A stretch of 61,090 bases of DNA from an uncultured Lachnospiraceae bacterium (GTDB taxonomy: Bacteria > Bacillota > Clostridia > Lachnospirales > Lachnospiraceae): the NCBI GenBank assembly GCA_947625775.1, contig CANQPM010000019.1:1-61090 (forward strand), written 5' to 3'. The translations under genes were made by a program, and so were the position numbers. Shown piece by piece: positions 1 through 61,090 of the stretch (positions within the stretch are counted from its first letter, which is position 1; each line of letters begins with the position of its first letter). The notes beneath the pieces are model-generated. The model searched no databases, had not been told where the DNA came from, and saw only the letters and a list, made by a program, of their open reading frames with translations.

Positions 1-2
1 TG

Positions 3-131
3 GGCTTCAAACAACATATCAGTAGAACTTGGCAGATGATAGAACAGCAAGTGAATGATGTACCATTTCGTCCCGACAATGAGAACGCTGGAGTGAGGAA
101 ACCAGTAAAATCAAGGGTTTCAGCGTTTTGA
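3..131 (+). pseudogene. C-terminal end of an unidentified ORF entering from the left
   Basis: An open frame runs in from the window edge and stops at the TGA ending at 131, giving 42 residues. I do not recognise the family. Its position just before a set of short direct repeats and a degraded mobile-element region suggests a recombinase or mobilisation protein, but nothing in the 42 residues proves that. The upstream sequence would settle whether it is intact. Confidence 0.3.
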
Positions 132-139
132 AGTTATGA

Positions 140-199
140 TTTACTACAAATTTACTACAAATTTGCTACGCATAATACGGAATAATACCTGATAATACG
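140..199. repeat. Short tandem direct repeats
   Basis: The unit TTTACTACAAA occurs twice back to back at 140-161 and is followed by a decayed third copy (TTTGCTACG). Three copies of ATAATAC follow at about 10 bp spacing between 171 and 199. Such arrays resemble recombinase arm sites or iterons near the end of an integrated element, but they could be simple AT-rich slippage products. Confidence 0.4.
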
Positions 200-236
200 T
201 TTTGTGCGGCATTCAATTTTATAAGGTTGTACCTTT

Positions 237-275
237 AAGGACACTTTCCAAGTGAGAATTTGGGAGTGTCCTTTT
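237..275 (+). terminator. Rho-independent terminator
   Basis: AAGGACACT at 237-245 pairs with AGTGTCCTT at 265-273, with inner CCAA/TTGG pairing and a T-rich tail. It would end transcription coming from the truncated ORF on the left. Confidence 0.65.
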
Positions 276-314
276 GTTATGGTCAAAAAATAAACAAGTA
301 GGAGGGTTCAGAAG

Positions 315-389
315 ATGAACAACACAGCGTTAAGAGCAGAGGCGCAGAGCGCCAACAACACACATGGTTTTTGCAAACGAGGAACATGA
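315..389 (+). CDS. 24-residue leader-like peptide
   Basis: A short ORF starts at ATG 315 behind a good ribosome binding site (GGAGGG at 301-306) and ends at TGA 387-389. It is followed 31 nt later by a terminator-like hairpin (421-457) and then by the ArdC-like fragment at 483. A short translated ORF followed by a hairpin and then a mobile-element gene is the layout of a translational attenuator or leader peptide in conjugative elements. The peptide has no recognisable domain, so function is inferred only from layout. Confidence 0.35.
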   Translation: MNNTALRAEAQSANNTHGFCKRGT

Positions 390-420
390 GAAGTTTTATT
401 ATGCGCCTTTTTATTTTGGG

Positions 421-457
421 AAATACCGTCTTGTGAAATATGCAGGGCGGTATTTTT
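421..457 (+). terminator. Terminator or attenuator hairpin before the ArdC-like fragment
   Basis: AAATACCG at 421-428 pairs perfectly with CGGTATTT at 448-455 and runs into a T tract. It sits between the leader-like ORF and the next start codon, which is why attenuation is possible rather than simple termination. Confidence 0.55.
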
Positions 458-482
458 CTGTGTAAAAAGAAAGGAAGAAAAT

Positions 483-623
483 ATGGCAGATGCAAAAACA
501 GAGAAGCAGAAAGTAAAAGAGATTACGGACAAGTTGAAGGAAGGCTTGTCAATACTGGTTAAATCGTATTGCCAACTTGGTTCTGCTCATCAGACAGAGG
601 AACAGCGCTGCACAAAATTATGA
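483..623 (+). pseudogene. N-terminal remnant of an ArdC-like antirestriction protein
   Basis: The frame starts at ATG 483 with a ribosome binding site (AAAGGAAGAAAAT) and encodes about 23 residues resembling the N-terminus of ArdC-family (DUF1738-type) proteins carried by Firmicutes conjugative elements, rich in Lys and Glu with an EITDKLKEGL segment. After roughly residue 23 the sequence switches to an unrelated reading and stops at 623, so only 46 codons remain of a protein that is usually several hundred residues long. ArdC proteins bind single-stranded DNA and protect incoming DNA. The identification rests on a short match and is tentative. Confidence 0.4.
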
Positions 624-831
624 TTTTGATAAGAAGAAAACAAAGTATTTTACGACGAAGAGCGGGACATCTTCATATCAGCTGACAACGCAGGCTATCA
701 ACATTGATAAGTGGACTACTGATGTTGTTAAACAAAGACAGGAAGATCTGCAAATGGGCGGAAAGAATGGACGTTGCTTGATGGAAGGACATACGGAAAG
801 AATGGTCAGCTGGAAAGCGAGGAATAAATGA
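547..831 (+). pseudogene. C-terminal remnant of a DUF1524 (GmrSD/HNH-type) protein
   Basis: In the frame ending at TGA 831 the translation contains NLVLL, NSAAQNYDF, a KKKTKYF stretch, SSYQLT and a WTTDVV-RQ segment. This order (NL-LL, N-, F-KK, S-LT, W-T, R--L) is the C-terminal signature of DUF1524 domains found in GmrSD-type IV restriction enzymes and related DUF262 proteins. No start codon or N-terminal part exists; the frame opens after a TGA at 535 and overlaps the ArdC-like fragment in another frame. It is best read as debris left by a deletion that joined two element genes. Confidence 0.45.
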
Positions 832-944
832 TTAGAATGTGATGAAAGAACCATGGCATTGAACAAATCATCCCTACTGATTAGGGATTATGAGAATATA
901 CGCCAGGATACTCCGGGATATATACATATTCGGCTGCTTTTCTC

Positions 945-973
945 GTGACAACACATCTTAAATATGTTATACT
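945..973 (+). promoter_or_regulatory. Sigma-A-type promoter for the aldo/keto reductase gene
   Basis: GTGACA at 945-950 and TATACT at 968-973 are 17 bp apart. The start codon is at 1108, leaving a leader of about 130 nt. The 276 nt between 832 and 1107 holds nothing else that I can identify. Confidence 0.5.
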
Positions 974-1107
974 TTTTACATACCCAAACCTTTCTTTCAA
1001 CAAAAATACACACCCACTATAAAACGCAGCATCTATAGATAAATAAAAATTTCACTACAACAGCCAGTCAAAACCAGAAACCAAAAACCAAAAATGGAGG
1101 GATTAAC

Positions 1108-2247
1108 ATGATCTACACAGAATTTAAAGGCAAAAAACTATCCGCATTAGGAATGGGCAACATGCGCCTTCCCGTACTTGACGGTGACGACGGGAAAATC
1201 GACGTCAAGGCAGCAGAGGAGATGCTCGACTATGCCATGAAATCAGGCATAAATTACTACGATACGGCATACGGCTACCACAACGGCAATTCCGAAAAAG
1301 TAGTCGGACAGCTGCTAAAAAAATATCCACGCGACAGCTTTTACCTCGCCTCAAAATTCCCAGGCTACGACCTCGCAAATATGCCAAAGGTAAAAGAAAT
1401 ATTCGAGGAGCAGCTGCAAAAGTGCCAGGTTGAATACTTTGATTTTTACCTGTTCCACAATGTCTGCGAGATGAACATAGACTACTACCTTGATCCCAAA
1501 TACGGAATTTACGAATATTTGTTAGAGCAGAAGAAAAACGGCCGTATCAGGCATCTGGGCTTTTCGGCGCATGGCAATATCAGCTGCATGACACGCTTCT
1601 TAGACGCATACGGTGAAAATATGGAGTTCTGCCAGATAGAGCTCAACTATTTTGACTATAAATTCCAGGACGCCAAGGGAAAGGCAGAGCTTTTAAACAA
1701 GCGCGGCATACCCGTCTGGGTAATGGAGCCAGTCCGCGGAGGACAGCTCGCATCGCTCTCAGATGAATTTGAGGCGAAACTAAAGGCTGCAAGACCTGAT
1801 GAAAAAATCCCCGCATGGGCATTCAGGTTTATACAATCCATTCCAAATGTAGCCGTCACTCTGTCAGGAATGTCAAATATGCAGCAGCTTAAAGACAATA
1901 TTGCCACATACGAGGAAAAGAAGCCGCTCAGCGAAAAGGAAATGGAGCTTATCCTTGGCATTGCAGACGACATGATAGCCAAAACTACAGTCCCCTGCAC
2001 AGGCTGCCATTACTGCGTAAGCCACTGTCCACAAAAGCTTGACATACCTTTCCTGTTAAAGCTGTACAATGAAGCCGTGGTGGCAGGTTCAGGAGATTTT
2101 ATCGCCCCGATGGCGCTTGCCTCGGTTGACGCCGACAAACAGCCCGAGTGCTGCATAGGCTGCCACAGCTGTTCAAAGGTATGCCCGCAGTCAATACATA
2201 TTCCTGAGACGCTGCATAGCTTTGCGGAAAAAATGGGAAGGGCGTAA
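1108..2247 (+). CDS. Aldo/keto reductase with C-terminal 2x[4Fe-4S] ferredoxin domain
   Basis: The 379-residue protein has an N-terminal aldo/keto reductase barrel with the catalytic tetrad visible as Asp52, Tyr57, Lys83 and His117 (the YLFHN context). The C-terminus adds a ferredoxin-like segment with Cys297, Cys300, Cys303 and Cys307 followed by a second Cys set at 349, 352, 355 and 359, enough for two 4Fe-4S clusters. This combination is common in anaerobic Clostridia and suggests a cytoplasmic oxidoreductase that passes electrons between NAD(P)H, ferredoxin and an unknown carbonyl substrate. Start ATG 1108 follows GGAGGG. The next gene starts 19 nt after its stop, so the two are probably co-transcribed. 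Confidence 0.9.
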   Translation: MIYTEFKGKKLSALGMGNMRLPVLDGDDGKIDVKAAEEMLDYAMKSGINYYDTAYGYHNGNSEKVVGQLLKKYPRDSFYLASKFPGYDLANMPKVKEIFEEQLQKCQVEYFDFYLFHNVCEMNIDYYLDPKYGIYEYLLEQKKNGRIRHLGFSAHGNISCMTRFLDAYGENMEFCQIELNYFDYKFQDAKGKAELLNKRGIPVWVMEPVRGGQLASLSDEFEAKLKAARPDEKIPAWAFRFIQSIPNVAVTLSGMSNMQQLKDNIATYEEKKPLSEKEMELILGIADDMIAKTTVPCTGCHYCVSHCPQKLDIPFLLKLYNEAVVAGSGDFIAPMALASVDADKQPECCIGCHSCSKVCPQSIHIPETLHSFAEKMGRA

Positions 2248-2266
2248 GCAGGAGGAGGAACAAAAA

Positions 2267-3901
2267 ATGCAGGAGCTTCCTGTCATAGAAAACATAGATG
2301 TGGCGGAGGGAATAAAAAACTGCGGCACGCAAAAGCTTTTCTTTGATTTGCTCAGGGATTTTTACAAGCTGATAGATTCAAAGACTGAAAAATTGAAAAG
2401 CTGCCTTGCAAGCGGAAAAATCCGCGAATACACCATAGAAGTCCACGCTCTGAAAAACACCGCAAGAATGGTCGGCGCGACAGAGCTTTCGTCGCTTTTT
2501 TACCAGCTTGAGATGCTCGGCAAGGCGGGCAATAAGGAGGAGCTGTTAAGACTTACGCCGCGCACGCTGGAGCTTTATCAGAGCTATAAGCCGATTTTGG
2601 CAGAATACGCGCAGAGCGGTGACGGCGGCAAACAGACCGTTTCCACGGAGCTTATGCAGGAAACCCTGATGCGCCTGCATGATTCGATAGATGCCTTCGA
2701 TATGGACAAAGCGGATGAGGCGATGAGGGAGCTTGAGACATACGCGTTTCCAGATGATATGCGCACAATGCTTGAGCAGCTTGATATTTTTATGGCAGAT
2801 GTGGCGATGGAGGAAATCCTTGAGCTTACGGAAAATATGTGCGACAGGCTCGAGGAAAAGAAGCTGGAAGGCGAGGACGCCGACAAGCCGCTTATCATGG
2901 TGGTTGATGATGACGCGATTAACGTTCACGCGGTGACAGGCATGCTAAACGAGCACTACCGCGTAATGTCCGCTATGTCTGGAAAGGAAGCGCTAAAGCG
3001 CCTCAAAAAACGCCAGCCAATGCTTATCCTGCTTGATGTCCATATGCCCGATATGAGTGGCATAGAGCTGATCCACAAGCTGAAATCCACCGACGAATAC
3101 GAGGACATTCCAGTGATATTCCTGACCTCGGACATAGACGAGGACACAGAGCTGCAGGGCTTCAAGGAAGGGGCAGCCGACTTTATAAGAAAGCCCTTTA
3201 GAAAAGACGTGGCGCGTCAGAGAATAGGCAGAATAATAGAGCTTGAATACCTAAAAAAGAACCTGCGCAGCGAGGTCGAAAAGCAGACGGCAGTAGCCGA
3301 GGAAAGGCGCCGTAAGGTTGAGCGCATGTCGCTGCAGATGGTTCAGGCGCTTGCAAACACAATCGACGCAAAGGACTCCTATACAAACGGACATTCCACG
3401 CGCGTGGCGAAATATTCCGTTATGCTTGCGCAAAGAATGGGATATACGGGCGATGCGCTGGAGCGTCTAAGATATGCCGCCCTTCTCCATGACATAGGCA
3501 AAATCGGCGTGCCAAAGGAAATAATAAACAAGCCCTCAAAGCTCACAGACGAGGAATATGCGGTAATAAAGACGCACCCCGTAATCGGTTCGAATATTTT
3601 AAAGGAAATAACGGAGATTCCCGACATTTCCATAGGCGCAAGATGGCATCATGAAAGGTATGACGGCAAAGGCTACCCCGACGGCCTTAAAGGCGAGGAA
3701 ATTCCCGAGCTTGCAAGGATTATAGGAGTTGCCGACGCTTACGACGCTATGACCTCAAAGCGCAGCTACCGCGATGTAATAGCCCAGGAAAAGGTTTTGG
3801 GCGAGGTCGAGCGCTGCAGGGGGACGCAGTTTGATCCCAGAATAGCGGACATCATGCTTGAGCTTATAAAAGAGGATAAAAATTACACAATGCACGAATA
3901 A
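2267..3901 (+). CDS. HPt-REC-HD-GYP response regulator, probable c-di-GMP phosphodiesterase
   Basis: I place the start at ATG 2267 because GGAGGAGGAA lies 6 nt upstream; a longer frame from 2222 would overlap the reductase gene. The 544-residue protein has an N-terminal histidine phosphotransfer domain (His60 in EVHALKNTARMVGA), a receiver domain (acidic MVVDDD near 213, phospho-acceptor Asp257 in LLDVHMP, Lys309) and a C-terminal HD-GYP domain (His408-Asp409 in LLHDIGKIG and HHERYDGKGYP at 461-471). HD-GYP domains hydrolyse cyclic di-GMP. The HPt makes it a phosphorelay node that needs a separate kinase, and none is in the window. A link to motility or surface attachment is plausible but inferred. 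Confidence 0.88.
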   Translation: MQELPVIENIDVAEGIKNCGTQKLFFDLLRDFYKLIDSKTEKLKSCLASGKIREYTIEVHALKNTARMVGATELSSLFYQLEMLGKAGNKEELLRLTPRTLELYQSYKPILAEYAQSGDGGKQTVSTELMQETLMRLHDSIDAFDMDKADEAMRELETYAFPDDMRTMLEQLDIFMADVAMEEILELTENMCDRLEEKKLEGEDADKPLIMVVDDDAINVHAVTGMLNEHYRVMSAMSGKEALKRLKKRQPMLILLDVHMPDMSGIELIHKLKSTDEYEDIPVIFLTSDIDEDTELQGFKEGAADFIRKPFRKDVARQRIGRIIELEYLKKNLRSEVEKQTAVAEERRRKVERMSLQMVQALANTIDAKDSYTNGHSTRVAKYSVMLAQRMGYTGDALERLRYAALLHDIGKIGVPKEIINKPSKLTDEEYAVIKTHPVIGSNILKEITEIPDISIGARWHHERYDGKGYPDGLKGEEIPELARIIGVADAYDAMTSKRSYRDVIAQEKVLGEVERCRGTQFDPRIADIMLELIKEDKNYTMHE

Positions 3902-3940
3902 AATTTTGCTAAAAATAGTGATTTTTCACCAAAAATATGA

Positions 3941-3992
3941 TATAATAAGCATAAGTTTATCAGCCATAGCCGCAAAGCTGTCGGCTATGGCT
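3941..3992 (+). promoter_or_regulatory. -10 box and 5' leader hairpin upstream of the peroxidase
   Basis: TATAAT at 3941-3946 is a perfect -10 but no convincing -35 precedes it. About 16 nt downstream AGCCATAGCCG (3962-3972) pairs perfectly over 11 bp with CGGCTATGGCT (3982-3992), with a 9 nt loop and no T tract. The hairpin would lie near the 5' end of the peroxidase mRNA, so it may stabilise or control that transcript rather than terminate it. Confidence 0.5.
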
Positions 3993-4023
3993 TACGCATA
4001 AAAATATACTGGGAGGGTTAGCC

Positions 4024-4572
4024 ATGGAAATCTATGATTTTACTGTAAAGACGCGCGACGGCAGGGATATTTCCCTTTCTGATTATAAGGGAAAGGTTCT
4101 TCTTATTGTAAATACGGCTACAGGCTGCGGTTTCACGCCGCATTACAAAGAGCTGCAGGCGCTTTATACGCAATATCATAAGGAGGGCTTTGAGATACTT
4201 GACTTTCCATGCAACCAGTTCGGCGAGCAGGCGCCTGGCACGGACGAGGAAATCCATTCCTTCTGCACAAAAAGATACGGCATCACATTTCCGCAGTTTT
4301 CAAAAGTAGAAGTAAACGGTCAGGGCGCGATACCCTTGTACAAATGGCTTGTAGAAAATACGGCTTTTGTCGGATTTGATACAGGCACCCCAATGGGCGC
4401 GATGCTGAGCCAGCTTGTCAAAAAGCAGGACAGGCGCTACAAAAACAATAGCTCCATCAAATGGAATTTTACAAAATTCCTTATAGACAGGAACGGCAAC
4501 ATTATCGCGCGCTTTGAGCCGACAGCTTCTATGGCGAAGGTGCGGGAAAAGATAAGGGATATAATCGGATAA
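4024..4572 (+). CDS. Glutathione/thioredoxin-type peroxidase (GPx family)
   Basis: The 182-residue protein matches the bacterial glutathione peroxidase family in length and motifs: NTATGCGFT with catalytic Cys35 (a cysteine form, not selenocysteine), FPCNQFGEQ at 61-69, and WNFTKFLI with Trp147 and Asn148. In Firmicutes such enzymes generally use thioredoxin to reduce hydrogen or lipid peroxides, so the name glutathione peroxidase is conventional. It is a cytoplasmic oxidative-stress enzyme. The start ATG 4024 is preceded by GGGAGGG. It has its own leader (3941-3992) and is followed 50 nt later by the envelope locus. Confidence 0.92.
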   Translation: MEIYDFTVKTRDGRDISLSDYKGKVLLIVNTATGCGFTPHYKELQALYTQYHKEGFEILDFPCNQFGEQAPGTDEEIHSFCTKRYGITFPQFSKVEVNGQGAIPLYKWLVENTAFVGFDTGTPMGAMLSQLVKKQDRRYKNNSSIKWNFTKFLIDRNGNIIARFEPTASMAKVREKIRDIIG

Positions 4573-4622
4573 TGTAATGGCTGCTTATATGGCATAAATA
4601 TGAACGGGGGCGAAAGGATGCG

Positions 4623-6335
4623 ATGAAAAGGAACACTATAAAAAAATTTGGTTTTGCTTTTTTGATTAATTTTCTTTTATTCTTTATGCTGTTGATTTTT
4701 GGACCGTCTGAGATTTTTTTCTCAAATGTCACCGAATTTGACTTTGTATATGGTGAATTTGCAGGATATATGACATTGTTTGCCGCAGCAGGCGCGGTTA
4801 TTTTTTCGCTTGTGTTTTCTCTGCTGCCAGATAAGGCGTACAGGCTGGCAGTGTCTGTTATATTTGCTGTTTCAGTTGGCGGGTATATTCAGGTTATGTT
4901 TTTGAACAAAAATTTGGATTTGCTTGGCGTAAACCCCGAAGGATATAAAATAAGCATGGGAAAGTCTATGGGCAATCTTGTTATTTGGCTTGTTATAATG
5001 CTTGGCGTTCTCATTTTGGCATTTCGTAAGTTGGAGCTTTGGAAAAAGGCAGTTATGTATCTGTCTGTTTTCCTTTTGCTTATACAGGCGGTTGCGTTGA
5101 TTTCGCTGACTGTATCGGCAAAAGAGGAGGCATATGTCTATCAGGAGGGAAGCTGGCATCTTTCGGGTGAGAATCAGTATATGGTTTCTGCCAATAAAAA
5201 TATAATCGTCATAATATTGGACTATTTCAGCAATCAGTATGTTGAGCCTATGCTTGCTGAGTATCCTGATTCTGTGGATTTCCTGCATGATTTTACGTAC
5301 TACAGCAATATGGATTGCGTTTATTTTGGCACATTTCCTTCACTTCCGCATATGCTGACGGGAAATGATGTTGATATGTCATGTGGTGTCAACGAATGGT
5401 GTGAAAAGATTTGGAATAATGAGAAGACAGATAAATTTTATAAAATGCTTTTAAAACAAAATTTTGTTACAAATGTGTACACGCCGGACACAAATATTTT
5501 GTGTGGGCTTAATTCTGCAGAGATTTTGAATGGCAAATTGTCAAATGTAGTAAATTCATCGCAGGAGATAGATATTTTTTATAAGTTGCTTTTTAAGACT
5601 ATGGCTAAAATGTCAAGCTACCGTATGTTTCCTGATATTGTAAAACCGTATTTTTACGCAAACATTGATGAATATTCTAAGATTGTGGAGGTAAAGGATA
5701 ACAGGATAAACCATGAAAATTATGATTTTTATAATGGATTGAAAGAAAATGGATTGTCTGTGGACAGGAGGTCTAATTATTACATTGTTCAGCATCTAAT
5801 GGGTACGCACCTTTATACGACTGACGAATCGGGGAATTATAAAGAAGATTCAACGATTGAGGAAACAGCAAAAGGATGTATGGTAATTGTAGAGGAGTAT
5901 CTAAATCTGTTAAAAGATTTAGGAGTATATGACGACGCCACTATAATTGTTACATCAGACCATGGTGGACCGTATGATTCTCAGGTGATATTTTATATGA
6001 AGGAACCGCAGGAAAAGCATGATGTATCACCTGTCAATACTTCACCGGTTTCGTTCAATGAATTTTTGCCTACTATCGCGGAAATGGCAGGCGTTGATTA
6101 TGCTGAGTATGGTAAGTCAATACATGATTATGGAGAAGGCGAAAAAAGAACTAGAACGGTTTGGATGCGCACGCACAATCCCAATTATCCTGAAGTGCCT
6201 TGCTACACTGGCGATAAAGATGGAGAATCTAATGTATATTTTGGATATACCTATACTGGTGATATAGGGGATCTTTTAACCACAGTAGGGGATGGACCCG
6301 ATCAGATTGTTCCGATGGTAGATTCCTATTTTTAG
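4623..6335 (+). CDS. Membrane-bound alkaline-phosphatase-superfamily transferase/sulfatase-like protein
   Basis: The 570-residue protein has five likely transmembrane segments (about residues 10-27, 48-68, 73-93, 117-134, 143-165) and an extracytoplasmic alkaline-phosphatase-like domain from about 190. Metal and catalytic residues are visible: Asp200 in NIIVIILDYFS, a probable nucleophile Thr237 in GTFPSLPHMLTG, His391/His396 in QHLMGTH, and Asp446-His447 in VTSDHGG. The fold family includes LtaS-type phosphoglycerol and EptA-type phosphoethanolamine transferases and sulfatases. It is paralogous to the gene at 14044-16155: both have a GYIQ-MFLN motif before the fourth segment. In this locus a role in adding or removing a phospho- or phosphono-group on a surface polymer is likely but not proven. 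Confidence 0.82.
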   Translation: MKRNTIKKFGFAFLINFLLFFMLLIFGPSEIFFSNVTEFDFVYGEFAGYMTLFAAAGAVIFSLVFSLLPDKAYRLAVSVIFAVSVGGYIQVMFLNKNLDLLGVNPEGYKISMGKSMGNLVIWLVIMLGVLILAFRKLELWKKAVMYLSVFLLLIQAVALISLTVSAKEEAYVYQEGSWHLSGENQYMVSANKNIIVIILDYFSNQYVEPMLAEYPDSVDFLHDFTYYSNMDCVYFGTFPSLPHMLTGNDVDMSCGVNEWCEKIWNNEKTDKFYKMLLKQNFVTNVYTPDTNILCGLNSAEILNGKLSNVVNSSQEIDIFYKLLFKTMAKMSSYRMFPDIVKPYFYANIDEYSKIVEVKDNRINHENYDFYNGLKENGLSVDRRSNYYIVQHLMGTHLYTTDESGNYKEDSTIEETAKGCMVIVEEYLNLLKDLGVYDDATIIVTSDHGGPYDSQVIFYMKEPQEKHDVSPVNTSPVSFNEFLPTIAEMAGVDYAEYGKSIHDYGEGEKRTRTVWMRTHNPNYPEVPCYTGDKDGESNVYFGYTYTGDIGDLLTTVGDGPDQIVPMVDSYF

Positions 6336-6400
6336 GCTGGACATGGCTGTTGGAGGGTGATATAATACTAATTATTGTGTATTAATGGAGGATAGAAATT

Positions 6401-6655
6401 ATGAAAAAAACAGTCACAAAAATATTTTCGTTTCTTTACTTTTTTACCTGCTTTCATGCGCTTTTCACCGTGCCCGTCTATGCGTACATTGATCCTTCGG
6501 CAGTGACGTACATCATTCAGGGCGTAGCGGGAGTGCTGATTGCGCTTGGCGCCGCGCTCACAATTTTCAGGCATAAGATTTTCAGCTTCTTTAATAGAAA
6601 GAAATCTGGAAACGAAGAAGAAGAAAAAATCGAATTTAAGGACACAGAGGATTAA
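6401..6655 (+). CDS. Small exported single-span membrane protein
   Basis: The 84-residue protein starts with a signal-like segment (residues 1-28, ending VPVYA), then YIDPSAVTYIIQGVAG, a second hydrophobic stretch to about residue 58, and a basic then acidic cytoplasmic-type tail (NRKKSGNEEEEK). I do not recognise a named family, though short YIDPS proteins beside membrane phosphatase-like enzymes occur in Clostridia as far as I recall. GGAGG precedes the ATG at 6401. It ends 5 nt before the next gene, so it is tightly coupled to the YidC-TagF fusion and may be an assembly partner for it. Confidence 0.75.
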   Translation: MKKTVTKIFSFLYFFTCFHALFTVPVYAYIDPSAVTYIIQGVAGVLIALGAALTIFRHKIFSFFNRKKSGNEEEEKIEFKDTED

Positions 6656-6660
6656 AAAAT

Positions 6661-8541
6661 ATGGGCGCTGCAGTTGACGCGATAGTAAACGGCTTAGTAT
6701 GGCTTATAAACGCCTGTTATGCCGTCTGCCATAATTATTGGATTGCGATTTTTATATTTACTTTTTTGACAAAGGTTATCCTGCTTCCCCTTTCCATTTG
6801 GGTGCAGAAAAATTCCATCAAGACAGTCCGAATGCAGCCTGAGATGAACCACATAAAGGCGGCGTATATGGGCAATCAGGAGATGATTTCCGAGGAGCAG
6901 TACAAGCTTTTTAAGCGGGAGAAGTACAGCCCGTTTGTGGATTTGATACCGCTGTTTGTCCAGCTTGCGCTGTTGATGGGCGTCGTGGAGGCGGTAAAGC
7001 GCGGGACAACCTTAAACGCTGTGCCTATACAAACTATGGGGCTTACGCTGCTCGTGCCTGTGATTGCGGCAGTGTCGGCCTTTTTGATGTGCTATGTGCA
7101 GAACAAAATAAATGTCCTGCAGGCAGAACAGGGGGCGCTTAACCAGTACGGCACTATGATATTTTCCGTAGGTCTCTCCCTGTATCTTGGATTTTTTGTA
7201 TCAATAGGAGTAGGAATATATTGGAGCTACAGCAACCTGCTTTCCATACTTCAGCTTGTGCTTTTAAACATATGGATAAATCCCAAAAATTATATAGATT
7301 ATGACGCTTTGGAAAAGAGCAAGGAGGAGCTGAAACAGGCGAAACAGTTTATGGCACCCAAAAAGAAGGCGGACAGGAAAAATCCGTACCGCAAAAAGGA
7401 AAAAGCGGATTATAAACGCTTCTTTTCCTCTGGCAGAAAGCGCGTAGTCTTCTATTCGGAGAAAAACGGCTTTTATAAATATTACAAGAATATAATAGAG
7501 GAGATAATACGCAGGACTAATATCGTGGTGCATTATATCACAAGCGATCCGCTTGACGAAGTCTTTAGCCTGGAGAGCGAGCAGTTCAAGCCATATTACA
7601 TTGGCGAGAACCGTTTGATTGTGCTGATGATGAAGCTTGAGACCGACATCTGTGTGATGACCACGCCCGATTTGGAAAATTTTCAGTTAAAACGCTCATA
7701 TGTGAAAAAAGACATTGAGTATATCTATGTGCCGCATGATGTGAACAGTGCAAATTTGTCCTTCCACAAAGACGCGCTTGATCACTTTGATACAATCTAT
7801 ACATCAGGACCGAAAAATAGGGCAGAAATTGCTGAACGGGAGCAAAAATATGGACTGCCATTAAAGACACTTGTCGAATGGGGCTCTTCAGTTATTGATG
7901 ATATGACGGCATCTTATAATAAAATGCTTGTGGAAGAAAATATGCAGACTGATGACAGCCATAAAAAGACAATTTTGATAGCGCCTTCTTGGCAAAAGGA
8001 CAATATATTAGATTCATGCATTGAGCGTATGTTGGACAAGCTTGTGAAGACGGATTATCACATTATTGTAAGACCGCACCCGCAGTATGTGCGCCATTTT
8101 GAGAGTAAGATTGATGCATTGGCAGCTAAGTACAGCACTTATGATGTTGTTTTCCAAAAAGATTTTTCTTCCAATAAGACTGTGTATATGGCGGATTTGC
8201 TTGTAACAGACTGGTCGAGCATCGCATTTGAGTATGCATTTTCAACATTGAAACCTGTACTGTTTATCGATACGCCAATGAAAATTCTTAATCCTGATTA
8301 TCAGGAATTGAAAACCGTGCCAATTGATATAGAACTACGTAATGTAATAGGCATATCTATCAATTTGGAAGATGCAGGGGACAGAATTGCGCCAGCAGTA
8401 GATAAGCTGTTAGGAGACGCGGAATTTTCAAGCGATTCTTTGCAAAAATTAAAAGAGCAGTATATTTATAACATTGGAACAAGCGGTAAGGTGGGCGCAA
8501 AATATATAATTGACCGTTTGGTTAAGCGCTCTGAAAAATAA
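6661..8541 (+). CDS. Fusion of YidC/Oxa1-type insertase with TagB/TagF-like glycerophosphotransferase
   Basis: Residues 1-210 look like the conserved core of YidC/Oxa1 insertases: KVILLPLSIWVQ, a charged hairpin region with MQPE near 58-61, PFVDLIPLFVQLALLMGV at 91-108, and two further helices ending near IWINPKNY. A basic linker (about 215-260, rich in Lys) leads to a domain at about 260-620 resembling CDP-glycerol glycerophosphotransferases, with VPHD at 357-360, RPHPQY at 471-476 and TDWSSIAFEYAF at 516-527. That family polymerises or primes teichoic acids on the cytoplasmic face. No frameshift or stop separates the halves. The insertase part may be a membrane anchor or may help assemble the neighbouring membrane proteins; both ideas are inference. 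Confidence 0.85.
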   Translation: MGAAVDAIVNGLVWLINACYAVCHNYWIAIFIFTFLTKVILLPLSIWVQKNSIKTVRMQPEMNHIKAAYMGNQEMISEEQYKLFKREKYSPFVDLIPLFVQLALLMGVVEAVKRGTTLNAVPIQTMGLTLLVPVIAAVSAFLMCYVQNKINVLQAEQGALNQYGTMIFSVGLSLYLGFFVSIGVGIYWSYSNLLSILQLVLLNIWINPKNYIDYDALEKSKEELKQAKQFMAPKKKADRKNPYRKKEKADYKRFFSSGRKRVVFYSEKNGFYKYYKNIIEEIIRRTNIVVHYITSDPLDEVFSLESEQFKPYYIGENRLIVLMMKLETDICVMTTPDLENFQLKRSYVKKDIEYIYVPHDVNSANLSFHKDALDHFDTIYTSGPKNRAEIAEREQKYGLPLKTLVEWGSSVIDDMTASYNKMLVEENMQTDDSHKKTILIAPSWQKDNILDSCIERMLDKLVKTDYHIIVRPHPQYVRHFESKIDALAAKYSTYDVVFQKDFSSNKTVYMADLLVTDWSSIAFEYAFSTLKPVLFIDTPMKILNPDYQELKTVPIDIELRNVIGISINLEDAGDRIAPAVDKLLGDAEFSSDSLQKLKEQYIYNIGTSGKVGAKYIIDRLVKRSEK

Positions 8542-8560
8542 GGAAGGGAGAAAAGCAAAA

Positions 8561-9320
8561 ATGACAAATGGTAAGTGGCATGAAATATGGGAAAAGAGAA
8601 AGGCGGATGAAAAGGAGTTAAAGTCTGGAGATGCGCATAGGGTATTTATGGAACTAAAGCGCATTGCGGGATGGGACTCAGTCAATACCAGGGGGGGGGT
8701 ATGATAAAGTCGAACTCGCGTATGATGAATTTTACTCCCAATATATACAAACTAAGAATGAATTAGAATTTAACGCAACGACGCAAAAAAAGGAAATAAA
8801 AAGCATATTTGAAGTCGGCTGTGGCTGTGGGGCAAATTTATATTTGTTTCAAAGAGATGGAATAAAAGTGGGCGGAATAGATTATTCGTCATCAGAAATT
8901 GAAATTGCAAAGGGAGTATTGGAAGCGCCTAAGGAATTGATTTGTGATGAGGCATCAAATTTATCATATGAGATTATGTATGACGCCATACTTTCAAATA
9001 GTGTTTTTTCATATTTTGATGGATATGATTATGCTTATGAAGTGTTGGAAAAAATGTATAAGAAGGCGGAATATTCAATTGGAATTATAGATATTCATGA
9101 TGCGGACAAAAAAGACGCCTTTATTTCGTATAGGAAACAGGTTATAGAAAATTACGAAGAACGATATAAGGACTTGCCTAAATTTTTCTATGAAAAACAG
9201 TTCTTTTTAAATTTTGCCGAAACACATAATATGAGCATTAGATTTTCAAAGCCGAGCATGAAGGAATATTGGAATAACGATTATGTCTATAATTGTTTTA
9301 TGATAAAAAATGAAATGTAG
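8561..9320 (+). CDS. SAM-dependent methyltransferase, frameshifted at a G9 tract (probably phase-variable, OFF)
   Basis: Translation begins at ATG 8561 behind GGAAGGGAG and runs 47 codons to a TGA at 8702, directly after nine G residues (8691-8699). The methyltransferase body is open in another frame from the tract to 9320. Removing one G (or adding two) joins the halves into a 252-residue protein. The body has a class I methyltransferase motif (SIFEVGCGCGANL) and a later acidic IGGIDYSS-type segment (here VGGIDYSS). The target is unknown; a sugar or phosphonate head group of the surface polymer fits the location. A sequencing error in the tract is the main alternative to slippage. Confidence 0.78.
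8691..8699 (+). repeat. Homopolymeric G9 tract inside the methyltransferase gene
   Basis: Nine consecutive G residues lie between CCA and TATGAT. Reading from ATG 8561 gives AGG GGG GGG GTA TGA; with eight G it would read AGG GGG GGG TAT GAT and stay open. The tract therefore decides whether the methyltransferase is made. Confidence 0.9.
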
Positions 9321-9340
9321 TTTATTGGAGAAATATTGTT

Positions 9341-10468
9341 ATGGTAAAGAGAAACGTATTATTAAATCCAGGTCCTGCGACAACTACAGATACCGTAAAG
9401 ATGGCGCAGGTTGTGCCGGATATCTGTCCCAGGGAAAAAGAGTTTGTGACGGTTATGCGCGAGATTGACGACGGTCTTTTGAAAATCGTGCATGCCGATC
9501 CCGCTGTGTACGCGGCTGTCTTGTTTTGCGGCTCAGGCACTATAAATATGGATATCTGCCTCAATTCCCTGCTGCCGAAGGACGACAAGAAAATCCTGAT
9601 ACTCAACAACGGCGCATACAGCAGCAGGGCTGTTGAGATATGCGAATATTACGGACTTGCGCATATAAACCTGCAGCTTCCGCTCAATCAGCCTATGGAT
9701 TTGGAGGCAGTTGAAAAGACATTGCAGGAAAACCCTGATGTCGCGCTCGTCTACACCACCCACAACGAAACAGGCACAGGGCTTTTAAACCCTATCCGTG
9801 AGATAGGCGCTATAGCGCATAAGCGCCACGCCCTATTTGTGGTGGACACGACCTCTACTTATGCTATGCGCCCCATAGATATGCAAAAGGACAACATTGA
9901 CTTCTGCATGGCGTCGGCGCAAAAGGGAATAATGGCGATGACGGGACTTTCTTTCATAATAGGAAATAAAGCCGTAATAGAGGCGTCAGCCGAGTACCCC
10001 AAGCGTTCATATTACTGTAATCTTTATATGCAGTATAAATATGCAAAGGAGCACGGCGAGATGCACTTTACCCCGCCAGTACAGGTGATTTATGCGGCAA
10101 GGCAGGCTTTGAAGGAATACTTTGAGGAGGGAGAGACAGCAAAATGGGAACGCCACTTAGGAGTATTCAATGCTATCTGTGACGGGCTGGCAAGGCTGGG
10201 CTTTCGCACCTATATCCCCAAGGAACACTCGTCAGGGCTTGTCGCGGCGGCGCTCTATCCTGATGATGAAAACTGGGATTTTGCCAAAATCCACGACTAT
10301 TGCTATGAGAGAGGCTTTACGATATATCCCGGCAAGGTTGAAAAAATGGGAATGTTCCGCCTCTGTGCGTTGGGAGCGATAACAGCCAAGGACATTGAGG
10401 ACTTTTTTGCGGTTTTTGAGGAAGCGTTAAAAAAATATAATGTGGCAACGCCTGTAAAATATAATTAG
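9341..10468 (+). CDS. phnW: 2-aminoethylphosphonate:pyruvate transaminase-like class V aminotransferase
   Basis: The 375-residue protein matches class V aminotransferases of the PhnW type: LLNPGPATTT at 7-16, a GSGT segment near 64-67, HNETGTGLLNP at 141-151, Asp169 in FVVDTTST, and the PLP lysine Lys195 in ASAQKGIM. PhnW interconverts phosphonoacetaldehyde and 2-aminoethylphosphonate (AEP) using alanine/pyruvate. With PEP mutase and phosphonopyruvate decarboxylase genes nearby, the biosynthetic direction is expected here. It starts at ATG 9341 after GGAG and lies 20 nt past the methyltransferase frame. Confidence 0.85.
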   Translation: MVKRNVLLNPGPATTTDTVKMAQVVPDICPREKEFVTVMREIDDGLLKIVHADPAVYAAVLFCGSGTINMDICLNSLLPKDDKKILILNNGAYSSRAVEICEYYGLAHINLQLPLNQPMDLEAVEKTLQENPDVALVYTTHNETGTGLLNPIREIGAIAHKRHALFVVDTTSTYAMRPIDMQKDNIDFCMASAQKGIMAMTGLSFIIGNKAVIEASAEYPKRSYYCNLYMQYKYAKEHGEMHFTPPVQVIYAARQALKEYFEEGETAKWERHLGVFNAICDGLARLGFRTYIPKEHSSGLVAAALYPDDENWDFAKIHDYCYERGFTIYPGKVEKMGMFRLCALGAITAKDIEDFFAVFEEALKKYNVATPVKYN

Positions 10469-10598
10469 ATAATGAGTATTGGTGTTTTCACGCGGCAGCC
10501 TGTGCTGTGATGCTGCAATGGCTCTGACGGCAGATGAAAAGTCACATTTTTTGATTTTTCATTGTCCTGTTGTGTAAACGCTGGGAATGGAGATTGAT

Positions 10599-11894
10599 AT
10601 GAGGAAAATTTACACTTGCTTTTGCACAGATGTTATCCATGAGGGACACTTGAATATATTAAATGAAGCGAAGAAATACGGTCAGGTTATCGTAGGCGTG
10701 CTGGCAGACGAGGCAATGGTGCGCTACAACCGTTTCCCGACAATTTCACTTGAAGAGCGTATAGATATTGTAAAGGCTACAGGACTTGCGGATAAGGTGA
10801 TGATACAGCAGGATATCATGTATGACGCTGTTTTGAATGAGCTAAAGCCCGATTATGTCATTCACGGCGACAACTGGCAGAACGGACCCGAGAGTGCAAT
10901 CAGGGAAAATGTATTAAACAATCTCAAAAAATACGGCGGGCAGCTCATAGAAGTGCCATATACATACAATGAAAAGGTCAAAAAGATTGACGACCGCATG
11001 AAGGAAAAGCTTGCGATGCCCGAATTTAGGCGTAAGCGCCTGCGCCAGCTGATAAAGCTGCGCCCTATTGTAAAAACGCTTGAAGTACATTCAGGCCTGA
11101 CAGGCTTGATTGCCGAAAAAACTATCGTGGAGAGCAACGGAGAGCTCGACCAGTTTGACGCCATGTGGATTTCAAGCCTGTGCGACTCGACCGCAAAAGG
11201 CAAGCCCGACATAGAGCTCGTCGATATGTCCTCGCGAATCCGCACCATCGACGACGTAATGGACGTGACAACCAAGCCCATTATCCTCGACGGCGACACA
11301 GGCGGTCTGGTAGAGCATTTTGTGTACAATGTACGCACACTGGAACGCATGGGCGTATCAGCGGTAATAATAGAGGACAAAACAGGACTCAAAAAGAACT
11401 CCCTGTTTGGCACAGAGGTAGAGCAGACACAAGACACAATAGAAAACTTCTGTGAAAAAATAAAGGCAGGCAAACAGGCACTACGCACAGACGACTTTAT
11501 GATCATCGCCCGCATAGAGAGCCTAATCTTGGAAAAGCCCATGAACGAGGCGCTTGAGCGCGCATTTGCTTATGTGGAGGCAGGCGCCGACGGCATAATG
11601 ATACACTCGCGCAAAAAACAGCCCGACGAGATTTTAGAGTTCTGCCGCCTATTCAGAGAAAAAAATAAATCCACCCCCATCGTAGTAGTACCAACCTCCT
11701 TCAACAGCATCACAGAGGAGGAGCTTGCCAAGGCAGGAGTAAACATAGTAATCTACGCCAACCAGCTCACAAGAAGCGCCTTCCCCGCAATGCAGGAAAC
11801 AGCAATAGAAATCCTAAAAAACCACAGAGCCCTAGAGGTTGACTCAAAACTAATGCCCTTCAAAGACATAATTCGCCTAATAGATGAATTATAA
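10599..11894 (+). CDS. Cytidylyltransferase-phosphoenolpyruvate mutase fusion
   Basis: I choose ATG 10599 because GGAGA lies at the right distance; an in-frame ATG at 10587 has no such site. The N-terminal 130 residues are a TagD-like nucleotidyltransferase domain (HEGH at 14-17, VIHGDNW near 87-93). Residues about 150-431 are a PEP mutase/isocitrate-lyase barrel with DGDTGG at 231-236 and the diagnostic EDKTGLKKNSLFG at 259-271. PEP mutase makes the C-P bond of phosphonopyruvate from PEP. The attached cytidylyltransferase may activate the final phosphonate or make another CDP-linked precursor such as CDP-glycerol. A 310 nt gap with two palindromes follows. Confidence 0.88.
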   Translation: MRKIYTCFCTDVIHEGHLNILNEAKKYGQVIVGVLADEAMVRYNRFPTISLEERIDIVKATGLADKVMIQQDIMYDAVLNELKPDYVIHGDNWQNGPESAIRENVLNNLKKYGGQLIEVPYTYNEKVKKIDDRMKEKLAMPEFRRKRLRQLIKLRPIVKTLEVHSGLTGLIAEKTIVESNGELDQFDAMWISSLCDSTAKGKPDIELVDMSSRIRTIDDVMDVTTKPIILDGDTGGLVEHFVYNVRTLERMGVSAVIIEDKTGLKKNSLFGTEVEQTQDTIENFCEKIKAGKQALRTDDFMIIARIESLILEKPMNEALERAFAYVEAGADGIMIHSRKKQPDEILEFCRLFREKNKSTPIVVVPTSFNSITEEELAKAGVNIVIYANQLTRSAFPAMQETAIEILKNHRALEVDSKLMPFKDIIRLIDEL

Positions 11895-11921
11895 GTTATT
11901 GCCGCATATCTCACAACCTAA

Positions 11922-12001
11922 GAATTTAGTCAAAATATATAAAATCAGCGACGTTTCGCATCGCGCACCAAGTCGCGATTTTATATATTTTGACTAAATT
12001 C
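11922..12001. repeat. 80-nt palindrome, copy 1 of a covarying pair
   Basis: The outer arms (11922-11946 and 11977-12001) are a perfect 25 bp inverted repeat beginning GAATTTAGTC. Inside the loop GCGAC and GTCGC can add another 5 bp. It shares length and layout with copy 2, but several stem base pairs differ on both sides so that pairing is kept. It could be a structured RNA, a bidirectional terminator, or a palindromic mobile repeat. Confidence 0.85.
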
Positions 12002-12063
12002 GACCTACTGAGAAAAAACTACGCAACAGCCACAATCATAATTACAGGCTATTCAATAAAGTA

Positions 12064-12141
12064 GAATTTGGATGAAATATACAAAATAAGCAGCGCCTTG
12101 CGAAGCACGAAGCTGCGTTTTTGTATATTTCATCCAAATTC
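12064..12141. repeat. 78-nt palindrome, copy 2 of a covarying pair
   Basis: The arms (12064-12086 and 12119-12141) pair perfectly over 23 bp, beginning GAATTTGGATG. GCAGC and GCTGC add a 5 bp inner stem. Compared with copy 1, the changes A to G, TCA to ATG and T to C in the left arm are matched by complementary changes in the right arm. Apart from these two copies the 310 nt between 11895 and 12204 holds only the ribosome binding site of the next gene (GGAGG at about 12196). Confidence 0.85.
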
Positions 12142-12204
12142 GGACGGTTTAAAAAACCTAAAAATCGTCCCCACAGGCTTAACTAAAGTTTTCACGGAGG
12201 CAAC

Positions 12205-12897
12205 ATGAACGAAACAGCAATCCTAATGGCAGCAGGACTAGGCACAAGAATGCGCCCACTGACCGAAAAAATGCCAAAACCACTGATAAAGGTATTCGGC
12301 AGGCCAATGATAGAAACAGTAATCGAAGGACTTATTTCAAGGCCAGTCGATGAAATATACGTAGTGACAGGATATTTAGGAGAACAGTTTGACTACCTTC
12401 AGCACAAATATCCCATGGTAAAGCTGGTTAATAATAAGGATTACAGAGAGAAAAACAACATTTCCTCCATATACGCGGCAAGAGAAGTCTTGGCAAAAGG
12501 TAACTGTTTTATCTGTGAGTCGGATTTATATGTCGCCGACGCATCAATTTTCCAAAAACCGCTTCCCCAGTCCTGCTACTATGGCAGAATGCAGACAGGC
12601 TATTCAGACGACTGGGTTTTTGACCTGCAGGACGGCAGAATTACACGAGTAGGCAAAGGCGGCACAGACACCTATAACATGGTAGGCATAGCCTATTTCA
12701 AACAAAAGGAAGCGCTCTGCCTCAAAGAACAAATTGAAAAAGCATATGATAAGGAAGAAAACAGCCAGCTTTTCTGGGACGACATAGTGAACCAAAATCT
12801 GGATAAGCTGAATTTAACAATAGAACCCGTAAATGAAGGACAACTGGTTGAGATTGATACAGTAGAGGAGCTGAAAAAAATTAATGAAAGCAGATAA
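12205..12897 (+). CDS. LicC/PntC-like cytidylyltransferase, probable CTP:2-aminoethylphosphonate cytidylyltransferase
   Basis: The 230-residue protein is a single NTP-transferase domain: the nucleotide-binding LMAAGLGTRMRPLT (7-20) and PKPLIKVFGRPMIE (24-37), an acidic CESDLYV near 108, and a C-terminal VEIDTVEEL. The closest functional types are LicC (CTP:phosphocholine) and PntC (CTP:AEP) enzymes. Because AEP is made by the flanking genes, CMP-AEP is the most likely product. Its last 14 nt overlap the start of the decarboxylase gene, which indicates translational coupling. A sugar-phosphate substrate cannot be ruled out from sequence. Confidence 0.8.
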   Translation: MNETAILMAAGLGTRMRPLTEKMPKPLIKVFGRPMIETVIEGLISRPVDEIYVVTGYLGEQFDYLQHKYPMVKLVNNKDYREKNNISSIYAAREVLAKGNCFICESDLYVADASIFQKPLPQSCYYGRMQTGYSDDWVFDLQDGRITRVGKGGTDTYNMVGIAYFKQKEALCLKEQIEKAYDKEENSQLFWDDIVNQNLDKLNLTIEPVNEGQLVEIDTVEELKKINESR

Positions 12898-14005
12898 ACT
12901 GTTAAACCAAATAGAAAATATAGGAATAAAAGTAATCGCAGGCGTGCCCGATTCCACCCTAAAGCAGTTCTGCGACGGACTACAGACACATAAGGGCGCA
13001 TTAAAGCATTACGTGACAGCAAACGAAGGCGCAGCAGTAGGCTTGGCAGTAGGCGCATTTTTAGCCTCAGGCAGCCCCGCCTGCATATACATGCAAAATT
13101 CAGGCATAGGCAACATAGTAAACCCGCTTGCATCCCTTGCAAATGACGACGTCTATGGCATACCAATGCTGTTTATCGTAGGCTGGCGCGGCGAGCCGGG
13201 CGTTAAAGACGAGCCCCAGCACGTTTTTCAAGGCAAAATCACCTGCAAGCTGTTTGACACGCTTGACGTGCCCTATTCTGTTGTAGATAAGAACACAACA
13301 GATGAACAGTGGCAGGAAATATTAACACTCGCTAAAACATACCTTGACAAAAACCTGCAGTTTGCCATTATCGTAAAGAAAGGCACCTTTGAACCCGATA
13401 AAGAATTTGTATGGAAGAACGGTAATACACTTAATCGCGAGACAGTCTTAGGAAAGCTGCTGCAAATAATACCGCGCGAGGCATACATCGTATCAACCAC
13501 AGGCAAAATATCACGCGAGCTGTACGAGCAGAGCAATGCCCAGTTTGGAAACCACGACAATATCTTTATGACAGTAGGCGGCATGGGACACGCTTCAATG
13601 ATTGCCTTCGGCGTCGCGCAGGAGAAAAAGGACAAGACAATAGTGTGCATCGACGGCGACGGGGCAGCCCTTATGCATATGGGCGCGCTGCCGTTTATCG
13701 CGTCACAGGCGCTTGAAAACTTCCGCCATATAGTAATCAACAATCAAGCCCACGAATCAGTAGGCGCGATGCCTACAGGCTGTCAGGAAACAAGCTTTGC
13801 AGAAGTGGCAAAGGCGGCAGGCTACGCATACACAGAGAGGATTACAGATGAGGAAGGCTTAAAGCAGCTTGAAAATAAGCTTGCTGGCATAAAAGGACCT
13901 GCCCTCTATGAAATCATGGTTTCACTCGACTCGCGCAAAGACTTAGGCAGACCAAAAGAGACCGCAAAAGAAAATCGTGACGCGTTTATGAAGAATTTTG
14001 CATAA
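12884..14005 (+). CDS. aepY: Phosphonopyruvate decarboxylase
   Basis: The 373-residue thiamine-diphosphate enzyme has GVPDSTLKQFCDGL at the N-terminus (20-33), a conserved glutamate in the TANEGAAVGLA segment, and the C-terminal ThDP-binding block GDGAALMHMGALPF ending in NNQAHESVGAMPTG. These are hallmarks of phosphonopyruvate decarboxylase, which pulls the unfavourable PEP mutase reaction forward by making phosphonoacetaldehyde. The gene overlaps the cytidylyltransferase gene by 14 nt. Together with PEP mutase and PhnW it completes the path from PEP to AEP. Confidence 0.92.
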   Translation: MKADKLLNQIENIGIKVIAGVPDSTLKQFCDGLQTHKGALKHYVTANEGAAVGLAVGAFLASGSPACIYMQNSGIGNIVNPLASLANDDVYGIPMLFIVGWRGEPGVKDEPQHVFQGKITCKLFDTLDVPYSVVDKNTTDEQWQEILTLAKTYLDKNLQFAIIVKKGTFEPDKEFVWKNGNTLNRETVLGKLLQIIPREAYIVSTTGKISRELYEQSNAQFGNHDNIFMTVGGMGHASMIAFGVAQEKKDKTIVCIDGDGAALMHMGALPFIASQALENFRHIVINNQAHESVGAMPTGCQETSFAEVAKAAGYAYTERITDEEGLKQLENKLAGIKGPALYEIMVSLDSRKDLGRPKETAKENRDAFMKNFA

Positions 14006-14043
14006 AAACGGTGGGCAAACAGATATTTTGGAGGACAAAGAAA

Positions 14044-16155
14044 ATGCAGAGATATATTTTGATATATATCCTTATGTTTGGAATTTTGTCAAGCGTAATA
14101 TGGGAATGTATAAATAAAAAATATTTGCAGGAAAATAGGAGGGGGGGGGTATTTTTAAAAACGCTCCTGTTTTTCTATGCCAGTCACTACTTTGTAATAT
14201 CGGCGGTTAAGATGTATCTTGGCGATAACAATAATTCGTTGTATGAGAGCTTTTGGGACATAGAGGCTATAACTTATATCCATTATAGTATTCCGCTTAT
14301 ATTAATTGGAATTATTCTTCCGGTATTAATCAAACTTATATTTCGGGCAAATGGAAGACAGTTTATTAGAATATTTGACTGTTCTCTTTTGGTTTTGCTG
14401 CTTTTTGCTTTTATATTAAGATGCCATATTAGTATTATGTGGTATTGCCTTATTTACGCAATATCATTTGTAATAGCGGCAATCGTGGCATTGCTGTATA
14501 AAAAAGATATTGAGTTTATATCCATAAAAGAATATAAAAGCTATATATCGGACGCATTACCTGTTATATGCGCATGTGTTATGACTGTAGGAATATATTT
14601 GCCAAATGAACTGTATCTGAACAATCCAGTGGAGTTTCCTGGCAGCTATTGGGTATTTCTTGTCATAATGATTATTGCAAGCCTGCTTACTGGTGCGGCG
14701 CTTATGCTTATGGGCTTATTGTTTTTGCCTAAACGCATTTATGGGGCGGTGAATATTCTGCTGTCAATTATGGTGCTTATGGGATATATACAGAATATGT
14801 TTTTGAATGGCGAGCTTCAAAGCATGGATGGAGTCGATCAGGTTTGGGAGTTTTCCACAAAGCTTATTAACGCTGTCATATGGATTGTCGTAATCATGGC
14901 CGTTATTCTGATAGGTCATAAAAAGAATGTGATATTCAAGGCATGCAAACTGTTGTGCTGGTATATTGCCCTTATACAGGCTTTTTCGCTTGTATATTTA
15001 GTTATAACAAGTGATTTGAGTACAAAGGAATATGCGGCGTTAACGAATAAAGGGGCGCTTCAGATAGCGGAGAATGACAATGTGCTGGTTTTCGTGCTTG
15101 ACTGTTATGAGGGAGATTGGTTTGAGGAAATTTTAGAGGAGGATGAAGACTTTACGGCGCCATTGGCTGACTTTACTTATTACAGGAATGGCACGGCAAA
15201 ATTCTTCCATACGGCTCAGGCCATTCCATATATGCTGACGGGAGTTGAGTGGGATGAAGCGCACAAAGACGATTACTATGATTATGCTTATGGAACCAGC
15301 GATTTGCTTAAGACAATATATGAACAGGGATTTGATTTAGGAATATATACAGCCCTTAGATATATTCCGGATTCGGTTTATCCTATGCTGCCAAATTATA
15401 ATGATAATATGGAGTATGAATATAATGTCACAAAAGTATTTAAGATGATGGTTAATGCGTCTTTGTACAAAATGTCCCCATTCTGTATGAAGTTAATGCA
15501 CTCTTATTATTCTGGCGACATCGTTAATTATATAGTAGGAAAAGATGCGTGGAATATAGAAAATGACTCACTTTTCCATAATTACCTGGCAAGTGAAGGA
15601 ATAAGTGTTCAGGAAGGACTTGACAAGGCATTTAGGTTTTATCATATGTTTGGCCTGCATGCACCGTTTTGCCTTACGGAAGATTTGAGATATGATGCGA
15701 CAGGACGGGAGAGTTCAATGCACTCGCAGGGGCGCGGCAGCATGAAAATAGTGTATGAGTATCTTGAACAGCTTAAGCAGCTTGGAAAATATGATGATGC
15801 CACGATTATTATAACGGCCGATCATGGTCAAGGTACGATTATGGATGATTCTTCAAGAAAATCAGGCGGACCGGACAGGACATCGCGACCTGTATTCATA
15901 ATAAAGGAGCCGTATGAGCATAATGAAGCAATGGTAATAAGTAATGCTCCCGTTTCCCAGTCGCAATTGGCGCCGACTTATATCAAGGCCGTAGGACTGG
16001 ACTGGGAAAAATACGGAAGAACCTTCAGCGAGATTTCAGAGGACGAGCAGATAGAGCGCAAAGTAGTTGAGTGCAGGACGGCGGATACCATATTCAGCGT
16101 AAACGGTCACGCCGCAGACTTGGACAGCTGGACAATAAGTGATTATATAGAATAA
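14044..16155 (+). CDS. Large membrane alkaline-phosphatase-superfamily protein with in-frame G9 tract (ON)
   Basis: I choose ATG 14044 because GGAGG ends 9 nt upstream; the GTG at 14011 has no site. The 703-residue protein has about ten hydrophobic segments in residues 1-322 and an extracytoplasmic phosphatase-like domain after about 345: Asp353 in VFVLDCYEG, probable nucleophile Thr390 in HTAQAIPYMLTG, His534 and His539, and Asp593-His594 in TADHGQG. It is a longer paralog of the protein at 4623-6335. Nine G residues at 14141-14149 encode residues 33-36; losing or gaining one would abolish the protein. The likely role is transfer or removal of a phospho/phosphono group on a surface polymer. 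Confidence 0.82.
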   Translation: MQRYILIYILMFGILSSVIWECINKKYLQENRRGGVFLKTLLFFYASHYFVISAVKMYLGDNNNSLYESFWDIEAITYIHYSIPLILIGIILPVLIKLIFRANGRQFIRIFDCSLLVLLLFAFILRCHISIMWYCLIYAISFVIAAIVALLYKKDIEFISIKEYKSYISDALPVICACVMTVGIYLPNELYLNNPVEFPGSYWVFLVIMIIASLLTGAALMLMGLLFLPKRIYGAVNILLSIMVLMGYIQNMFLNGELQSMDGVDQVWEFSTKLINAVIWIVVIMAVILIGHKKNVIFKACKLLCWYIALIQAFSLVYLVITSDLSTKEYAALTNKGALQIAENDNVLVFVLDCYEGDWFEEILEEDEDFTAPLADFTYYRNGTAKFFHTAQAIPYMLTGVEWDEAHKDDYYDYAYGTSDLLKTIYEQGFDLGIYTALRYIPDSVYPMLPNYNDNMEYEYNVTKVFKMMVNASLYKMSPFCMKLMHSYYSGDIVNYIVGKDAWNIENDSLFHNYLASEGISVQEGLDKAFRFYHMFGLHAPFCLTEDLRYDATGRESSMHSQGRGSMKIVYEYLEQLKQLGKYDDATIIITADHGQGTIMDDSSRKSGGPDRTSRPVFIIKEPYEHNEAMVISNAPVSQSQLAPTYIKAVGLDWEKYGRTFSEISEDEQIERKVVECRTADTIFSVNGHAADLDSWTISDYIE
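14141..14149 (+). repeat. Homopolymeric G9 tract near the start of the second membrane phosphatase-like gene
   Basis: Nine G residues read AGG AGG GGG GGG GTA in frame. The same local string (AGGGGGGGGGTA) occurs in the methyltransferase gene, where it is out of frame. A one-base change here would hit a stop within about 25 codons. Confidence 0.9.
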
Positions 16156-16209
16156 GGATATTAAGACATAAATGCACATATACTGATAAAAAAACAAGGT
16201 TTACAGCAT

Positions 16210-17580
16210 ATGGCAGACTTCCTCCAAAAAACAGACACCATCCTCTGGGGACCATATATGCTTGTTCTCCTTTTGGGAACAGGCATATATCTCCTCATCA
16301 AAATGAAATTCCTCCCCATCAGAAATCTGGGCTATGCCCTGAAATGCCTCATAAAATCAGAAAAAAACACAGACAGTGAGGGTGAAATCTCGCCGATAGC
16401 CGCGCTCACCACAGAGCTTGCCGCCACGATTGGCACAGGCAACATAGTCGGCGTTGCGACAGCCATGACGCTTGGCGGTCCAGGCGCGCTCCTGTGGCTC
16501 TTAATTTCCGCATTCATCGGTTTTTCAACAAAGCTTGCCGAAAGCCTGCTCTCAGTAAAATACCGCACAAAAAATATAAACGGGATTACAGTCGGCGGAC
16601 CGATGTACACGTTAAAGGCGGCATTTCCAAACAAAAAGGCAGGTGCAGTCCTTGGCGCGCTTTTTGCGTTTTTTGCAGTACTGGCGTCATTTGGCATGGG
16701 CAATATGGCGCAGTCAAACTCAATAACCTCGGCATTACACGAAGCTTTTTCAATACCCGTACATAAGACGGGCATAGTAATGTCCGTTCTCGTGATTCTT
16801 GTAATTCTCGGCGGCATAAAATCAATATCAAAATTTTCACTGTACATGGTGCCAGTCATGGCGCTTTTTTACATCATCGGCTCATTTGCGGTAATACTGG
16901 TAAATATAGACGGTCTTGCCGCAGGCATAAAGGAAATTGTCACAATGGCATTCTCGCCACGGGCGGCAGCAGGCGGAATAGGCGGCGCAATAATAGTGTC
17001 AATGCAGGACGCGATGCGCTATGGAATATCAAGAGGAGTATTCTCAAACGAGGCGGGACTCGGGGCAGGTGGCATAAGCGCCGCCGCAGCTGACACGGAC
17101 AGTCCCGTAAGGCAGGGATATATCAGTATGACAGGAATATTTTTCGATACAATAATCATCTGTACGCTCACAGGTCTTACAATCATATCCTCAGGCGTAC
17201 TCGGCAAGTGCGACGAGGAAGGCTTGCCAATCACAGGCGCCGCACTCACGATAGCCGCGTTTTCCACGGTATTTGGCGATATGGGGGCATATTTTGTCAG
17301 CATAGGAATAACTCTCTTTGCTTTTGCCACAATAATAGCATGGGAATACCAGGGCGAGCGTGCCTTTGAGTATCTTGTCCGCAACCCAAAGCTGTGCGCG
17401 GCGTACCGTTTCGCATACACCCTCGCCACATTTGTCGGCGCCGTCTGCACGCTGGAAACAGTCTGGTGCTTTTCGGACATAATGAACGCCCTTATGGCAG
17501 TGCCGAATTTAATCTGCATACTCGCCCTTAGCGGGGAAGCCTGTGGGGATATTTTAGAGTACGAGAAGAAAAAACGCTGA
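16210..17580 (+). CDS. Sodium:alanine/glycine symporter (AGCS family)
   Basis: The 456-residue membrane protein matches the AGCS family in length and in the signature block AALTTELAATIGTGNIVGVA (positions about 64-83), with GGPGALLWLL after it and FSNEAGLGAGGISAAAADT near 278-296. About ten to eleven membrane segments are predicted by eye. It imports alanine or glycine with Na+. Only a weak AAGG ribosome site precedes ATG 16210. It lies 54 nt after the envelope locus and could be co-transcribed with it, but a functional link is not evident beyond alanine being the amino donor for PhnW-type enzymes. Confidence 0.93.
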   Translation: MADFLQKTDTILWGPYMLVLLLGTGIYLLIKMKFLPIRNLGYALKCLIKSEKNTDSEGEISPIAALTTELAATIGTGNIVGVATAMTLGGPGALLWLLISAFIGFSTKLAESLLSVKYRTKNINGITVGGPMYTLKAAFPNKKAGAVLGALFAFFAVLASFGMGNMAQSNSITSALHEAFSIPVHKTGIVMSVLVILVILGGIKSISKFSLYMVPVMALFYIIGSFAVILVNIDGLAAGIKEIVTMAFSPRAAAGGIGGAIIVSMQDAMRYGISRGVFSNEAGLGAGGISAAAADTDSPVRQGYISMTGIFFDTIIICTLTGLTIISSGVLGKCDEEGLPITGAALTIAAFSTVFGDMGAYFVSIGITLFAFATIIAWEYQGERAFEYLVRNPKLCAAYRFAYTLATFVGAVCTLETVWCFSDIMNALMAVPNLICILALSGEACGDILEYEKKKR

Positions 17581-17604
17581 AAAATAAAATTTCTCCTCCA
17601 GCTA

Positions 17605-17631
17605 TAAAGTAAAACCAAAATTGTCCGATAA
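17605..17631 (+). promoter_or_regulatory. Sigma-28-type promoter for the flgM operon
   Basis: TAAA at 17605-17608, a 15 nt spacer and TCCGATAA at 17624-17631 match the TAAA-N15-GCCGATAT consensus except at the two end positions of the -10. It lies 64 nt before the flgM start codon. Confidence 0.65.
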
Positions 17632-17694
17632 ATATTACATAAGAAATAAATTCGCATGATTATGGACCATTCAAAGAAGGGAGGAGTCTTTGAT

Positions 17695-17976
17695 ATGCGT
17701 ATAGATGCTTACAACCAAATCCAGCAGTTTTACAAGAGCAGCAAGCTTAACAAAACCGAGGGGAAGAAACCCGCGGCGTCAAAATTTACTGACAAATTTA
17801 TGCTTTCCGATGCGGCAAAGGATGCCCAGCTGGCAAAGCAGGCGGCGGACAATGCCCCAGATGTGAGGGCGGAGCTTGTAAACCCGCTAAAGGAGCGTAT
17901 TGCAAACGGGACATATGAGGTCAGCACAGAAGACTTCGCAAGCAGGCTGCTGTCAAAATACAACGGTCTATTCTAA
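17695..17976 (+). CDS. flgM: Anti-sigma-28 factor FlgM
   Basis: The 93-residue protein begins MRIDAYNQIQQFYKS and ends with a helical segment (VRAELVNPLKERIANGTYEVSTEDFASRLL split over residues about 57-90) typical of FlgM, where the C-terminal half binds sigma-28. It holds sigma-28 inactive until the hook is complete and FlgM is exported. I chose ATG 17695 over an in-frame ATG at 17656 because GGGAGG precedes it. It opens the flgM-flgN-flgK-flgK-flgL-fliW-csrA operon, and a sigma-28-type promoter upstream gives feedback. Confidence 0.88.
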   Translation: MRIDAYNQIQQFYKSSKLNKTEGKKPAASKFTDKFMLSDAAKDAQLAKQAADNAPDVRAELVNPLKERIANGTYEVSTEDFASRLLSKYNGLF

Positions 17977-17994
17977 TATTTGTGAGGTATAAGC

Positions 17995-18522
17995 GTGGCT
18001 AGTTTATTAGAAAACTTGGTGAGCGTTTTGGACGAGGAGGATAAGGAGTACCAGAAGCTTATAATCCTCGCCGACGACAAAACGCCCGTCATAGTCAGGG
18101 GAGATATAGACAGCTTAGGTAAAATCACGGAGGATGAACAGGAAATCGTAGGCAGAATCCAGAAGCTGGAAAAACGACGAGCTAAAGCTCTGGCTGATAT
18201 TGCCAACGTAGTAAACAGGGATGTTACGACACTAAAATTAAGCAACCTGATTCAGATGCTTGAAAAAATGCCCGACCAGCAAAGCAAACTGGTCGACGTG
18301 CATGAGAGATTAAAGAAGACGATTGACAGCCTAAAGACAATAAATGCCAAAAACCAGATGCTTATTGAGGATAAGCTTGAGATGATAAACTTTAATCTTG
18401 ATATGATTACAGCACTGAAAACTGCGCCGCAGACAGCCAATTATTCTAAGGACGCATACACAAGCGGGGATAAGCTTGGTGTCTTATATCAAAATAATGG
18501 CGGCTTCGACGCAAAGCAATAA
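17995..18522 (+). CDS. flgN: Flagellar hook-filament junction chaperone FlgN
   Basis: The 175-residue protein starts at GTG 17995 (TGTGAGGT upstream) and is almost wholly helical, with LLENLVSVLDEEDKEYQKL at the N-terminus and a LIQMLEKMPDQQSKL-type core. These features, its acidic/basic heptads and its place between flgM and flgK match FlgN, the export chaperone for FlgK and FlgL. It acts in the cytoplasm at the flagellar export gate. No part is missing compared with the usual 140-180 residues. Confidence 0.85.
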   Translation: MASLLENLVSVLDEEDKEYQKLIILADDKTPVIVRGDIDSLGKITEDEQEIVGRIQKLEKRRAKALADIANVVNRDVTTLKLSNLIQMLEKMPDQQSKLVDVHERLKKTIDSLKTINAKNQMLIEDKLEMINFNLDMITALKTAPQTANYSKDAYTSGDKLGVLYQNNGGFDAKQ

Positions 18523-18547
18523 AGCGGAAATTATGAGGTGAGATACC

Positions 18548-20383
18548 ATGTCATTATTCGGGGCATTATATGTAGGTGAAGGCGGACTTAGAGCGTCTCA
18601 GAACGCGCTCAACACAGTAGCGCACAACCTTTCCAATATAAATACGCCGGGCTTTGTGCGCCAGCAGGTGGCACAGTCCGACACCACTTATACAAATCTC
18701 AGCCGAAACAAGAGAGGAAATGCAGTCCAGGTGGGCGCAGGCGTAAAATACGCAGACTGCCGCCACGTGCGCGACGCTTTCCTCGACGCGGCATATCGCG
18801 AGGAATCCGGCAGATATTCATTTTATGATGTATCATATTCGACAATTTTAGAGGTGGAAAGCATAATGGGCGAGTTTGACGGCGCGGCCTTTAAGGATTC
18901 GCTGTCAGGACTCTGGGAGTCAATGCAGGAGATTTCGAAATCGCCCAATGACGTCACAAATCTTTCCCTTTTTGTGCAGAGTGCATACACCTTTGCGGAA
19001 AATGCCGTGTCAATATATCAGGCGTTCGGCGAGTACCAGAACAACCTCAACACTCAGGTAAAGGACGCCGTAAATGAGATAAACGCAATCGGCGCGCGCA
19101 TCAGCGAGCTGAATAAACAGATCTCAAAGGTAGAGGCTGGCGGCATAGAGGGGGCGAATGACCTGCGCGACGAGCGCGACCTTCTCGTAGACACGCTCTC
19201 GACATACGGCAACGTAAGCTACACGGAAAACTCCGCGGGCGTTATGACGGTAATGTTCAACGGCGTCAATTTCGTCACGGAAAGCCGATACTTTGAGATG
19301 TCGATGCTCACGGACAAGGACACGGGCTTTGTCACGCCGTACTGGGAACACAACCTGATATGGGTTACTGATAAAGACGGTAAACGCGTGCAGGATTTCA
19401 AGTCAGCCATGGTTTTTGATCCGACGGAGGAGATAGCGACGAAGCGCGATACGGACATAGGCTCTCTGCGTGCGCTTCTGCTTGCCAGGGGGGATCATGT
19501 GGCGAATTACACAGACCTCACAACAGACGCGTGCACGGATGAAAAGCTTGACGCGCTCAACATCACGGCAGATGAGTACAATGCCTCATACGGGCTTAAA
19601 TATTATGACAAATATATAAGCAATTCCGTAATGATGAACGTTGAGGCGGAATTTGATAACCTTGTCCATTCTATTGTGACGAAAATAAATAATGTGCTCG
19701 CCGAGGCATGTGATCCTGCAAGCGGCTATCTGTGCAATGAGGACGGTACTCCGATGCAGATGTTTGAAAAGCTTGCAACTCCCGCGTATGAGCATGTGAT
19801 GCTTACGAACACGCAGATAAAAAACCTGACAAAGCTGGAGGACAGCCGCAATGTATATGTTGATGCGCAGGGCGGGCGGTACATACAGATTTGTGATGAG
19901 AACGGCTACCCGATAGCGAACAATTACTGGAAACTGATAGACGAGGAGCCAAACAGCGAGTTTTCGCTTTACAATTGCGTAAATATCAGGACAAACCAGG
20001 AGCTTATGCAGATTCCGTCGCTGCTGCAGTTTAAGCTGGAGGATGAATCAGCCGACTTCAATATCGGTGAAAGGCTTGTCAAGGCGTTTGAGGATCAGGG
20101 AATATTCCTCAATCCCCTCGCTACGGCGATGAGTGATTACGAGAATTGCTACATAGACTTTATGAGCCAGATAGGCACGTCGGGAAATATGTACCAGTTC
20201 CTGTACGAATATGAGCAGCTCGCGGTTGAAAACGCCGATAATGAGCGCCAGACAGTAATAGGAGTATCGCAGGAGGAGGAGCTGGAGCATATGATTATGT
20301 ACCAGAATGCCTACAATGCTTCAAGCCGCTATATAAATGTAGTCAATTCCCTGCTTGACGCGCTGATAGCCATGGCATCATGA
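18548..20383 (+). CDS. flgK: Flagellar hook-associated protein 1 (FlgK), first copy
   Basis: The 611-residue protein carries the axial-protein N-terminus (LRASQNALNTVAHNLSNINT with GFVRQ) and the FlgK C-terminus (NAYNASSRYINVVNSLLDAL). These helices form the D0 domain in the hook-filament junction. The middle is variable. A second, divergent FlgK follows 37 nt later, so the junction may be built from two different proteins or one copy may be specialised. It starts at ATG 18548 after GAGGTGAGA. It is secreted through the flagellar export system with FlgN as chaperone. Confidence 0.92.
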   Translation: MSLFGALYVGEGGLRASQNALNTVAHNLSNINTPGFVRQQVAQSDTTYTNLSRNKRGNAVQVGAGVKYADCRHVRDAFLDAAYREESGRYSFYDVSYSTILEVESIMGEFDGAAFKDSLSGLWESMQEISKSPNDVTNLSLFVQSAYTFAENAVSIYQAFGEYQNNLNTQVKDAVNEINAIGARISELNKQISKVEAGGIEGANDLRDERDLLVDTLSTYGNVSYTENSAGVMTVMFNGVNFVTESRYFEMSMLTDKDTGFVTPYWEHNLIWVTDKDGKRVQDFKSAMVFDPTEEIATKRDTDIGSLRALLLARGDHVANYTDLTTDACTDEKLDALNITADEYNASYGLKYYDKYISNSVMMNVEAEFDNLVHSIVTKINNVLAEACDPASGYLCNEDGTPMQMFEKLATPAYEHVMLTNTQIKNLTKLEDSRNVYVDAQGGRYIQICDENGYPIANNYWKLIDEEPNSEFSLYNCVNIRTNQELMQIPSLLQFKLEDESADFNIGERLVKAFEDQGIFLNPLATAMSDYENCYIDFMSQIGTSGNMYQFLYEYEQLAVENADNERQTVIGVSQEEELEHMIMYQNAYNASSRYINVVNSLLDALIAMAS

Positions 20384-20420
20384 TGTTTGACGCAGCAGGC
20401 ATGGTAAAGGAGGAAGGATA

Positions 20421-22316
20421 ATGCCATCAACATTTTTGGGATTAAATACATCATATACAGGTCTTGTGGCAGCCAACGCAGCCCTGAACACCACGGCGAA
20501 CAACATAGCAAATGTAGAGACTAAAGGCTATTCAAGGCAGCAGATAAACCAGAGCGCGGCATCGGCTATGCGCGCGTTTGCAAGCTACGGCTGCATCGGC
20601 GCGGGCGTTGATACGCTCGGCGCAGAGCGCATAAGGGACATATATTATGATGAAAAATACTGGAACAACAATTCAAAGCTTGGCGAGTACGAAAAGAAAT
20701 CATATTATGCAGAGATTATCCAGACATATCTGGAGGATGTGAGGGATACAAAGGCTGACGGCTCGCAGTCAATTGTAAAAGGTTTCACGACCTTGTTTAA
20801 CGAGTTCCACAATTCGCTTGAATCCCTTGCCACGCACACGGGCGACATAGATTATGCACGTACCGCTTTAAGCTATGGCGGCAACCTCTGCGAGTATTTC
20901 AATATATTGTACAACAATTTCCAGAAAATGCAGACAGACGTAAATGATGAGATTAAAATAGAGATCGACCAGATAAACAGCGTATCACAGCAGCTGTCCA
21001 CGCTTAACCAGCAGATAAATATGATTGAGGTAAACGGCACGGCAGTGGCAAACGAGCTGCGTGACAAGCGAGATCTCCTTATTGACCAGCTCTCAAAGTA
21101 CATAGACGTAAAATGCGAGGAGCGCGTAGTGTATAACGAGGCCACGGGCGAGGATTCGGGCTTGCGGGAGTATGTTGTGAGGATTGCGGGCGGACAGATT
21201 CTTGTCGACGGCAAAAATTACCGCCAGCTTGAATGTGTGCCCAGGGAGAGATGGCAGAAGGACAACCAGAATGACGTCGGCGGCCTGTACGACATACGCT
21301 GGACTGACACAAAGCAGGACGCCAATATCAGCGGCAAGACAGCAAGGGGAGAGCTTAAAGGCCTGCTCGAAATGCGTGACGGCAACAATAACGAAGCCTT
21401 CAACGGCACGGTCAGCTCCATGGATACGGTGGAAAGAACAGTCACCATAGAGGTTACTGACGATTACCTTAAGGATATGTCAAAAAGCACGCTCCCGCTT
21501 ACGGAGGGGCGTATTTCCATAGGCGGCAAATATTATTATTATGACAGCTATGAGGTACAGAAGCTTTCAAACGGCGAGTGCTTCTATACCTTCAAGATGT
21601 CCGATGTCCCTGAAAGAAATCCGCGGTTTGTGCCTATGGATAAGATTGGGCAGCCCGCGAAGATTGGAGACCAGATCAATTATCAGGGAATACCGTATTA
21701 TCTGGAACAGATGAATGAGTGGGTGCGCGAGTACGCGAGCATTTTCAACGGCTTATATTCGCAGGAGGGCGCGACAGACTATTTTGGACAGAATGAAACA
21801 GGCTCTGTATTCTTTACGGGCGACAGGGAGCTTGGCGGGCAGTTCGGGCTTGACGTGGAGCGCGGCGCGATGAAGTACAGTTCTACAGATGAAGGCTATT
21901 TCCAGCTTACGGCGGGCAACTTTAATGTTTCAAAGCGTCTTGAAGATGAGCCGCGGTATATGGCTACGCATACGATATACACGGACGGCGAATCGAAGTA
22001 CGACATAATAGAAGACCTCATTGATCTTTCTACGAATATTGACAAAATGCAGTTTCGCGGCTGCAGCGCGGAGAGCTTTCTTGAATGTCTTATGGGCGAC
22101 TCGGCATTGAACGCAAGCAGCGCGGAAAATTTCACGGCGGTATTCTCAAAGATAGAGGAGTCCATAGAAAACGACCGTTTATCCATCAGCGGAGTGGACA
22201 ATGACGAGGAAGCGGCTAATATGATGAAATACCAGACGGCGTTCGGCTTGGCAAGCAAGATGATTTCGGTGCTGAACGAGTGCTATGAGCAGCTGATACT
22301 TCAAACGGGAGTATAG
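20421..22316 (+). CDS. flgK: Flagellar hook-associated protein 1 (FlgK), second tandem copy
   Basis: The 631-residue protein also has a FlgK-type D0: GLVAANAALNTTANNIANVE with KGYSRQQ at the N-terminus and YQTAFGLASKMISVLNECYE at the C-terminus. The ELRDKRDLLIDQLSKY segment near residue 210 is a FlgK landmark. It differs strongly from the first copy in the exposed middle part. Start ATG 20421 follows AAGGAGGAAGG. The pair is an ancient duplication rather than a recent one, judged from low similarity outside the terminal helices. Confidence 0.9.
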   Translation: MPSTFLGLNTSYTGLVAANAALNTTANNIANVETKGYSRQQINQSAASAMRAFASYGCIGAGVDTLGAERIRDIYYDEKYWNNNSKLGEYEKKSYYAEIIQTYLEDVRDTKADGSQSIVKGFTTLFNEFHNSLESLATHTGDIDYARTALSYGGNLCEYFNILYNNFQKMQTDVNDEIKIEIDQINSVSQQLSTLNQQINMIEVNGTAVANELRDKRDLLIDQLSKYIDVKCEERVVYNEATGEDSGLREYVVRIAGGQILVDGKNYRQLECVPRERWQKDNQNDVGGLYDIRWTDTKQDANISGKTARGELKGLLEMRDGNNNEAFNGTVSSMDTVERTVTIEVTDDYLKDMSKSTLPLTEGRISIGGKYYYYDSYEVQKLSNGECFYTFKMSDVPERNPRFVPMDKIGQPAKIGDQINYQGIPYYLEQMNEWVREYASIFNGLYSQEGATDYFGQNETGSVFFTGDRELGGQFGLDVERGAMKYSSTDEGYFQLTAGNFNVSKRLEDEPRYMATHTIYTDGESKYDIIEDLIDLSTNIDKMQFRGCSAESFLECLMGDSALNASSAENFTAVFSKIEESIENDRLSISGVDNDEEAANMMKYQTAFGLASKMISVLNECYEQLILQTGV

Positions 22317-22329
22317 GAGGGAAAAATAT

Positions 22330-24102
22330 ATGGCAATGCGCATAACCACTAAAATGATGCAGAATACGGCGCTCCGTAACCTTAATACCTGCAAGACGCG
22401 GGAGCAGAAGCTTACTGAGCAGATGGCAACGGGCAAGAAAATCTCAAAGCCGTCGGATGATCCCATAATCGCGATACGTTCCTTAAAGCTAAATTCATCA
22501 CTGGACAAAATAATGCAGTATTCGGACAGAAATGCGGCGGATGCGGAGAGCTGGCTTAAGCTGACAGAATCGGCAATAACCACGGTGGTTGATATAATAG
22601 GAGGCGATACAGGTCTCAAATACATGCTGACTCAGGCGGCTGCGCAGTACAATAAGGCTGAGGACCGCATGACAATCATGCAGGATTTGTTAAACAAGGT
22701 AAAGGAAATTTATGCCACGGGCAATGCGGACAGCGCCGGAAAGAGTATTTTCACAGGCTTCCGCACGGATTTGCCGCTTGCGTTCACAAAGGAAGACGTC
22801 GCGGGAGATGGACCGGGCAAGTACCGCATTACGGAGCAGCTTACAAATGAGGTCCTGGGCAGCGTGACATATGTGAAAAAAGGCGACTTGGCTGAGTTGA
22901 ATGAAGGGAATTTCCTTGCTAAGATAAAAGATGCTGCTGGTGCAGAGACAAAGGATTACGTAAGTCAAACGACAGAATATGACGTAGATGTATATGAGAT
23001 ACCGCGTATCAGGCTGTCGTATGATAATCTGGACAGGGTTGATTATCTGCTTGACGGCGAAGGCAATAAAGTGAATGTGACATATACCGATGCGACAGGT
23101 AGAGTCACTATAAAGGGTGGGGAGTTTGTAGTCGAGCCAGATGTCACGCTCAGCTTTAGAGACAAAGATGGCAAGACGGTTACCTACAGCATCAATCCGC
23201 AGTATGATGTAGATGGCAATATTCGCACAAATGGAACAATCAAATACTTTAACAATGCGACGGATACGATTATTGATGATGACGGCAGCGTATGCGATGC
23301 TTATCAGTATGCGCTAAAGCATGCAGATGAAGCGGTCTATGTGGCAGATACAGGAGAGCTGCTGCTTGGAAAAAATCTGAATGAACGGATTTCCAAGCTT
23401 TCTCCTACGGAGGAAGTGCGCGTGACCTATGAGAAATCCAACTGGGAGGAGGGCGACCTCAATCCAATCCACTATTTCTATGCCGAATATCCGCGCGAAG
23501 GCAAGGATGACCTCATATACAATAAGCAGTACCTTGAAAACGATAAACTCCTGCCTGACGACAGGCAGATTATAGAATACGACGTGGGCAACCACCAGAG
23601 AATACGCGTGAACACCACGCCTGACGAGCTTTTCACGCACGATATAGGCAGAGATGTAGAGGAGCTTGTAGCTACGCTTGAGGAGTATTACGCAATCAGC
23701 GACAACCTTGACACTGTCAAGCGCATGATAGAATCAGGAGACTATCCTGGCGATGACCTTGAAAAGCTGAACAGCCAGAAGGCGGCGCTTGAAAAGGCGA
23801 AAAACCTCATCAATGACAAGATACAGGACAGCATTGAGGATGCCCAGACGCTGTGCGACAACTGGCATGAGAGGGCAAACCTCGCCGCCACCAACAACGG
23901 CGCAAGAAGCGCGCGCCTTGAGGTTGTCAAAAACAGGCTTGAAGTACAGCAGACCAACTTTGAGGAGCTTGTAAGCACAAACGAGGATGCTGATTATGAC
24001 GATCTTACAATACAGCTTCAAAGCATAAAGCTTACCTACAATGCGGCGCTGTCATCAATCGCCTTTGTAATGCAGAATTCCCTGCTTGATTATATCCGCT
24101 GA
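22330..24102 (+). CDS. flgL: Flagellar hook-associated protein 3 (FlgL), with large central insertion
   Basis: The N-terminus (MRITTKMMQNTALRNLNTCK region, with KKISKPSDDP) and C-terminus (NNGARSARLEVVKNRLEVQQ and a final VMQNSLLDYI) are those of FlgL, which joins FlgK to flagellin. The protein is 590 residues, about twice the usual FlgL length near 300; the extra sequence lies between about residues 170 and 440 and contains DGEGNKV- and DKDGKTVTY-like beta-rich stretches. Base use in 22880-23350 is more AT-rich and relaxed than in the flanks, which suggests an acquired surface domain. Start ATG 22330 follows AGGAGGG. Confidence 0.9.
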   Translation: MAMRITTKMMQNTALRNLNTCKTREQKLTEQMATGKKISKPSDDPIIAIRSLKLNSSLDKIMQYSDRNAADAESWLKLTESAITTVVDIIGGDTGLKYMLTQAAAQYNKAEDRMTIMQDLLNKVKEIYATGNADSAGKSIFTGFRTDLPLAFTKEDVAGDGPGKYRITEQLTNEVLGSVTYVKKGDLAELNEGNFLAKIKDAAGAETKDYVSQTTEYDVDVYEIPRIRLSYDNLDRVDYLLDGEGNKVNVTYTDATGRVTIKGGEFVVEPDVTLSFRDKDGKTVTYSINPQYDVDGNIRTNGTIKYFNNATDTIIDDDGSVCDAYQYALKHADEAVYVADTGELLLGKNLNERISKLSPTEEVRVTYEKSNWEEGDLNPIHYFYAEYPREGKDDLIYNKQYLENDKLLPDDRQIIEYDVGNHQRIRVNTTPDELFTHDIGRDVEELVATLEEYYAISDNLDTVKRMIESGDYPGDDLEKLNSQKAALEKAKNLINDKIQDSIEDAQTLCDNWHERANLAATNNGARSARLEVVKNRLEVQQTNFEELVSTNEDADYDDLTIQLQSIKLTYNAALSSIAFVMQNSLLDYIR

Positions 24103-24186
24103 AAATGCAGGAGCGGCATTTTGGCGCATAGCTTGTATTTGGCAGTCATCCTGCGGGTAAAATGGAAATAATATGGAGAATAAATT

Positions 24187-24657
24187 ATGGTAGAAATTGA
24201 TACGAGGGTATTCGGAAAAATTGCGGTGGAGGACGAAAAAATAATCCGCTTTGAGGAGGGCATTTTAGGATTCCCTGACTTGACGGACTTTACTCTTATC
24301 TATGATGCGGATAAGGGGAGCGACGCAAGCATAAAGTGGCTCCAGTCCATAAACGAGCCAGGCTTTGCGCTTCCCGTAATGAATCCTGAGCTTGTTATGC
24401 CAGGCTATACGCCGGTGTTTGACAGGAGCCTTATAGAGTTGCTCGGGGATAACCTCGACAGCGAAAATATACTGATATTTGTCACAGTCACCATACCCAA
24501 AAACGACATCACCAAAACCACAGTCAATCTGAAAGCGCCGATAATTGTAAGCGTCGAAAACCGCAAGGCAGTACAGGTCATCACCGAGGGCGAAGCCTAC
24601 AGCGTCAAGTATGCGATTTATGATGTCCTGCAGGCGCAGAAAAAGGCAGGTGAGTGA
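24187..24657 (+). CDS. fliW: Flagellar assembly factor FliW
   Basis: The 156-residue protein begins with the FliW pattern VEIDTRVFGKIAVEDEKIIR then FEEGILGFPDL, and ends with an NLKAPIIV-like strand. FliW binds either flagellin or CsrA; when flagellin is exported, freed FliW sequesters CsrA and relieves repression of flagellin translation. Its stop is 1 nt from the csrA start, so the antagonist pair is coupled. Start ATG 24187 follows ATGGAGAA. Confidence 0.94.
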   Translation: MVEIDTRVFGKIAVEDEKIIRFEEGILGFPDLTDFTLIYDADKGSDASIKWLQSINEPGFALPVMNPELVMPGYTPVFDRSLIELLGDNLDSENILIFVTVTIPKNDITKTTVNLKAPIIVSVENRKAVQVITEGEAYSVKYAIYDVLQAQKKAGE

Positions 24658-24658
24658 T

Positions 24659-24886
24659 ATGCTGGCATTATCAAGGAGAAAGGGCGAGGCTCTGGTAATT
24701 AACAACAACATAGAAATCACCGTGCTCGACGTTCGCGGCGATCAGATAAAGCTTGGGATAAATGCGCCCAAGCAGATACCCGTGTACCGCAAGGAGCTGT
24801 ATGCGCAGGTGCAGGAGGCAAACAAGGCATCGGGCAACACCTCCGACATGGAGCAGCTTGCAAGTCTTCTCGGAGGAGAAAAATAA
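24659..24886 (+). CDS. csrA: Translational regulator CsrA
   Basis: The 75-residue protein starts MLALSRRKGEALVINNN and contains GDQIKLGINAPKQIPVYRKE, the CsrA beta core with the RNA-binding edge strands. I start it at ATG 24659; a longer frame from 24611 would overlap fliW. It represses translation by binding GGA motifs near ribosome binding sites. A GGA-in-loop hairpin in the flagellin leader 255 nt downstream is the obvious target. It closes the flgM operon. Confidence 0.95.
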   Translation: MLALSRRKGEALVINNNIEITVLDVRGDQIKLGINAPKQIPVYRKELYAQVQEANKASGNTSDMEQLASLLGGEK

Positions 24887-24922
24887 TAAATAAAAATATT
24901 TCAAATTTTTTAAAATCGGCTA

Positions 24923-24949
24923 TAAAGTATTTAATTTAAGTGCCGATAT
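24923..24949 (+). promoter_or_regulatory. Sigma-28 promoter of the flagellin gene
   Basis: TAAA at 24923-24926, exactly 15 nt, then GCCGATAT at 24942-24949: a perfect match to the consensus. Transcription would start near 24956, leaving a 225 nt leader. Confidence 0.9.
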
Positions 24950-24955
24950 ATAAAG

Positions 24956-25180
24956 TGTAAAGATAAACAAATCTTACAATCAAAAAAGTCTTATGTAATG
25001 TAAGACCATAACGGGGTTAATAACCAAGGGCGTCTGTCACAGCAGGCGCGCCAAACGACAGGAGCCTTTGGATTATTAAATATTAAAAATTGAATATGGT
25101 GTTGAAACAAGTGGGTGAAAGGATTTGCCCATAAACACAGCCGATAAAAGGATATATCGGTTAAACAAGGAGGTAAGATT
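24956..25180 (+). promoter_or_regulatory. Flagellin mRNA leader with CsrA-type hairpin
   Basis: CCGATA (25141-25146) and TATCGG (25155-25160) form a 6 bp stem whose 8 nt loop is AAAGGATA, placing GGA in the loop. The ribosome binding site AAGGAGGT (25167-25174) follows 6 nt later and holds a second GGA, with further GGA motifs near 25062 and 25120. Paired GGA sites, one in a hairpin loop and one in the Shine-Dalgarno, are how CsrA represses flagellin translation in Bacillus. The linked fliW and csrA genes support the same logic here. Confidence 0.7.
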
Positions 25181-26752
25181 ATGGTAGTACAGCACAATCT
25201 ACAGGCAATGAACTCTAACAGAATGTTAGGAATCACACAGGGGTCTTTATCAAAGTCAACAGAGAAGCTTTCTTCTGGCTATAAGATTAACAGAGCGGCT
25301 GACAACGCGGCAGGCCTTGCTATATCTGAAAAAATGAGAAAGCAGATTAGGGGACTTACACAGGCATCTGCAAACGCTGAGGACGGTATCTCATCTGTAC
25401 AGACAGCAGAAGGTGCTTTGACGGAAGTTCACGACATGCTCCAGAGAATGAACGAGCTGGCAGTTCAGGCAGCTAACGGCACAAACTCAGAAGACGACCG
25501 CTCATACATCCAGGATGAGATTGACCAGCTGACACAGGAAATCGACCGTGTAGCAGAGACAACCAAGTTCAATGAGACATACCTCTTGAAGGGCGATAAT
25601 TCGGTTGAGAAGACATACAGCTATGCGTACACAATGGGTTCAGTAGATACCGCGGCAACGGCGTCTTTCTCGGGCGTAGCAGATGCAAATGGTGTTACCG
25701 TAACTGTAAGCTTTTCTGATTTAAGCGTTCATGGCACAACAACTCCATCAGTTGCAGAGCAGAATGACCTTGCAAAAGCACTTCGCAATCAGGGTCTTAC
25801 TATTACAACATCAACAGTTATGGTAACTGAGAATGGTAAGGATGTAGAGAAGGTTAAGGTTTCAATTCAGCTTAATGGTAGTGACGCAAAGAGTAATTAT
25901 TCAATAGTTGGTAGCGGTACTGTTGATATGACAGGTAAAACTGGTGTTACAATTAACGGTGTATCTGGTGATTATAAGGGTGCAGTTACATTCACTGTTG
26001 TAAACTCGGAAGGTAAGATTATAGGTAATATTACTGTTAACCTGAAAGATGTTAAATCGGGAATAAATAGTGTTATTACTGCTACTACAGTAACGGCGGC
26101 GGAGAGCACGCAAGAATTGTATTCATACTATGATAAAGATGGAAATAAGATAGCTGCTAATGCCTTGAAGGATTACTTTACTTCGGTTGAATCAACTAAG
26201 GATAAAGATGGTAATACTATTACAGGTGGTGGCACAACAATTTCTACGTCAGGCAGAGCTGATTCAAAGAAAGTATATGACGCTCTTGGCAATGAAATAG
26301 GACTTAATGCAGATAGGGTTAAAGCTGCCAAGGATCAGGTTGGTGCATTGAATCTTAAGTTCCATGTAGGTGCTGATGGTACATCAAATAATAAGATTTC
26401 TATTAACATACAGGCGCTTACAGCTAAGGGTCTTGGTATTAATGGCTTAAGAGTTGATGGTGAGAATGGTGACAAGGCAACAGATGCTATTTCTGTAATT
26501 AGTCAGGCAATCAAGATTGTATCTACACAGCGTTCAGCACTTGGTGCAGTACAGAACCGCTTAGAGCATACAATCAACAACCTGGATAACATTGTTGAGA
26601 ATACGACATCAGCAGAGTCAGCAATCCGTGATACAGATATGGCTGATGAGATGGTTAGATACTCTAACAACAACATCCTTTCACAGGCAGGTCAGTCAAT
26701 GCTTGCACAGGCTAACCAGTCTAACCAGGGCGTACTTTCATTACTCGGCTAA
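25181..26752 (+). CDS. Flagellin
   Basis: The 523-residue protein has the conserved flagellin N-terminus ([36 protein letters not shown]) and C-terminus ([18 protein letters not shown], a final [10 protein letters not shown]), which form the D0/D1 core. Between about residues 145 and 420 lies a variable Thr/Ser/Gly/Asp-rich surface domain encoded by more AT-rich, differently biased codons. Expression is set by the sigma-28 promoter and the leader hairpin just upstream. Start ATG 25181 follows AAGGAGGT. Glycosyltransferases at 30372 and beyond may modify the exposed domain. Confidence 0.97.
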
Positions 26753-26790
26753 TCAGGCATCTGATAGAGTTTTTAAGTATAACCATAATA

Positions 26791-26824
26791 AAAGGGCTGT
26801 CACATATGTGGCAGCCCTTTTTAT
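26791..26824 (+). terminator. Strong terminator after flagellin
   Basis: AAAGGGCTG at 26791-26799 and CAGCCCTTT at 26812-26820 pair, with CACAT/ATGTG inside and a T run after. The stem is long and ends flagellin transcription before the convergent coiled-coil gene. Confidence 0.9.
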
Positions 26825-26863
26825 GGTTTAAAACTTAATTAATGTCAGTCATATGACGCTTGT

Positions 26864-27106
26864 TTATGCTGTCTGCTCTATTTTTTCCTTGAGCCGTCTG
26901 ACTTCGCTTTCTAAATGATTTACCCTGATTAACAGCATTTCTTTTTCATTATCCACCTTCAGTGCCTCATCTAACTTTCGGCTCAGATCTAAATGCGCCT
27001 CGGCAATTATGCGGATATTTCTGTTTGTCTCATTTTCAAGTGTCAGTTGTATTTCTTTAACTGAGCGCTTTAGCTCTTGGATTTCATTCAAAATTGTTTC
27101 GTCCAT
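26864..27106 (-). CDS. Small coiled-coil protein, probably flagellar regulon
   Basis: The 80-residue minus-strand protein is almost entirely a charged coiled coil (ILNEIQELKRSVKEIQL, then LLIRVNHLESEVRRLKEKI). I do not recognise a named family. AAGGAG sits 5 nt before its ATG at 27106. A sigma-28-like promoter faces it at 27152-27178, and it lies between flagellin and flaG, so it is likely expressed with late flagellar genes. A chaperone or filament-associated regulator is possible, but nothing shows it. Confidence 0.75.
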   Translation of the reverse strand: MDETILNEIQELKRSVKEIQLTLENETNRNIRIIAEAHLDLSRKLDEALKVDNEKEMLLIRVNHLESEVRRLKEKIEQTA

Positions 27107-27151
27107 TTTCTCTCCTTTCGTCTTGATTCAGTGTTAGGCATTTGCTAAAAC

Positions 27152-27178
27152 TTGTCGGATTGGTTTGGAATGCATTTA
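27152..27178 (-). promoter_or_regulatory. Sigma-28-like promoter for the coiled-coil gene
   Basis: On the minus strand TAAA (27178-27175), a 15 nt spacer and TCCGACAA (27159-27152) resemble the flgM promoter box TCCGATAA with one difference. It is 45 nt upstream of the start codon at 27106. Confidence 0.5.
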
Positions 27179-27272
27179 GCAATTGCAGTGAATTGATACA
27201 GCTGATATTATTATATTAATATATAAGCCTTTAATTATCAACGCTTTTATAAATCTTTTTATGTTTTACTAT

Positions 27273-27299
27273 TAATATTTTTAAGCTATGAGCCGATAT
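27273..27299 (+). promoter_or_regulatory. Sigma-28 promoter of the flaG-fliD-fliS operon
   Basis: TAAT at 27273-27276, 15 nt, then a perfect GCCGATAT at 27292-27299. It is 109 nt before the flaG start. The 301 nt between 27107 and 27407 otherwise holds only this and the divergent promoter. Confidence 0.75.
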
Positions 27300-27407
27300 A
27301 AAATATGAACAATAATAGCTGTTTGGTGTATAAATGTGCTTTTTTGCCCAATGACATCAAGCAGCCAGACAATATTTATTAACGTGCGTGACATGGAGGT
27401 GATAAGC

Positions 27408-27833
27408 ATGTATGTAGAACCTATGACAGGTGTAGCGCCTCAGGCGGTTAGCCCCATTACAGTGACAAAGACCGTTGAAGCGCCAAAAACAGAATCCAAG
27501 GACGGAGAGTACAATAAGCAGACACAGCAGCCCGCGGAGGTAGTAGTCGAGATACAGGGCTATCCCAGTGAGCAGTCAAATGACGAGCAGCTCACAGACG
27601 AGCAGCGGGAAGCAAATCAGGAAAAACGTAAAAAAATGATGGAGCAGGTGTCAGCTGCACTCAAACATTCAGTGGCTAAATTTGGTATTCATGAAGCGAC
27701 AAACCGTATTACCATAAAGATTGTTGACAGGGATACCAAAGAGGTAATCAAAGAGATTCCGCCTGAAAAGAGCTTAGACCTTATGGAAAAAAGGCTGGAG
27801 CTTGCGGGCGTCCTGCTTGATCAGAAGCTGTAA
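27408..27833 (+). CDS. flaG: FlaG family flagellar protein
   Basis: The 141-residue protein has a Lys/Glu/Gln-rich variable N-terminal part and a conserved C-terminal FlaG domain: LKHSVAKFGIHEATNRITIK then DRDTKEVIKEIPPEK and a LAGVLLDQKL end. FlaG lies upstream of fliD in many bacteria and affects filament length. I chose ATG 27408 because GGAGGTGAT precedes it; a longer frame from 27336 has no such site. It leads the flaG-fliD-fliS operon behind a sigma-28 promoter. Confidence 0.88.
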   Translation: MYVEPMTGVAPQAVSPITVTKTVEAPKTESKDGEYNKQTQQPAEVVVEIQGYPSEQSNDEQLTDEQREANQEKRKKMMEQVSAALKHSVAKFGIHEATNRITIKIVDRDTKEVIKEIPPEKSLDLMEKRLELAGVLLDQKL

Positions 27834-27853
27834 TTAGTTATGGAGGTATAGCT

Positions 27854-29386
27854 ATGTCAGATTTAATGAGAATGACGGGTATGTATTCGGGCATGGACAC
27901 GGAGGCAGTCATACAGTCTCTTGTCAGCGCGAAGGCGAAAAAGGTCACAGATTTAAAAAATGACCAGAAGAAGCTTGAATGGAAACAGAATATATGGCAG
28001 GATTTAAACAGCAAGATTTATAATTTATACAGCAAGACCTTATCAAACCTGCGTTTGGCAGGTGGTTACAATAAAAAGTCGACCACTGTTTCAGATCCCA
28101 CCAAGGCGACCGTAGTAGCAAACAGCAATGCTGTAGACGGTACACAGACCTTGGAGGTTAAGCAGCTTGCCAAGGCAAAATATATCACGGGCGGCAGACT
28201 GAAATCGGCATATGGCGAGAATTTAAAAGTGAAATCAGACAATACTTTGGGTTCACTTGATCCGAGCCTTATAGGCAGCACCATCAATGTCACGGCAGGC
28301 ACGGGTGATGATGCAAAGACCACAGCCATAGAAGTGACAAGCGATATGAAGATATCTGATTTTGTTGCAAAACTCAACGAGGCTGGATTAAACGCGTCAT
28401 ATGATGAGGACAATCAGAGATTATTCATAAATTCAAAGAAAACAGGCAAGGAAAATTCATTTAATCTTAGCGTATCGGGGTATGCTGGAGGATCAGAGGC
28501 AGCGCTTGGAAAGCTTGGACTTACTGAGGCTGCCGGAGCTAGTATAGTTGATGCGCAGGATTCAGAGATTATCCTTAATGGGGCATCATTTACGGATTCC
28601 ACCAATTCTATTACCGTGAACGGGCTCACAGTTGAAGCTACAGCTCTCACAGAGGGCGAGATTACTATTAGTACAAAGACGGATTATCAGGGTATTTATG
28701 ATACCATCAAAGACTTTATATCAGAGTATAATGACATTGTAAATGAAGTATATAGCAGGTATAATCCTGACAGCTCCAAGAAATACTGGAAGTATGATAT
28801 GCTTACCGACGAGGAAAAGGAGGCAATGTCTGACGAGGAGATTGAGGCTTGGGAAGACAACATTAAGGAAGGTCTCCTGCGTAAAGACACAAACCTGAGC
28901 AAGGTTTTGGACTGCCTTACGGGTAGCATAACTAAGGGCTTTGAAACAAGCAGCGGTACGAAATACCTGTTTGATTTTGGCATTGGCACGCTTAACTATT
29001 TCGAGGCGGCAGACGGTGAAAGAAAATCGCTTCATATCAACGGCGACGCTGATGATGAGAACACGGCCGACAAGGAAGATAAGCTGATGAAGGCACTTAC
29101 GACTGATACGGAGGGCACTATTGAGTTCTTTGCTGCTTTCTGCAAGGATATGTATGAAAAGCTTAATGATACCATGCAGGCTACGGATTACAGAAGCATC
29201 TACAAAGTGTACGATGATAAGCGTTTAAAGAGCGAGTATGATGATTACACCAAGAAGATTAAAGAGGCGGAGGATAAGCTCAGCGCTTACGAGGACAAAT
29301 GGTACAAGAAGTTTTCAGATATGGAAGTAGCGCTCTCTAAGCTCCAGTCACAGCAGAATACTATTTCAAGCATGCTGGGTATGTAA
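27854..29386 (+). CDS. fliD: Flagellar filament cap protein FliD
   Basis: The 510-residue protein has the FliD N-terminus (GMYSGMDTEAVIQSLVSAK) with the following LEWKQNIWQDLNSKI coiled segment, a beta-rich middle with TLEVKQLAKAKYI and GSTINVT-like stretches, and a C-terminal coiled coil that ends in SQQNTISSMLGM. FliD caps the filament and folds flagellin at the tip. Start ATG 27854 follows GGAGGTATA. It lies 20 nt after flaG and just before its chaperone-type neighbours. Confidence 0.93.
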   Translation: MSDLMRMTGMYSGMDTEAVIQSLVSAKAKKVTDLKNDQKKLEWKQNIWQDLNSKIYNLYSKTLSNLRLAGGYNKKSTTVSDPTKATVVANSNAVDGTQTLEVKQLAKAKYITGGRLKSAYGENLKVKSDNTLGSLDPSLIGSTINVTAGTGDDAKTTAIEVTSDMKISDFVAKLNEAGLNASYDEDNQRLFINSKKTGKENSFNLSVSGYAGGSEAALGKLGLTEAAGASIVDAQDSEIILNGASFTDSTNSITVNGLTVEATALTEGEITISTKTDYQGIYDTIKDFISEYNDIVNEVYSRYNPDSSKKYWKYDMLTDEEKEAMSDEEIEAWEDNIKEGLLRKDTNLSKVLDCLTGSITKGFETSSGTKYLFDFGIGTLNYFEAADGERKSLHINGDADDENTADKEDKLMKALTTDTEGTIEFFAAFCKDMYEKLNDTMQATDYRSIYKVYDDKRLKSEYDDYTKKIKEAEDKLSAYEDKWYKKFSDMEVALSKLQSQQNTISSMLGM

Positions 29387-29420
29387 CCAATAGTTTCAGA
29401 TAAAAGAAAGAGGGATTCAA

Positions 29421-29813
29421 ATGCTGCAGCAGAATGCTTACGCGCAATACCAGAACAATAAGATTATGACAGCATCGCCTGCCGAGCTCACCCTTATGCT
29501 GTATGAAGGGGCGATTAAGTTTGGCAATATTGCAATTGTGGCAATGGAGAACAAAAACCCTGCCAAGGCGCATGAAAATATTGTAAGAGTTGAGAACATC
29601 ATACAAAATTTCAGGGAGACGCTTGACAAGAAATATCCTGTATGGCAGGATTTCGAAAACGTATATGTATATCTCCTGAGGCGCTGTCATGAAGCTAATG
29701 TCGCAAAGGATCCCGAAATTATGGAGGAGGTATTAAAGCACCTGCGCTCTATGAGGGACAACTGGAAGGAAGTAATCAAAAAAGCGGCGAGCGAGAAAAA
29801 GACAGGGGCGTAA
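29421..29813 (+). CDS. fliS: Flagellin export chaperone FliS
   Basis: The 130-residue helical protein contains YAQYQNNKIMTASPAELTLM and LYEGAIKFGNIA, the FliS signature. FliS binds the flagellin C-terminus and keeps it unfolded for export. It ends 5 nt before the next gene. A GGG-type site (AGAGGG) precedes ATG 29421. Confidence 0.94.
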   Translation: MLQQNAYAQYQNNKIMTASPAELTLMLYEGAIKFGNIAIVAMENKNPAKAHENIVRVENIIQNFRETLDKKYPVWQDFENVYVYLLRRCHEANVAKDPEIMEEVLKHLRSMRDNWKEVIKKAASEKKTGA

Positions 29814-29818
29814 AGTGT

Positions 29819-30295
29819 ATGACAGAGGATTATATACAGATTATGATAGAAAGCCTTGAAAAAAAGCTTGCTGTATTGGATAGGGTTGCAGAGCTTAATA
29901 CGCGCCAGCTTGAGGCATCATCTGTTCAGCCCTTTGACACTGAAAAATATGATGAAATCATGGAAGAAAAGGGCAGGCTCATAGATGAGATTAACACTCT
30001 GGACGAGGGCTTTACATCTACATACGATTTGGTTAAGGATGAAGTGAATGCCAATCCTGCGCTGTATCGTGATAAGGTGCTTAAGCTTCAGGAGCTTGTA
30101 CGCAAGGCTGTGGATAAGGGAGTTGAGGTGGAAGTACAGGAGAAACGCAACAAAAATTCGTTGGAGGCATCCATTGCAATGTCGCGCAAGGCGCTCAGGC
30201 AGAAACGGGTTTCACAGAACGTTGCGCTCCAGTATTATAAATCATCACAGAAAATCAATAATGTAGACCCACAGCTGATGGATAAGAAAAAATAG
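29819..30295 (+). CDS. FliT/FlgN-like flagellar export chaperone
   Basis: The 158-residue protein is all-helical and charged, with a long N-terminal helix (SLEKKLAVLDRVAELNTRQL) and a Lys/Arg-rich C-terminus (KALRQKRVSQNVALQYYKSS). Its place directly after fliS at the end of the fliD operon fits a FliT-like chaperone for FliD, and the fold also resembles FlgN. No residue signature separates the two, so I leave out a symbol. A weak terminator follows at 30304-30337. Confidence 0.65.
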   Translation: MTEDYIQIMIESLEKKLAVLDRVAELNTRQLEASSVQPFDTEKYDEIMEEKGRLIDEINTLDEGFTSTYDLVKDEVNANPALYRDKVLKLQELVRKAVDKGVEVEVQEKRNKNSLEASIAMSRKALRQKRVSQNVALQYYKSSQKINNVDPQLMDKKK

Positions 30296-30303
30296 CGTAG
30301 ATA

Positions 30304-30337
30304 AACACGCGGGCTGTTTTGGCGGCTTGCGTGTTTT
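30304..30337 (+). terminator. Weak terminator after the fliD operon
   Basis: AACACGC at 30304-30310 pairs with GCGTGTT at 30329-30335 and leads into TTTT. The inner loop is large, so efficiency is doubtful. Confidence 0.45.
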
Positions 30338-30371
30338 AGTATGAAAAAATTAACAAAAAGGGAGAAAAGAT

Positions 30372-31439
30372 ATGTCGAAGGTTCCTATTTCAGCTTGCCT
30401 GATAGCAAAAAACGAGGAGAAATATTTGGAGGGATGCCTTCAAAGGCTTAAGCCTTATGGATTTGAGATAATAGTGACAGACACAGGCTCTACTGACCGC
30501 ACAAAGGAGATTGCGGCAAAATACGCTGACAAAGTGCTTGACTTTGAATGGATTGATGATTTCAGCGCGGCAAGGAATTTCTGTGCGAAAAATGCATCAA
30601 ATAACTGGATTTTGTCTATTGATTGTGATGAGTACGTAAATGATGTGGATGTCCCTAAAATAAGAATACTTACACAAAAATTTCCACATGCATTGGGCAT
30701 TATAAACATTACCAATATTATATTAAATAATGGTGAACAGCAATATGGCAGGGAGCAGGTGGTAAGATTTTATAATAGAAGGCATTTTAGTTTTATTAAT
30801 AGGATACATGAACAGCTTATGGTAAATGATCCTTCTAAGGTAAAAGTATACGATGAAAGATTTATTATGCCTATGGAGTTGATTCATCATGGTTATGCCA
30901 TAGGTCCTGAGGAGATGAAAAAGAAGCAGGAGCGAAATCTTAATCTGTTGTTGAAGAGTTTGGAGAATAATCCTGAGGATCCATATGCATGTTTTCAGAT
31001 AGGACAGTCTCATTATGTATTAGGAAATTATGAGGAGGCAATCAAATATTATGATAAGGCGCTTTCCTACAACCCAAGTCTTGGACTTGAATATGTACAG
31101 CTTTTGATAGTGGGAAGGGCAAATGCATACAAGCGGCTTGGCAGGTATAATGAGGAGCTACAATCATTGCTTCCTTATGTTGACGTATGCAAAAGCGCTA
31201 AATTCACATTTATATATGCAATTGCAAATTATGACAATGATGAAATATTAAAGGCACTGGTGTTGTTCATAAAAGCGACTACACTGCCTGATGCGCAGAA
31301 ACTGGGAGAAAATCTCACGGATTGCTATAGGAATATAATCGCTATTTACAGAAAGATGGGTGAGAATGATATGGCAAATATGTTTGTTGAGAAGTATGAG
31401 GCGTTGGTGGATGAAAAGAAAAGAATACTTAATGCCTAA
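30372..31439 (+). CDS. Family 2 glycosyltransferase with C-terminal TPR-like region
   Basis: The N-terminal 200 residues are a GT-A glycosyltransferase: ISACLIAKNEEKYLEGCL, TDTGSTDRTKEIA and the metal-binding DCDEYV (SIDCDEYV near 79). The C-terminal part has helical repeats such as ACFQIGQSHYVLGNYEEAI with KYYDKALSYNP, typical of a TPR. This domain pair resembles SunS-type and flagellin-modifying transferases. Its position right after the flagellar operon suggests modification of flagellin or another surface protein, which is an inference. GGGAG precedes ATG 30372. It overlaps the convergent gene by 4 nt. Confidence 0.85.
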   Translation: MSKVPISACLIAKNEEKYLEGCLQRLKPYGFEIIVTDTGSTDRTKEIAAKYADKVLDFEWIDDFSAARNFCAKNASNNWILSIDCDEYVNDVDVPKIRILTQKFPHALGIINITNIILNNGEQQYGREQVVRFYNRRHFSFINRIHEQLMVNDPSKVKVYDERFIMPMELIHHGYAIGPEEMKKKQERNLNLLLKSLENNPEDPYACFQIGQSHYVLGNYEEAIKYYDKALSYNPSLGLEYVQLLIVGRANAYKRLGRYNEELQSLLPYVDVCKSAKFTFIYAIANYDNDEILKALVLFIKATTLPDAQKLGENLTDCYRNIIAIYRKMGENDMANMFVEKYEALVDEKKRILNA

Positions 31440-31846
31440 ATCCTGCCCTCAAAATATCGACCAAATTCTTTTAACCTCTTAATAATAAACGGATTATCAA
31501 CATCCTCCCTCTCATTTACCCTGCATATACCGCTATATGCCTCAAGATGAAGCTTCTGCATATAGCGGTACAGCGAAGTATCATTTCCATCAAGGCAAAA
31601 TTCAGAAATGGCGCCCAGCTTTACATGAAGCTTGGCAATATCAATCGAAAGGCTGTCGAGCGCCTTGACAATCCTCTCCTTATGCGCAATAATAACGCGT
31701 ATTTTATGCACATCTGGCTTTCCAGCGCCCGCGACGGTGGCAAGCGCCTTGTCATAGCCCTCAAGCTGCTCTATAAGCGGCAGCATTTTCTTATAAAGCC
31801 TGCATAAATCCTTTAATATATTTTCATACCTGCGGTTATAATTCAT
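31436..31846 (-). CDS. Small helical protein of unknown function, FlgN/FliT-like in outline
   Basis: The 136-residue minus-strand protein is mainly helical (LYKKMLPLIEQLEGYDKAL and IIAHKERIVKALDSLSIDI) and ends KRLKEFGRYF. No named domain is recognisable. Size, helix content and location among flagellar and glycosyltransferase genes would suit a flagellar chaperone or adaptor, but I would not assign it. GGGAAGGG precedes its ATG at 31846. It is probably co-transcribed with the glycosyltransferase gene that ends 42 nt upstream on the same strand. Confidence 0.7.
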   Translation of the reverse strand: MNYNRRYENILKDLCRLYKKMLPLIEQLEGYDKALATVAGAGKPDVHKIRVIIAHKERIVKALDSLSIDIAKLHVKLGAISEFCLDGNDTSLYRYMQKLHLEAYSGICRVNEREDVDNPFIIKRLKEFGRYFEGRI

Positions 31847-31888
31847 AAGCCCTTCCCCATCATTATTTTAAGCGTCATTATTTAAGCG

Positions 31889-33196
31889 TCATGATTTAAT
31901 CCCGCGCATCTCCTCAATCCGTCTCAGCACAGCGGGCTGCATTGCGGACAGAAAAAGCTGCAGGCTCGGCTCGTAATTTTTCACATATTCCGCGTCTTCG
32001 CGCGTTGCGAGCATATGATAGCTTTTGTCAATATAAACTACAGTCTCATCAAAATCCATGGAAAACTTAAAATCCTTCAGGTTGAGTATAGAGTCGCACC
32101 TCACAATAGTTATTATATCAGGCGCGGGAAGCTGCACGAAGACAATGTCAGGGTTAATCTGGCGGATAACCTGCTCAAGAAACGGATCATCGTCTTCCAT
32201 ATAGACCTGCTCCTGCTCCTCAAAAAAATTCACAAACCCAAGGCCGCTCTCGTCATTTTCCAGTATTCGGCTTGACTTTGCCTGCCCAAGTATTCCATAT
32301 ACGGCGTCAAGCAGCGCGGAAATGTCCGACTGCGCCATATTGTGGGCGTTTCCCATATTGTGGAGATAAAACGCGTCAAAAACAGAACGCAGAAGCACAA
32401 TGCTCATCTTTGCGCAGCTTTCAGGCTTTGTATATTTCATAAAAAAATTAAGGCAGTTGCGCGTCAGGTAATAGTTTGCCTTTGTGTTCTCATAGCGCCG
32501 CATAGGGCTTGCGGAGTGGTACAGACGGGCATCGCCAAGCGCAGCCACGTCAAAGCCCGCCAGCTTTATCCTGTACCCCCACTCCGTATCATCCCAGTAA
32601 AGAAAATTCTCCTCGGGCATAAGCCCTGCGCGCTCGACAGCCTTCGCGGAAACCATCATGCCGCACGCACTCACGGCATCGCAGTAAACAACGCTTGGCA
32701 CGGTGTCATCATCCAAGGCATCGGCATACAGCGTCTGCGCCCTGAAATTCCTGAAATCTATGGAAATCCCGTATTGCTGTATGTAGTGGGGCATATGCTT
32801 ATGATAAACCTTTCCGCCGAGCATTCCAACATTCGGGCTGCTTTTCATAAAGCCGAGCATATTTGCAAGCGCGTCTTCATCGACAGTGACAGCCTCGCCA
32901 AGACAGCAGACATAGTCACAGCCGTCATCAAGCAGCTTTTTAATGCCGAGATTCAATCCGCCGCAGCTGCCTAAATCATTTTCGCACCGAACCGCCGAAA
33001 TTATCCCGCCTGTCCCATAATCCCCTGCATTGTATTCCGACACCTTTTCCAAAATAAGCTCATACGAGTTATCGGTCGAGGCGTTGTCAATCACAAAAAC
33101 CCTGTAATCGCCAAGCCCGCGCGAGGCAAAAACCGATTCAAGGCAGGAGAGCGTTTCCCTGCCCTTATTATAATTACTTATTACTATTCCAAGCAT
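31889..33196 (-). CDS. Family 2 glycosyltransferase with a novel C-terminal extension
   Basis: I start it at the ATG at 33196 (MLGIVISNYNKGRET), since the longer frame from 33292 would translate the promoter region. The GT2 domain shows FVIDNASTDNS and, near residue 200, FLYWDDTEWGYRIKLAG, as in rhamnosyltransferase-like enzymes. Residues about 285-435 form an acidic extension (MEDDDPFLEQVIRQINPD) with no domain I recognise. It probably adds sugars to flagellin or a wall polymer. It shares the minus strand with the small helical gene downstream. Confidence 0.8.
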   Translation of the reverse strand: MLGIVISNYNKGRETLSCLESVFASRGLGDYRVFVIDNASTDNSYELILEKVSEYNAGDYGTGGIISAVRCENDLGSCGGLNLGIKKLLDDGCDYVCCLGEAVTVDEDALANMLGFMKSSPNVGMLGGKVYHKHMPHYIQQYGISIDFRNFRAQTLYADALDDDTVPSVVYCDAVSACGMMVSAKAVERAGLMPEENFLYWDDTEWGYRIKLAGFDVAALGDARLYHSASPMRRYENTKANYYLTRNCLNFFMKYTKPESCAKMSIVLLRSVFDAFYLHNMGNAHNMAQSDISALLDAVYGILGQAKSSRILENDESGLGFVNFFEEQEQVYMEDDDPFLEQVIRQINPDIVFVQLPAPDIITIVRCDSILNLKDFKFSMDFDETVVYIDKSYHMLATREDAEYVKNYEPSLQLFLSAMQPAVLRRIEEMRGIKS

Positions 33197-33306
33197 ACCC
33201 TGTCCCTCTCTTTTCTTATACAAGTATAACACGAAATCAGCGCCAAAAACAGATAAATATAAAAAATAAATCAGCCAATAAACGGCGCGCAAAGCGCAAT
33301 AAATAG

Positions 33307-33335
33307 TTGAGTAATACGCCCGATTAAGCTATAAT
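33307..33335 (+). promoter_or_regulatory. Sigma-A promoter for the next glycosyltransferase
   Basis: TTGAGT at 33307-33312 and a perfect TATAAT at 33330-33335 are 17 bp apart. Confidence 0.7.
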
Positions 33336-33385
33336 AATAAAAAAGCTTTTTAAGCGGGGTGATTTAGACGAAATTCAGCTTATGC

Positions 33386-34399
33386 ATGATAGTTAAAAAT
33401 GAGTCGCAGACGCTTGCCCGATGCCTTGACAGCCTAAAAGACCTCATGGACGAGATAATAATAGTCGATACAGGCTCTACGGACGGCACAAAGGAAATCG
33501 CGGCGCGCTATACGTCAAAAATATATGACTACGAGTGGCATGATGATTTTGCGGCGGCGAGAAATTTTGCGTTTTCAAAGGCATCATGCGATTACATTTA
33601 TTCTGCCGACGCAGACGAGGTAATAGACGAAAAAAATCAGGCGCGTTTCCTGCAGCTAAAGGAGGCGCTTATACCCGATGTGGAAATTGTCCAGATGGTA
33701 TATGTCACAAAACAGCAAAACCACCCCACGGAAAATTTCGAGCGTGACCTGCGCCCAAAGCTTTTCAAGCGTCTGCGCGGATTTACATGGATAGAGCCAG
33801 TACACGAAACGGTTAATTTGGAGCCCATAGTTTACGACAGCGATATTGAGATACTTCACTTCCCGCAGGGTAATCACAGCGGCAGGGATTTTCTCGTTTT
33901 TGAGAAGTTGGCGAGGGAAAAGGGAGAGATGTCGGACAGGCTTCTTGGAATGTATGTGCGCGAGCTGTACAAGGCGGGCGGCACAGAGGCGCTTTGCAGG
34001 TCGAGGGCGTTTCTTGAGGCGGCGCTTGAGGAACGGCGCGGAAAAGAAAATACCCTGCTGTGCCGGCAGATAATCGCCGTGCTTATGAAGCTTTACAGGC
34101 AGCTTGACGAGCCTGTGCAGCTGCTTAAACTGGGACTGAGGGAGGAAATAACCGTGCCCTCCGCGGAAGTATGCTTAGAGCTTGGATATTTTTTCATGGA
34201 AAAGGGAGAGAATGGCGAGGCTGCGGAGTGGTTTTACCGCGCGGCGCACAGCTGCGAGAGCGAGCTTGACATTGCAAGCAGCGGCAAATCGGCGTACATA
34301 GCGCTTTCAGAGTGTCTTGCGAAACTGGGCGACTGTGAAAAAGCGCGGGAATACAGCCGCCTTGCCGCCGAATGGCAGCCGCAAGCGTCGGGCGTGTAG
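33386..34399 (+). CDS. Family 2 glycosyltransferase with TPR-like tail; start codon ambiguous
   Basis: From ATG 33386 the protein has 337 residues. The GT-A domain is clear: MIVKNESQTLARCLDSL, IIVDTGSTDGTKEIAA and SADADEVID. The C-terminus (about 220-337) is helical and TPR-like. Homologs of this type usually begin with a strand before MIVKNE, and here six extra codons (reading T-K-F-S-L-C) precede the ATG. The only good ribosome site, GGGGTG at 33356-33361, is spaced for the ACG at 33368, not for 33386. The start may be a non-AUG codon or a mutated ATG. A flagellin or wall-polymer role is inferred from location. Confidence 0.82.
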   Translation: MIVKNESQTLARCLDSLKDLMDEIIIVDTGSTDGTKEIAARYTSKIYDYEWHDDFAAARNFAFSKASCDYIYSADADEVIDEKNQARFLQLKEALIPDVEIVQMVYVTKQQNHPTENFERDLRPKLFKRLRGFTWIEPVHETVNLEPIVYDSDIEILHFPQGNHSGRDFLVFEKLAREKGEMSDRLLGMYVRELYKAGGTEALCRSRAFLEAALEERRGKENTLLCRQIIAVLMKLYRQLDEPVQLLKLGLREEITVPSAEVCLELGYFFMEKGENGEAAEWFYRAAHSCESELDIASSGKSAYIALSECLAKLGDCEKAREYSRLAAEWQPQASGV

Positions 34400-34491
34400 A
34401 CGATAGGTGCGTGGCGAAAGAGCCGCTGCCTGATAACTGAATTATATTAAATATGACAATATTGATATAAGAAATGAGGGTTTTAAGAACA

Positions 34492-35625
34492 ATGAATTAC
34501 GATTATTTGATAGTGGGCGCAGGGCTTTTCGGCGCGGTTTTTGCAAATGAGATGAAAAAAAATAATAAGAGCTGCCTTGTGATAGAAAAGCGCAGCCACA
34601 TTGCGGGCAATATTTATACGGAAAACATCAAGGGGATAAATGTCCATAAGTACGGCGCGCATATTTTCCATACCTCGGACAAAAAAATCTGGGATTATGT
34701 CAATTCGCTTGCAGAGTTCAATAATTTCATAAATTCTCCAATCGCGGTGTACAAAGACGAGCTGTACAATATGCCGTTTAATATGAACACCTTTTCAAAA
34801 ATGTGGGGCATAAAAACCCCGCGAGAAGCGGCGCAGAAAATAGAAGGACAGATTGCGGACTTAAACATCACTGAGCCCAAAAACCTTGAAGAGCAGGCGC
34901 TTTCGCTTGTTGGACGCGACATCTACGAAAAGCTTGTAAAGGGCTATACTGAAAAGCAGTGGGGAAGGGACTGTAAGGAGCTGCCCGCCTTTATCATAAA
35001 GCGCCTGCCCGTGCGCTTTACATATGACAACAATTACTTTAATGACGTATATCAGGGCATTCCAAAAGGGGGCTATACACAGCTTGTCGAAAAGCTTTTA
35101 GACGGTATTGAGGTAAAGCTGGGCACAGAGTTTAAAGACTTTGTGAGGAAAGATGAAAAAAATGACACATATGTCACTTTTGACGGCGCGCACAGCTTCA
35201 AAAAAGTGTTATATACAGGAATGATTGACGAATTTTTTGACTACATCGAGGGCGCGCTGGAGTACCGTTCGCTTAATTTTGAAACTGAAATAATCGAGGG
35301 CGAGGAAAATTATCAGGGAAATGCCGTGGTGAATTACACGGAGAGGGAAGTCCCATATACGCGCATAATAGAGCATAAGCACTTTGAGTTTGGCAGGCAG
35401 CCCGACACAGTCATAACAAGGGAATATCCCAAGGAGTGGCATAAAGGCGACGAGCCGTATTATCCCGTAAACGACGACAAAAACGCGAAGCTATACAAAA
35501 AATATGAACAGCTTGCCCAAAAGGAGAAAAATGTGCTGTTTGGCGGAAGGCTTGGACAGTATAAGTATTATGACATGGACAAGGTAATAGCGGAGGCGCT
35601 TGATATGGCGCAGGCTGAAAAATAG
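34492..35625 (+). CDS. glf: UDP-galactopyranose mutase
   Basis: The 377-residue protein starts YDYLIVGAGLFGAVFANEM, an FAD-binding Rossmann motif, followed by HIAGNIYTE and KYGAHIFHT, all typical of Glf. It converts UDP-galactopyranose to UDP-galactofuranose for cell-surface glycans. I prefer ATG 34492 to the in-frame ATG 34474 because Glf proteins begin two or three residues before the YDYLIVG strand and ATGAGGG can serve as its ribosome site. It suggests that galactofuranose is present in a surface polymer or glycan made by the neighbouring transferases. Confidence 0.94.
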   Translation: MNYDYLIVGAGLFGAVFANEMKKNNKSCLVIEKRSHIAGNIYTENIKGINVHKYGAHIFHTSDKKIWDYVNSLAEFNNFINSPIAVYKDELYNMPFNMNTFSKMWGIKTPREAAQKIEGQIADLNITEPKNLEEQALSLVGRDIYEKLVKGYTEKQWGRDCKELPAFIIKRLPVRFTYDNNYFNDVYQGIPKGGYTQLVEKLLDGIEVKLGTEFKDFVRKDEKNDTYVTFDGAHSFKKVLYTGMIDEFFDYIEGALEYRSLNFETEIIEGEENYQGNAVVNYTEREVPYTRIIEHKHFEFGRQPDTVITREYPKEWHKGDEPYYPVNDDKNAKLYKKYEQLAQKEKNVLFGGRLGQYKYYDMDKVIAEALDMAQAEK

Positions 35626-35643
35626 ATAAATAAAAAATAAAAA

Positions 35644-35674
35644 AGGCGGTGTCCTCAAAATTGAGGAGCCGCCT
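35644..35674 (-). terminator. Terminator for the minus-strand FliD-like gene
   Basis: AGGCGG (35644-35649) and CCGCCT (35669-35674) flank an inner TCCTCA/TGAGGA stem. On the minus strand the hairpin runs into a T-rich stretch, whereas the plus side is followed by A residues, so it mainly serves the gene at 35698. It may also stop readthrough from glf. Confidence 0.75.
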
Positions 35675-35697
35675 AAAATATTACGTTACCGTGAAAT

Positions 35698-37044
35698 TCA
35701 GGTGTATGTATTAAACAGCATACCCGTATAAATGCTTGTCATATACGGATTAATGTAGCTTGTTGAAGGATTGGAGTAAGCGCATATGCGCCTGTCTACG
35801 TATTCCATTGGATCAAGCGAGATAGCGTTGAGCTTTCTGAGCACATGGTTTCCGAAGCTCCTCAACATTCCAGGATCTGCCATCTCATCGACCTTTGAAT
35901 ATTCAAGCGTGGCATCGTCATTTATCGAAATGCCGTACTGCTCCAAATCACGCCTGTGCGCTTTCAGAAACTTGCTCATGTCATTCGTGAGAAGCCTCGT
36001 GAGCGGCGCAAAATTATTATCCTGATTTTTGTCGTCCGCCTCATCGGAAACATCGGGAGCGACGTCCTTCAAAAAGCTGTTGTACCCGTCAACGAATGTC
36101 TCTATATTATATGAAAGCGATTCTGAATCGGGATATAAGCCAATCTTTGCGGTGTTTACCGTATCGGCGTTTTCGGGGTGGAGCGTTATGTGGTATGCGC
36201 CGTACACGTCAAATATATTTGAGTATGATGAATTTGGCGAGCCGTTGACGGTATATACGGCGTTGGTAGCGCTTTTAACGGAAGCATTGAGCCCCAGATA
36301 ATCGACCACGCCGCGTCTGTAGCTTGTATTTTCCTCCGTGATGGTAAAATGATTTTTATTGTTAAACGGCATGCCGATGGAATCAGAGGTTATCTCAAGC
36401 GCAGTCTGCCCGTCTTTTTCAAGCACCTTTGCGCTGACTCCGAGATCGGAGTTATTTATAAGGCGCGAAAGCTTATTCTGCAGGGACTTGTTCGTCTCGC
36501 CGCGTCCCACAACAAACTGGAGCTCATAATGAAGCTTGTTTGTCAGTATGTCAAATGAATAGCTGTCGGGCGCAAGCCCTACAGGCGCGTCGCCGTCAAG
36601 GTAGCTGCCCGTATTTACCTGCGGGGATGCAAAGCTTTCTATTTTTAAATCAAATGAAGTCGGAGCGTCAGCCACGGAATCCTCAGAAACATAGTCAACG
36701 CTGGCAAGCGATTCATTGTCACTGTAAGCCGTCTTAATGGAAAAAAGCTCGCCGTCCTCCTCGCTGAGTGAATTGATAGTCTGCTTTAAGTCCTGCGCGC
36801 TTTCCTTTAAATGCACCGCGTAAGCGATGGACTTGGGCGCAGGCTCATTCATATAAAGCGGGGCAAAGCGGTTTTTCCACTGGATGGCGCTGTAAACGCT
36901 TTTAAGCTCGCTCTGATCGTGAGTAACAGTGCGCGCGGCACGCCTGCTGTTTTTCGTCTGGTTATTGCCGCTGTTTTTATTCTTATTTCTATAGGTAGTT
37001 AAATAATGATCATAAATCTGCAAGGTAGCCATTGAAACTGCCAT
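35698..37044 (-). CDS. FliD-like (hook-associated protein 2-like) protein
   Basis: The 448-residue protein begins MAVSMATLQIYDHYL behind GGGAGGGG; the longer frame from 37089 lacks a site. The N-terminus is basic and Asn-rich and lacks the FliD D0 motif, but the middle follows the FliD plan: a FVVGRGETNKSLQNKLSRLI segment, a GVSAKVLEKDGQTALEIT strand, VYTVNGSP, then an IETFVDGYNSFLKDV helix. It ends without the usual long coiled coil. It may be a minor filament cap or a surface-exposed derivative. It is remote from the flaG-fliD operon and on the other strand. Confidence 0.65.
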   Translation of the reverse strand: MAVSMATLQIYDHYLTTYRNKNKNSGNNQTKNSRRAARTVTHDQSELKSVYSAIQWKNRFAPLYMNEPAPKSIAYAVHLKESAQDLKQTINSLSEEDGELFSIKTAYSDNESLASVDYVSEDSVADAPTSFDLKIESFASPQVNTGSYLDGDAPVGLAPDSYSFDILTNKLHYELQFVVGRGETNKSLQNKLSRLINNSDLGVSAKVLEKDGQTALEITSDSIGMPFNNKNHFTITEENTSYRRGVVDYLGLNASVKSATNAVYTVNGSPNSSYSNIFDVYGAYHITLHPENADTVNTAKIGLYPDSESLSYNIETFVDGYNSFLKDVAPDVSDEADDKNQDNNFAPLTRLLTNDMSKFLKAHRRDLEQYGISINDDATLEYSKVDEMADPGMLRSFGNHVLRKLNAISLDPMEYVDRRICAYSNPSTSYINPYMTSIYTGMLFNTYT

Positions 37045-37260
37045 AAATGCCCCTCCCTTCCATATTATATAATATGAATGATTTATCAAAAGCCTGCAAA
37101 ATACATAGTAAACTTAATTTTAAATTATAAATTATCTATTAACTTAAACTTACCACGAATACACTCTAAAATCAAGAGGTTTTGAAGAAAATATTGGAAT
37201 AATACAGGACATAATAAGCAGGCGTAAGCAGAATATGTAAGCAGAATATGAAAAAAACAA

Positions 37261-37289
37261 TTGACGCGCGGCTTATCTTATGATATAGT
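37261..37289 (+). promoter_or_regulatory. Promoter of the rpmG-secE-nusG operon
   Basis: TTGACG at 37261-37266 and TATAGT at 37284-37289 are 17 bp apart, about 85 nt before rpmG. Confidence 0.75.
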
Positions 37290-37373
37290 TGAAAAGCAAG
37301 ATGTGAAAAGGTCTTTTTTTTATGCGCATTTTGACGCGCAGTGTTTTATGTATCACAATTAGGAGGTGGATTT

Positions 37374-37523
37374 ATGCGTACAAGGATTACATTGGCTTGT
37401 ACAGAGTGCAAGCAGCGCAATTACAATACTACAAAGGATAAGAAGACTCATCCTGACAGAATGGAGATTAAGAAGTACTGCAGATTCTGCAGAACTCACA
37501 CATTGCACAAGGAAACAAAGTAA
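37374..37523 (+). CDS. rpmG: 50S ribosomal protein L33 (zinc-binding form)
   Basis: The 49-residue protein contains [11 protein letters not shown] and [10 protein letters not shown], giving the two CxxC pairs of the C+ (zinc-binding) L33. It is part of the large subunit. GGAGGTGG precedes ATG 37374. It opens the conserved rpmG-secE-nusG run. Confidence 0.96.
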
Positions 37524-37546
37524 TTGTCAGATTCTGGAGGATAGCT

Positions 37547-37753
37547 ATGGGAGATTCATCAAAAAAGAATGCTCAGAAGACAAGCTTCTTTAAAACCGTA
37601 AAGGCGGAGTTTGGCAAGATTGTATGGCCCGATAAGCAGGGAACCTACAGACAGTCAATAGCAGTGCTTTGCATTTCAATAGTGTTGGGGCTTATTATTA
37701 CCTTTATGGACACTCTTATCCAGTTCGGCGTTAATTTTATAACAAGCCTATAA
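37547..37753 (+). CDS. secE: Preprotein translocase subunit SecE
   Basis: The 68-residue protein has a short basic N-terminus, KTVKAEFGKIVWPDKQGTYR, and one membrane span (about 43-63), as in Gram-positive SecE. It stabilises SecY in the plasma membrane. Start ATG 37547 follows GGAGGAT. The nusG frame follows within 60 nt. Confidence 0.94.
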   Translation: MGDSSKKNAQKTSFFKTVKAEFGKIVWPDKQGTYRQSIAVLCISIVLGLIITFMDTLIQFGVNFITSL

Positions 37754-37808
37754 TGAAATTGACGGAGTGAATAACAGAACATTTTTTGGAAAGGGTATGG
37801 ATATTGGT

Positions 37809-38492
37809 ATGGAAAAAAAGAAAGAACTCAAGGCAGTTGCCAAAAAGCAGCTTCCGCCTATGGAGCATGAGGAAAAAAAGCCCGAGGTAAAAGCCCCTGA
37901 GACATTTGTCGAGGAGGAGCAGGAACCGGTTGACGATACGCCCCACAGCAGAGTTGCGCTGAGCGACAATAAGAGCGGTATGGGAATGGGCTGGTATGTT
38001 GTCCATACCTATTCCGGATACGAAAATAAGGTCAAGGCAAATATCGAGAAAGCAATCGAGAACAGGCATCTTGAAAATGAAATCCTTGAGGTTAGAGTTC
38101 CGCTTCAAGATGTCATGGAGTTAAAGAACGGCGTCGAGAAAAGCTCACAGAAAAAGCTGTTTCCAGGTTACGTGCTTCTCCATATGGACGCTGACAACAA
38201 CGACGCATGGTACGTGGTCAGAAATACCAGAGGCGTCACAGGCTTTGTAGGTCCGGGGAGCAAGCCCGTGCCACTGACGGAGGAGGAGCTTAGGGCGCTT
38301 GACTTTGGCCGCGAGGTAAGCGTAGAGTATTCCGAGGGCGATATCATAAATGTCATCGCAGGCGTATGGAAGGACACGGTCGGCACTGTTCAAAAAATTG
38401 ATGCAGGGCGCCAGACGCTTACTATAAATGTTGAGATGTTTGGCCGCGAGACACCGGTAGAGATTAATTTCGCCGATGTCGAAAAAATGTAG
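37809..38492 (+). CDS. nusG: Transcription termination/antitermination factor NusG with N-terminal extension
   Basis: The C-terminal 167 residues are a complete NusG: GWYVVHTYSGYENKVKANIE (NGN domain), LFPGYVLLHM, and a KOW domain (FGREVSVEYSEGDIINVIAG, VGTVQKID). The start is uncertain: candidates are GTG 37767, ATG 37797 and ATG 37809. All leave about 60 or more extra residues, rich in Lys, Glu and Pro, before the canonical Trp-Tyr-Val. NusG binds RNA polymerase and Rho or ribosomes. The extension is likely disordered. Confidence 0.93.
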   Translation: MEKKKELKAVAKKQLPPMEHEEKKPEVKAPETFVEEEQEPVDDTPHSRVALSDNKSGMGMGWYVVHTYSGYENKVKANIEKAIENRHLENEILEVRVPLQDVMELKNGVEKSSQKKLFPGYVLLHMDADNNDAWYVVRNTRGVTGFVGPGSKPVPLTEEELRALDFGREVSVEYSEGDIINVIAGVWKDTVGTVQKIDAGRQTLTINVEMFGRETPVEINFADVEKM

Positions 38493-38529
38493 AAGCTTAT
38501 AAACTTATAAGGCTTATATCAAAAAAAAG

Positions 38530-38666
38530 TTGACATAATAAGTTGGCTGTTATAAAATGTTTAGCGGATTGCGAAACGCGTCTGAATTAAGGTGGGAGGG
38601 TATATCCGCCCTTACAACCACAAAACAGCCTGATTATGGCTGAGAATAAAACAGGAGGTGCCTAAA
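38530..38666 (+). promoter_or_regulatory. Promoter and leader of rplK-rplA
   Basis: TTGACA (38530-38535) and TAAAAT (38553-38558) are 17 bp apart. The leader of about 100 nt contains a GGTGGGAGGG block and a CCGCCCTTAC block (38612-38636) that can pair in part. This is where L1-type autoregulatory sites lie in other bacteria, but I cannot confirm an L1-binding fold. Confidence 0.55.
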
Positions 38667-39092
38667 ATGGCAAAGAAAGTAGAAGGCTATATCAAATTAC
38701 AGATTCCCGCCGGTAAAGCGACACCGGCACCACCAGTAGGTCCCGCGCTTGGACAGCATGGTGTTAATATTGTTGAGTTTACAAAGCAGTTTAACGCAAG
38801 AACAGCTGATCAGGAGGGTATGATAATCCCCGTGGTCATTACAGTTTATGCGGACAGAAGTTTTAGTTTCATTACAAAGACTCCGCCCGCCGCAGTCTTA
38901 TTAAAGAAGGCATGCAATCTTAAGACAGCTTCGGCAGCACCGAATAAGACAAAGGTTGCGACTATTTCAAAGGCAAAGATTCAGGAAATCGCTGAGTTAA
39001 AAATGCCGGATTTGAATGCGGCAAGCCTTGAGGCTGCTATGAGCATGATAGCAGGCACGGCGAGAAGCATGGGCATCACAGTACAGGATTAA
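38667..39092 (+). CDS. rplK: 50S ribosomal protein L11
   Basis: The 141-residue protein starts [20 protein letters not shown] and has [14 protein letters not shown], the L11 signature, and the rRNA-binding C-terminal domain. Start ATG 38667 follows AGGAGGTG. The gene is followed by rplA 16 nt later. Confidence 0.97.
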
Positions 39093-39108
39093 GCGGAGGT
39101 AAGGAATA

Positions 39109-39798
39109 ATGAAACATGGAAAGAAATATATTGAAGCGGCAAAATTGGTTGACCGTTCAGTTTTCTATGAGGTTGACGAGGCAGTAGCGTTAGCTAAGAA
39201 GACGGCAGGCGCGAAGTTTGACGAGACTCTCGAGGTTCATATCAGAACAGGCTGTGACGGACGCCATGCAGAGCAGCAGATTAGGGGAGCCGTTGTGCTT
39301 CCAAATGGTACAGGCAAGACAGTTAAGGTTTTGGTTTTTGCCAAAGGCGATAAGGTATCTGAGGCTGAGGCGGCAGGCGCTGATTATGTTGGCGGCGAGG
39401 AGCTTATTCCCAAGATTCAGAATGACGGCTGGCTTGATTTTGACGTAGTTGTAGCTACGCCTGATATGATGGGCGTTGTAGGACGTCTTGGTAAGGTTCT
39501 GGGACCTAAGGGCCTGATGCCCAACCCCAAGGCAGGCACTGTAACGATGGACGTTACAAAGGCTGTTAAGGATATCAAGGCTGGTAAGATTGAGTACAGG
39601 CTGGATAAATCAAATATTATCCACTGTCCTTTTGGCAAGGCTTCATTTACGGAGGAGCAGCTCAATGAAAATCTTAAGACTTTGCTTGATGCCATTGTAA
39701 AGGCAAGGCCGGCAACTCTTAAGGGGCAGTATTTAAAGAGCATCACGCTTGCTTCCACAATGGGCCCCGGCGTTAAGGTAAGCGTAGCTAAGTTTTAA
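39109..39798 (+). CDS. rplA: 50S ribosomal protein L1
   Basis: The 229-residue protein has [17 protein letters not shown], the AVLPNGTGK-type block ([19 protein letters not shown]) and [16 protein letters not shown]1 forms the stalk of the large subunit and often represses its own operon. A strong terminator follows 15 nt after its stop, which ends the rplK-rplA unit before the CapA-like gene. Confidence 0.97.
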
Positions 39799-39813
39799 TT
39801 AAGCATATATCAG

Positions 39814-39843
39814 GACCTCGTTTGGCATAAACGAGGTCTTTTT
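39814..39843 (+). terminator. Strong terminator after rplA
   Basis: GACCTCGTTT (39814-39823) pairs perfectly with AAACGAGGTC (39829-39838) around a 5 nt loop and runs into TTTTT. Confidence 0.95.
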
Positions 39844-39871
39844 AATAGCAGAGGTTATTGGAGGTATGGTT

Positions 39872-41152
39872 ATGGGGACAAAAAGGAGCAGGGTTCAAAA
39901 GCATTTGGCGCTTTTTGTGATTGTGCTTGTCTTGGTGGTAACAGCAGGTTTTGGCGCAATGACCATATACTCAAATTATCTGGATAGCAACAGCGGCAAA
40001 AATGACAGTGGTGTCATAAAAAAAGCCGAGTCCTCAAAAAGCGAGGCGGAAGTGCTTACATGGACAAAAGAAGCGGCAGAGAGCGGGGAAAGCCATGATG
40101 AGCCCCAGCAGCCAGAAGAAACGGACATAAATAAGCAGCTGTATGAGGAAGCTCTGGGACTTGGGCAAAAGGCAAAGCTTGTGGAATGTGCGGACAGCGA
40201 GAGGATAATTTTTCGGTTTGCGGGGGACATACTTTTGGATGACGGCTATGCGATGATGAGCAATTTCAGGGCAAGGGGCAGCAGCCTTGAAGACACGTTT
40301 TCGCCGTCGCTGCTTGAAAAGATGAGGAGCGCCGACGTGTTTATGCTCAATAATGAGTTTACGTTTACGACGAACGGGGCTCCGCTTGAGGGCAAACAAT
40401 ATACATTCAGGGCTAAGCCTGAGAATGTCTCTTTCTTTAATGATTTGGGAGTAGACGTGGTTTCACTTGCGAATAACCATGCCTTTGATTTTGGCGAGAT
40501 TTCCATAATTGATACCATGGAAACATTAAAGAACGCGGGGATTGAGTATGTCGGCGCTGGAGCTGATATTGATGAGGCGATGAAGCCTGTGTATATAATT
40601 GCAAACGGCGCTAAAATCGCGATAGTAAGCGCCACTCAGATTGAGCGCAACGGTTCGCCTGACACAAAAGAGGCAACGCAGACGAGCGCGGGCGTGTTGA
40701 GGTGCATGGATCCGGCAAAGCTCCTTTCAGTGATAGAGGAGGCAAAAGCCAACAGCGATTTTACGATATTATACATACATTGGGGCACGGAAAGCCAGGA
40801 GGATACGGACTGGCTCCAGAATGAGCAGGCGCCGCTGTATGCCGATGCGGGAGTGGATCTTATAATTGGAGATCATTCCCACTGTCTCCAAAGGCTTGAT
40901 GCCGTCAACGGCGTACCTGTGATATACAGCCTTGGCAATTATTGGTTCAACTCAAAAACACAGAATACCTGCCTTGTCGAAGTGTCGATAAAGGACAAAA
41001 AAATGGAATATTTCAAGTTTATTCCCTGCCTGCAGTCGGACTGCAGGACTATAGAGCTTGAGGGGGAGAAAAGGGAGGAGATGCTTTCATATATGCAGAG
41101 CATTTCGCCTAATGTCACAATAGACAGCGATGGATATGTGGACTTTTTCTGA
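39872..41152 (+). CDS. CapA-like (PGA_cap) membrane-anchored metallophosphatase-type protein
   Basis: I start it at ATG 39872, 7 nt after GGAGG, rather than at ATG 39866. The 426-residue protein has a basic N-terminus, one membrane anchor (11-33), a Ser/Glu/Gln-rich stalk, and a CapA domain from about 110: FAGDILLDD with Asp119, NNEFTFTTNG, SLANNHAFDFG, LYIHWGTE and IIGDHSHCLQ. The family is linked to poly-gamma-glutamate capsule export, but most members are uncharacterised. It lies outside its usual context, between a terminator after rplA and the L10 leader promoter, so transcription must come from readthrough or an unseen promoter. Confidence 0.88.
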   Translation: MGTKRSRVQKHLALFVIVLVLVVTAGFGAMTIYSNYLDSNSGKNDSGVIKKAESSKSEAEVLTWTKEAAESGESHDEPQQPEETDINKQLYEEALGLGQKAKLVECADSERIIFRFAGDILLDDGYAMMSNFRARGSSLEDTFSPSLLEKMRSADVFMLNNEFTFTTNGAPLEGKQYTFRAKPENVSFFNDLGVDVVSLANNHAFDFGEISIIDTMETLKNAGIEYVGAGADIDEAMKPVYIIANGAKIAIVSATQIERNGSPDTKEATQTSAGVLRCMDPAKLLSVIEEAKANSDFTILYIHWGTESQEDTDWLQNEQAPLYADAGVDLIIGDHSHCLQRLDAVNGVPVIYSLGNYWFNSKTQNTCLVEVSIKDKKMEYFKFIPCLQSDCRTIELEGEKREEMLSYMQSISPNVTIDSDGYVDFF

Positions 41153-41192
41153 CGTTTTTTGCCAGAATTTTAATAAATAGATAATCAAGGTG

Positions 41193-41221
41193 TTGACAAG
41201 CAAATTACTATGTGATAATAT
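41193..41221 (+). promoter_or_regulatory. Promoter of the rplJ-rplL operon
   Basis: A perfect TTGACA at 41193-41198 is followed after 17 nt by TAATAT at 41216-41221. Confidence 0.8.
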
Positions 41222-41227
41222 ACAGAA

Positions 41228-41415
41228 GGTTGCAAAACCATGCCGAAGACAGTAGGTGCTGTTTTAACAGCGTAAGCGTGACGCCTACCGAGGGAAAGAG
41301 TTTTGATGATGCTTATGCCTCTTTGTCTTTAGCGGACAGAGAGGCTTTTTATATCATAAGCTCCTTTTCGGCAGGAGGAGGGAGACCAAATCCACAAGAA
41401 TCTATAAGGAGGTAA
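41228..41415 (+). ncRNA. L10 leader (autoregulatory mRNA leader) with attenuator
   Basis: The 190 nt between the promoter and rplJ contain the kind of structured leader bound by the L10-L12 complex. Its end holds a terminator-type hairpin: GCCTCTTTGTC (41317-41327) pairs with GACAGAGAGGC (41335-41345) and runs into TTTTTAT. An open frame across it (41212-41415) lacks a ribosome site and family and is not a gene. Confidence 0.8.
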
Positions 41416-41419
41416 AATA

Positions 41420-41983
41420 ATGGCAAAGATTGAATTAAAACAGCCTGTTGTTGATGAGATTTCAGCTGCCATCAAGGACGCTGCCACAGTTGTGATTGTT
41501 GACTACCGCGGCATTACTGTTGCCCAGGACACACAGCTTCGTAAGCAGCTGCGTGAGGCAGGCGTTATCTACAAGGTTTACAAGAACACGATGATGACGC
41601 GCGCTTTTAAGGGCACTGAGTTTGAAGGGCTTACGGAATGTCTTGAAGGGACAAACGCAATCGCTGTCAGCAAGACTGACGCAACAGCGCCCGCAAGGCT
41701 CATCAGCAAATTCGCTAAGGACTGCCCTGCCCTTGAGATAAAGGCAGGCGTTGTGGAGGGCACACTCTATGATGCTAAGGGAATGGCTGCCATCGCAAGC
41801 ATTCCTTCAAGAGAAGAACTTCTTTCAAAGTTCCTCGGCAGCATACAGTCGCCTATTACAAATATCGCCCGTGTGCTTAACCAGATTGCGGAAAAAGGCG
41901 GCGCATCAGCCTGTGAGAGCGCAGCGGCTCCAGCAGAGGAAGCTGCTCCTGCAGCAGAGGCCGAAGCTCCTGTGACGGAGTAA
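41420..41983 (+). CDS. rplJ: 50S ribosomal protein L10
   Basis: The 187-residue protein contains VVIVDYRGITVAQDTQLRKQ and VYKNTMMTRAF, the L10 rRNA-binding region, and ends with an Ala/Glu/Pro-rich tail. It is the base of the L7/L12 stalk and, with L12, represses its own leader just upstream. GGAGGT precedes ATG 41420. Confidence 0.97.
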   Translation: MAKIELKQPVVDEISAAIKDAATVVIVDYRGITVAQDTQLRKQLREAGVIYKVYKNTMMTRAFKGTEFEGLTECLEGTNAIAVSKTDATAPARLISKFAKDCPALEIKAGVVEGTLYDAKGMAAIASIPSREELLSKFLGSIQSPITNIARVLNQIAEKGGASACESAAAPAEEAAPAAEAEAPVTE

Positions 41984-42035
41984 AAGATAAGCAGGATAAT
42001 ATTTCAGAAACAATAATTAATGGAGGTAATTAAAA

Positions 42036-42410
42036 ATGGCAAAGTTGACAACAGCAGAATTTATTGAAGCTATCAAAGAGCTTACAGTATTAGAGTTAAA
42101 TGATTTAGTAAAGGCTTGCGAGGAGGAGTTCGGCGTATCAGCGGCTGCAGGCGTTGTAGTGGCAGCAGGCGCAGCGGCAGCTCCCGCAGAGGAGGAGAAG
42201 GACGAGTTTGACGTAGAGCTTACAGAGGTAGGTCCTAACAAGGTTAAGGTTATCAAGGTTGTCCGCGAAGTGACAGGTCTTGGCTTAAAGGAAGCTAAGG
42301 ATTTGGTTGACGGCGCTCCCAAGGTGCTTAAGGCTGGCGCTTCCAAGGCAGAGGCAGAGGAAATCAAGACTAAGATTGAGGCAGAAGGCGCTAAGATTAC
42401 TCTTAAATAA
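42036..42410 (+). CDS. rplL: 50S ribosomal protein L7/L12
   Basis: The 124-residue protein has the dimerisation domain ([20 protein letters not shown]), an Ala-rich hinge at about 36-55, and the C-terminal factor-binding domain with [20 protein letters not shown]. It binds elongation factors. Start ATG 42036 follows GGAGGTAAT. A long hairpin follows before rpoB. Confidence 0.97.
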
Positions 42411-42427
42411 TCTTTTTTCTAAAATAA

Positions 42428-42454
42428 GGGGTTGGGATATTGTGTCCCAGCCCC
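42428..42454 (+). terminator. Hairpin between rplL and rpoB, probable partial terminator
   Basis: GGGGTTGGGA (42428-42437) pairs with TCCCAGCCCC (42445-42454) with one wobble. Only a weak ATAATAATTATT tail follows, so it probably attenuates rather than fully stops transcription into rpoB. Confidence 0.7.
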
Positions 42455-42525
42455 ATAATAATTATTCTCAATTCCATTTCAGCACGCGTCATTCGCAAAA
42501 TATTCATAGTTTTCCAAAATTGTTA

Positions 42526-42554
42526 TTGACTTCCAAAAATTCTTGTGGTAATAT
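42526..42554 (+). promoter_or_regulatory. Promoter of rpoB-rpoC
   Basis: TTGACT at 42526-42531 and TAATAT at 42549-42554 are 17 bp apart, with a 90 nt leader before rpoB. Confidence 0.65.
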
Positions 42555-42646
42555 GTAATGTGCGCTATTGTGAAAAAATGTACTCATTTTATGCCCAAAT
42601 GGCGTAATAAAAACAGATGTTATCATAAAGAACGGGGTGAATTGTC

Positions 42647-45600
42647 ATGGAAAAGAACAGAATACGTCCAGTGGTCACAGGTACGACGATGCGTATGAGC
42701 TATTCAAGGCAAAAAGAGGTTTTGGATATGCCCAATCTTATCGAAATACAGAAGGATTCATATGATTGGTTTCTTAAGGAAGGTTTTCGTGAGGCACTGG
42801 CAGATATCTCTCCGATTAAAGATTACAGCGGACGCATTAGTCTGGAATTTATTGACTATGTTCTTGCAGAAGACGAAATCAAGCATACGATTGAGGAGTG
42901 CAAGGAAAGAGACTTGAACTATGAAGCCCCTGTAAAAATCAAAGTCCGTCTCCGTGTTAAGAAGAAGGACGAAATAACCGGCGAGGATAATGATGAGATA
43001 ACCACGCATGAGATTTTTATGGGCAATTTCCCTCTTATGACAGAAACAGGTACGTTTATAATTAATGGCGCGGAGCGTGTTATCGTCAGCCAGCTGGTGC
43101 GTTCTCCGGGCATATATTATGGCATTGCCCATGACAAATTGGGCAAGAAGCTGTTTTCATGCACTGTAATCCCTAACCGTGGCGCATGGCTTGAGTATGA
43201 AACAGACTCAAATGACGTGTTTTATGTGCGCGTAGACAGGACAAGGAAGGTTCCGATTACTGTGCTTATACGCGCTCTTGGCGTAGGCACAAACGAAGAA
43301 ATTTTAGAGCTTTTTGGCGATGAGCCCAAGATTAATGCAAGCTTTACAAAGGACACGGCGGAGAATTATCAGGAGGGCTTAAAGGATCTCTACAGCAAGA
43401 TCCGCCCGGGCGAGCCTTTCAGCTTGGAAAGCGCGGAAAATCTTGTCACGGCAATGTTTTTTGATCCCAAAAGATATGACCTTGCCAAGGTGGGCAGGTA
43501 TAAGTTCAACAAAAAGCTTTCTTTGAAGAATAGAATTAAAAACCAGATACTCGCGGAAGACGTTATTGATACGTTCAGCGGAGAGGTCATCGGCCAGAAG
43601 GGCGATAAGGTGACGATTGAGATGGCTGAGGCTATTCAGAATGCCGCAGTTCCGTTTGTGTGGATTCAGACAGAGGAGAGAGTTGTAAAGGTACTTTCCA
43701 ATATGATGGTAGACATAACTAACTTTGTCGACTGCGAGCCCAGAAGCCTTGGAATCACAGAGCCTGTTTATTTCCCTGTTCTCAGGCAGATTTTGGAGGC
43801 ATATGCGGAAAATCCCGAGGAGCTTGCGGCTGCCATTACCAGAAACGTATCTGAGCTGATACCCAAGCATATTACAAAGGAAGACATTCTGGCTTCAATC
43901 AACTACAATATGCATCTTGAGTACGGGCTTGGCAATAGTGACGACATTGACCATTTAGGCAACAGGCGCATAAGGGCTGTGGGAGAGCTTCTGCAGAATC
44001 AGTATCGTATCGGTCTGTCGCGTATGGAGCGTGTCGTGCGCGAGAGAATGACTACGCATGATTCAGATGATATTTCGCCGCAGGCGCTTATCAATATAAA
44101 GCCAGTGCAGGCCGCCATCAAGGAGTTTTTCGGTTCTTCACAGCTTTCACAGTTTATGGACCAGAACAATCCGTTGGGCGAGCTTACGCACAAAAGGCGT
44201 TTGTCAGCGTTAGGTCCTGGCGGTCTGTCAAGAGACAGGGCAGGATTTGAGGTTAGAGATGTACACTATTCGCATTACGGCAGAATGTGTCCTATCGAGA
44301 CGCCAGAAGGCCCGAATATCGGTTTGATTAACTCGCTTGCTTCATATGCCAGAATAAATGAATACGGCTTTATTGAAGCGCCGTATAGAAAGATAGATAA
44401 GTCAGATCCTAAAAATCCGCGCGTCACAGATGAGGTTGTATATATGACGGCTGACGAGGAGGACAATTACCATGTAGCGCAGGCTAATGAGCAGCTTGAC
44501 GAAAACGGATATTTCGTGCGCAATTCTGTTTCAGGGCGTTACCTTGACGAGACGCAGGAGTATCCCAAGGCTATGTTTGACTACATGGATGTTTCACCCA
44601 AGATGGTGTTTTCAGTGGCTACGGCGCTGATTCCATTTTTGCAGAATGACGACGCCAACCGTGCGCTTATGGGCTCAAACATGCAGCGTCAGGCAGTGCC
44701 GCTGCTGTTTACGGAGGCGCCCGTTGTAGGCACAGGCATGGAGGTCAAGACGGCGGTTGACTCAGGCGTGTGCGTTGTAGCAAAAAAGGCGGGCACGATC
44801 ACATATGTGTCATCAGAATGTATTAAAATCACATATGACGACGGTGAAAAGGCTGAGTTTAAGCTTGCTAAGTTTGTGAGGAGCAATCAGTCAAACTGTT
44901 ACAATCAGAAGCCTATAGTAGTAAAGGGCAATCATGTTGAGGCGGGGCAGGTTATCGCCGACGGTCCTTCGACAAGCGGCGGCGAGCTGGGGCTTGGCAA
45001 AAACCCGCTTATCGGCTTTATGACATGGGAAGGCTACAACTACGAGGATGCCGTGCTTTTGAGCGAGAGGCTTGTTCAGGAGGATGTTTACACATCTATC
45101 CATATAGAGGAATACGAGACAGACGCGCGCGACACTAAGCTTGGCCCGGAGGAAATCACAAGGGATGTGCCGGGCGTAGGCGATGACGCGCTGAAGGATT
45201 TGGACGAGCGGGGAATCATACGCATCGGAGCGGAAGTCCGCGCAGGCGATATCCTTGTCGGAAAGGTTACTCCAAAGGGCGAGACGGAGCTTACGGCGGA
45301 GGAAAGGTTATTGAGGGCCATTTTCGGCGAGAAGGCAAGAGAGGTGAGGGACACCTCGCTAAAAGTTCCGCATGGAGAGTACGGCGTGGTTGTTGACGCA
45401 AAAGTATTTTCAAGGGCTAATGGCGACACGGAGCTTGCGCCCGGCGTCAATCAGTCAGTCCGCATATATATAGCGCAGAAACGAAAGATTTCAGTAGGCG
45501 ACAAGATGGCAGGCCGCCATGGCAACAAGGGTGTTGTTTCCAGGGTTCTTCCTGTCGAGGATATGCCGTATCTGCCAAACGGAAGACCGCTTGATATCGT

Positions 45601-46537
45601 GCTTAACCCGTTGGGCGTGCCTTCGCGTATGAATATCGGACAGGTACTTGAAATACATCTTTCACTTGCGGCAAAGGCGCTCGGGTTTAATGTGTCTACG
45701 CCTGTATTTGACGGCGCAGATGAGAATGACATTATGGACACTCTCGACCTTGCAAATGATTACGTAAACCTTGAATGGGAGGAATTTGAAGCTAAGCATA
45801 AGGCAGAGCTGCTCCCCGAGGTTATGGATTATCTGTATAAGAATAGGGATCATAGAAAGCTTTGGAAGGGCGTTCCGATATCAAGAGACGGCAAGGTAAG
45901 GCTTAGGGATGGAAGGACGGGCGAGTATTTCGACAGTCCTGTCACTATTGGACATATGCATTACTTAAAGCTGCATCACTTGGTAGACGATAAAATCCAT
46001 GCGCGCTCAACCGGACCGTACGGCATGGTTACGCAGCAGCCTCTTGGCGGCAAGGCGCAGTTCGGCGGCCAGAGATTTGGCGAGATGGAGGTTTGGGCGC
46101 TCGAGGCTTACGGCGCGTCTCATACTCTGCAGGAGATTCTGACAGTCAAGTCAGATGATGTTGTCGGGCGTGTCAAGACATATGAGGCTATTATAAAGGG
46201 TGAAAATATACCTGAACCGGGCATACCTGAGTCATTCAAGGTATTGCTCAAGGAGCTCCAGTCTCTTGGACTTGATGTCAAGGTATATGACGAAGACCGC
46301 AACGAGGTTGAGATTATGGAGTCGGTTGACTATACGGACAGCGACTTCAGAGTTGAGATGGAGGGCGACGGCAAGTACGATACAAAAGAAGATTTGGAGG
46401 GCTATCAGCAGAAGGAGTTTGACTCTGAAAGCGGGGATTTGGTTGATGCCGCAGATGATGACGACTTTGATTATTCTGACGACGACTTTAATGATGAAGA
46501 CTTCAGTGAAGAAGATGATGATGACTTTGAAGAATAA
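42647..46537 (+). CDS. rpoB: DNA-directed RNA polymerase subunit beta
   Basis: The 1296-residue protein has all main beta landmarks: [20 protein letters not shown], the rifampicin-region block [20 protein letters not shown] with [17 protein letters not shown], and [13 protein letters not shown] near the C-terminus. The protein ends in an unusually acidic tail (about 38 residues with runs of Asp and Glu, such as [12 protein letters not shown]). Start ATG 42647 follows ACGGGGTGAA. It is transcribed with rpoC, which starts 17 nt after it. Confidence 0.97.
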
Positions 46538-46554
46538 TTGGGAGGAGTGCCAAA

Positions 46555-49500
46555 ATGTCTGAGAATAAAAACGAATCATATCAGTCTATTACCTTTGATG
46601 CCATTAAGATTGGCCTTGCATCTCCTGAGAAAATCAGGGAGTGGTCAAAGGGTGAGGTAACAAAGCCTGAAACTATCAATTACAGGACATTAAAGCCGGA
46701 GCGCGACGGTCTGTATTGCGAGAGAATTTTCGGACCGAGCAAGGACTGGGAGTGCCATTGCGGTAAATATAAGAAAATCAGGTATAAGGGCGTTATCTGC
46801 GACAGATGCGGCGTTGAAGTTACGAAATCAAGCGTGCGCAGAGAGCGAATGGGACATATTGAGCTTGCGGCTCCTGTATCGCATATATGGTATTTCAAGG
46901 GTATTCCAAGCCGCATGGGGCTTATTCTCGATCTGACGCCCAGAGTGCTTGAAAAGGTGCTGTACTTTGCGTCGTATATCGTGCTTGATCCTATGGACAC
47001 TGATTTGGAGTATAAGCAGGTATTGTCTGAAAAGGAATATCAGGATAATAGGGAGAAGTGGGGAAACCACTTCCGTGTAGGTATGGGCGCCGAGGCCATC
47101 AAGGAGTTGCTTTGCGCCATAGACCTTGAAAAAGAGTGTGAGGAGCTTAGCGCGGAGCTCAAAAATGACAGTACGAAAGGGCAAAAGCGTGCCAAAATAG
47201 TAAAGCGGCTTGAGGTAGTTGAGTCATTTAGAAGCTCTGGCAATAAGCCTGAGTGGATGATAATGGACACGATACCTGTACTTCCGCCTGATTTGCGCCC
47301 TATGGTACAGCTTGACGGCGGCAGGTTCGCCACGTCGGATTTGAATGATCTGTACAGAAGAATTATCAACAGAAATAATCGTCTTAAAAGGCTTTTGGAG
47401 CTTGGCGCTCCCGACATTATTGTGAGAAATGAAAAGAGAATGCTGCAGGAGGCGGTAGATGCGCTTATTGACAACGGCAGGCGCGGACGTCCCGTTACGG
47501 GACCGGGCAACAGGGCGCTTAAATCGCTCTCTGACATGCTTAAGGGAAAGTCAGGGCGATTCCGCCAGAATCTGCTTGGAAAGCGTGTTGACTATTCAGG
47601 GCGTTCAGTTATTGTCGTAGGGCCTGAGTTAAAGATTTACCAGTGCGGTCTGCCGAAGGAGATGGCTATTGAGCTTTTCAAGCCCTTTGTTATGAAGGAG
47701 CTTGTATCAAGGCAGATTTCACAGAATATAAAGCATGCCAAAAAGCTTGTTGAGAAGCTTGACCACACCGTATGGGACGTGCTTGAGGAGGTTATTAAAG
47801 AGCATCCCGTAATGCTTAACCGTGCCCCGACACTTCACAGGCTTGGCATTCAGGCATTTGAGCCTATTCTTGTGGAGGGCAAGGCTATCAAGCTTCATCC
47901 GCTTGTTTGTACGGCGTTTAATGCAGACTTTGACGGCGACCAAATGGCTGTGCATCTTCCGCTTTCAGTGGAGGCTCAGGCAGAGTGCAGATTTTTGCTC
48001 CTTTCTCCGAACAACCTGCTTAAACCGTCAGACGGAGGTCCTGTTGCCGTGCCTTCACAGGACATGGTGCTTGGCATTTATTATCTGACGCAGGAACGTC
48101 CTGGGGCAATAGGCGAGGGCAAATATTTTAAGAATGTAAACGAGGCTATTCTTGCGTATGAAAACGGCGCCTGCACGCTTCACTCGCGGATTAAGGTAAG
48201 AGTGACGCAGAAGGAGGCGGACGGCAGCGAGATAAGCGCGATAGTGGAATCGACGCTTGGCAGATTTATCTTCAACGAGATACTTCCGCAGGATTTGGAG
48301 TTTGTGGACAGGACAAAGCCTGAAAACAAGCTGCTGCTTGAGGTGGATTTCCACGTAGGCAAAAAGGGCTTAAAGCAGATACTTGAAAAGGTTATCAATA
48401 TTCACGGCGCTACAAAGACAGCGGAAGTGCTCGACAGCATCAAGGCTATGGGTTATAAATATTCTACGCGCGCGGCAATGACGGTTTCCATTTCTGATAT
48501 GACCGTGCCCGCTGAAAAACCTCAGATGCTTGCGGAGGCGCAGAATACTGTTGACCATATTACGATGAATTTCCGACGCGGTCTTATGACTGAGGAGGAG
48601 AGATATAAGGCGGTAGTGGAGACTTGGAAGGACACAGACGAAAAGCTCACCCAGACGCTGCTTGACGGTCTTGACCAGTACAACAACATCTTTATGATGG
48701 CGGATTCGGGCGCGCGTGGTTCAAACCAGCAGATTAAGCAGCTGGCGGGCATGCGAGGCTTGATGGCTGATACGACAGGGCGTACTATCGAGCTTCCTAT
48801 CAAGTCAAACTTCCGTGAAGGTCTTGACGTTTTGGAATACTTTATGTCCGCTCACGGCGCGCGCAAGGGACTTTCTGATACGGCGCTTCGTACAGCCGAC
48901 TCCGGTTATCTGACGCGCCGAATGGTTGACGTGTGCCAGGAGCTGATTATCCGTGAGGTTGACTGTTGTGAGGGCAAGGATTTCATACCGGGCATGGATG
49001 TTGCGGCATTTATGGACGGCAAGGAGACTATAGAGAGCTTAAAGGACAGAATTACGGGCAGATTTTCATGCGAGGATATAACTGACAGAGATGGAAACGT
49101 GCTTGTAAAGAGAAATCATATGATTACCCCGAGCCGCGCGGCAAAAATAATTGCCAAGGGCGTAAACGAAAAGGGCGAGCCTATTGAGAAGGTGAAGGTA
49201 AGAAATATTCTCTGCTGCAAGTCGCGTGTAGGCATCTGCGCAAAGTGCTACGGCGCTAATATGGCGACAGGCGAGCCTGTTCAGATAGGCGAGGCTGTAG
49301 GCATTATCGCGGCCCAGTCAATCGGTGAACCCGGTACGCAGCTTACTATGAGAACCTTCCATACAGGCGGCGTTGCGGGTGATGATATTACGCAAGGTCT
49401 TCCGCGTGTAGAGGAGCTTTTTGAGGCGAGAAAGCCTAAAGGACTTGCGATTATCGCGGAGTTTGGCGGAGTTGCCACGATTAAGGACACAAAGAAGAAG

Positions 49501-50217
49501 CGCGAGATTATTGTTTCAGACGGCGTAAATGAAAAGACATACCTTATTCCGTATGGCTCTCGTATTAAGGTTATGGACGGAGCTACTATTGAGGCGGGCG
49601 ACGAGCTCACAGAGGGTAGCGTTAATCCTCATGACCTGCTTGAAATAAAGAAGATTGGCGCAGTGCAGAATTACCTTCTGCGCGAGGTTCAGAGGGTTTA
49701 CCGTCTGCAGGGCGTTGATATTGCGGATAAGCATATTGAGGTCATTGTGCGCCAGATGCTGAAAAAGAAGCGCATTGAGGTAAGCGGCGATACGGAGTTT
49801 CTGCCTGGAACGCTTGTAGACGGACTGGAGCTTGAAGACATAAACGAAAAGCTTGTTGCCGAGGGCAAGCAGCCCGCGGAGGCTAAGGATATTATCCTCG
49901 GCATTACAAAGGCGGCGCTTGCAACTAATTCCTTCCTTTCAGCGGCATCTTTCCAGGAGACGACGAAGGTGCTTACGGAGGCGGCGATTAAGGGCAAGAT
50001 TGATCCGCTTGTCGGGCTTAAAGAGAATGTTATCATAGGAAAGCTTATTCCTGCCGGCACAGGTATGAGAAGGTACAGGAATGTCAAGCTTGACTGTGAC
50101 AAGAATTTAGATGATGTCATATCGTTTGGCGATGAGGAAGATGAGGACATTGAAGCGGATTATGATGTCAGTGAGTCAGAAAATGTGCAGGAAAATGTAA
50201 GCGTTACCGAGGAATAA
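46555..50217 (+). CDS. rpoC: DNA-directed RNA polymerase subunit beta'
   Basis: The 1220-residue protein has the first zinc site ([20 protein letters not shown]), the catalytic [14 protein letters not shown], the trigger loop area and the second zinc site ([12 protein letters not shown]). Its C-terminus ([19 protein letters not shown]) is acidic, like that of RpoB. Start ATG 46555 follows GGGAGGAG. A terminator follows at 50225. Confidence 0.97.
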
Positions 50218-50224
50218 TATATTG

Positions 50225-50262
50225 ACGCGCTCCTATGCCTTACGGCGTAGGGGCGCGTTTTC
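50225..50262. terminator. Terminator between rpoC and the convergent pilin-like operon
   Basis: ACGCGCTCCTA and TAGGGGCGCGT (50225-50258) form a stem with inner GCC/GGC pairs and a TTTT tail on the plus strand. It serves rpoC and may also stop the convergent operon. Confidence 0.85.
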
Positions 50263-50264
50263 TG

Positions 50265-50723
50265 CTATTGCGGGATATGAAGGCTGGTATCGTATTCAAG
50301 ACTGTCGTCTGTCACTATGCGCCATTCGTCAATTCTGTAAAGGCATTCATCATAGGCTGAAGGATAGTTTACGGACAGCCGCACGGACAGGCGTTGTATG
50401 TCGCTGATATAGTAAGTGAAGTTTTCGCAATAACTGTCAGCGTTTTTGGCACCGCTGAGCTCTGATATGAGCTCTTGCTGATTTGAAGCGCCTTTTTTGT
50501 ATGCGTCGTTGAGCATTGCGTCAAACTTGCTGATGTCCTCCTCGGCGGCATTGCAGGCATTATAATAGGCTGCCGAGCGCTGCAGGACCTTTTGGCTGAG
50601 GCGAAGGTCTGAGCTTGCGCTGACAAGCGATAATATGCTGAAGGAAACTATGCATAATACTATTAAAATGAGCATTATTGAAGGCAGGCCGATATGGGGG
50701 CTGAAATTATTTTTTTTGTCCAT
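50265..50723 (-). CDS. Pilin-like membrane protein, last gene of the minus-strand operon
   Basis: I start it at the ATG at 50723 (MDKKNNFSPHIG) because AAGGAG lies upstream; the longer frame from 50996 overlaps the preceding gene. The 152-residue protein has one membrane span (about 13-36, LPSIMLILIVLCIVSFSILS) right after a Gly, like a prepilin, but without the usual Glu at +5. The rest has coiled and beta regions. A minor pseudopilin (GspK-like) role is possible given its pilC-containing operon; no family is certain. Confidence 0.65.
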   Translation of the reverse strand: MDKKNNFSPHIGLPSIMLILIVLCIVSFSILSLVSASSDLRLSQKVLQRSAAYYNACNAAEEDISKFDAMLNDAYKKGASNQQELISELSGAKNADSYCENFTYYISDIQRLSVRLSVNYPSAYDECLYRIDEWRIVTDDSLEYDTSLHIPQ

Positions 50724-50748
50724 AATGCTGTCCGCTCCTTTAGTTAGC

Positions 50749-51219
50749 TTATTGGCGTGAGAATTCAAAATTATTTTTATATTTTTTAACTGTCTGTTTA
50801 TTGATGTAATTTTCCGTGTAAAGCGCCTTGTATTCATAAATGTATATGTCAATATACGAGAACGGGCTGCGGTAATAGCCCTCAGCATAAACCGCATACG
50901 CCGCAAGCTCTTCATTGTCTGTGCAGCTCCAGTCTTTGTCAAACAATAAAAGCAGGCTGGAATCGTCTGTATCGCGCTGGATATCGGCATCAGCATATGC
51001 CTGCTTTACGGCATCAAAATTCCCGCCGCTGCCAAGGAAAAGCTCCGCTATGTTCTGCGTGTAAAGGACTGTATTGCTGCAGGTTACAGCTTCTTGGCTT
51101 ATGGCGTATGATCTTGCGAAAATCTGCACAGCCGCTGCGCAGGAAATAATGAAAAAAAATATGGATATAATTAATTCGATCAGAAATAATCCGTTCCGCG
51201 AAGGACTGTAGTTTGTCAT
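50749..51219 (-). CDS. Type IV pilin-like (pseudopilin) protein
   Basis: The 156-residue protein begins MTNYSPSRNG, then LFLIELIISIFFFIISCAAA. The Gly10 cleavage point and Glu15 at +5 are the hallmark of class III prepilin signals. It should be processed by a prepilin peptidase (none in the window) and packed by the GspF/PilC protein encoded upstream in the same operon. GAGGTAA precedes its ATG at 51219. Confidence 0.78.
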   Translation of the reverse strand: MTNYSPSRNGLFLIELIISIFFFIISCAAAVQIFARSYAISQEAVTCSNTVLYTQNIAELFLGSGGNFDAVKQAYADADIQRDTDDSSLLLLFDKDWSCTDNEELAAYAVYAEGYYRSPFSYIDIYIYEYKALYTENYINKQTVKKYKNNFEFSRQ

Positions 51220-51256
51220 TACAGCTTACCTCATCAAATGTGACACGAGTGTCATT

Positions 51257-51754
51257 TTACTGCGCCGCCGCGCTGTGCAGGCTTATATAAAGTGTGGTGT
51301 CTTTTCCAAATTCATCAGTATACTTTACGCATAATAACGAAGGGGAAACAAATTCAAAGCTGAGCCCTGACAAGGAAACGACGGGCTGGCCTGCATCCGG
51401 GGAAAGGCATATATCAATTTTGGAGTATAGTTCATATAAATATCCGCTGTATTCGTACAGTGACGCAGCATAGACTTCGCCGTTTATGTCCTGCGCCATG
51501 ACAAGGCGCTCATATCCATTTGAGGTATCTATGTATATTGCGCCGCAGCTGTCGGACTGGCGGATTTTTTCCGTAATATATGCGGCAGAGGTCCGTGAGG
51601 AATAGTCTGCATTCATTAAAGAAACGGTACGGGAATATATTTTTATGCCAAAAAGAATTACAATCACGGCGGAAAAAGCAAATATCAAAAAAAGGCATAT
51701 AATAAATACAATATCTATTGCATGGCGCTGTTTTTTAATGTTCATTATGCACAT
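51257..51754 (-). CDS. DUF4860-like membrane protein of a pilus/type II secretion-like operon
   Basis: The 165-residue protein has one N-terminal membrane span (about 12-37) and a beta-rich extracytoplasmic part with SYLYELYSKI-like and LYISLHSAA segments (here SGYLYELYSKI). It resembles the DUF4860 proteins seen in clostridial pilin-like operons, where it may be a minor pseudopilin. I recognise the family only loosely. GAAAGG precedes ATG 51754. Confidence 0.65.
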   Translation of the reverse strand: MCIMNIKKQRHAIDIVFIICLFLIFAFSAVIVILFGIKIYSRTVSLMNADYSSRTSAAYITEKIRQSDSCGAIYIDTSNGYERLVMAQDINGEVYAASLYEYSGYLYELYSKIDICLSPDAGQPVVSLSGLSFEFVSPSLLCVKYTDEFGKDTTLYISLHSAAAQ

Positions 51755-51801
51755 AATGCCTTTCTGTTTTTATAAGCACTGAAATGTTATTTTACGGCGG
51801 T

Positions 51802-52158
51802 TTAGCGGGCTTTCGGCAGTATTGTTACATCGGGCAGAATATTTGAGCCGATGGCGGCATAGTCAATGTAAAACTTGTCGGTATCATAGAAAAAACCATA
51901 ATTTTCCTCTATATAGCTGAGGCTCGGGGGGTATGTTCCTTCTATTGCATAGCATTGCATGATGCTGCGCCGAAGCGCTGTCTCAAGCTCCCTGCGCTGT
52001 CTGCTGTCGGCGGCATCTTCAATAAACGCTGCCGCGGCATTAAACAGAACAATCAGCCCCGTAATAAGCAAAACTGGCATAACCTGCAAAAGCCTGCTAG
52101 ATTTTATTTCTTTGTCCATAGAAAAGCGGTTCAGAAAAATCAGCTCCTTAAAAAACAT
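51802..52158 (-). CDS. Small membrane protein of the pilin-like operon
   Basis: The 118-residue protein has one membrane span (about 25-43) and a C-terminal region with LRRSIMQCYAIEGTYPPSLS and YGFFYDTDKFYIDY. The YAIEGTYPPSL pattern is common in type II secretion pseudopilin-like proteins. No Gly/Glu prepilin motif is visible. The start is uncertain: AAGGAG lies inside the frame, but no canonical start follows it at the right distance. It begins 6 nt after pilC ends, so coupling is likely. Confidence 0.6.
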   Translation of the reverse strand: MFFKELIFLNRFSMDKEIKSSRLLQVMPVLLITGLIVLFNAAAAFIEDAADSRQRRELETALRRSIMQCYAIEGTYPPSLSYIEENYGFFYDTDKFYIDYAAIGSNILPDVTILPKAR

Positions 52159-52164
52159 ATAAAG

Positions 52165-53211
52165 CTATTGTATATTTGACATAATGCCGATAAGCGGCAT
52201 TATGACCGACATCAGTATAATGCCTACTGTAAATGAAAATATAATCACAAGACAGGGTTCAATGGCGCTTACCAGCCTTTGCAGGCGGTTCATGGCGGCA
52301 TTTTCATAATATTCGGACAGCTTTGTAAATACTCGGTCGCTGTCGCCTGTTTTGCAGCTGATTTGGAGCAGCCGCCTGTGCTGGGCATGGAAAATTTCCG
52401 CCTTTTTTATCGCTTCGGACACATCATCTCCGTCAAGCAGGGCATTTTGGAGTGTCACAAGCTTTTTGGAGATTAATTCATTTTCAATAATGGCGTCGGC
52501 AAGCCCTATTCCCTTAAAAATGTCTATGCCGCTTGAAACAATCATCGCCATAGCGCCCGCAAACCTGCTGTATGCTATGTCAGTAAAAAGGTTTTTCGTA
52601 AGAAAGCAGGAATGTAAAATGCGGCGTAAACGCCTCCTGCATTTTGCGTTTTTGGATAAAATAAAAAGGACTACGGCGAAAGCTGCAAATATGCATACAA
52701 AAACGCCAGAAATGGCTTGAAGGCCGCCGCCTATTTTCATAAGCGTAAGTGAAAATCCTGTCAAGCCGCTGCCAAGCTGTGAAAAGACCTGATTGAACAC
52801 AGGAAGCACTTTTGCCAAAAGCACGATTAATATAACTGTCATTAAACAGAGCATTATTATCGGATATCTGACCGCGTTTTTTATGGCGGCGGCAATAGAG
52901 GCCTGCTGCGCATAGTAGTCGGCGAGCTTTGCCATGACAATATCAAGCTTGCCTGCCTCCTCGCCTAAAAGCGACATCGAGATGACATAATTTGGGAAAA
53001 CATTGGCGGCCGCCAGCGCCTCGCAGAATTTTTTCCCGCTTATGAGAGAGGCTTCTATCTGGGCAAGGAGCTCTTTTCCCTCATCTGACGCGGCATCTGC
53101 CTCCATCAGCTGAATACCCTCGAGCAGAGTGATGCCTGCAGGAAGGAGCAAGGCGAGCTGTCCGCAGAACGACGCGGTTTCACTATTGGTTAGAGACTTG
53201 TATTTTTTCAT
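52165..53211 (-). CDS. GspF/PilC-type inner membrane platform protein
   Basis: The 348-residue protein has the two repeated GspF (T2SSF) domains with QLALLLPAGITLLEGIQLME and, later, FAGAMAMIVSSGIDIFKGIG, plus three strong membrane spans near 115-150, 165-190 and 320-342. It is the platform on which pilus or pseudopilus assembly ATPases act. No GspE/PilB ATPase is present in the window, so the ATPase must be elsewhere. It belongs to the operon led by the transglutaminase-like gene. Confidence 0.85.
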   Translation of the reverse strand: MKKYKSLTNSETASFCGQLALLLPAGITLLEGIQLMEADAASDEGKELLAQIEASLISGKKFCEALAAANVFPNYVISMSLLGEEAGKLDIVMAKLADYYAQQASIAAAIKNAVRYPIIMLCLMTVILIVLLAKVLPVFNQVFSQLGSGLTGFSLTLMKIGGGLQAISGVFVCIFAAFAVVLFILSKNAKCRRRLRRILHSCFLTKNLFTDIAYSRFAGAMAMIVSSGIDIFKGIGLADAIIENELISKKLVTLQNALLDGDDVSEAIKKAEIFHAQHRRLLQISCKTGDSDRVFTKLSEYYENAAMNRLQRLVSAIEPCLVIIFSFTVGIILMSVIMPLIGIMSNIQ

Positions 53212-53239
53212 CAGCGCCCCCGTTAGCTGTGTTTAAGGC

Positions 53240-54223
53240 TCAATAAATGTATTTTGCAGTGTAATTGCTCCCGTCACCGATAAAGCTTTTAAGAGAAGCC
53301 TCGCTGGAGTTTGCGGCAAATGTCGGATCCATCAGTGTCCAATTTTTGCCGTTAAACTCAATGACGCCGTTTATCCAGCCTTTGTCCGTTATATATGTGC
53401 TTATCCATGCGTGATAGGCGCTGCCCGCGTAGCCGACCTCTAAGCGCGTAGGTATATTCTGGCTGCGCAGCATGCTTGCCATTAAAGCGGCGTAATCAAG
53501 ACAGATGCCTGTGCCGCTTTCCATAACAGCGTCAACGTTTGGAGTGTAGCCCGACTCGACAAGCTCCGCCTTTGAATGGTCATAAACGATAGTCGTCGCG
53601 TAGTTGTATATATTCGCCACTACGTCTAAGTCGCTCGAACAGTTTTCGGCAAGCTGGCGCGCCTTTTCCACAACCGCGCTCGAGGAGTTGAAGTTTACGT
53701 ATTGGTTGGGATATAGGTAAGGCCCGAATTCATTGGAAATATCCGCGTCTATAGTCTGTGAGATGGCAGTAGCGTACTGGCTGCCCGTAATATTTTCATA
53801 GACGGATATTTTGTATTCCCCGCTGCCCTCAGACAATGGAAAGGCTTCATAGCCGCCATGCAGATTATATGTGTAGGTCACGCCGTTATCCCTGGAAATC
53901 TGCAGCTTTACCTGCGGATTAGCGCCCTTGTAATTAACCATAATATATCCCTCGGACACATTTGATGCGTCGATGGCGGCAAGCTCATTTGAATAGGTTA
54001 TAACGCCTGAAGCCTGCGGGACAAGACACACGGGAGTATTGTCGCGGATTGCGCCTGCGACGGAGTCCGCCGCAGGAGTGTCCTCCTCAAAAGCCGCGCT
54101 CCAGTAAACCGCGTCAACAAGCTGCGGTTCATCAGCCGTCGATTTATCCGCGCGTGAACAGCCGATAAAAATTAAAGGGCAGGCGGCGTATAAAAAAATG
54201 GCAGGTAAATTTTTAACATTCAT
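53240..54223 (-). CDS. Transglutaminase-like lipoprotein, first gene of the pilin-like operon
   Basis: The 327-residue protein has a lipobox signal (PLIFIGC, Cys22) and an extracytoplasmic transglutaminase-like domain with the triad Cys241 (SGTGICLDYA), His271 (SAYHAWIS) and Asp299 (TLMDPTF). The residues before about 170 form a beta-rich segment with GVTYTYNLHGGYEAF. Such enzymes cleave or cross-link proteins or peptides at the surface. Being first in an operon with a pilin platform suggests it acts on the pilus-like structure, though that is inference. Confidence 0.82.
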   Translation of the reverse strand: MNVKNLPAIFLYAACPLIFIGCSRADKSTADEPQLVDAVYWSAAFEEDTPAADSVAGAIRDNTPVCLVPQASGVITYSNELAAIDASNVSEGYIMVNYKGANPQVKLQISRDNGVTYTYNLHGGYEAFPLSEGSGEYKISVYENITGSQYATAISQTIDADISNEFGPYLYPNQYVNFNSSSAVVEKARQLAENCSSDLDVVANIYNYATTIVYDHSKAELVESGYTPNVDAVMESGTGICLDYAALMASMLRSQNIPTRLEVGYAGSAYHAWISTYITDKGWINGVIEFNGKNWTLMDPTFAANSSEASLKSFIGDGSNYTAKYIY

Positions 54224-54286
54224 ATAAAGATTCAGCCCTCACGCCATAGTTTAGCAATAATCAGCAATAATTTTAGATTTTATGAA

Positions 54287-54315
54287 ATTATAATATATTT
54301 GGCGGGGAAATTCAA
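54287..54315 (-). promoter_or_regulatory. Promoter of the minus-strand pilin-like operon
   Basis: On the minus strand TTGAAT (54315-54310) and a perfect TATAAT (54292-54287) are 17 bp apart, about 60 nt before the start codon at 54223. Confidence 0.65.
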
Positions 54316-54376
54316 CCGTGCAGGCGGGTATTCTTAAAAAAACTGGAAAAAATTATTGTAAATTATAAAAAAACAA

Positions 54377-54405
54377 TTGACAAATCCAGTGACGGAAATT
54401 ATACT
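54377..54405 (+). promoter_or_regulatory. Promoter of the str operon
   Basis: Perfect TTGACA at 54377-54382 and TATACT at 54400-54405, 17 bp apart, about 50 nt before rpsL. Confidence 0.85.
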
Positions 54406-54457
54406 AATCTAGTATGTGTGTAAATGGCATATAGTATATAATCAGGAGGTGAAAAGA

Positions 54458-54877
54458 ATGCCAACATTTAACCAATTAGTAAAAAAAGGACGTCACGAGT
54501 CAGCTAAGAAGTCTAACGCTCCCGCTCTGCAGAGAGGCTACAACTCTTTGAAGAAGAAGGTAACTGATACATCTGCTCCCCAAAAGAGAGGCGTATGTAC
54601 AGCGGTTAAGACTGCGACACCTAAGAAGCCCAATTCAGCTCTTAGAAAGATTGCCAGAGTTCGTCTTTCAAACGGAATGGAGGTAACAAGCTATATTCCG
54701 GGAGAAGGCCACAATTTACAGGAGCACAGCGTTGTTCTTATCAGAGGCGGACGTGTTAAGGACTTACCTGGTACAAGATACCATATTATCAGAGGTACTC
54801 TTGATACGGCAGGAGTCGCTAACAGAAGGCAGGCCCGCTCTAAGTATGGAGCAAAGAGGCCTAAAGCAGGCAAATAA
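54458..54877 (+). CDS. rpsL: 30S ribosomal protein S12
   Basis: The 139-residue protein contains [13 protein letters not shown], the [15 protein letters not shown] loop (site of streptomycin-resistance changes in other species) and the [14 protein letters not shown] block. The sequence shows Lys at the usual PKKPNS position, the common form. Start ATG 54458 follows AGGAGGTG; a longer frame from 54416 is not used. Confidence 0.97.
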
Positions 54878-54936
54878 TCTTTGATTTGCCTCGTACCACA
54901 AAAAACTAATTAGTGTTGGGATTCTTATTTAATACC

Positions 54937-54954
54937 TTTCTATTAAAATAGAAA
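54937..54954 (+). promoter_or_regulatory. AT-rich hairpin in the rpsL-rpsG gap
   Basis: TTTCTATT and AATAGAAA pair perfectly around two A residues. The 167 nt gap is where S7 binds its own mRNA in Escherichia coli, but I see no clear copy of that site here. Confidence 0.4.
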
Positions 54955-55044
54955 ACCGCACGAACACAGGGTTTTTTAATGTGAGTACCGTTGATTTAAT
55001 CAGATAGTGCCTGTGCGCTATTATTAATTAAGGAGGGAAGAACC

Positions 55045-55515
55045 GTGCCACGTAAAGGACATATTCAGAAAAGAGATGTATTGGCCGATCCTATTTACAA
55101 TAACAAGGTAGTTACCAAGCTTATCAACAACGTTATGCTGGACGGTAAGAAGGGTGTTGCGCAGAAGATTGTATATGGTGCGTTCGAGAGAGTTGAAGCA
55201 AAGGCTCAGAAGCCTGCGGTAGACGTTTTCGAGGAGGCTATGAACAATATCATGCCTATGCTTGAATGTAAGGCAAGACGTATCGGCGGCGCGACATATC
55301 AGGTACCGCTTGAGGTTAAGCCGGACCGTCGTCAGGCATTAGGACTTCGCTGGTTAGTGATGTTCTCACGCAAGAGAGGCGAGAAGACCATGGAAGAAAG
55401 ACTGGCGAATGAAATCCTTGACGCAGCTAACAATACCGGCGCTGCTGTCAAGAGAAAAGAAGATATGCACAAAATGGCAGAGGCGAACAAGGCGTTTGCT
55501 CATTACAGATTTTAA
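55045..55515 (+). CDS. rpsG: 30S ribosomal protein S7
   Basis: The 156-residue protein begins with GTG 55045 ([18 protein letters not shown]) behind GGAGGG and contains [16 protein letters not shown]-type residues (here [17 protein letters not shown]). S7 starts assembly of the 30S head. It is co-transcribed with rpsL and fusA. Confidence 0.97.
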
Positions 55516-55575
55516 TTATCTGGGCTGTTTGTCAGCTGCATAGTATTGTTTCAATATATAAGAGGAGGAAAGACC

Positions 55576-57693
55576 TTGGCTGGAAGAGAATATCCTTTAG
55601 AGAGGACCAGAAACATTGGTATTATGGCTCACATAGATGCGGGTAAGACTACTCTTACGGAACGTATTCTGTACTATACCGGTGTTAATTACAAGATTGG
55701 CGATACGCATGAGGGTACTGCTACCATGGACTGGATGGAACAGGAGCAGGAGAGAGGTATCACAATCACATCAGCCGCTACTACCTGCCACTGGACACAT
55801 CAGGAGTTTGCGAAGCCTCTTGACGGCGCTCTGGAGCATCGTATCAATATTATTGATACTCCGGGACACGTTGACTTTACAGTAGAGGTTGAGCGTTCGC
55901 TCCGCGTGCTTGACGGCGCAGTCGGCGTATTCTGTGCAAAGGGCGGCGTAGAGCCACAGTCAGAAAACGTATGGCGCCAGGCGGACACTTACAATGTACC
56001 GAGAATGGCGTTCATCAATAAAATGGACATCTTAGGCGCTAATTTCTATGGCGCTGTAGATCAGATTAGGACGAGATTAGGTAAAAATGCAATTATTCTT
56101 CAGCTGCCTATCGGCAAGGAAGATGATTTTAAGGGCATTGTAGACCTTATGGAAATGAAAGCCTATATCTATAATGATGATAAGGGAGATGACATTTCCG
56201 TTATTGATATACCTGCAGATATGGCCGATGACGCAGAGCTTTATCATTCAGAGATGGTTGAGAAGATCTGCGAGCTTGACGATGATTTGACAATGATGTA
56301 TCTTGAAGGCGAGGAGCCTTCTATAGAGCAGCTTAAGGCAGCTTTGAGAAAAGGCACGTGCGAGTGTACGGCAGTGCCTGTATGCTGCGGTTCAGCGTAC
56401 AGAAATAAGGGCGTTCAGAAGCTTCTTGACGCTATACTTGACTTTATGCCTGCTCCTACAGATATTCCCGCTATCAAAGGCGTGGATTTAGACGGAAATG
56501 AGATTGAGCGCCATTCTTCAGATGATGAGCCGTTTGCGGCGCTTGCATTTAAGATTATGGCTGACCAGTTTGTAGGAAAGCTTGCATTCTTTAGAGTGTA
56601 CTCAGGTACATTGAATTCAGGTTCATATGTGCTTAATGCTACAAAGGACAAGAAGGAGCGTGTAGGACGTATCCTGCAGATGCACGCAAACAAGCGTCAG
56701 GAGCTTGACAAGGTTTACTCAGGAGATATCGCGGCTGCGGTAGGCTTTAAGTTTACAACCACGGGCGACACGATCTGTGACGAGCAGCATCCTGTTATCC
56801 TTGAGTCTATGGAGTTTCCCGAGCCAGTTATTGAGCTTGCCATCGAGCCTAAGACAAAGGCAGGGCAGGGCAAAATGGGCGAGGCGCTTGCAAAGCTTGC
56901 GGAGGAGGATCCTACCTTCCGTGCCCATACAAATCAGGAAACAGGGCAGACTATCATCGCCGGAATGGGCGAGCTTCACTTGGAGATTATCGTGGACAGA
57001 CTTCTGCGTGAGTTCAAGGTTGAGGCAAACGTTGGCGCGCCACAGGTTGCATATAAGGAGGCTATCACAAAAGAGGTTGATATCGAGTCCAAGTATGCTA
57101 AGCAGTCAGGCGGTCGCGGACAGTACGGACATTGTAAGGTTAAGTTTGCGCCTATGGATGCCAACGGAGAGGAGCTGTTTAAGTTTGAGTCTACTGTGGT
57201 CGGAGGAGCTATTCCTAAGGAATATATTCCTGCAATCGGCGAAGGCATTGAGGAGGCGACACACGCGGGCATCCTTGGCGGATTCCCTGTAGTGGGCGTA
57301 TATGCAAACGTATATGACGGTTCATACCATGAGGTTGACTCGTCTGAAATGGCATTCCATATCGCAGGCTCGCTTGCGTTTAAGGAGGCTATGCAGAAGG
57401 CAGCTCCCGTGCTTCTCGAGCCGATAATGAAGGTAGAGGTAACAATGCCTGAGGAATATATGGGCGATGTTATCGGCGATATCAATTCGCGCCGCGGACG
57501 TATTGAGGGTATGGAGGACATTGGCGGCGGCAAGATGGTAAAAGGCTATGTTCCGCTTGCTGAGATGTTCGGCTACTCTACGGATTTGCGTTCTAAGACG
57601 CAGGGACGCGGTAACTATTCAATGTTCTTTGAAAGATATGAGCAGGTTCCGAAGTCAGTTCAGGACAAGGTGCTTGCCGCAAGGAGCAAATAA
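55576..57693 (+). CDS. fusA: Translation elongation factor G
   Basis: The 705-residue GTPase has [15 protein letters not shown] (P-loop), DTPGHVDFT (G3) and NKMDILGA (G4), and the EF-G C-terminal domains. I use TTG 55576 ([12 protein letters not shown]) as start because GAGGAGG lies 7 nt upstream, while the frame from 55546 has no site. EF-G catalyses ribosome translocation. Confidence 0.96.
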
Positions 57694-57726
57694 TATATTT
57701 TTAAGGCAGTATTTTGCAAATAAGAC

Positions 57727-57755
57727 TTGAAAAAACCAGTATTTTCTAATATAAT
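57727..57755 (+). promoter_or_regulatory. Promoter for tuf
   Basis: TTGAAA at 57727-57732 and a perfect TATAAT at 57750-57755, 17 bp apart, lie 77 nt before tuf, so tuf has its own promoter besides the str operon. Confidence 0.8.
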
Positions 57756-57831
57756 CAAGCTAGTTGAGTAAAGTTTTATTAACTATGAAACTAAAAAATA
57801 ATCTATAACTTTTTTAAGGAGGACTTTTAAA

Positions 57832-59019
57832 ATGGCAAAGGCTAAATTTGAAAGAAGTAAACCCCATTGTAACATTGGTACCATTGGACACGTTGACCAT
57901 GGTAAGACAACACTGACAGCTGCTATCACCAAGACACTTAATGCAAGACTTGGCACAGGCGAGGCTGTTGCATTCGATATGATTGATAAAGCTCCTGAGG
58001 AGAGAGAGCGTGGTATTACTATCTCTACAGCACACGTTGAGTACGAGACAGAAAAGAGACATTATGCACACGTTGACTGCCCGGGCCATGCTGACTATGT
58101 AAAGAACATGATCACAGGCGCGGCTCAGATGGACGGCGCTATCCTTGTTGTAGCTGCAACTGACGGCGTTATGGCTCAGACAAAGGAGCATATCCTTCTT
58201 TCACGTCAGGTTGGCGTACCTTATATCGTTGTATTCCTGAACAAGTGCGATATGGTAGACGATGAGGAGCTTATCGAGCTGGTTGAGATGGAAGTTACTG
58301 AGCAGCTTGAGGAGTATGGCTTCAATGACTGCCCTATCATTAAGGGTTCTGCGCTGAAGGCTCTTGAGGATCCTTCAGGAGAATGGGGCGACAAGATTAT
58401 GGATCTTATGCATACAATTGATGAGTATGTTCCTGATCCTCAGCGTGATACAGATAAGCCGTTCCTTATGCCTATCGAGGATATCTTTACAATTACAGGT
58501 CGTGGTACTGTTGCTACAGGTCGTGTTGAGCGTGGTACTCTCCACCTCAATGAGGAAGTTGAAATCGTTGGTATCAGCGAGGAGACAAAGAAGACAGTTG
58601 TTACAGGTATCGAGATGTTCCGTAAGCTTCTTGACGAGGCTCAGGCTGGTGATAACATCGGCGCTCTGCTCCGTGGTATTCAGAGAACAGAAATCCAGAG
58701 AGGACAGGTTCTTGCTAAGCCCGGTACAGTTACATGCCACAAGAAGTTTACAGCTCAGGTTTATGTACTGACAAAGGACGAGGGCGGCCGTCATACACCT
58801 TTCTTCAATAATTATAGACCTCAGTTCTATTTCAGAACAACGGATGTAACAGGTGTCTGCAACCTTCCTGAAGGTACAGAGATGTGCATGCCTGGTGATA
58901 ATGTTGAGATGACGATTGAGTTGATTCATCCTATCGCTATGGAGCAGGGACTTACGTTTGCTATTCGTGAGGGTGGCAGAACGGTTGGTTCCGGTAGGGT
59001 TGCTTCTATCATTGAGTAA
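57832..59019 (+). CDS. tuf: Translation elongation factor Tu
   Basis: The 395-residue protein shows [34 protein letters not shown] and NKCDMVDD, the EF-Tu G motifs, and domains II and III with the usual spacing. It brings aminoacyl-tRNA to the ribosome. Start ATG 57832 follows AAGGAGGA. It is followed by a strong terminator. Confidence 0.98.
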
Positions 59020-59040
59020 TTGAAAAAATGCAGTAAAATC

Positions 59041-59075
59041 AAGGCTTCCGAGTGTATGCTCGGGAGCCTTTTTTA
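59041..59075 (+). terminator. Strong terminator after tuf
   Basis: AAGGCTTCCGAG and GCTCGGGAGCCTT pair across a short loop and run into six T residues. It marks the end of the housekeeping block; the DNA beyond is visibly more AT-rich. Confidence 0.93.
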
Positions 59076-59327
59076 CGTACTGAAAGAATGGAATAAGCGT
59101 GAGTGGCGCCCAAACGGTACCAAAAACATTTTTACTATTTGAAAAGTGGATTTTTTGATTAAGAAGTATAAACTGCAAGAATTAGTGAAAAATTCACAAG
59201 AAATAGTGAAAAATAAATTTAGAAACAACAAGAAAATGTATTGAAGCAACAAAAAAATAAAAGAAGAATAAAAATCTTGACAAGTTTATTGACATGGTAT
59301 ATCCTGTATGTAAAGGAGATGAAAACA

Positions 59328-60257
59328 ATGACCAAAAGCGCAATAATAAAAGAAATGGTAATACAATTGTTATCAGATGGAAGTCCTCATACTGTTTCTG
59401 AAATGAAAGAATATTTAGCTGAAAGGAATGCGGAAGATTATTCAGAAGGGCAGTTTGCAGGGGCTGTAGATAATTTGTTAAAGAACAAAAAGATAGAAAA
59501 AATAGATAGAGGTACATATAGGATAGCGGGGACAGAGATGATTTTGACAAAAGAAAGGAATGGGGTATTTATGAAAAAATGTTTTGTCGTTTCTCCTATA
59601 GGTGATGCGGGCACAGATATTAGGAAAAATGCTGATCAGTTGTATCAACATATAATTAAACCAGTATGCGAAAAATGCGGTTTTGTTGCACAAAGAGTAG
59701 ATGAATTTAATACATCTAATTCAATTACGCAAGAGATATTGGATGCATTAAATGATTGTGATTTGGTTATTGCAGATTTGACGGGGCACAATCCAAATGT
59801 TTTTTTTGAAATTGGATATCGAACTAAAAGTCAGAAACCCATAATTCATTTAAAACGCAAAGATGAAACGATACCATTTGATGTTTCGGCTATTCGCACT
59901 TTTGAATATGATTTGACCGATTTAGATATGGTAACTGCAACAAAAGATAGATTAGAGCAGGTAATAAAGAATTTCAAGTATGACGAAGTTAAAGAGTCCA
60001 AACGGGCTAACAATAACTTTGAAAATAATATGATTGTTGCTTCGTTAAATGATATACAATATAAAATTGATGTTTTAACTGAAGAAATCAAAAAGAAAGA
60101 GAATGAAACTATAAAAACAGTAATTGAATCATTTAATGCACAGAAGAGGGAACCGGAATCTCTTGAAGCAGAGATGATGAAAATATTAATGCCAGAGTTA
60201 ATCAGAAATCCTAATGCCGCAGATGCATTGTTAAAGTTAGGTGAGAAATTCAAATAA
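59328..60257 (+). CDS. Winged-helix plus nucleoside 2-deoxyribosyltransferase-like protein
   Basis: I choose ATG 59328 because AAGGAG is 9 nt upstream; the frame from 59241 starts before a likely promoter. The 309-residue protein has an N-terminal winged helix (AIIKEMVIQLLSDGSPHTVS to about residue 67) and a domain with CFVVSPIGDAGTDIRKNAD, QEILDALNDCDLVIADLTGH and NPNVFFEIGYRTKSQKPII. The latter is the nucleoside 2-deoxyribosyltransferase-like fold, related to TIR-type NAD-processing domains. The C-terminus is a helical tail. It may be a nucleotide-acting stress or defence effector; the exact activity is unknown. Confidence 0.75.
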   Translation: MTKSAIIKEMVIQLLSDGSPHTVSEMKEYLAERNAEDYSEGQFAGAVDNLLKNKKIEKIDRGTYRIAGTEMILTKERNGVFMKKCFVVSPIGDAGTDIRKNADQLYQHIIKPVCEKCGFVAQRVDEFNTSNSITQEILDALNDCDLVIADLTGHNPNVFFEIGYRTKSQKPIIHLKRKDETIPFDVSAIRTFEYDLTDLDMVTATKDRLEQVIKNFKYDEVKESKRANNNFENNMIVASLNDIQYKIDVLTEEIKKKENETIKTVIESFNAQKREPESLEAEMMKILMPELIRNPNAADALLKLGEKFK

Positions 60258-60300
60258 GGAGAAAGTTGATGGAGCATATAATACAAGGGGAGGAAAAGTT

Positions 60301-60450
60301 ATGAGAAAAACAAGAAGTGATTGTACAGTGGGAACATTTGAAAAAAAGCATGGTCTACCAGCAGGAACAATACGAAATAAGAATGGACGAGATACTCGTA
60401 GTGATAAGAAGATAGGAACAATCCGGCAAGAAGCCCAAAAAGGAAAGTAA
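60301..60450 (+). CDS. 49-residue basic protein, unknown function
   Basis: The protein is rich in Arg, Lys and Gly and contains a repeated RxDxKxGT-type motif (TRSDCTVGTFEKKHGLPAGT and, later, TRSDKKIGTIRQEAQ). I do not know the family name, but such short proteins appear conserved. GGGGAGG precedes ATG 60301. Its TAA overlaps the next start by one base (TAATG), which indicates coupled translation with the DUF2971-like gene. Confidence 0.65.
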   Translation: MRKTRSDCTVGTFEKKHGLPAGTIRNKNGRDTRSDKKIGTIRQEAQKGK

Positions 60451-60953
60451 TGCCTAGAGAGCCATCTAAGCTATATAAATATTATTCAAATACGGTAATT
60501 CAAGGAATAAATTATTCCCAAAAAGCACTTGAAAATAATACAGTATATTTGCAGGAAATTAAAAAATTCGATGATAATTATGATTGTACATTATCGATTA
60601 ATATAGAAGAATTTGCAAGATTGCGTATAGAATATTATGCAAAAATATGTGAAGTAGATATAAAAGATGAATGGGACTATAACAAGTGCGAATATGAATT
60701 TTCAGTTTTTTTATATAATAAGATAAATAATGGAATGGATTTAGAGCAGATATTTGGAATTACAAAATTGTCAACAAACGAAGATTATCGACGGAGCAAT
60801 TTTTGCCTAATATTAAAATCAGTTTTTTTGAAATGCAGTGATCAGGATAATGTTTGGCATATTGCCTTTTCCCGAGCGATAAATAGTGTCTGCTTAATGC
60901 CACAAAAATGCCTAAAACCATTGAAAAATACTGACTTTATGGTTGCCATCTGA
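60450..60953 (+). pseudogene. DUF2971-like protein, truncated by an IS element
   Basis: The first 145 residues resemble the N-terminus of DUF2971 proteins (KLYKYYSNTVIQGINYSQ, NNTVYLQEIKKFDDNYDCTL). The frame then runs into the IS left end and stops at 60953, so the conserved C-terminal half is missing. AAAGGAAAG precedes ATG 60450, which overlaps the previous stop. DUF2971 proteins are frequent in mobile and defence-type islands. It is probably inactive in this genome. Confidence 0.6.
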
Positions 60954-61004
60954 TATAATATAAGTGCAAGAAAAACAGCACTTTTTTGAAAAAACCTTGC
61001 ACTT
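60931..61004 (+). promoter_or_regulatory. Transposase promoter and competing hairpins
   Basis: TATAAT at 60954-60959 (with CTGACT at 60931, 17 bp upstream) is followed by AAGTGCAAG (60962-60970). This can pair with GCACTT (60978-60983) to form a hairpin running into TTTTTT, or over 9 bp with CTTGCACTT (60996-61004) next to the ribosome site. The two folds exclude each other, as in an attenuator or a guard against outside transcription. Confidence 0.5.
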
Positions 61005-61016
61005 AGGAGATGACCA

Positions 61017-61090
61017 ATGTACAAATTTGATAGAAATCATCAGTTCAAGCTTTCAGATTTTAATCAACCCATAGGATTGAAAATGAATCC
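61017..61090 (+). CDS. Transposase N-terminus (partial at the window edge)
   Basis: From ATG 61017, after TTAGGAGATG, the frame reads MYKFDRNHQFKLSDFNQP and then a GLKMNP segment to the window edge, 24 residues in all. This opening closely resembles transposases of the IS1182 type in Lachnospiraceae. It belongs to the IS that interrupts the DUF2971-like gene. Confidence 0.7.
   Translation, partial: MYKFDRNHQFKLSDFNQPIGLKMN

What the first reader, a model, noticed from the sequence alone, without database searches (positions are those of the whole stretch)
8691..8699. G9 tract switches a methyltransferase gene off
The ORF from 8561 stops right after nine G residues, while the methyltransferase body is open in the shifted frame. 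Eight (or eleven) G would restore a 252-residue protein. Homopolymer-G slippage is a known phase-variation mechanism, mostly in Campylobacter and Neisseria; it is little described in Lachnospiraceae.
Basis: partly seen in the sequence, partly recalled or inferred. Interest (0 to 1): 0.85.

Follow-up and report, generated by a model that had tools for sequence, protein, structure and literature searches.

The report
Slipping G-tract switches surface methyltransferase
A run of nine Gs inside a surface-sugar methyltransferase gene of a gut-type Lachnospiraceae bacterium puts the two halves of the gene out of frame, and it is one of about thirty such runs in this genome, which looks like a genome-wide set of random on/off switches of a kind known mainly from Campylobacter and Neisseria.

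Summary
G9 at 8691-8699 splits a methyltransferase gene: ATG 8561 opens a 47-residue frame that stops at 8702-8704, and the enzyme body is open in another frame to 9320. Tract-free homologs in the same genus carry both pieces in one protein. Both pieces evolve under strong purifying selection, although a sister species has the same G9 and is also out of frame; that fits a reversible switch better than decay. The gene sits in a complete 2-aminoethylphosphonate cluster; a relative has the same cluster without it, so it is an accessory decoration. The tract is not alone: this genome has 29 runs of at least nine G (a Markov model gives about 6), many in glycan-type genes; 11 of 19 tracts with a clear frame on both sides are in frame. 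Five others lie between perfect -35 and -10 boxes, four of these before LysM proteins. One ortholog is off here and on in the sister species. Unexpectedly, tracts share a DNA-level flank, TA-(0-3 nt)-Gn-TA (55 of 86 against 1 of 204 G5-7 runs), in all codon phases. Length variation within one population, hence switching itself, could not be tested.

The parts
8561..8690 (+). 5' part of the methyltransferase gene (ATG start, 43 codons before the tract)
   Evidence: aligns to the first 40 or so residues of intact homologs (39% identity to the one from G020); dN/dS 0.03 in this frame against the sister species (6 synonymous, 1 non-synonymous)
8691..8699 (+). G9 homopolymer, proposed slippage switch
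   Evidence: same G9 in sister species G033
8700..8704 (+). TAT flank and the stop (TGA 8702-8704) that ends the ATG 8561 frame at the present tract length
8694..9320 (+). class I SAM methyltransferase body, frame different from ATG 8561
   Evidence: Methyltransf_11, 12 and 25 above Pfam cut-offs; dN/dS 0.048
4623..6335 (+). alkaline-phosphatase-superfamily protein (Phosphodiest), first gene of the phosphonate cluster as drawn here
6661..8541 (+). YidC/60KD_IMP-like membrane domain fused to CDP-glycerol glycerophosphotransferase-like domain
9341..10468 (+). 2-aminoethylphosphonate aminotransferase (PhnW/AepZ)
   Evidence: TIGR03301 435 bits, cut-off 361
10587..11894 (+). cytidylyltransferase-like domain fused to phosphoenolpyruvate mutase
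   Evidence: TIGR02320 422 bits, cut-off 320
12205..12897 (+). NTP-transferase-like nucleotidyltransferase (proposed activation of the phosphonate, inferred from context)
   Evidence: none of the 25 shown of 37 matches is over its cut-off
12884..14005 (+). phosphonopyruvate decarboxylase
   Evidence: TIGR03297 452 bits, cut-off 313
14011..16155 (+). membrane sulfatase-like protein, second tract gene (frames agree)
   Evidence: (Sulfatase 26.3 bits, cut-off 25)
14141..14149 (+). second G9 tract, frames agree here, in G033 (G9) and in G035 (G10)

Best explanation
The G9 tract is a phase-variation (contingency) switch of an accessory methyltransferase that decorates a 2-aminoethylphosphonate-bearing surface glycopolymer. 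DNA polymerase slippage on the G run is proposed to change its length by one or a few bases, moving the body in or out of frame with the ATG 8561 start; the assembled state is OFF. Shown: the split gene, homology of both halves to one protein, purifying selection on both halves, the phosphonate pathway around it, exact absence of this one gene from an otherwise conserved cluster in a relative, and a genome-wide set of like tracts, many in glycan-type genes and some in promoter spacers. Inferred: slippage in living cells, reversibility, that the product is at the surface, and the acceptor (amino group of 2-aminoethylphosphonate or a sugar of the polymer; no test separates them).
For: Intact tract-free homologs in G020 and G021 begin with a sequence like the 47-residue frame and continue into the same body, beside like neighbour genes (neighbours recognised by eye). 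Both halves constrained against G033: dN/dS 0.032 (43 codons; 6 synonymous, 1 non-synonymous change) and 0.048 (206 codons); the other frames give 1.39 to 2.98, or no synonymous change. G033 has the same G9, also out of frame; with dS about 0.3-0.4 a gene lost in both lineages should not keep such ratios. 29 runs of at least nine G genome-wide against about 6 by a Markov model. Of 87 tracts of at least G8 examined in G000 (31) and G033 (56), 49 have a clear frame on both sides (19 and 30); 27 are in frame and 22 not, more than the one third expected if frame did not matter (p = 0.0014). A gene with a weak mannosyltransferase match is G11/out of frame here and G10/in frame in G033. Tract genes with a Pfam match include methyltransferases, hexapeptide acetyltransferases, a formyltransferase, an epimerase, radical SAM proteins and large membrane proteins. 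G035 has the cluster at 77-95% identity per protein without the methyltransferase (no match in the whole genome).
Against: No read data and no second strain of the species: length variation within a population was not seen. Only 7 of 31 G000 tracts had what I count as an ortholog tract among the fetched G033 stretches; 5 of 7 have equal lengths, including this one. 38 of 87 tracts had no clear frame on both sides, and my criterion can join neighbouring genes. An intact MutS1 gene is present, so high slippage through loss of mutS is not expected. Window-level chance is only modest. At least five tract-gene sequences scanned had no Pfam match, so 'glycan genes' holds for part of the set.
Confidence: 0.82

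Rival explanations
1. Programmed decoding: RNA polymerase or ribosome slips on the G9 run, so a fraction of full-length enzyme is always made and the DNA length is kept constant.
For: G9 and the same out-of-frame offset in two species with both halves constrained; 5 of 7 ortholog tract pairs have equal lengths.
Against: Tract lengths G8-G13 and offsets vary between loci; one ortholog changes between out of frame and in frame; the promoter tracts have no reading frame to restore; 27 of 49 in frame is more than expected if decoding ignored frame.
Confidence: 0.1
2. Assembly or base-calling error: the true tract length keeps the gene in frame.
For: Homopolymers are error-prone; some runs lie in the first bases of contigs in fragmented relatives (for example G026), as expected of read-end poly-G artefacts; one of the 29 own runs is at C15:70-78.
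Against: The same G9 in the genome of another species with flanks 90-93% identical; many tract genes share a functional theme; the promoter architecture is not explained by errors.
Confidence: 0.06
3. Pseudogene: an ordinary frameshift in a decaying gene.
For: The gene is dispensable (absent from the same cluster in G035).
Against: dN/dS 0.03-0.05 in both halves and no other lesion in the body.
Confidence: 0.03

Closest known systems
Poly-G/C contingency loci of Campylobacter jejuni NCTC11168 (29 tracts of seven or more; abstract of PMC4965091 and passages of PMC8437040 seen)
   Same: Similar number of tracts per genome and clustering in surface-glycan loci; phase-variable genes there include transferases of a phosphorus-containing capsule decoration (MeOPN; passages of PMC8437040)
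   Different: Other phylum; here runs counted from nine G, TA on both sides, consensus promoter-spacer tracts, mutS present; switching shown there, not here
Bifidobacterium breve sortase-pilus G-tracts (PMC9187656, abstract and passages seen)
   Same: Gram-positive gut commensal, intragenic G tract, replication-slippage ON/OFF
   Different: Other phylum, two pilus clusters; measured by deep sequencing and in mice
Poly-G promoter spacers of Neisseria (porA, opc; recalled, no call)
   Same: G run between -35 and -10 changes spacing
   Different: Here perfect TTGACA and TATAAT, four of five before LysM proteins; no expression data
2-aminoethylphosphonate biosynthesis clusters (pathway families by NCBIfam)
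   Same: PEP mutase, phosphonopyruvate decarboxylase and PhnW all over curated cut-offs
   Different: Contains two G-tract genes; the methyltransferase reaches no NCBIfam cut-off

Membership tests
Simple-sequence-repeat (poly-G) phase-variable gene | Homopolymer inside the coding sequence, length decides the frame | tested here: met
Simple-sequence-repeat (poly-G) phase-variable gene | Tract far above chance and one of several in the genome | tested here: met
   29 runs of at least nine G against about 6 by a Markov model, and a steep fall-off of shorter runs
Simple-sequence-repeat (poly-G) phase-variable gene | Both parts of the gene kept by selection | tested here: met
Simple-sequence-repeat (poly-G) phase-variable gene | Tract length differs between related genomes | tested here: inconclusive
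   This locus G9/G9; 2 of 7 ortholog pairs differ, one of them between out of frame and in frame
Simple-sequence-repeat (poly-G) phase-variable gene | Length variants within one population and reversible switching | not testable with these tools
   No reads, one genome per species
Simple-sequence-repeat (poly-G) phase-variable gene | Gene acts on a surface structure | tested here: inconclusive
   By context only: phosphonate cluster with glycerophosphotransferase-like and sulfatase-like membrane proteins
Poly-G spacer promoter (the intergenic tracts) | G run lies between a -35 and a -10 box at workable spacing | tested here: met
   Five of TTGACA-9 nt-G10 or G12-TATAAT (19 or 21 bp)
Poly-G spacer promoter (the intergenic tracts) | Expression changes with spacer length | not testable with these tools
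   -
Class I SAM-dependent methyltransferase | Profile match over curated cut-off | tested here: met
   (three Pfam models)
Known named methyltransferase equivalog | NCBIfam equivalog over cut-off | tested here: not met
   best 27 bits against cut-off 103

The most novel reading that the evidence does not exclude
Phase-variable G tracts of this family carry a DNA-level signature, TA-(0-3 nt)-Gn-TA(T), independent of codon phase and shared by coding and promoter tracts. This would mean that the tracts are born or kept hypermutable by a specific process (for example a TA-targeted insertion footprint, or a polymerase/repair context), not simply by chance growth of short G runs, and that poly-G switching with a recognisable mark is scattered over Lachnospiraceae and other gut Clostridia.
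Probability: 0.35. Interest if true: 0.85.

Novelty: new variant of a known kind. Interest (0 to 1): 0.66.

Why it matters
As far as I recall, and from passages of a 2025 review (PMC11868660), phase variation in gut Clostridia is discussed mostly as DNA inversion. A genome with about as many poly-G tracts as Campylobacter jejuni, in a phosphonate cluster, a nonulosonate (sialic-acid-like) locus and before LysM proteins, would mean that isolates and metagenome bins of these commensals are mixtures of surface types, with consequences for phage sensitivity, immune recognition and strain comparison. The flank signature gives a simple way to list candidate switches in assembled genomes and poses a testable question about how such tracts arise.

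Tried and rejected
Alternative start inside the gene: a TTG at 8664 gives a 218-residue frame with the body. Disfavoured: over the first part of the gene that frame has 1 synonymous and 6 non-synonymous differences against G033 (dN/dS 1.39), and I see no Shine-Dalgarno-like sequence before it (by eye).

Codon-level cause of the TAT flank (Gly-Tyr): rejected; for the 37 TAT-flanked tracts with a clear downstream frame the phases are 12, 9 and 16 (14 TAT tracts without a clear frame left out; chi-square p = 0.37), and in the stricter set 9, 7 and 14.

Promoter remnant as the cause of the flank: only 2 of 49 coding tracts are followed by TATAAT.

A+T-rich flanks as the cause: the ten bases on either side are 72% A+T against 55-58% for G5-7 runs; this raises TA somewhat but, by my reckoning, not from about 4% to 73% directly after the tract.

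Insertion at TA with target duplication: no close tract-free site among held loci (123 tract records tried, 4 distant hits, all from one tract held twice), and in one protein family the tract region is not longer than in tract-free homologs. Not excluded, not supported.

Loss of mismatch repair: MutS1 intact here (34 of 38 genus genomes over the cut-off). MutL was not tested.

The solved-structure sequence search gave 6 weak hits, mostly named methyltransferases.

Literature: in the listings no title is about poly-G phase variation in Lachnospiraceae; two searches listed only 20 of 55 and 20 of 107 papers. The one paper with all three terms (PMC6437147; listing and start of abstract seen) is about Campylobacter and AB5 toxins. 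The review PMC11868660 (passages) does not contain the stems Lachnospir or Firmicutes. Phosphonate searches gave nothing useful. Subscription journals and preprints are not held, so absence is weak evidence.

Full report
What is there. The window holds G9 at 8691-8699. ATG 8561, with a Shine-Dalgarno-like sequence before it, opens a frame of 47 residues that stops at 8702-8704. The body of a class I SAM methyltransferase is open in another frame to 9320 (Pfam Methyltransf_11, 12 and 25 over their cut-offs).

One gene, split. A protein search of 60 relatives found matches at E <= 0.001 in 15, of which five are strong: G000 itself, G033 (97% identity), G034 (57%), G020 (50%) and G021 (40%); the rest are E 4e-8 or weaker. 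In G020 and G021 the gene is intact and tract-free. Their proteins start with sequences that align to the 47-residue frame and run on into the same body. By eye, the neighbours are alike: a glycerophosphotransferase-like gene before it in both, PhnW after it in G020, a nucleotidyltransferase after it in G021. In G034 I saw no first part. The nearest relative, G033, has G9 at the same place and is also out of frame. Between window and G033 the first 43 codons have 6 synonymous and 1 non-synonymous change (dN/dS 0.032) and the body 33.7 and 9.3 (0.048); shifted frames give 1.39 to 2.98 or no synonymous change. A gene dead in both lineages would not look like that.

Neighbourhood. The gene lies in a 2-aminoethylphosphonate pathway: phosphoenolpyruvate mutase, phosphonopyruvate decarboxylase and PhnW all exceed their NCBIfam cut-offs, with a YidC-like/glycerophosphotransferase fusion, a nucleotidyltransferase and two alkaline-phosphatase-superfamily proteins. 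In G035 the same cluster is conserved gene by gene (77-95% identity) but the methyltransferase is missing, its neighbours being directly adjacent. So it is an accessory decoration; methylation of the phosphonate amine is my guess from context, not a test.

A genome-wide set. The genome (3.75 Mb, 42 contigs) has 29 runs of at least nine G, up to G13. A first-order Markov model from 400 kb of the genome gives about 6; in those 400 kb runs of length 3 to 7 number 4810, 966, 181, 22 and 1, and A/T runs of at least eight number 30. The 20 stretches were chosen after the places of the 29 runs were known and hold none of them. Ten of the 29 lie within 26 kb of one contig (C6), a locus with NeuB, a UDP-GlcNAc 2-epimerase and many sugar-modifying genes. 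I examined 31 tracts of at least G8 in G000 (the 29 and two G8 runs nearby; G8 was not searched genome-wide) and 56 in G033 (of 58 listed). By a fixed criterion, a clear frame on both sides, 19 of 31 and 30 of 56 are intragenic, and 11 of 19 and 16 of 30 are in frame; 38 of 87 were left unassigned. Together 27 of 49 in frame exceeds one third (p = 0.0014): frame matters, yet nearly half are off. With the same criterion on C runs there are 4 cases, all in G033, at least one of them the other strand of a tract already counted, so the tracts are G in the sense strand almost throughout. Tract genes with Pfam matches: methyltransferases, hexapeptide acetyltransferases (one PglD-like), a formyltransferase, an epimerase, radical SAM/SPASM enzymes, DUF6020 and DUF6056 proteins, YfhO, MBOAT, a cytidylyltransferase/PfkB protein, and one PMT_2 match below its cut-off (21.7 against 26.1 bits); at least five tract-gene sequences had none. 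That these act on surface glycans is inference.

Comparison of orthologous tracts. Seven G000 tracts have what I count as an ortholog tract in the fetched G033 stretches: methyltransferase G9/G9 (both out of frame), sulfatase-like 14141 G9/G9 (both in frame; G10 and in frame in G035), MBOAT G9/G9 (both out, by different offsets), PMT-like G11 out of frame here against G10 in frame in G033, and three promoters G10/G10, G10/G10 (with TATAGT in G033) and G12/G11 (matched on one flank only). The other 24 gave none. In the sulfatase-like family, copies in G033, G019 and G028 are split at G tracts, two of them at about the same protein position.

Promoter tracts. Five intergenic tracts have the form TTGACA-9 nt-G10 or G12-TATAAT, spacing 19 or 21. 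Four stand before paralogous proteins with a LysM domain and, by eye, a signal-like N-terminus; the gene next to the fifth had no Pfam match. The pattern TAC-G7-N0..6-TATAAT occurs in 5 of 38 genus genomes and its reverse in none (of the seven own places one lies in an ORF and one is interrupted); the broader spacer pattern in 16 of 295 genomes of the order, reverse 0 (this genome has the most, 5). In the 124 matches the spacing peaks at 16 and 18-19 with fewer at 17 (23, 10, 23, 30 for 16 to 19): suggestive, not corrected for relatedness.

A flank signature. Of 86 tracts of at least G8 in the two genomes 63 are followed by TA and 51 by TAT, against 9 and 3 of 204 runs of G5-7 and 71 and 31 of 964 runs of G4 in control DNA of G000; TA within five bases before and directly after: 55 of 86 against 1 of 204 and 15 of 964. 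Flanks of the tracts are also richer in A+T (72% against 55-58%). In the genus 154 of 326 runs of at least nine are followed by TAT and 6 preceded by it (sums). In 250 genomes of the family 51 have G9-TAT, 161 places against 20 for the reverse; without the two own-genus genomes 128 against 20, of which one incomplete genome (G488) gives 31 and 6. TAT lies in all three codon phases, so it is a DNA property. Against generality: in Helicobacter sp. 16-1353 the reverse order prevails (8 after, 36 before, of 122 runs), while Streptobacillus notomytis has 19 after and 2 before of 26. Genomes were picked by a promoter pattern containing TATAAT, so their TAT counts are biased. On whether flanks affect slippage the papers differ: the abstract of PMC4965091 reports no influence on slippage products in C. 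jejuni, a passage of PMC7015867 says that flanking sequences influence repeat stability. I have no explanation that I can support.

Verdict. Best explanation: a slippage-type ON/OFF switch of an accessory surface methyltransferase, OFF in this assembly, one of a genome-wide set. The kind is known (Campylobacter, Neisseria, Bifidobacterium pili); the host group, the number of loci, the consensus spacer promoters and the flank signature did not turn up in the listings of my searches, none of which asked for the flank signature or the spacer promoters by name. Switching itself remains to be shown. The mismatch-repair gene mutS is intact.

Noticed in passing
14141-14149: A second G9 tract, in a 714-residue sulfatase-like membrane protein of the same cluster, frames agree; not in the given finding.
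   Followed up: yes
L009 and L010 (G000:C6:104000-137000): Ten runs of at least nine G within 26 kb in a locus with NeuB, UDP-GlcNAc 2-epimerase, radical SAM, formyl- and acetyltransferases.
   Followed up: partly
L003:1544-1553, L011:1522-1533, L013:1524-1533, L015:1525-1534, L019:1528-1537: G10/G12 exactly between TTGACA and TATAAT, four of the five before paralogous LysM proteins.
   Followed up: partly
tracts of G000 and G033 (86 examined): DNA-level flank TA-(0-3 nt)-Gn-TA(T), 55 of 86 tracts against 1 of 204 shorter G runs; opposite orientation of TAT in a Helicobacter.
   Followed up: partly
L052-L170: Poly-G spacer promoter patterns in many Clostridia/Bacilli bins, Saccharibacteria, Ancillula and a Streptobacillus; spacing 17 less frequent than 16 and 18-19.
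   Followed up: partly
6661-8541: YidC/Oxa1-like membrane domain fused to a CDP-glycerol glycerophosphotransferase-like domain; seems an unusual fusion (not searched further).
   Followed up: no
L008:1521-1533: TTGACA-ATA-G13-TAGTAT before a radical SAM/SPASM protein: another possible poly-G spacer promoter.
   Followed up: no
G000:C15:36180-36998, G033:C31, G034:C7: A MutS-like match reported with one TGA and one TAA inside at the same profile place in three species.
   Followed up: no
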